Origin: Promethearchaeota archaeon
GTDB taxonomy: Archaea; Asgardarchaeota; Lokiarchaeia; Sigynarchaeales; SOKP01
Assembly (NCBI GenBank): GCA_004524515.1
Contig: SDNV01000040.1
Coordinates: forward strand, 1-21,288
Direction of reading: 5' to 3'
Length of the DNA stretch: 21,288 nucleotides
The notes under the pieces were generated by a model. It saw only the letters and a list, made by a program, of their open reading frames with translations. It had not been told where the DNA came from and ran no database searches. Shown piece after piece: positions 1 through 21,288 of this stretch; the stretch's first letter is position 1; each line of letters opens with the position of its first letter. The translations under genes were made by a program, and so were the position numbers.

Positions 1-911
1 GGATTTTTTAATTCAATATTATTATTTAAAAAAAGATGATGAGGGGTGACTTCAAACGATATGTCTGGTTCAAATTCGTAAAGATAAACCACCATCCGAA
101 AATTATAATCAAAGGCGTTTTGTATTTCTTGTATGCTACTTTTACAGCTAATATGGCAAAAATGGACTATAGGTATTTTATCTCTTGGGAGATTAAACTT
201 ATCAATTACTCGAAAATAATGCTTTAAAATGAATTTTATGTATTTAGTTTCATTATTACATGGATGGACTTGATCATAGATTTGTAATAAACTCTTTGCT
301 TTGTGGAGTTCATCATCAATAATCCTTTCCGTTTCATGTTGTAAGCAATCAGGATGAATAAATATAGGGATGCGATATTTTGAGGAAATTAAGAGAAGTT
401 TTTGGATGTGATTTTCATCATACCAATTATTATTATTTATTGGTTTAAGCGGATAAATTTTGAAACCAATTACTCCAAGATTTATGATCTTTTTTATTTC
501 TTCTTCGTTAATGTCATTGGGAACCCCAGAAATGAAAGCAACATCAACAAATAATTTGTTTTCGGCGGTTTTCATCCACTTTTCAACTTGATTTGCTGTA
601 ATTGCTGGTGGTTTTGTATTAGGCATATTGAAAACAGTCGTAATTCCTGAATATGCGGCAGCTTTAGTTCCTGTACAGAATGTTTCTTTTTCAGATTGAT
701 CCATATCTCTTAAATGAGCATGAATATCAATAATTCCGGGTAAAATAGTCCTCCCTTCACAATTAATTTCAATTTTATCAAAATTTTGAGATCTAATTTT
801 CTCCAAATCAAATTCTTTTAAAATAACTTGTTTTATTTTGCCAGAATCGATTAAAATGATTCCATCATCAAGAGAAGTTCCATTAAATATTTTAGCATTC
901 TGTAAAATCAT
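1..911 (-). CDS. pyrC: Dihydroorotase (partial, 3' end beyond the window)
   Basis: This amidohydrolase closes carbamoyl-aspartate to dihydroorotate in pyrimidine synthesis. Translating the minus strand from the ATG at 911-909 gives about 303 residues with no stop before the window edge. Family marks are visible: the metal-binding HAH in IDIHAHLRD (around residue 65), followed by the GTKAAA..GITTVFNMPNT stretch typical of dihydroorotase. GFKIY (around 150) carries the lysine that is carboxylated in this family. HPDC and HFCHIS supply further metal histidines, and EVTPHHLFL is a strong family signature. The last metal aspartate would lie beyond base 1. The start is 8 bases after the stop of the trmY-like gene, so the two are probably co-transcribed with srp54. 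Allantoinase and hydantoinase are close relatives, but TPHHL favours dihydroorotase. Confidence 0.88.
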   Translation of the reverse strand, partial: MILQNAKIFNGTSLDDGIILIDSGKIKQVILKEFDLEKIRSQNFDKIEINCEGRTILPGIIDIHAHLRDMDQSEKETFCTGTKAAAYSGITTVFNMPNTKPPAITANQVEKWMKTAENKLFVDVAFISGVPNDINEEEIKKIINLGVIGFKIYPLKPINNNNWYDENHIQKLLLISSKYRIPIFIHPDCLQHETERIIDDELHKAKSLLQIYDQVHPCNNETKYIKFILKHYFRVIDKFNLPRDKIPIVHFCHISCKSSIQEIQNAFDYNFRMVVYLYEFEPDISFEVTPHHLFLNNNIELKN

Positions 912-919
912 TAATCTTT

Positions 920-1522
920 TCAAAGTATGGGTAGTTGTTGTTGATCTAATTGATAGTTAATATATAATATTTTGTTTTCTAATGAATAATGATTTGGAAG
1001 AGCTATTCTCTCAAAATTGCCAATTTGACGCTGAATGAAATTATTGTCTCTAAATTCATCAAGTATAATTATGTCTTGGTTATTAATTTTATAAGCTGCA
1101 ATTTTATTGGGATTTTTATCATCTATTATGAAGGCTCGAATATTTTTTTCATTAATGATTGAAAAAAGATATTCTAGATCGATTAATTTTTTTATAAAAA
1201 TTCCGGGAGTCGACTTTATCCACATATCATAAGGAATAGTTTTCTCTAGCTCTAATGCTTTTAATAATAAGATTGCTTGTGAACGTTCATCAGAACCTAA
1301 ATATCTTAAATTTTGACCAATTAACTTTAATAATAGTTTTTTTTGATTAATCAAAATATAAAATTCGTTTTCCTTTCTAATAGCATATGAAAGACAAAAC
1401 ACTTCTCTAATACAAGAGCATAAAGTATATACATCTAGAGGAGTATTCCCTACATCAATGGCTTTTTTATCAAAACTCGAAATCTTATCAATACAAACTA
1501 AAAATTTTACCAAATTAATCAA
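920..1522 (-). CDS. trmY: Divergent TrmY-like SPOUT tRNA methyltransferase (tRNA pseudouridine-54 N1-methyltransferase family)
   Basis: TrmY methylates N1 of pseudouridine 54 in the T-loop of archaeal tRNAs, using SAM bound in a SPOUT knot. The 200-residue product keeps the family core: TPLDVYTLCSCIREVFCLSY (about 28-47), then GQNLRYLGSDERSQAILLLK (about 69-88, compare the usual LRYLxPDERSxAxLLxKAL), then TPGIF, and a C-terminal NYQLDQ matching the family's N-x-LDR end. The glycine-rich GDHxGL segment that helps build the SAM site reads DEFRDN here, so activity is uncertain. Start: no ATG fits. An ATG at 1530 runs straight into TGA, and the frame opens with TTG at 1522 or TTG at 1513; the second matches the usual family N-terminus better. 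It lies 8 bases after srp54. Family placement is by recognition of motifs only. Confidence 0.72.
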   Translation of the reverse strand: MINLVKFLVCIDKISSFDKKAIDVGNTPLDVYTLCSCIREVFCLSYAIRKENEFYILINQKKLLLKLIGQNLRYLGSDERSQAILLLKALELEKTIPYDMWIKSTPGIFIKKLIDLEYLFSIINEKNIRAFIIDDKNPNKIAAYKINNQDIIILDEFRDNNFIQRQIGNFERIALPNHYSLENKILYINYQLDQQQLPIL

Positions 1523-1530
1523 ATAACCAT

Positions 1531-2898
1531 TTAAAATTTAAAATTTTTTCCTAGTTTATTAAAAAAAGAAGGATCTATGTTTCCCATACCGGGCATTCCT
1601 TTTCCCTTTTTCTGCATTTGAAGAAAACTCTTCATAAACTTCTTCATTTGGTTATATTGATCCAACATTCTATTAATCGTCGCATAGTCTGTTCCACTAC
1701 CTATAGCAATCCTTCTTTTCCTTGATTTTTTTATAAGTTTAGGGTCCTCTTTTTCTTCTTGGGTCATTGAGCTTAATACCACTTCCCATCTTTCTAAATT
1801 TTTCTCCGCATCTTCTTTCAAGGCATCTGGAATATTTCCTCCTCCTATCATTGAAAAAATTTGTTTAGCCCTTCCAACCTTCTTTAAACTCTTTAATTGA
1901 AAATATAAATCATCTAAAGTGAACTTTCCACGCATCATTCTTTTTATCATTTCAGGATCAGCCTCAACTTCAGCATCTTGAACCTTTTTGACTAATCCTT
2001 CGATATCGGGAATTCCTAATAAAGATCCGACAAATTTTGATGGTTCAAACTCTTCCAATTCACCAATTTTCTCTCCAACACCTATGAATCTTATTGATTG
2101 CCCAGTAGCAGCGCAAGCAGAAAGTGCACCTCCTCCCTTGGCTGTACCATCTAATTTTGTAACAATAATGCTGCCGATATTTGTTGATTTTGAGAATTCT
2201 TCTGCTTGAGCATAGGCTTGATGCCCTAAAGTTCCATCTATGACCAATATGACTTCATTTGGCTTTAAAGAAGTTTCTATCTGGGTCATTTCTTTCATCA
2301 ATTCCTTTTCTTCTTTATGCCTTCCAGCGGTATCCACGAGGATGATGTCATGTCCATCGTTAATCGCTTTTTTAGTCTCCCTTACTGCTATTTTAACTGC
2401 ATTTTTTTCTGATGGATTCCCATAACATTTAATCCCGACTTGGTCGGATAATTGGATTAATTGCTCGTATGCACCAGGACGCCAAGTATCAGTAGTAACG
2501 GCTGCAACATTGTAACCCTTACTTTTATAGAAACGAGCTAGCTTACCGACTGTTGTAGTTTTTCCTGAACCTTGTATCCCTACTAATAAAATTACATTAT
2601 GTTTACCGGCTTTTATTCTTATGGGGGCAGGTTTTCCTCCAAGAATTTTAATTAATTGGTCATGAACTAACTTAATAATAAAGTCTTTTCTTTTAGCTCT
2701 CTGTAATTTTGTATCAGTTGCTTCTTTTTTTATATTTTCCGTCATTTCGAAAACTAGTTCAACTTTTACATCAGCTTGAAGTAAACTGCGTTGTAAATCT
2801 TGAATTAACGCATTAATTGCTTCTTTATCTACTTGTGGGAGCCTTCTTATTCTCCTAAGGGCATTATCAAGTGATCTTCCCAGCTGTTCTAGTACCAT
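1531..2898 (-). CDS. srp54: Signal recognition particle 54 kDa protein (SRP54/Ffh)
   Basis: SRP54 is the GTPase of the signal recognition particle: it binds signal peptides and SRP RNA and docks with FtsY at the membrane. The 455-residue length is normal for archaea. The N domain (about 1-90) has the usual MVLEQLGRSLDNALRRI start. The G domain shows the P-loop GIQGSGKTT (107-115), DTWRPGAYEQL, DTAGRH (189-194) and TKLDGTAKGGG (247-257). The M domain (about 300-440) holds FSMIGGG, SRKRRIAIGSGT (the RNA-binding segment) and a methionine-rich tail with MPGM. It starts at an ATG on the minus strand, divergent from aIF5A, and heads a probable operon with the trmY-like gene and dihydroorotase. Confidence 0.98.
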   Translation of the reverse strand: MVLEQLGRSLDNALRRIRRLPQVDKEAINALIQDLQRSLLQADVKVELVFEMTENIKKEATDTKLQRAKRKDFIIKLVHDQLIKILGGKPAPIRIKAGKHNVILLVGIQGSGKTTTVGKLARFYKSKGYNVAAVTTDTWRPGAYEQLIQLSDQVGIKCYGNPSEKNAVKIAVRETKKAINDGHDIILVDTAGRHKEEKELMKEMTQIETSLKPNEVILVIDGTLGHQAYAQAEEFSKSTNIGSIIVTKLDGTAKGGGALSACAATGQSIRFIGVGEKIGELEEFEPSKFVGSLLGIPDIEGLVKKVQDAEVEADPEMIKRMMRGKFTLDDLYFQLKSLKKVGRAKQIFSMIGGGNIPDALKEDAEKNLERWEVVLSSMTQEEKEDPKLIKKSRKRRIAIGSGTDYATINRMLDQYNQMKKFMKSFLQMQKKGKGMPGMGNIDPSFFNKLGKNFKF

Positions 2899-3047
2899 AA
2901 TGAACTCATTTTAGCATTTTTATTCTTAAAATTATCAAAAACTAATATTTTTTTTTAATGGAATAAAGTATATACATAAATGAAATATCATAAAATAATC
3001 TTAATTAAATTGTATTATTAAATTAAATTTAAAATCGTTAATAATAA

Positions 3048-3053
3048 GAGGTG
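3048..3053 (+). promoter_or_regulatory. Shine-Dalgarno GAGGTG that places the aIF5A start upstream of its first ATG
   Basis: GAGGTG at 3048-3053 complements the archaeal 16S 3' end. It lies 7 bases before ATA at 3061 and 4 before ATC at 3058, but 55 bases before the first in-frame ATG at 3109. The same GAGGT core precedes rrp41 (11712-11716), and GGGAGGT precedes rrp42 (12475-12481), so this genome does use such sites. The site therefore supports initiation near 3058-3061. Confidence 0.6.
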
Positions 3054-3060
3054 TAAAATC

Positions 3061-3489
3061 ATATCTATAAAAAGAACTGAAATTCAAAAGTTAAAATCAG
3101 GTCAATATATGATGGTAGATGATGAACCATGCATTGTTAAAAGCACAGAACGTTCGAAAAGTGGAAAACATGGACATGCTAAAGTAAGAATAGTGTGTGT
3201 TGGCTTATTTGATAATAACAAAAGAAGCCTTACGATTCCATCAGGCCATTTAGTTGATGTCCCAGAGATTCTGAAAGGGAATGCTCAAATTAATTTTATT
3301 GAAGATAGTGTTATTAATATCATGGATCTAGAGTCATATGAGTCTTTGGATGTAAAATGGCCAACAGAAGAAGAACTTATCGGAAAATTGAAAGAATTAA
3401 GGGCAAACCCCGCGAAGATGGGAAATACGCAAGTTGAATATTGGAAACTAGCTGGAAAGACATTAATAAACCGGATAATAAGTGGATAA
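3061..3489 (+). CDS. eif5a: Translation initiation factor 5A (aIF5A), apparently starting at a non-NUG codon
   Basis: aIF5A binds the ribosome and relieves stalling. Its lysine in the GKHG loop is modified to hypusine or deoxyhypusine. Here SKSGKHGHAKVRIV carries that lysine. The first beta strand of the family (the usual V-x-SLKxGxYVVIDGEPC) appears as TEIQKLKSGQYMMVDDEPC, and about half of it lies upstream of the first ATG (3109). The reading frame is open back to 3022 and contains no ATG, GTG or TTG before 3109. ATA at 3061 would give (M)SIKRTEIQ..., 142 residues, a normal family length, and stands 7 bases after a GAGGTG ribosome site. ATC at 3058 is the alternative. A sequencing or assembly error turning ATG into ATA is also possible. 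Downstream come NAD kinase and Nob1. Confidence 0.93.
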   Translation: MSIKRTEIQKLKSGQYMMVDDEPCIVKSTERSKSGKHGHAKVRIVCVGLFDNNKRSLTIPSGHLVDVPEILKGNAQINFIEDSVINIMDLESYESLDVKWPTEEELIGKLKELRANPAKMGNTQVEYWKLAGKTLINRIISG

Positions 3490-3594
3490 GTCCTCTTTAT
3501 TAGCAAGTTCCAAATTAATCCATTATTATTATTAAATATTATTTGATAAGAGAATTGAATTTTAAATTAATCAACACACCTAAAAAACATTAGA

Positions 3595-4530
3595 ATGATG
3601 ATTAAAAAAGGCATATCTCTAGCATGTCGAATGGATTCTGAAAGAGCTATTAATCTAACTAAAAAACTGTTTGATTATTTAGTGAAAAAGGATGAAATAG
3701 TCCATTTAGAGACACGTATTGCACCAAAGATTATGCCGCATAATGCCATGGATTTAGGGGATATGACAGCAGAGAATACAAAATTCATTATTACCACTGG
3801 TGGAGATGGAACAGTTCTCCGAGTAGCGAGTAATCTTTCTCAAAAGGACCCGCCCCCAATATTAGGCGTGAATATCGGTTCAATTGGATTTTTAGACGAA
3901 TCAAATGAAAGAACCATTTTTAAAGATATAAATCAGATTCTTAATGGGAATTATGTTATAGAAAAGTGTAGTAAATTAACAGCATATATTTTAAGAGATT
4001 CTGAGGAGATCAGACTCAATAACGCTTTAAACGAGATATTAATAATTTCATCAAAAAACTCGAAAGTCTTACTCGTTTCAGTGAAAATAGATGGAACGTA
4101 TCTAAATAGGAGTTATTTAGATGGAGTTATAATTTCCACCTCAGTGGGAAGTACAGCATATAATTTAAGTGCTGGAGGGTCGATTATAACTCCATCCTTA
4201 GAAATAATGCAATTAACTCCGTTAAATAGTTATGCAAGATCTGGATTAAAACCGATAGTGCTACCTATAGATAGTGAAATTGAATTAAAATTATTAAGAT
4301 CCAGGTTAAATGCCAGAATAATTATTGATGGTCAACGTACTTATAAAAAGATACAGCCAAATACTATAATCAAAATTAGAAAAGCGAATGTTTACTCATC
4401 ATTTATTAGACTTTCAAGAAATGTAACCGATAGTTATATAAAAAGATTAAGAAAAAAAATTATTGGCACTATAAGGGTTCCCCTTGATGACAGCCCAGAA
4501 TCAGGAGAAGAATTCAATTCTAATTTTTGA
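3595..4530 (+). CDS. nadK: NAD kinase (ATP/polyphosphate NAD kinase)
   Basis: This enzyme phosphorylates NAD to NADP in the cytoplasm. The 311-residue product shows the diagnostic GGDGT (69-73), GVNIGSIGFL (91-100), the ALNE segment (about 144-147) and STSVGSTAYNLSAGGSIITP (181-200), which build the NAD and phosphate sites. Two consecutive ATGs (3595, 3598) open the frame. No clear ribosome site precedes them, which is common for leaderless archaeal mRNAs. A 105-base gap separates it from aIF5A. The C-terminal tail overlaps nob1 by 44 bases in another frame, so translation of the two is likely linked. Confidence 0.95.
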   Translation: MMIKKGISLACRMDSERAINLTKKLFDYLVKKDEIVHLETRIAPKIMPHNAMDLGDMTAENTKFIITTGGDGTVLRVASNLSQKDPPPILGVNIGSIGFLDESNERTIFKDINQILNGNYVIEKCSKLTAYILRDSEEIRLNNALNEILIISSKNSKVLLVSVKIDGTYLNRSYLDGVIISTSVGSTAYNLSAGGSIITPSLEIMQLTPLNSYARSGLKPIVLPIDSEIELKLLRSRLNARIIIDGQRTYKKIQPNTIIKIRKANVYSSFIRLSRNVTDSYIKRLRKKIIGTIRVPLDDSPESGEEFNSNF

Positions 4531-5038
4531 TGCAAACATATTTTTAATTGGAACAGATTTTAATGTCATTCCACAAAAAATTTATACTGTTCCAAAGATT
4601 TTAAAAGAGATTGAAGTTGAAAAGTATCTCTCTCGTAATAGGAATATAATAAATAGGATAAATATTGCTATTGAAAGTGGGAATTTGATAATAAAAGAGC
4701 CTTCACCTGAATATTTGTCAAAAGTAATTGATAGTTCATATAAAACAGGGGACCTTAAGGCGTTATCAGAAGCAGATCAACAATTAATTGCATTAGCATT
4801 ACAATTGAAAGATCTTACAAAGCAAGAAGTTATTCTTTACAGTAATGATTATTCAGTTCAAAACTGTTGCAAAGAATTGAAAGTCCATACTAAATCTTTA
4901 ATGAAAAAGGGAATAACCCAACTAATCCATTTTGAGGTCTATTGTCCGCAGTGCAAAACCCTACACGATGCTAATGAATTGAATGAGCATTGTGAAATCT
5001 GCGGTTCAAAATTGAAGCGAAGACCAATACTAAAATAG
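4487..5038 (+). CDS. nob1: Ribosome maturation endonuclease Nob1 (PIN domain plus zinc ribbon)
   Basis: Nob1 cuts pre-rRNA to form the 3' end of 16S/18S rRNA in late small-subunit assembly. The roughly 183-residue protein has a PIN domain: the first acidic residue is in LIFDANIFL, further acidic positions are in SEADQQLIALAL, and another is in LYSNDYSVQN. A C-terminal zinc ribbon follows, CPQC...CEIC, with a basic tail. PIN-then-ribbon order and length match archaeal Nob1. The ATG at 4487 lies inside the end of the NAD kinase gene; a TTG directly before it is in the same frame. Its stop at 5038 faces the tRNA-Lys gene on the other strand. Confidence 0.9.
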   Translation: MTAQNQEKNSILIFDANIFLIGTDFNVIPQKIYTVPKILKEIEVEKYLSRNRNIINRINIAIESGNLIIKEPSPEYLSKVIDSSYKTGDLKALSEADQQLIALALQLKDLTKQEVILYSNDYSVQNCCKELKVHTKSLMKKGITQLIHFEVYCPQCKTLHDANELNEHCEICGSKLKRRPILK

Positions 5039-5070
5039 ATGCTAAATTCATTTTAGAAAACAAAATGGTA

Positions 5071-5078
5071 TAAAAAAG
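5071..5078 (-). terminator. Oligo-T terminator after tRNA-Lys
   Basis: Reading the minus strand, six T residues follow within two bases of the discriminator base of tRNA-Lys. T-runs of this kind end transcription by archaeal RNA polymerase. It also separates the tRNA transcripts from the converging nob1 gene. Confidence 0.5.
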
Positions 5079-5182
5079 CGGGCTATGAGGGATTGCCGCT
5101 ACCATTAGAAGACAATGATAGTTTCGAACCCCCGACCTGCTGGTTAAGAGCCAGTCGCGCTACCTGCCTGCGCCAATAGCCC
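5079..5182 (-). tRNA. tRNA-Lys(CTT) with a 30-base intron in the T-loop
   Basis: Acceptor arms GGGCTAT/ATAGCCC pair fully, with discriminator G and no encoded CCA. The D stem is GCGC/GCGC. The anticodon arm is ACTGG-CTCTTAA-CCAGC (one A-C mismatch at the top), with anticodon CTT at 5148-5146. The T stem GGGGG/CCCTC is separated by 37 bases instead of 7. Removing 30 bases (5093-5122) restores the standard loop TTCGAAT, so the intron sits between positions 59 and 60. The intron contains an 8-pair hairpin, CTATCATT with AATGGTAG. It is flanked by three-base bulges (AAA and AAT) around a helix TTCG/CGGC that is imperfect (3 of 4 pairs), i.e. a relaxed bulge-helix-bulge. Mature length would be 74. 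Confidence 0.9.
5093..5122 (-). other. T-loop intron (59/60) of tRNA-Lys(CTT)
   Basis: Excision restores a seven-base T-loop and leaves a tRNA of normal shape. The placement at 59/60 follows from matching the splice bulges AA^A and AA^T. A cut one base earlier (58/59) would give the same mature sequence. Cleavage would be by the archaeal splicing endonuclease. Confidence 0.8.
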
Positions 5183-5212
5183 GTCTAAAATGTTTTTCTT
5201 CATCTTCAAAAA

Positions 5213-5313
5213 CGCAGACGGAGGGACTCGAACCCCCGAGCGCTTGCGCGCACTGGCTCTCTTGAGAGCAAGAAGGCTCAAGGCCAGCGTCTTACCAGCT
5301 AGGCTACGTCTGC
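5213..5313 (-). tRNA. tRNA-Ser(TGA) with an 18-base intron at 37/38
   Basis: Acceptor GCAGACG/CGTCTGC with discriminator G, the archaeal serine identity base. The anticodon stem is CTGGC/GCCAG, perfect. The loop after splicing is CTTGAGA, giving anticodon TGA. The long variable arm is GCGC-GCAA-GCGC with flanking bases, making it a class II tRNA. The T stem is GGGGG/CCCTC with loop TTCGAGT. The intron lies at 5259-5276, at the canonical 37/38 site, and its CTCAAG pairs with the anticodon side CTTGAG. CCA is not encoded. Mature length would be 83. It lies 30 bases upstream of tRNA-Lys on the same strand and is probably co-transcribed with it. A leucine GAG reading was rejected on stem pairing and base 73. 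Confidence 0.92.
5259..5276 (-). other. Canonical 37/38 intron of tRNA-Ser(TGA)
   Basis: This 18-base intron directly follows anticodon base 37. Its 3' half pairs with the anticodon region, leaving bulges at both splice sites as in classical archaeal anticodon-loop introns. Confidence 0.85.
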
Positions 5314-5568
5314 GTGCTTGAAAATATAAAATACCAGCGATTAGACAAAATAATGCAAGGTATTAAATTAGTTTATATTCAATTAAATAAAATTTTTTTG
5401 ATTTTTCTCTTCAAATAGTTGTTTTCGATTTCTTTTTAATAATTACTTTTAACAAATACTGAAGTACTTCATGTTTGAATTACTGTAAATTAGTAGAACT
5501 TAACGGAAAAAGAGCTTGCTTTAGCTTTTTTAGTAAATTATAAATTTTGGGATGCATTAAAATGATTT

Positions 5569-6051
5569 ATGAGTAGTGCTAAAGACTTCAGATATTTAAT
5601 TCCTCAAAAATTATTTGATGAGATTACGCAGAAAGCAGCAGAGGCATATCCATATATAGAACACTACTGGATTTTCGCTGATCGTAAGGAAAATTTTGGT
5701 ATTGTGACTAAATTCATACCAAATCCGGACTTAAAAAAAACGAAAGCACACGTTAAACCCAGAAGCTGGATGCGATATAAAAAGTCAAAAATTTATAACA
5801 TGCGAAAATTTAAACAAGAGTTAGGTATAGATATCGTCTGGCAAGCTCACACACATCCTTCAGGACAAGAGAAACTCCATCAGATTGATAAAAGAATTTT
5901 AAAATATCTCTCAAATGGAGTAATGATTATAATAATTCCTGAACTTGCAGAAAAAGATCTAAAAGGACATTTAGTAGGCTGGTTTTATGATAAGAGGTAT
6001 ACTAAAAAACCCATCATTGAAAAAATGGTCTTTGAGATTATTTCTGAATGA
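5569..6051 (+). CDS. Stand-alone JAB/JAMM-domain protein (putative zinc isopeptidase-like)
   Basis: The protein is 160 residues and consists of essentially one JAB/MPN domain. JAMM proteases cleave isopeptide or C-terminal peptide bonds of ubiquitin-like proteins using zinc held by E + HxHPx(6)SxxD. Visible here are E31 in YIEHYWIF as the likely catalytic glutamate, NP at 52-53 after the second strand, and HTHPSG with H94 and H96. D107 has the correct spacing, then GVMIIIIPE and GWFYD near the end, as in prokaryotic JAB domains. The motif serine position is H104, which is unusual and may change or abolish activity. It has no signal peptide and no fused domain. ATG at 5569 follows an AT-rich box (AATTATAAATTT near 5537-5547). 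It stands alone between tRNA genes and a membrane acyltransferase, and its target is not known. Confidence 0.72.
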   Translation: MSSAKDFRYLIPQKLFDEITQKAAEAYPYIEHYWIFADRKENFGIVTKFIPNPDLKKTKAHVKPRSWMRYKKSKIYNMRKFKQELGIDIVWQAHTHPSGQEKLHQIDKRILKYLSNGVMIIIIPELAEKDLKGHLVGWFYDKRYTKKPIIEKMVFEIISE

Positions 6052-6250
6052 TTCAATTTATCAAATCTAAGTTTTGGTGAAATTGATTGAAAGATGATAT
6101 ATCGGTGTTTCTCTTTTGAATCAATATATTAGTAATTTGTATTTATCAATTTTGGATTTTTTTGTAAGATTACTTATAGTCCCTCTTTATAAATTTACGT
6201 TAATTATATTCAATATAAAGTTCTCAATAGTATAGGTATTAATAAGAATC

Positions 6251-7462
6251 ATGGTAGAATCTGATAATTTAGAAGAGTCTGGTATTAAACAAAAACAAAA
6301 GCATAACAACTACTTCCAAGTTGATGTATTGAAGACAATAATGATTTTTTTGGTGATTTTCGATCATACTATTCCATGGAGTATCAAAGGAGATTTGGGA
6401 GTAGCACTTTGGGAAAGAATCTCTATTCCTATGTTTATGGTAATTATGGGCTTCAATATTGGAAAATCTTTGCAAGCTAAAAAAGATCCTATTAAAGATT
6501 CGTTTTACACTCGTGAATTTTTTTTTAACAAGTTTTATAGATATGTCATACCTTTTGCAATATTATATTTTATCTCTACGATTATAGGTGGATTAATTTA
6601 TGGTTTTAGCATCGATTCGATACAAGCTGGGCAATGGGGTACTAATTATAACGATCTCCACTTATTGATAGGAATTTTGCCATTCTGGGGTCCCGGAAAC
6701 TGGTTTATACCAATAATTTTTGGCTCGATCATCATATTACCCGGATTATATAAAGGATTTTCAGGACCACGTTACAAGGCGATATATACTCTTATTGTTA
6801 CTTTTATTGTAGAATTAATTGTACAGTCTATCATTTTCTTCACATTTAAAAATCCAAATCCACCACCTACTTTTGCTACGTGGGAGGATTATTATTACGC
6901 TCTTTTCTTTATATACAGCATATTTTTATTATTATCTGCTGTTGGATTTGGAATGTGGTTTTCGAGAGATCATAACTTGTTTAGTAAGAATAATTTTTTC
7001 GTCTGGATATTATTTTTCATCAGTCTAAGCTATCTTATAGCATACCAATTTTTTGATTATCGAATATTAGTAAACGGAATTCCATTTCTCACCGGAGATT
7101 ATAATTTTATGGTATTTCCTTATTCTGCTTTTCTATTTTTAGTTGCTCTGAAGACACTTCCTTCTGATTCTAAGAATAAATTAGCTAGAGTAATTAAGAA
7201 GATAAGTAAATCAACATATCATATATTACTTGTTCAAATTTTATATTTTGCCATAGTGTATGCGTTGTATGGAGATCATTATAGTGCAAGTATTTTTGGT
7301 ATTGATCAAGGTAGTATTTTAATGACGTATCTTTATCTCATAATAAATTGGAGCATTTGTATTCCAATTGGGGTATTTTGGTGGCAAAAAGAAAAGCAGG
7401 TAATTCATTATTTTAAAAGTAAAATCCAGATTGAATCAGAACCATCATTTCGGATAAATTGA
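6251..7462 (+). CDS. Acyltransferase-3 family integral membrane protein
   Basis: The 403-residue protein has a hydrophilic start of about 22 residues and then roughly ten hydrophobic segments spread to the end. The first segment, YFQVDVLKTIMIFLVIFDHT, matches the opening of the acyltransferase-3 family (PF01757), in which the histidine after the first membrane span is conserved and probably catalytic. These enzymes O-acylate sugars, lipids or cell-envelope glycans at the membrane. GNWFIPIIFGSII in the middle resembles the W-F-I/L motif of the family. Substrate is unknown. Start is the ATG at 6251; no clear ribosome site is visible. It is flanked by the JAMM gene upstream (199-base gap) and tRNA-Ser(GCT) downstream. 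Confidence 0.8.
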   Translation: MVESDNLEESGIKQKQKHNNYFQVDVLKTIMIFLVIFDHTIPWSIKGDLGVALWERISIPMFMVIMGFNIGKSLQAKKDPIKDSFYTREFFFNKFYRYVIPFAILYFISTIIGGLIYGFSIDSIQAGQWGTNYNDLHLLIGILPFWGPGNWFIPIIFGSIIILPGLYKGFSGPRYKAIYTLIVTFIVELIVQSIIFFTFKNPNPPPTFATWEDYYYALFFIYSIFLLLSAVGFGMWFSRDHNLFSKNNFFVWILFFISLSYLIAYQFFDYRILVNGIPFLTGDYNFMVFPYSAFLFLVALKTLPSDSKNKLARVIKKISKSTYHILLVQILYFAIVYALYGDHYSASIFGIDQGSILMTYLYLIINWSICIPIGVFWWQKEKQVIHYFKSKIQIESEPSFRIN

Positions 7463-7498
7463 TTTTTTGACGTAAAGTATTAAAATTTTTAAAAATTT

Positions 7499-7509
7499 AA
7501 TATATAAAA
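7499..7509 (+). promoter_or_regulatory. TATA box (box A) of the tRNA-Ser(GCT)/tRNA-Val promoter
   Basis: AATATATAAAA lies 14-25 bases before the first base of tRNA-Ser(GCT), in a run of A and T that follows the acyltransferase stop. The distance suits an archaeal promoter whose transcript starts just before the tRNA. No independent box is evident for tRNA-Val, 36 bases further on. Confidence 0.55.
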
Positions 7510-7523
7510 GTCTCATCATTAAA

Positions 7524-7635
7524 GCAATCGTCGCTTAGCTCGGTAGAGCGCTGGTCTGCTAAACCGGTGTCCGATGGACTCGTGGGTTCGAAAAAATCAT
7601 TGGGCTCCAATGATGCGAAAAGCCCACCGATTGCG
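7524..7635 (+). tRNA. tRNA-Ser(GCT) with a 29-base intron in the T-loop
   Basis: Acceptor GCAATCG/CGATTGC with discriminator G. D arm GCTT/GAGC. Anticodon arm CTGGT-CTGCTAA-ACCGG, giving anticodon GCT. The long variable arm is GTCC-GAT-GGAC, as expected for serine. The T stem GTGGG/CCCAC is separated by 36 bases instead of 7. Removing 7593-7621 leaves the loop TTCGAAG, an intron between positions 59 and 60. The precursor folds as a near-perfect bulge-helix-bulge: outer helix is the T stem, central helix TTCG/CGAA, three-base bulges AAA and AAG, and an inner hairpin ATCATTGG/CCAATGAT with loop GCT. CCA is not encoded. Mature length is 83. A search for contiguous tRNA structure would miss it. 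Confidence 0.92.
7593..7621 (+). other. T-loop intron (59/60) of tRNA-Ser(GCT)
   Basis: Cut sites AA^A and AA^G within the two three-base bulges give a 29-base intron and a normal T-loop. It shares position, size and the segment ATCATTG with the tRNA-Lys(CTT) intron on the other strand. Confidence 0.85.
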
Positions 7636-7671
7636 TTCACATAATATGAGAAATCGTGCCCCATCTTCTCA

Positions 7672-7747
7672 GGGCCAGTGGTCTAGCGGTTATGACGCCA
7701 CGCTTACACCGTGGATATCGGGAGTTCGATCCTCTCCTGGCCCACCA
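7672..7747 (+). tRNA. tRNA-Val(TAC), intronless, CCA encoded
   Basis: Acceptor GGGCCAG/CTGGCCC, discriminator A followed by encoded CCA. Anticodon arm CCACG-CTTACAC-CGTGG with anticodon TAC. T arm GGGAG-TTCGATC-CTCTC. 73 bases plus CCA. It ends 2 bases before the stop of the converging DUF2110-like gene, and a short T-run (TTTT) follows directly. Confidence 0.95.
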
Positions 7748-7749
7748 TT

Positions 7750-8517
7750 TTACTCACACAATTTATTGATTCTTTCAGGCCTTATAGCGCTTAATTTACA
7801 TTTTTTTAAATATTTTCCAATATCCGAAATGATCCCAGGTGCTTCCGTATCTTCCTTTAAAACGATGAGATTCTGTAAAAAGCCATATTTATTTATTGAA
7901 ATTATATCTCGGATATGATGAGTTTTTTCTAAAGCTTTTTTAAGTTGAGATTTGGTTTCACCACTAAGGAACACTGCCTCAAGACGTTCTTTAAGCAGTT
8001 TCTGATATAAATTCAGTGTTTCCTTATCCAAAATTCCCTTTATATTCTCTTTTACACTATCAATAGAAGTAATTTTAATTGACACAGGAAATCCATTGAT
8101 AAAATCATATGCCTTCACTATTTCTGGGAGAGATCTTTCTTTTCCTTTACAAAGCTGCTCTCTGAGTGTATTTAATGACACCAAAACATCCACTTTTGGG
8201 TTTAGAATCGCACAATCAACAAATAATCCAAATCCTACATTCCCTACATCGACTAAATTGCCTTTTAATAGCATATTCTTTTCTATAACATTGAAATCGT
8301 AAATTGACCCTATTTCCTTCTGAAGTAAATTTTTAATAAACACCTCTTCAGGACCTTTAATGCTTATCTCCATTCTATTATCATAATTACGTAATTTTAT
8401 GAATTTGATTTCTGTATTGTGAAATCCTTTTACTCGTTCTAAGGTATATTTTTTATAGCGCGAGATAATAGGCTTATTTTGTGGTAGTTTATCGGTTAAA
8501 ACTAATTTTATCACCAT
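7750..8517 (-). CDS. DUF2110-like archaeal protein of unknown function
   Basis: The product is 255 residues, soluble, with no signal peptide or membrane span. The central segment GNVGFGLFVDCAIL..KVDVLVSLNTLREQL (about 92-126), then SLPEIVKAYDFINGFPVSIKI (about 133-153), resembles the core of the archaeal DUF2110 family, where a G-x-GVFVD strand precedes a P-L-x-x-LR-x-QL helix. That look is reminiscent of OB/S1-like RNA-binding folds, but this is inference. The C-terminal part is lysine-rich and helical. It starts with ATG at 8517, divergent from the profilin gene, and converges on tRNA-Val with two bases between. Function is not known; the family name rests on recalled motifs. Confidence 0.6.
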   Translation of the reverse strand: MVIKLVLTDKLPQNKPIISRYKKYTLERVKGFHNTEIKFIKLRNYDNRMEISIKGPEEVFIKNLLQKEIGSIYDFNVIEKNMLLKGNLVDVGNVGFGLFVDCAILNPKVDVLVSLNTLREQLCKGKERSLPEIVKAYDFINGFPVSIKITSIDSVKENIKGILDKETLNLYQKLLKERLEAVFLSGETKSQLKKALEKTHHIRDIISINKYGFLQNLIVLKEDTEAPGIISDIGKYLKKCKLSAIRPERINKLCE

Positions 8518-8612
8518 TGAAAAGACTCCGATTTATTAGTATTAAGATCATTTGTATGAGTAAATGAAAATTCTGTAAAATATTTTAGTCTATTCAGGCT
8601 TTATGAAAAAAG

Positions 8613-8623
8613 AAAATTTAAAT
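8613..8623 (+). promoter_or_regulatory. Possible TATA box upstream of the profilin gene
   Basis: AAAATTTAAAT preceded by purines (AAAAAAGA) lies about 55-65 bases before the profilin ATG, in the divergent spacer shared with the DUF2110-like gene. It resembles BRE plus box A. In such AT-rich DNA the match is only suggestive. Confidence 0.3.
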
Positions 8624-8677
8624 TCCCTATTTTTCATTGTAAAATAAAAAATAGAATTTATAATGGCGTGAAATTAA

Positions 8678-9049
8678 ATGGATGAGAACCGATTTAATTC
8701 TTTTGTCCAGATGTTACGAGAACAGGAAGGGGTAGAAGAAGTATTTGTATTGAATTCAGAAGGGGATATTATCTTTAAATCTCAAGAATTTCCCCTAACA
8801 AATCAAGAATCAAAAAAAATTTTAACAGCTTGGAGAGAAAAAGAACCAGCTCTCATGTTTCAAAACGCTCGATATGCTATATTAAAGAATGACGAAATTC
8901 AGTTGGCAGCCAAGAACATCACGGGCGGAAAAGGCAATATTGTTGGTTCTATTACTAAAGAAGGAGACTATTTAATAGCTCATACACGTGATGAGGGCTT
9001 AATAATTTTAGAGTGGTCAATCTTTATTAATAAAGTTGCTTGGAGTTAA
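8678..9049 (+). CDS. Asgard-type profilin (actin monomer-binding protein)
   Basis: Profilins bind monomeric actin and control filament growth. The 123-residue product follows the profilin pattern through its length: an N-terminal helix (residues 1-17), strand VEEVFVLNSEGDIIFKS, then EFPLTNQESKKILTAW (compare the family's FP-x-x-x-xEE-x-x-I helix). After that come ARYAILKNDEIQLAAKN (the KYMVI...IRGKK strand pair) and GGKGNIVGSITKEGDYLIAHTRDE (the GGI-x-IKKTGQALIIGIYDE segment). The C-terminal helix is short and ends in W. The N-terminal W and Y residues used by eukaryotic profilins for polyproline are absent, with F6 and F9 nearby instead. A Roadblock/LC7 protein has a related fold and similar size, but the GG-x-x-x-x-x-x-KxG-x-YLI block fits profilin better. 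Proteasome alpha follows on the same strand. Confidence 0.78.
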   Translation: MDENRFNSFVQMLREQEGVEEVFVLNSEGDIIFKSQEFPLTNQESKKILTAWREKEPALMFQNARYAILKNDEIQLAAKNITGGKGNIVGSITKEGDYLIAHTRDEGLIILEWSIFINKVAWS

Positions 9050-9055
9050 TTTTCA

Positions 9056-9104
9056 ATTTTTTTCTATTTAGAGTTGGATTTATCCTTTCTAAACTGTTTT
9101 TTTT
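9056..9104 (+). terminator. T-rich terminator region after profilin
   Basis: Two T-runs (seven at 9057-9063 and eight at 9097-9104) follow the profilin stop and precede the psmA TATA box. They suggest that profilin and psmA are separate transcription units. Confidence 0.4.
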
Positions 9105-9118
9105 AAAAAATTAAAAAA

Positions 9119-9128
9119 AAATATAAAT
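9119..9128 (+). promoter_or_regulatory. TATA box of the proteasome alpha promoter
   Basis: AAATATAAAT, preceded by a run of A that could serve as BRE, is about 80-90 bases before the psmA ATG. It would place the transcript start near 9150 and head the psmA-SBDS-exosome run. Confidence 0.45.
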
Positions 9129-9208
9129 TAAATCAATTATTACTTCTTTTCAACAAGTAAAAATAATGTAAAAGAATAGATTTAGTCAAAAAATCAGGAG
9201 AATTTAAA

Positions 9209-9928
9209 ATGTTTCAGCAAGCTGGACGAGGATATGATATGGCTATAACTCAATTTTCTCCCGAAGGGAGATTATTTCAAGTTGAGTATGCGATAGAAGC
9301 CGTGCGAAGAGGTACAACCGCTATTGTATGTAGAAATGAAGGATCTGTTGTGTTTGCGGTTGAAAAGAAGAGCTCTGAATTACAAGAAGTAATTGGCTCA
9401 GAGAAGATTTTTAAAATTGATGATCATATCGGAGTGGCCATTGCTGGACTTACCGCTGATGCACGAGTATTAGTAGATCGTGCGCGCGTTCAAGCTCAAG
9501 TAAATTTATTAAATTATGATGAAAAAATTTCAGTAAAAGACTCCACCTTGAATATTTGTGAATATCTTCAATTATTCACCCAAAATGCAGGTGTGAGACC
9601 TTTTGGAGTGAGTCTTCTCATTGCTGGTATAGATTCCGATGGAAAAGCTTCATTATATTTGACCGATCCTAGTGGTGCAATGTGGGGATATAAAGCATTT
9701 GCAATAGGTTCTGGTGCAACCGAAGCTAGAGAATTTCTGGAAGAAAATTATAAGGAAGATATCAATGATGAGGATTTAAAGTTATTACCCTTAAAGACAC
9801 TAAAAGAATTAATGGGTGAAAATTTAAACGAACACACGTGCGATGTTGCTTATATTCTAAAAGATGATAAAGCGTTTAGATTATTAAACGTTGATGAGAA
9901 AAAAGAATTGTTAGGTAAAATGCAATAA
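9209..9928 (+). CDS. psmA: Proteasome subunit alpha
   Basis: The alpha subunits form the outer rings of the 20S proteasome, gate the chamber and dock the regulatory ATPase. The 239-residue product carries the alpha-subunit signature near the N-terminus (GRGYDMAITQFSPEGRLFQV, then EYAIEAV), the gating YD pair, and the RGTTAIV strand. The body GVAIAGLTADARVLVDRARV and VRPFGVSLLIAG is typical. The ATG at 9209 follows AGGAG at 9196-9200. The beta subunit is not in the window. Position before SBDS and the exosome genes is the conserved archaeal order. Confidence 0.98.
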   Translation: MFQQAGRGYDMAITQFSPEGRLFQVEYAIEAVRRGTTAIVCRNEGSVVFAVEKKSSELQEVIGSEKIFKIDDHIGVAIAGLTADARVLVDRARVQAQVNLLNYDEKISVKDSTLNICEYLQLFTQNAGVRPFGVSLLIAGIDSDGKASLYLTDPSGAMWGYKAFAIGSGATEAREFLEENYKEDINDEDLKLLPLKTLKELMGENLNEHTCDVAYILKDDKAFRLLNVDEKKELLGKMQ

Positions 9929-10008
9929 AACCAAAATCTCCTTGTTTTAAGATAGTTTAATAATTTTTAAAAGTAGGTTAAATACCTGGATCATAAGAAA
10001 AAGAATGT

Positions 10009-10809
10009 GTGAAACAAATGATTGATAGAGCACGAATTGATTTAGGCGGATTTATAGTTGGACGCATTGAGAAAGAGGGTCGTGATTTTGAAATGCTATT
10101 GGATCCTGAAAAAGCTTGGGAAGCTAAGAAAGTCATTCGTGAAGAAATAGGAAAAAGACTAAAAGACGGGAATCAAAAGTCTCGATTATCCATTCAAGAT
10201 ATCTTAAATGATTCAAGAATATCAATGGAACTTGTTTTCGAAAGTTTTACTGTTTTTGAGGATTTACGAAGAGGAAAGAAGGCAACTGATGGTGATATGG
10301 AAGCCGTATTTGAAACTATTGATGGGAAAACGATTGGAGCTCATATTCTGTTGGATGGGGAAATCCAATGGACAAGAGAACAACGAGAAGAGGAGAGAAA
10401 TAAAAAATTAAAGCAGATCATTACAATAATTAGTAAAAATGCAATAAACCCTCAAAATAAGAAACCTCACCCTTACCAAAGAATTGAAAAAGCGATCGAA
10501 GAATCAAAAGTGAAAATCGATTTGATGAAGAATGCTGAGGAGCAAGTTGATGATGTAGTGAAAAGTCTAAGAGCTATCATTCCAATACGAATTGAACAAG
10601 TTGAAATGGCAGTAAAAATTCCAACAGCTTTCACTGCAAAGGGATATAACATTGTGGCTCAATTAGCTCAAATAAAAAAAGAAGAGTGGCAGAGTGATGG
10701 TTCATGGGTTGCTGTTGTCAATCTACCTGCGGGTTTACAAATGGAATTGATTGACAAACTTAATAAACTTACTCATGGAAGGGTTCAAACAAAAATTATT
10801 AAATCCTAA
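10009..10809 (+). CDS. Ribosome maturation protein SBDS (SDO1 homologue)
   Basis: SBDS acts with EF-2-type GTPases in maturation of the large ribosomal subunit; in eukaryotes it releases eIF6. The 266-residue protein shows the three SBDS domains. The N-terminal FYSH domain runs to about 100 (RIEKEGRDFEMLLDP, IQDILNDSRI, DLRRGKKA). The middle helical domain has EREEERNKKLKQIITII, NPQNKKPHPYQRIEKAIEE and IDLMKNAEEQ. The C-terminal ferredoxin-like domain has KIPTAFTAKGY and EWQSDGSWVAVVNLPAG. Start is GTG at 10009; the in-frame ATG at 10018 is possible and would remove three residues. An ATG at 10005 is out of frame. It is 80 bases after psmA and 79 before rrp4. Confidence 0.97.
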   Translation: MKQMIDRARIDLGGFIVGRIEKEGRDFEMLLDPEKAWEAKKVIREEIGKRLKDGNQKSRLSIQDILNDSRISMELVFESFTVFEDLRRGKKATDGDMEAVFETIDGKTIGAHILLDGEIQWTREQREEERNKKLKQIITIISKNAINPQNKKPHPYQRIEKAIEESKVKIDLMKNAEEQVDDVVKSLRAIIPIRIEQVEMAVKIPTAFTAKGYNIVAQLAQIKKEEWQSDGSWVAVVNLPAGLQMELIDKLNKLTHGRVQTKIIKS

Positions 10810-10888
10810 ATGTTGACATATTTCTAAATTTATTTTACATTATTTTTTGGAAGAATAGACAATAATCAACATAAAAGAGATCATTCAA

Positions 10889-11725
10889 ATGAGTGAAGAT
10901 GAAGTTAATGAAGAAGATTTAAATAATGATATAGATGATGAAGACAATGAATCTGAAGAACTCGATGATGATGATGAGCTTGAAGACGATGATGAATTTG
11001 AAGATGAAGAAACCACACGAGATTTAGTTGTACCTGGAGAAGTCTTAACAACCGATGTAAAAAATTTTTTACCAGGGAGAGGTACCTTATTAACAAAAGA
11101 TAGGACAAAAATTATCTCTCTTAATATTGGTTTAAAGCAAACTAAAAAAAATTACATTAATGTTATTCCCCTAAGAGGATTCTACACTGCTCGTCCTGGA
11201 GACAAAGTGATTGCGTTAGTTGTAGATAAAAACCCAGTTAAATATCGTTGTGACATTAATGCAAAAGAGGATGCCATTCTTAAACCCAAAAATACCATGA
11301 AACGAGGAAGAGTAAGAAGAGGCGGTCGTGAACGATATGATTCTGGAAGTGAAAAATATGATATTGGAGATATACTAATTGCTAAGGTATTATCTGCCGA
11401 TCGATTAAACGCGCCTGAATTAACGACTGTTGGCAAATATTTAGGCAAGAAAAATAATGGGATTGTAATATCTATTGATCCTCCTAAAATTCCCCGAGTT
11501 ATTGGACGTAATGGATCTATGATAAAGATTTTAAAAAATCTAACAAGAACCAGTATCTTTGTAACTCAAAATGGTAGGATATGGTTGAAGGGGGAAGATA
11601 TCGCTCACGAAAGATTATTAATTGACGCAATCCAAAAAATTGAACGAGAAGCTCATACAGTCGGTTTAACTGACAGAATGTCTGAATATATTGAAAATGA
11701 AAAAAAGATAAGAGGTTTAAAATAA
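10889..11725 (+). CDS. rrp4: Exosome subunit Rrp4 (S1/KH cap protein) with a highly acidic N-terminal tail
   Basis: Rrp4 caps the archaeal exosome and feeds RNA into the Rrp41/Rrp42 ring. The N-terminal domain starts near residue 47 (VVPGEVLTTDVKNFLPGRGT). The S1 domain follows (IPLRGFYTARPGDKVIALVV). A KH domain is at about 200-220 (PPKIPRVIGRNGSMIKIL), and the protein ends in a long helical tail. In front of the usual start is a 41-residue tail in which 28 residues are Asp or Glu. The frame is continuous and the start ATG follows AGAGA, so the tail is probably real. The gene ends exactly where rrp41 begins. Confidence 0.97.
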   Translation: MSEDEVNEEDLNNDIDDEDNESEELDDDDELEDDDEFEDEETTRDLVVPGEVLTTDVKNFLPGRGTLLTKDRTKIISLNIGLKQTKKNYINVIPLRGFYTARPGDKVIALVVDKNPVKYRCDINAKEDAILKPKNTMKRGRVRRGGRERYDSGSEKYDIGDILIAKVLSADRLNAPELTTVGKYLGKKNNGIVISIDPPKIPRVIGRNGSMIKILKNLTRTSIFVTQNGRIWLKGEDIAHERLLIDAIQKIEREAHTVGLTDRMSEYIENEKKIRGLK

Positions 11726-12490
11726 ATGCCGTTAGTAATAAAAGATGAATACCCGGATAAGTTGTTTAGAGAAGATGGTAAACGACTGGACGGAAGAGAA
11801 AAAGATGAGCTTAGACCAATCAAAATTAAAGTTGGTGTCATCGAAAATGCTGATGGATCTGCATATTTAGAATGGGGAAATAATAAGATATATGCTGCTG
11901 TTTATGGTCCAAGAGAAGTCCATCCACATCACCTTGCTAAACCTGATAGAGGAATATTAAGAGTATTCTATAGAATGGCTACTTTCTCAGTTTTTGATAG
12001 AAAGCGCCCTGCTCCGGGAAGAAGAGAAAAAGAAATTTCTATGATAATAAGTGATTGTTTAGAACCAGTGCTTTTTCTCGAACTATACCCTGGAACTTCT
12101 TTTGAAGTCTTTATTGAGGTATTAGACGCTGATGGGGGAACGAGATGTGCTAGCACTACAGTTGCAGCTTTAGCTTTAGCAGATGCTGGCATCCCCATGA
12201 GAAGTTTAGTTACAGCTGTTGCTGTGGGAAAAATAGATGGTCAATTAGTCACTGATCTTTCAGGAATTGAAGATAAAGCGGGTGAAGCGGATTTACCTTG
12301 TGCGATTACTTGGTTTAATGAAGAACTATCTTTATTGCAATTTGATGGTGATATGAAATTAGAAAATTTAAAAGAATATCTCTCAATGGCAAGAGATGCA
12401 TTAAATAAGATCTATGAACTTCAAGTGGAAGCATTAAAGAAGAAGTACATTGAAATTCAAGAAGAAATAACTGAGGGAGGTAACGAATAA
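11726..12490 (+). CDS. rrp41: Exosome catalytic subunit Rrp41 (RNase PH family)
   Basis: Rrp41 carries the phosphorolytic 3'-5' RNase (and tailing) site of the hexameric archaeal exosome ring. The 254-residue product has RLDGREKDELRPI near the start, NKIYAAVYGPREVHP, and the arginine-rich segment RKRPAPGRREKE. LDADGGTRCASTTVAALALADAGIPM and the active-site stretch IEDKAGEADLPCAI complete the match; the aspartates of this stretch are the catalytic residues in characterised Rrp41 proteins. The ATG directly abuts the rrp4 stop and has GAGGT at 11712-11716, inside rrp4. Confidence 0.98.
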   Translation: MPLVIKDEYPDKLFREDGKRLDGREKDELRPIKIKVGVIENADGSAYLEWGNNKIYAAVYGPREVHPHHLAKPDRGILRVFYRMATFSVFDRKRPAPGRREKEISMIISDCLEPVLFLELYPGTSFEVFIEVLDADGGTRCASTTVAALALADAGIPMRSLVTAVAVGKIDGQLVTDLSGIEDKAGEADLPCAITWFNEELSLLQFDGDMKLENLKEYLSMARDALNKIYELQVEALKKKYIEIQEEITEGGNE

Positions 12491-12491
12491 A

Positions 12492-13316
12492 ATGATGAAT
12501 ATAAAACGAGTAATCTCCGCAATTGAAAAAAATTACATAATTAATAATTTGAAAAAAGGAGAGAGAACTGATGAGAGAGGATTATGGGAATATCGTGATT
12601 TTAATATCAAACATGACATAATCGCTTCTGCTGAAGGTTCTGCTGATGTTTCTTTAGGTAAAACTAGAATTATGACTGGATTAAAATATGAAGTTGGAGA
12701 ACCTTTCCCAGATATGCCTGACGAAGGAGTTTGCACAATAATGGCGGAATTACTTCCAGTTGCATCTCCACTTTTCGAACGAGGCCCTCCAGATGAACAA
12801 TCTATCGAACTTGCAAGAGTTGTTGATCGAGGAATTAGACACGCTGATTGTGTTCAAACTAAAAAATTATGTATTAAGGAGAAAGAGTTAGTTTACATTT
12901 TATTCGTGGATATGTATGTATTGAATTACGCGGGTAATTTAATCGATGCTGGGGGAGTAAGTTCTTTAGTATCACTTATTTCAAGTCATGTTCCTGAAGG
13001 TAAGATCGAAGATGGAGAACTGGTTTGGACGGGTAAATATTTGACGGGAGATATGATCGTGAAGGAACTTCCCTTAGTTTTAACATTTGGAAAAATTAAT
13101 GACATTATCTTTCTTGACCCAAATTTAGCGGAAGAACTAATTTCTGATGGGAAGATTTCAATATCAGTAACCGAGAACCGCATTACTTCTATCCAAAAAA
13201 GTGGAACTGCCACGTTTTCCATTGATGAAATTGAAATGTTATGTGAAAAAGCAATGGACATTGGCAAAATATTGCGTAAAGAGTTCGATCTTTGGCAATA
13301 CAAGACAGATTATTAA
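12492..13316 (+). CDS. rrp42: Exosome structural subunit Rrp42 (RNase PH-like)
   Basis: Rrp42 pairs with Rrp41 in the exosome ring; it lacks its own catalysis but helps bind RNA. The 274-residue protein has the GERTDERGLWEYRD start, ASAEGSADVSLGKTRIMTGLKYEVGEP, and LARVVDRGIRHADCVQ. VYILFVDMYVLNYAGNLIDAGGVSSL follows, all typical of archaeal Rrp42. Two ATGs (12492, 12495) follow a strong ribosome site GGGAGGT at 12475-12481, inside the end of rrp41. Its stop faces the converging CrtC-like gene across 30 bases. Confidence 0.97.
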   Translation: MMNIKRVISAIEKNYIINNLKKGERTDERGLWEYRDFNIKHDIIASAEGSADVSLGKTRIMTGLKYEVGEPFPDMPDEGVCTIMAELLPVASPLFERGPPDEQSIELARVVDRGIRHADCVQTKKLCIKEKELVYILFVDMYVLNYAGNLIDAGGVSSLVSLISSHVPEGKIEDGELVWTGKYLTGDMIVKELPLVLTFGKINDIIFLDPNLAEELISDGKISISVTENRITSIQKSGTATFSIDEIEMLCEKAMDIGKILRKEFDLWQYKTDY

Positions 13317-13346
13317 CTATATTTTTTATTTTGTATTTTTTAATTT

Positions 13347-14318
13347 TTATTTCGATTTTCTTAGTGTTTCATAAGTTCCATATCCATTTTTAGTTCCATC
13401 AAGTATAAAACGGCCAAATGATTGAACTAAAATAGATTTCTTTCCATTTTTATCTTCGAAGGGTACAGGAATAATAGAACCAACCTTACCCTTTAAATGA
13501 TGAGTGGTTCCAAGGTCGTCAATAATTTCTAGCTCGGAACTAATAGGAAAGATTCTATCAGATTCATATTTTTCATCTAATACTTTTATTTGGCGTAGTG
13601 GAATATTTTTTCCATTTCTATACATAAATCCACCACTAGAGATCCTTCCATCGTTTGTTATTATAGCAGCAGGGTTTATGGCAAGGTTTTTATCGAACCA
13701 AATAACATAGTACAACCAATTTCCAACTCCAGTCCAATCTCTAACCCCATAGGTATGATCACGCTGACCCATCACTCCATTAATGGAAATCATATCCTTT
13801 CCTATTCTAATGCGTCCATCAACTATTCCTATTTGTTCCCAGTGCTTATCCCCCGATTTTTTTCCTATTTCTAAGGATTCAGATGTCATAAATTTACTAT
13901 ATTCATAGACCTCATTTAAAGATTTAAATGAGAGATTTAAATTTACTTGTTCAAGCTTATGGATTAACTTAGGGTTTTCACGAACTTTTGGTAGATCTCT
14001 CGAATCTTTAACAAAAATCATATTCCCATCGAATTTATAATTCCAGTCTCCATTATTTTTCCATTCATGTTTCATCTTTTTTACTTCTATTTGGTCTGTA
14101 AACTCTTTAATTTTTATCGTTTGATGAAATCCTGCTACTGATCCATCTGATAAAAACAAGAAGAAAAATGTCATCCCTTCCTTTTTATTTGGTTTAAATC
14201 CTATTCGCGACATCCCTCCAATTTTCTGATTTTTATCGTAAAACACAAAATAATAACTCTCGTTCCAATCGGGATGTTCGTTAATCTTATCTTTATGTAT
14301 TATTTGCTCCATAATCAT
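13347..14318 (-). CDS. CrtC/AttH lipocalin-like protein (DUF7064-type), coupled to the phosphotransferase-like gene
   Basis: The 323-residue protein has no signal peptide or membrane span and is rich in beta strands. The segment GVMGQRDHTYGVRDWTGVGNW (about 184-204) is its clearest mark: a G-x-RDHxxGVRDW pattern found in the hydroxyneurosporene-synthase/AttH-like superfamily, including DUF7064. Members include lipid or terpenoid hydratases, but many are uncharacterised. N-terminal YYFVFYDKNQKIGGMSRIGF fits the first sheet of such proteins. The start ATG overlaps the stop of the upstream gene by four bases (ATGA), so the two are translationally coupled. A role in processing the same small molecule is inference. 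Family call is from motif recognition only. Confidence 0.6.
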   Translation of the reverse strand: MIMEQIIHKDKINEHPDWNESYYFVFYDKNQKIGGMSRIGFKPNKKEGMTFFFLFLSDGSVAGFHQTIKIKEFTDQIEVKKMKHEWKNNGDWNYKFDGNMIFVKDSRDLPKVRENPKLIHKLEQVNLNLSFKSLNEVYEYSKFMTSESLEIGKKSGDKHWEQIGIVDGRIRIGKDMISINGVMGQRDHTYGVRDWTGVGNWLYYVIWFDKNLAINPAAIITNDGRISSGGFMYRNGKNIPLRQIKVLDEKYESDRIFPISSELEIIDDLGTTHHLKGKVGSIIPVPFEDKNGKKSILVQSFGRFILDGTKNGYGTYETLRKSK

Positions 14319-16999
14319 TTTTTCTTTATTGTTTTAATTATTCCATTATACCCATTTAAATAAACCATTTGATTGTCTTGAAATAGCTTAGTTGCCTTTG
14401 TTACATTAGTAACTGCTGGTATGCCATATTCTCGAGACACCACTGCACCGTGAGACAATATTCCTCCCGTTTCTGTTATCAAACCCCCAATCTTGGAAAA
14501 TACGGGCGTCCACCCTGGATCGGTGCGTGGAACAATCAAAATTTCACCAGATTGAATAGTAGAAATTTGAGCGATATTAGTTATTATGTGCACTGGTCCA
14601 GTTATAATCCCATAACTAGCGGGAATTCCTTTGTAGATTTCACTATCTTTATTATATTGCCGAACATCATCAAATTCCTTTGAACCAATTAGAAATTTTG
14701 GAGGTAGAGAATCTTCATATTTTTTAAAATTATTAATTCTCTTCTTTATTTTCTTTTTCAATTCTAAATTTCTATTTTTATCAGAAATCAATTCTTTTAT
14801 TTCCTCTAGAAATAAGAAAAAAATATTATTTTTTTCATCTAGAATACCCTCATCCTTAAAAATTTGACCTAACTCAAGATAGAGCATCCTAATCCGTGAA
14901 ATCCAAGAATCAAGGTTAAATCGCTGATTTTCTCTGAAAATAATATACTTGCGACTATTTTTTAAAATTGTGGACAATAAGAGCCATTTTAAAAACCCTA
15001 AACTTTGGTTTCTTATTTTTGTCTCAACATATCGTTCAACTTTCTCCCTTGTTTTTGCTTGCTCTTCCTTTATATTTTTGTTAATGGTGAAATTTCCAGT
15101 TAATAACGATTTAATTATAGCAAAGATTAATCTTGGTTCTTCATGCCACCTAGGATAATAAGGTTCACGAGTAAATCCTCTATCTCCGTATTCATCGAGA
15201 AAGTTCTTGAATTTTATCAAAAATAGTTTTGCATCTTGTGATTGATCTCGTTTTAATATATCAAAAAGCTGGTTTATATCATTTTTTAAAAATATATCTT
15301 TTAAATGATCAGATCGGTTGATTAAAAACGCTAGTTGGTGGATATGATCATTAGTTTCCGTTAATTTATGTTTTAAACCTGAAATTAAAATAGGAAATAA
15401 TTTTTGAGTAAGCTTTGTCCCTAAAAACCTATTTAATAGATATTGAGTTAACAAATTCATTCCAATATTATGAATGGGAATTCCGTATCTCACTAAACGG
15501 AAATGCGATACCATTACTTCATTTAATTCTTTAGATAATTTATAAAAGATGAGTTTGTCGGGATTTTTTTTAACTGCAGCTAATTTGGCATCGAATTCTT
15601 TACAGAAAGGAATAAATACATTTTGTGTCCATTTTTCATAGACTTCTGCCGTTCTTGACATTGCTCCATTAGGATCATAAAACTTGATTCGGATTTGGGC
15701 AAAAATATAATTTTTCAAGTGAAAGGGGAGATTTTTTATTGTACTTTTCCCATATTGACCGAAACCATTCGGAAAATAATTCAATACATCTTGATTTCGC
15801 ATAAATGGTGGGATTTCATATTCAACCTTTTTTTTTAACACGTTTAAGTTAAAATAAACGTGACCTTTGAAAAGCTTTAATAATTGGGCGTCTATTTCTT
15901 TGTAGCCCATAATACTATTCAATTCCATATTCACTACTTTTGTTAGCTGTGTTCCTAGTAATTCAAAAAAAAGAGGAGTTGTATTATCATTCCAGTAATC
16001 ATCCGAATAGCCTCTACTCCATAAAACTTGTTTGGCATCTGGACTAATATTGAAAGTGGTAATAGGGCGGCTTTGAAGGATATGAATTATATTTTCATAA
16101 TCAATCGCCCACTCTATGTCTTGGGGATAATTTTTTAAAATATCTTCGATTTTTATGCCTAAATTGGCTAATTGGTAAAGCTCTTTATTTGAAAGAGAAC
16201 TTGCTTCAATTATATCTTCTGGTGAATGAAGACACTCTACTCCTATATCTCTTTTAGGACGTACTGTGAATAACTTGTTACCTATCCTTTTAGTTTGGAT
16301 TTTAATTTTATTTTCCTTTCCTCGATGAAGTACATATTCATCAGGAGTCACAATACCAGAAACAATTGATTCTCCTAATCCAAAATTAGATTCAACTATA
16401 ATTTCATATTTATCTGAATTAAGTGGATTACAAGTAAATAATACCCCTGAGCTTTTAGCATTGACCATTTTTTGGATGATTATAGCTAAATTGATGTTTC
16501 TATAGCTTATATTATTATTTTTTCGATAAAGAATAGCTCGCTCGTTCCATAATGAAGCATAACATTTCTTTATATGGAAAAGAACTTCTCCTAACCCAAT
16601 CACGTTTAAAAAAGTATCATATTGTCCAGCAAAGGAAGCTTGCATTAAGTCTTCTAAATTTCCTGAGGATCTAATAGCTACAGGATGAGTATCAAATAAA
16701 AAGGAATAAGAATTTAGTTGATCCAAAATTTCTTCTGGAATCGTTCCTTTCTCTATAGCGTCTCTTATTATTTTTGATTCTTTATTAATTAAGCTCTCAT
16801 CTTTAATTTTTAATTCAAAATCGGAAATAAGATCAGATAAATGATTTTTTTTTATAAAGCTGTTATATGCATTTGACTTTAGAACGATCCCACCAGGTAC
16901 ATTTATACCATTTTGTTTTAATTTAATCAAATTTGATGCTTTATTTCCTACATCAAATGATTCTACCTTTTCTGAACTAAATAAATCGACAACAAACAT
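14315..16999 (-). CDS. Rifampicin-phosphotransferase/PEP-synthase-like dikinase
   Basis: The 894-residue protein has the layout of rifampicin phosphotransferases. An N-terminal PEP/pyruvate-binding ATP-grasp domain spans about 1-320: GNKASNLIKLKQNGINVPGG, PVAIRSSGNLEDLMQASFAG with R110, and ESNFGLGESIVSGIVTPDEY, ending in ILQSRPIT. A long middle domain opens with LWSRGYSDDYWNDNTTPLFF. The C-terminal swivelling domain shows IVPRTDPGWTPVF and GGILSHGAVVSREYGIPAVT, with H850 as the phospho-carrier. Known relatives transfer the ATP beta-phosphate to pyruvate, rifamycins or phenols. True PEP synthase lacks a middle domain of this size and has a PEP/pyruvate barrel after the His domain; none is present here. 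Substrate is unknown. It is coupled to the CrtC-like gene. Confidence 0.85.
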   Translation of the reverse strand: MFVVDLFSSEKVESFDVGNKASNLIKLKQNGINVPGGIVLKSNAYNSFIKKNHLSDLISDFELKIKDESLINKESKIIRDAIEKGTIPEEILDQLNSYSFLFDTHPVAIRSSGNLEDLMQASFAGQYDTFLNVIGLGEVLFHIKKCYASLWNERAILYRKNNNISYRNINLAIIIQKMVNAKSSGVLFTCNPLNSDKYEIIVESNFGLGESIVSGIVTPDEYVLHRGKENKIKIQTKRIGNKLFTVRPKRDIGVECLHSPEDIIEASSLSNKELYQLANLGIKIEDILKNYPQDIEWAIDYENIIHILQSRPITTFNISPDAKQVLWSRGYSDDYWNDNTTPLFFELLGTQLTKVVNMELNSIMGYKEIDAQLLKLFKGHVYFNLNVLKKKVEYEIPPFMRNQDVLNYFPNGFGQYGKSTIKNLPFHLKNYIFAQIRIKFYDPNGAMSRTAEVYEKWTQNVFIPFCKEFDAKLAAVKKNPDKLIFYKLSKELNEVMVSHFRLVRYGIPIHNIGMNLLTQYLLNRFLGTKLTQKLFPILISGLKHKLTETNDHIHQLAFLINRSDHLKDIFLKNDINQLFDILKRDQSQDAKLFLIKFKNFLDEYGDRGFTREPYYPRWHEEPRLIFAIIKSLLTGNFTINKNIKEEQAKTREKVERYVETKIRNQSLGFLKWLLLSTILKNSRKYIIFRENQRFNLDSWISRIRMLYLELGQIFKDEGILDEKNNIFFLFLEEIKELISDKNRNLELKKKIKKRINNFKKYEDSLPPKFLIGSKEFDDVRQYNKDSEIYKGIPASYGIITGPVHIITNIAQISTIQSGEILIVPRTDPGWTPVFSKIGGLITETGGILSHGAVVSREYGIPAVTNVTKATKLFQDNQMVYLNGYNGIIKTIKKK

Positions 17000-17303
17000 A
17001 TTTATCTAGATAAATCTGTCCTAAATTTAAATTATTAGAAATCTCTTCGGTTTAAAATTTTAACATTTGTTTTATTCCATCCCGTATTTATCATTATCTT
17101 GAATTTCTTGGAATTTGTTGTTTCTTGATTGTTGATTAAACGCGTTATGTTTAATGTTGAGAGAAATTCCAATCTCGATTAGGCTTTTGATTAATTTTCA
17201 ATAATTTTTGTTCATTAATCTTTGACCATAATCGAAAATTTAATTTGGAAAGATTAACTATAGACATTGTTACTTAAGAAAATATGTAAAAGTGATTTAC
17301 AAT
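17000..17303. other. AT-rich spacer of 304 bases between the divergent dikinase-like and L37Ae genes
   Basis: No convincing coding frame, tRNA or sRNA motif is visible. It must hold the promoters of both directions. A nine-base inverted repeat (TTGGAATTT at 17108-17116, AAATTCCAA at 17164-17172) lies near the middle, but this could be chance in AT-rich sequence. Confidence 0.6.
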
Positions 17304-17597
17304 ATGGCCCGTATGAAAAAAAGTGGAATAAGCGCTCGTTTTGGACCAAGATATGGAGCCAATGTTAGAAAGAAATGGCGTTTGGTAATGCAAAATCAAA
17401 AAAATGGGATTAACAAATGCCCCAAATGCCAAACCAAAGGCTCTACAAGAAGGATTTCTACTGGGGTGTGGCATTGTCGTAAATGCGGAGCTAAATTTAC
17501 AGGTGGTGCTTACTCAATACAAACTCCTCGTGGAACGGAATCTTTCAGAATTTCAAAACAGAAACAACGAGAATTGGAAGTATTGGAAGAGAAATGA
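17304..17597 (+). CDS. rpl37ae: Large-subunit ribosomal protein L37Ae (eL43)
   Basis: This zinc-ribbon protein is part of the 50S subunit. From the ATG at 17304 it reads MARMKKSGISARFGPRYGAN, the family start. The zinc ribbon follows as CPKC...CRKC, with STGVWHCRKCGAKFTGGAY matching the conserved STGIWxCRKCGYKFAGGAY pattern. An in-frame GTG at 17292 would add four residues and is less likely. The basic tail after GGAY is longer than in short homologues. The stop overlaps the pcc1 start (ATGA). Confidence 0.95.
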   Translation: MARMKKSGISARFGPRYGANVRKKWRLVMQNQKNGINKCPKCQTKGSTRRISTGVWHCRKCGAKFTGGAYSIQTPRGTESFRISKQKQRELEVLEEK

Positions 17598-17863
17598 GAA
17601 GAGGGAGTTCTTTTTATATTAAATCCAATGTAGAATTAATCTTTAGTGACTCTAAACTTTCAAAGTTTGCTTATGAATCGTTTCTGCCAGAGTTGAGTTC
17701 AAAAAGAAGTGATCGTTCTGTTATCCATATGAGATTAAACGATGAATCCTTAGTATTTAATATTGAAAGTCGTGATATCACCGCTTATAGAGCATCAATA
17801 AATGAGATCATTAATTTAGGAAAAATTATTGATGACTCCATTGAGATTCATGACTCAATGTAA
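17594..17863 (+). CDS. pcc1: KEOPS complex subunit Pcc1
   Basis: Pcc1 is the dimerising subunit of KEOPS, which makes the t6A base at position 37 of ANN-decoding tRNAs. The 89-residue protein has the family's alpha-beta layout. The signature segment LVFNIESRDITAYRASINEIINL (about 53-75) matches the usual L-x-I-x-A-x-D-x-x-A-x-RAS-x-N pattern. Start ATG overlaps the L37Ae stop by four bases. RpoP, commonly between L37Ae and Pcc1 in archaea, is absent here. Confidence 0.9.
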   Translation: MRRGSSFYIKSNVELIFSDSKLSKFAYESFLPELSSKRSDRSVIHMRLNDESLVFNIESRDITAYRASINEIINLGKIIDDSIEIHDSM

Positions 17864-17927
17864 ATTAGTAAATTTCTTAATTCAAAATTCATTCTAATCA
17901 TTAAAAAAGTAAAAAAGTGCATTAAAT

Positions 17928-18284
17928 ATGTCGATAAATTTTGATCAATTAGATGAAGCAACTAAGAAAAAAATACAAGATCTCAATACACTTAGTCAAA
18001 ATCTTGAGTTTTTAACCCAACAACGGATTCAAATTGATAATTCTATGAGGGAAGCAGAATTAGCTATAGAAGAGTTGGAAAAAACTCCAGAAGATACCTT
18101 AGTTTATAAAAGTATTGGAGGGATCATGGTGAAAAGCGAAAGAAATCGTCTTCTTGATGAAAAAAAATCATTGAAGAAAACATTAGAAATGAGATCTAAA
18201 ACCATCATTCAAAAAATCGATCGTACCAAAACTACAATTGAAACCATGCAAAAATCACTTCAAAATGATCTTCAGCTTACTTAA
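17928..18284 (+). CDS. pfdB: Prefoldin subunit beta
   Basis: Prefoldin is a jellyfish-shaped holdase that passes nascent proteins (in eukaryotes actin and tubulin) to the thermosome/CCT chaperonin. The 118-residue product is two long coiled-coil helices joined by a hairpin: LDEATKKKIQDLNTLSQNLE, then TLVYKSIGGIMVKSERNRLL (beta hairpin, equivalent to VYRxVGxxxV), then the second helix KSLKKTLEMRSKTIIQKIDR. It follows pcc1 by 64 bases, the conserved order. A chaperone for actin-like proteins fits a genome with profilin, but this is general family knowledge. Confidence 0.95.
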   Translation: MSINFDQLDEATKKKIQDLNTLSQNLEFLTQQRIQIDNSMREAELAIEELEKTPEDTLVYKSIGGIMVKSERNRLLDEKKSLKKTLEMRSKTIIQKIDRTKTTIETMQKSLQNDLQLT

Positions 18285-18303
18285 ACTACTTTAAGATTAA
18301 TTT

Positions 18304-19299
18304 ATGCTCACCTCTAAATTTGAAAATATCCTATCGTTTATTCAGAATAAAAAAGTCTTAGTTCTCACTCACCATTTAGTTGATGTCGATGCTTTAGCCT
18401 CTATGATTTGTTTTAAATTTTTAATGAAAGAACTAAAGCATGATAGAGTATATTTTCATTGTTCTACCCTTACTAAATCAACAAAAGAGTTTTTCTCCCT
18501 TTTTTCAGAACAATTTGGTCCTTTTGATATCAAAGATAATTTAGGAAATCTTTCAGAATTCGATGTCTTAATTGTATTAGATACAAATAATTTAAATCAT
18601 CTAATTGTACCTGATATCAAGGAGAGTAGCTTATTAATGAAACCTATCATCTTTATTGATCACCATCCAACGACCATTTCAACTAAAAACAATTACAATT
18701 TATTGAGTATTATTGATGATAAGTATAATTCAACATCAGAAATAGTATATGAACTGATCACGCATTATATTGTTGAAATTCCACTTCCCTATTTATATCT
18801 TATAGCAGCTGGAATAATTACTGATACAGGTTTTTTTAAACATGCAAATAAGAGGGTTTTTCGAAGTTTAGCTAGATTACTTGAAAAAGAAGGAAATTAT
18901 CAGGAAATTGTAAATTTATTAGACCATAATAAGGATATATCAGAAAAGATTGCTCAAATAAAGGGAGTACAGAGGGTAAAACTATACCGCATGCAAGATA
19001 AATTAGTTGGAATAAGCCACGTAAGTAATTTTAGGGCAAAAGTTGCTGTAAATTTATTAAACTTAGGATTTGATGTTGCTATTGTGTATTCTAAGGTAAA
19101 AAAAGGTAACTTTATAACAGCAAGAGCAAAGAAATATGTCTGTTTGGAGACGGGGTTAAACCTAAATGAGTTATTAGAAAAAATTAGTAATGGAAGAGGG
19201 GGAGGTCATGATGGAGCTGCAAGCGTGTTTATCGAAAAAAATTTAGAGGATAAAATTGCTGAACTATTAGCATTGATCCAAGAAATTTTAATTAAATGA
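18304..19299 (+). CDS. DHH-family phosphoesterase (NrnA/RecJ-like)
   Basis: DHH enzymes hydrolyse phosphodiester or phosphoanhydride bonds using Mn2+: oligoribonucleases, pAp phosphatases and RecJ-like nucleases. The 331-residue protein carries motif I as HHLVDVDALAS (H24, D27, D29) and motif II D93 in VLDTNN. Motif III is the naming DHH in FIDHHPTT (119-121). A C-terminal DHHA1 domain carries GGGHDGAAS near residue 300. A typical NrnA has both domains and a length of 310-340. It is 19 bases after pfdB; in archaea such a gene is often found right after prefoldin beta. The substrate is not known. Confidence 0.92.
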   Translation: MLTSKFENILSFIQNKKVLVLTHHLVDVDALASMICFKFLMKELKHDRVYFHCSTLTKSTKEFFSLFSEQFGPFDIKDNLGNLSEFDVLIVLDTNNLNHLIVPDIKESSLLMKPIIFIDHHPTTISTKNNYNLLSIIDDKYNSTSEIVYELITHYIVEIPLPYLYLIAAGIITDTGFFKHANKRVFRSLARLLEKEGNYQEIVNLLDHNKDISEKIAQIKGVQRVKLYRMQDKLVGISHVSNFRAKVAVNLLNLGFDVAIVYSKVKKGNFITARAKKYVCLETGLNLNELLEKISNGRGGGHDGAASVFIEKNLEDKIAELLALIQEILIK

Positions 19300-19325
19300 A
19301 GTAAATAATAAAACAAGATATTATA

Positions 19326-20168
19326 ATGAGTTTAATAAGATTCCACGACTTTTCTTTCAGGTATAAAGGAAATGAAAATTACGCTCTAAAGGACGTTAAT
19401 CTAGAAATTGAATCTGGTAAATTCATATTATTAGCTGGAGAAACAGGATCTGGGAAAACTACTCTTATAAGATGTTTAAATGGGTTAATACCTCAATTTT
19501 ATCCGGGCTATTACAAGGGAAATGTGGAAATAGGAGAAAAAAGGACAGATTCGACACCAATAGCAAATCTTTCCACGGAAGTTGGCATAGTTTTCCAAAA
19601 CCCTGAAAATCAATTAATAGCTATGGACGTCGAACACGAAATTGCTTTTGGGTTGGAAAATTTGGCTATTTCTGCCGAAATTATTAAAGCACGCATAAAG
19701 GAAGTCGTAAAACTGACTGAGATCGAGGACTTATTAGATAAAGCACCATTTGAATTAAGTGGTGGTGAACAACAGAGAGTCGCTATTGCTTCTATTTTAG
19801 TATTAAACCCAAAGATAATCATCTTAGATGAACCCACCGCAAGTTTAGATCCATTATACGCTCAAAAGATCATAAATCTATTGAAAAGGATTCAAAATGA
19901 AAAAAATATAACAATTATAATTAGTGAACATAGACTAGATTTAGTTCTTCCTTTTGTAGACCAAATTATATTAATCAAGGAGGGGCAAATCAAATTCCAC
20001 GGCGAAAGAGATGAAGTAATGCGAAGTGAATATTTCAAGAATACGAATATAAATAAACCTTTCATCTATTCATTTTTTAATAATTTAAATCTAAAAAGAT
20101 TTGAAACACCAGTCACTATTGAGCAAGCATTGAATATAATTAAAAATTTGAGTGAAAATAAGGCTTGA
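19326..20168 (+). CDS. ecfA1: ECF transporter ATPase EcfA1-like
   Basis: This is one of two ATPases that power energy-coupling-factor uptake of vitamins or metals. The 280-residue protein has Walker A GETGSGKTTL (about 39-48), Q-loop QNPENQ, signature LSGGEQQRV, Walker B IIILDEPTASLDP and the switch histidine in SEHRLD. The C-terminal extension after the ABC core is typical of EcfA. It lies 26 bases downstream of the DHH gene and ends in TTGA, which overlaps the next start. Confidence 0.92.
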   Translation: MSLIRFHDFSFRYKGNENYALKDVNLEIESGKFILLAGETGSGKTTLIRCLNGLIPQFYPGYYKGNVEIGEKRTDSTPIANLSTEVGIVFQNPENQLIAMDVEHEIAFGLENLAISAEIIKARIKEVVKLTEIEDLLDKAPFELSGGEQQRVAIASILVLNPKIIILDEPTASLDPLYAQKIINLLKRIQNEKNITIIISEHRLDLVLPFVDQIILIKEGQIKFHGERDEVMRSEYFKNTNINKPFIYSFFNNLNLKRFETPVTIEQALNIIKNLSENKA

Positions 20169-21007
20169 TTCGGCTTGAGAATGTTAATTATGAATATCCC
20201 AATGGAACAATCGCGTTAAGAAATATTAATTTAAGAATTAAAAAAGGAGAATTTCTAGCCATAATGGGACAAAATGGGGCGGGAAAAACAACATTAATAA
20301 GATTATTAAATGGATTATTACGTCCTACTCATGGAACGATACATTTTAAAGGCCAAGATATTAGTGACCAAACAATTGCATCCTTGTCAAAAAAGGTGGG
20401 AATTATTTTTCAGAATCCACTGCATCAACTGTTTTCTAACACAGTGGAGGATGAACTTAGGTTTTCTTTAAAAAGCATGGGTTTAAGTAAAGAAGAAATT
20501 GAAGATAAAATATTAAAAACAATGATTAAATACGATCTTGAAAAATATAAAAATCGTTCACCACTAAATCTATCGGGAGGAGAAGCTAAGAAGTTGGCAA
20601 TTGCTTCAATCATGTGTAGAGATCCAGAAGTTTTGGTTTTTGATGAACCCACACTCGGGCAAGATGCTAAAGAAATTAGTTTATTTATCGAGTTGCTCAA
20701 AACTGAAAGAGAGAAAAAGAAGACAATAATAATTGTCACTCATAACGTGGAATTTGCCTTTCATTTCATTCCTCGCATTATTTTTATGAGTAAAGGTAGA
20801 ATTTTAGCTGATGGTCCAAGCTCCCAATTATTAACAAATGGTTTTCTTGTAAATTCTGCTTCATTGATTTATCCTCAAATCCATAGTTTCAAATTAGGTT
20901 TAAAAAAGATTGGGTTAAATTTACCAGAGAACATTTTTAAAGATTCTGAACTCGCTGAGTATTTAACCAAATATATTAAAAATTATATGAATATTGAGAA
21001 GGCTTAA
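20165..21007 (+). CDS. ecfA2: ECF transporter ATPase EcfA2-like
   Basis: The second ATPase of the pair is also 280 residues. Walker A GQNGAGKTTL, Q-loop QNPLHQLF, signature LSGGEAKKLAI, Walker B VLVFDEPTLGQD and switch THNVEF are all present. GQD at the D-loop position is usual for EcfA2-type subunits. Start is TTG at 20165, overlapping the ecfA1 stop by four bases (TTGA); no ATG fits the conserved N-terminal strand. With its partner it should form the heterodimer that couples to EcfT. Confidence 0.92.
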   Translation: MIRLENVNYEYPNGTIALRNINLRIKKGEFLAIMGQNGAGKTTLIRLLNGLLRPTHGTIHFKGQDISDQTIASLSKKVGIIFQNPLHQLFSNTVEDELRFSLKSMGLSKEEIEDKILKTMIKYDLEKYKNRSPLNLSGGEAKKLAIASIMCRDPEVLVFDEPTLGQDAKEISLFIELLKTEREKKKTIIIVTHNVEFAFHFIPRIIFMSKGRILADGPSSQLLTNGFLVNSASLIYPQIHSFKLGLKKIGLNLPENIFKDSELAEYLTKYIKNYMNIEKA

Positions 21008-21008
21008 A

Positions 21009-21288
21009 ATGTCACTTCAGTTCTTAAATGCATTCAAATTTCTCAAGAAAAAAACAGTTATACATCGCCTGGATCCTCGCTCAAAATTATTATTTGCTAT
21101 AATTTATACGATCAGTGCATTATTATTCGTCGATATAATCCCATTAACAATTATATTTCTTACATTAATCCCAATCATAATAATTAGCAAGATGTTCACC
21201 AAGTGGTTTAAAAGCATAAGTGGCATGTCATTTCTATTTTTTATTATTATAATATTAAACACTTTGTTCATTTCTCTTGATTTTGGGA
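21009..21288 (+). CDS. ecfT: ECF transporter transmembrane protein EcfT (partial, 3' end beyond the window)
   Basis: EcfT is the membrane coupling protein that links the ATPases to a substrate-binding S component. The ATG at 21009 follows the ecfA2 stop by one base. About 93 residues are visible: an amphipathic start, HRLDPRSKLL (the family's conserved HRLDPRTK motif before the first membrane span), and three hydrophobic segments up to the window edge. The coupling-helix motifs lie further on. No S component is in the window, so the substrate cannot be named. Confidence 0.9.
   Translation, partial: MSLQFLNAFKFLKKKTVIHRLDPRSKLLFAIIYTISALLFVDIIPLTIIFLTLIPIIIISKMFTKWFKSISGMSFLFFIIIILNTLFISLDFG

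Follow-up and report, generated by a model that had tools for sequence, protein, structure and literature searches.

A further kind of Lokiarchaeal profilin encoded beside the proteasome alpha subunit gene psmA

The window analysed here, a stretch of 21,288 nucleotides, carries a gene for a Lokiarchaeal profilin that belongs neither to the Loki profilin-1 and profilin-2 types nor to the type of about 200 residues. The identity of the gene, its fold, its clade and its gene order are all well supported, and the protein forms an old branch of its own within Lokiarchaea, with a gene that has stayed beside that of a proteasome subunit. It is probably a housekeeping partner of archaeal actin and not a part of the proteasome machinery. 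The reading that we favour, with some confidence, is that of an actin-binding profilin which is free of the polyproline groove and is expressed as a separately transcribed housekeeping gene. The features of the window that are needed below are as follows.

8678..9049, + strand: psmA-linked profilin gene, 123 amino acids, ATG at 8678 and TAA at 9047-9049
8618..8624, + strand: TATA-like box TTAAATT, 60 nt before the profilin start codon
7750..8517, - strand: DUF2110 protein, divergent neighbour, 160 bases from the profilin gene
9209..9928, + strand: psmA, encoding the alpha subunit of the proteasome, 159 bases past the profilin gene
10009..10809, + strand: SBDS protein, after psmA
10889..11725, + strand: Rrp4-like exosome protein, with KH and RRP4 N-terminal matches, most of them near or below cut-offs
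11726..12490, + strand: RNase PH family protein, Rrp41-like (a label that we assume)
12492..13316, + strand: RNase PH family protein, Rrp42-like (likewise assumed)

Identity and fold of the protein

The first-pass annotation had described a 123-residue protein of profilin pattern, and the open reading frame was confirmed together with its GDIIFKS (residues 29-35) and GGKGNIVGSITKEGDYLIAHTRDE (residues 83-106) blocks. Of 681 candidates in a protein search, 678 were relatives at E<=0.01, so the reading frame is more than a chance one. The best 120 of these 678 relatives shared 72-93% identity with the query across 93-100% of its length, and most of them were also 123 residues long. Comparison with the Pfam profilin family (PF00235) gave E=1.1e-4 and 22.7 bits, 2.3 bits short of the curated cut-off of 25. 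The same family matched 25 of the 44 members of alignment A2 at E<=0.01 (the window protein, 34 of 140 listed proteins and nine locus translations) and is annotated on several of the listed relatives in the source database. The best solved-structure sequence for the window protein was 5zza, at 2.3e-6, and a family profile matched 7pbh at 2.5e-9 and 6yrr at 3.7e-4; 5zza is the Odin profilin, 7pbh the Thor profilin and 5zzb, used below, Loki profilin-2. The organism names on the relatives were mostly Promethearchaeota or Lokiarchaeota, with some records labelled Hodarchaeota, Thorarchaeota or Hermodarchaeota in the source. The label Lokiarchaeal is used here because all 48 genome loci with a psmA-linked profilin were titled Lokiarchaeota or Lokiarchaeia.

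The AlphaFold2 model of the window protein had a mean pLDDT of 95.8 and profilin topology, with a helix at residues 3-13, strands at 19-25 and 31-34, a helix at 42-53, a three-strand motif at 58-79, strands at 87-92 and 98-103 and a C-terminal helix at 110-121, giving seven strands in all. The model showed both the profilin sheet and the C-terminal helix, and the helix was short as had been claimed, the structural alignment with profilin I (2btf) stopping at residue 133 of 139. The N- and C-terminal helices and the three-strand motif replacing half of the central helix were present in the models of both the window protein and its fellow clade member P0139, and the top fold matches of both models were profilins. 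This motif, in place of the second half of the central helix, is given as a criterion for profilins in the available part of PMC10933270. That a protein of the Roadblock/LC7 family, or another of longin-like type, was mistaken for a profilin has a negligible probability and was rejected, since Roadblock families of Pfam gave no match to the window protein at E<=10 or to any of the 44 A2 members at E<=0.01, and the model has seven strands with the diagnostic 58-79 motif rather than the five-stranded sheet and unbroken central dimerisation helix of Roadblock.

A separate clade and its C-terminal marks

A maximum-likelihood tree was calculated from 76 profilin rows, 28 of the psmA-linked type and 48 other profilins, taken both from these genomes and from others within the phylum. 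The 28 rows formed one side of a branch with support of 100/98, in a tree whose rows were picked by homology and gene order and in which, according to a program warning, long branches meet in places. The tree left out L106 and L109, which were cut or masked, the partial row L131, and L171, which was not used. When the C-terminal region was removed (residues up to 104, 74 rows, L112 and P0136 being additionally omitted), the grouping was retained with support of 98/99 and is therefore independent of the C-terminal motif.

Nine residues were invariant in the 44 A2 rows: G29, W52, R65, Q75, A77, N80, G90, N118 and W122. Near the C-terminus the clade is marked by N[K/R]xxW, which was found in 26 of the 28 psmA-type rows of the tree; among the 48 other profilins of the tree neither this motif nor any tryptophan within residues 109-140 was found. 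R65 was retained in 27 of the 28 rows. The exceptions within the clade were L096, which has F for W122, and L112, which has a very long branch and is without N118 and R65. The nearest outsiders, L107 and L108 (genomes G162 and G159), have an otherwise usual C-terminus, and no psmA or DUF2110 match was present in the stretches of DNA examined at their loci.

Genomes with the psmA-linked gene also encode a profilin of 133-134 residues of the Loki profilin-1 type, one of which matched 5yed at 7.8e-65, and the type of about 200 residues. The first-pass annotation missed that the protein belongs to a clade apart, marked at its C-terminus and present alongside other profilins in the same genomes. 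The longer type (rows L132-L136, L138, L140, L142-L148, L150 and L049) carries a conserved C-terminal extension of its own, SIDPQLKGEIQSFLEWIKD...YYLQQNN.... A search with the far member L104 returned 20 proteins, among them P0139, which is NEF87_002565 of Ca. Lokiarchaeum ossiferum and is annotated as a hypothetical protein in the source database. Three profilin-like proteins are reported from cultured Lokiarchaeum ossiferum in the part of PMC9834061 available to us. A tree of 256 Asgard profilins is given in PMC8410842 and may contain the psmA-linked clade, which the accessible sections of that paper do not mention. Our literature search found no description of the clade or of its linkage to psmA, and no assay of any clade member.

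Gene order and transcription around psmA

The place of the gene beside psmA, which had been called noteworthy if conserved, proved to be so among its relatives. DUF2110 was encoded divergently upstream of the profilin in all 48 loci found in genome contigs, and in 45 of them psmA followed the profilin in the same orientation; the DNA after the profilin measured 1338, 2310 and 2 bases in the three psmA-less loci. A phylum-wide search of 227 genomes, which is not independent as many of these genomes are the same as those of the 48 loci, gave a profilin match at E<=1e-4 in 95 and a strong one (E<1e-25) in 58. In 50 of the 58, psmA was matched at most 6 kb downstream, in the orientation of the profilin. 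The remaining eight included six for which no match to psmA passed a 1e-70 cut-off: by coordinates, psmA was present but split between frames in L009, L010 and L023, the contig end fell inside psmA in L035, and L041 and L047 make up the six. In these last two, genomes G149 and G110, psmA lay on another contig and the profilin was within 1.4 kb of the end of its own.

Far members with 30-35% identity (G095, G096 and G097) were located 156, 175 and 2794 bases before psmA, and in G099-G101 DUF2110 adjoined the profilin while psmA was on another contig. In G094 (L112 4876-6749) the divergent DUF2110-profilin pair was inverted relative to psmA, so that DUF2110 and not the profilin adjoined psmA. 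Synteny across all Asgard archaea was not found: in more distant genomes, none of the 15 psmA loci that had 2.4 kb or more of DNA upstream showed a DUF2110 or profilin match nearby by tblastn at E<=0.01, a threshold at which the queries used could miss distant homologues. The other five distant loci comprised three with less than 2.3 kb of upstream DNA, L131 without psmA, and L112 with the inverted pair of G094.

Several other features of the neighbourhood were observed. The psmA-linked profilin is duplicated in tandem in two genomes (L045 8001-8786, equal to L099 5641-6426, and L098 6048-6828), the second copy being 46-48% identical to the window protein. Upstream of DUF2110, positions 5569-6051 of the + strand of the window hold a 160-residue open reading frame that matched no Pfam or NCBIfam family and recurs in 43 of the 48 loci at 76-88% identity. 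Its HTHPSGQEKLHQID motif at 5848-5889 resembles what we take to be the JAMM metal-binding motif, and on this basis the protein, encoded close to the proteasome gene, may be a protease of the JAB1/MPN type; comparison with solved structures gave no match below E 0.99. A literature search on DUF2110 found nothing.

The adjacency to psmA stood, but membership of the proteasome-exosome superoperon beside which the gene had been placed does not follow from it, as the profilin is preceded by its own promoter-like box and may be separated from psmA by other genes. Of 49 regions upstream of the profilin, 37 carried the TTAAATT box at -50 to -70 relative to the start codon, compared with a mean of 1.7 and a maximum of 7 in 500 shuffles, a comparison that overstates the weight of the box because many of the regions come from related genomes. 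A Shine-Dalgarno-like sequence preceded 9 of 49 profilin starts and 34 of 46 psmA starts. The start-to-start distance between DUF2110 and profilin had a median of 175 bases (range 117-1242, 40 loci). The gap between profilin and psmA had a median of 250 bases (range 170-3315, 45 loci), with 159 bases in the window and 4.6 kb in G156. Other open reading frames lay inside 14 of the 15 gaps that were read, nine of them with a membrane protein of about 320 residues. The gene for this multi-span protein recurs in L008, L012, L042, L045, L046, L048, L096, L097 and L094, in the last on the opposite strand. In these sequence data, then, 45 of 48 loci have the profilin and psmA running in the same direction, some of them with genes in between, and an operon with psmA is weakened by the promoter-like box and the inserted genes. 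Given the long or filled gaps, the TTAAATT box and the Shine-Dalgarno contrast, the profilin appears to be separately transcribed, and we infer separate housekeeping expression.

Partners of the protein and comparison with known profilins

In the sequence alignment of the wide set, human K69 corresponded to R65 (44/44) and R74 to K70 (K in 29 of 44, S in 15), and human N124, K125 and Y128 corresponded to N118, K119 and W122 of the window protein. The structural alignment ended with residue 123 against residue 133 of 2btf and placed N118 and K119 at 128 and 129; both register pairs (124/125 and 128/129) presumably lie on the actin side of the C-terminal helix in the eukaryotic complex. Human E82, D86 and H119 had no like counterpart. 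We take K69, S71, I73, R74, T97, N99 and E129 to be further actin contacts. The contacts printed in the available sections of PMC8410842, with Met counted, are D87, R89, K91, V119-G121, G122, N125, K126 and Y129, and K68 and K86 are residues mutated in the main actin interface of Leishmania profilin in an excerpt of PMC10907219. The 14 contact positions, mapped by alignment from a list that is partly assumed, had a mean entropy of 0.07 bits compared with 0.64 elsewhere in 38 close relatives, and of 0.67 compared with 1.62 in 44 wide relatives. Within residues 58-123 alone, the excess of conservation in the wide set was significant in both helix registers (p 0.001 and 0.024), and in the close set (A1) gave p=0.004 in one register and p=0.27 in the other. 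Actin-family proteins were encoded in all 12 genomes sampled.

Fold and conservation together make it fairly likely that the window protein is an actin-binding profilin. It would bind actin monomers at their barbed face, using the sheet of residues 64-71, 75-79 and 87-92, with R65 standing where human K69 does in the actin contact and N118-[K/R]119 of the C-terminal helix completing it, and binding would restrain nucleation as with other Asgard profilins. Actin would be regulated without the eukaryotic polyproline groove, the gene would have housekeeping expression from its own promoter, and the proteasome neighbourhood would represent an old, stable gene order and not an operon partnership. 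Against this reading, the C-terminal helix is clearly unlike that of the actin-binding Asgard profilins. The missing counterparts of human E82, D86 and H119, the Pfam score short of its cut-off, the dependence of the A1 conservation excess on the helix register and the departures of L096 and L112 from the C-terminal marks also count against it. In another reading, which we regard as unlikely, the profilin fold now serves as an adaptor that uses the conserved N..W helix to recognise a partner other than actin, perhaps for the quality control of proteins or ribosomes beside the proteasome and SBDS genes. The restriction of N[K/R]xxW to the clade and the persistence of the psmA neighbourhood down to about 30% identity are in its favour, and coexistence with other profilins could have freed the gene for another task. 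The promoter-like box, the psmA gaps of up to 3.3 kb (4.6 kb in one locus) with their unrelated inserted genes, and the inverted pair in G094 all argue against an adaptor, and the conserved sheet face is the one with which profilins bind actin.

The polyproline site of eukaryotic profilin is formed, as we assume, by W3, Y6, W31, H133, L134 and Y139. The first three aligned with F6, F9 and F33 of the window protein, so that the N-terminal W/Y pair is absent as had been stated; H133, L134 and Y139 had no counterparts in the sequence alignment, and the structural alignment paired S123 with residue 133. All six side chains are therefore changed (three to F) or missing. Among the close relatives F6 was found in 38 of 38, F or Y at residue 33 in 36 of 38, and L at residue 9 in 34 of 38. 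In the wider set F6 was replaced by I or L in 15 of 44 and residue 9 was not conserved, and the N-terminal helix was the least conserved of the segments compared. The lack of the pair is not special to this copy, although it had been presented as such. By sequence the protein is without a eukaryotic-type site, as reported for the Loki and Odin profilins, and we infer an absence of polyproline binding.

That proline-rich partners are still bound, through F6, F33 and W122 in place of W3, Y6, W31 and Y139, seems rather improbable. The aromatic residues kept at positions 6 and 33 in close relatives would fit such binding. In the accessible sections of PMC8410842, a VASP proline peptide is bound by a Thor profilin at 0.2-0.5 mM and by a Heimdall profilin at 3.3 mM (0.30 mM once the N-terminal extension is removed), despite divergent sites in both, and the authors suspect that Loki profilins, too, bind weakly; a lack of polyproline binding is nevertheless reported there for Loki-1, Loki-2 and Odin profilins. 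The replacement of F6, the variability of residue 9 in the wider set and the missing C-terminal counterparts also stand against it. Very doubtful, too, is a profilin subfamily, apparently of Lokiarchaea only, whose C-terminal helix was re-tooled for a non-polyproline partner and which ties the supply of actin monomers to proteostasis or translation recovery, and for this reason would stay beside psmA and SBDS. If the protein is a true actin regulator, as we favour, a widespread syntenic member is added to the profilins of the Asgard lineage that has been studied best. The marks at its C-terminus provide a way to test how partners were bound by profilins before formin-type polyproline tethering.

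When the window protein was compared with known systems, Roadblock/LC7 proteins such as the MK-D1 Roadblock (7yh1, 9jue) differed by the profilin three-strand motif and the lack of a family match. Structural alignment gave 22% identity with the Odin profilin (5zza, with rabbit actin), whose C-terminal helix reads IQIDKTARQL compared with FINKVAW in the window protein and whose like rows L161 and L162 fall outside the clade. Loki profilin-1 and -2 (5yed, 5yee, 5zzb) were 18-20% identical in structural alignments, are about 10 residues longer, end in a different C-terminus and occupy a separate part of the tree. In human and bovine profilin I (2btf, 1awi) the C-terminal helix is about 6 residues longer, and the six polyproline side chains are those altered or missing in the window protein. 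The Heimdall (6yrr) and Thor (7pbh) profilins belong to the same family with a weak sequence match but, unlike the window protein, have an N-terminal extension and measured polyproline binding (PMC8410842, available sections).
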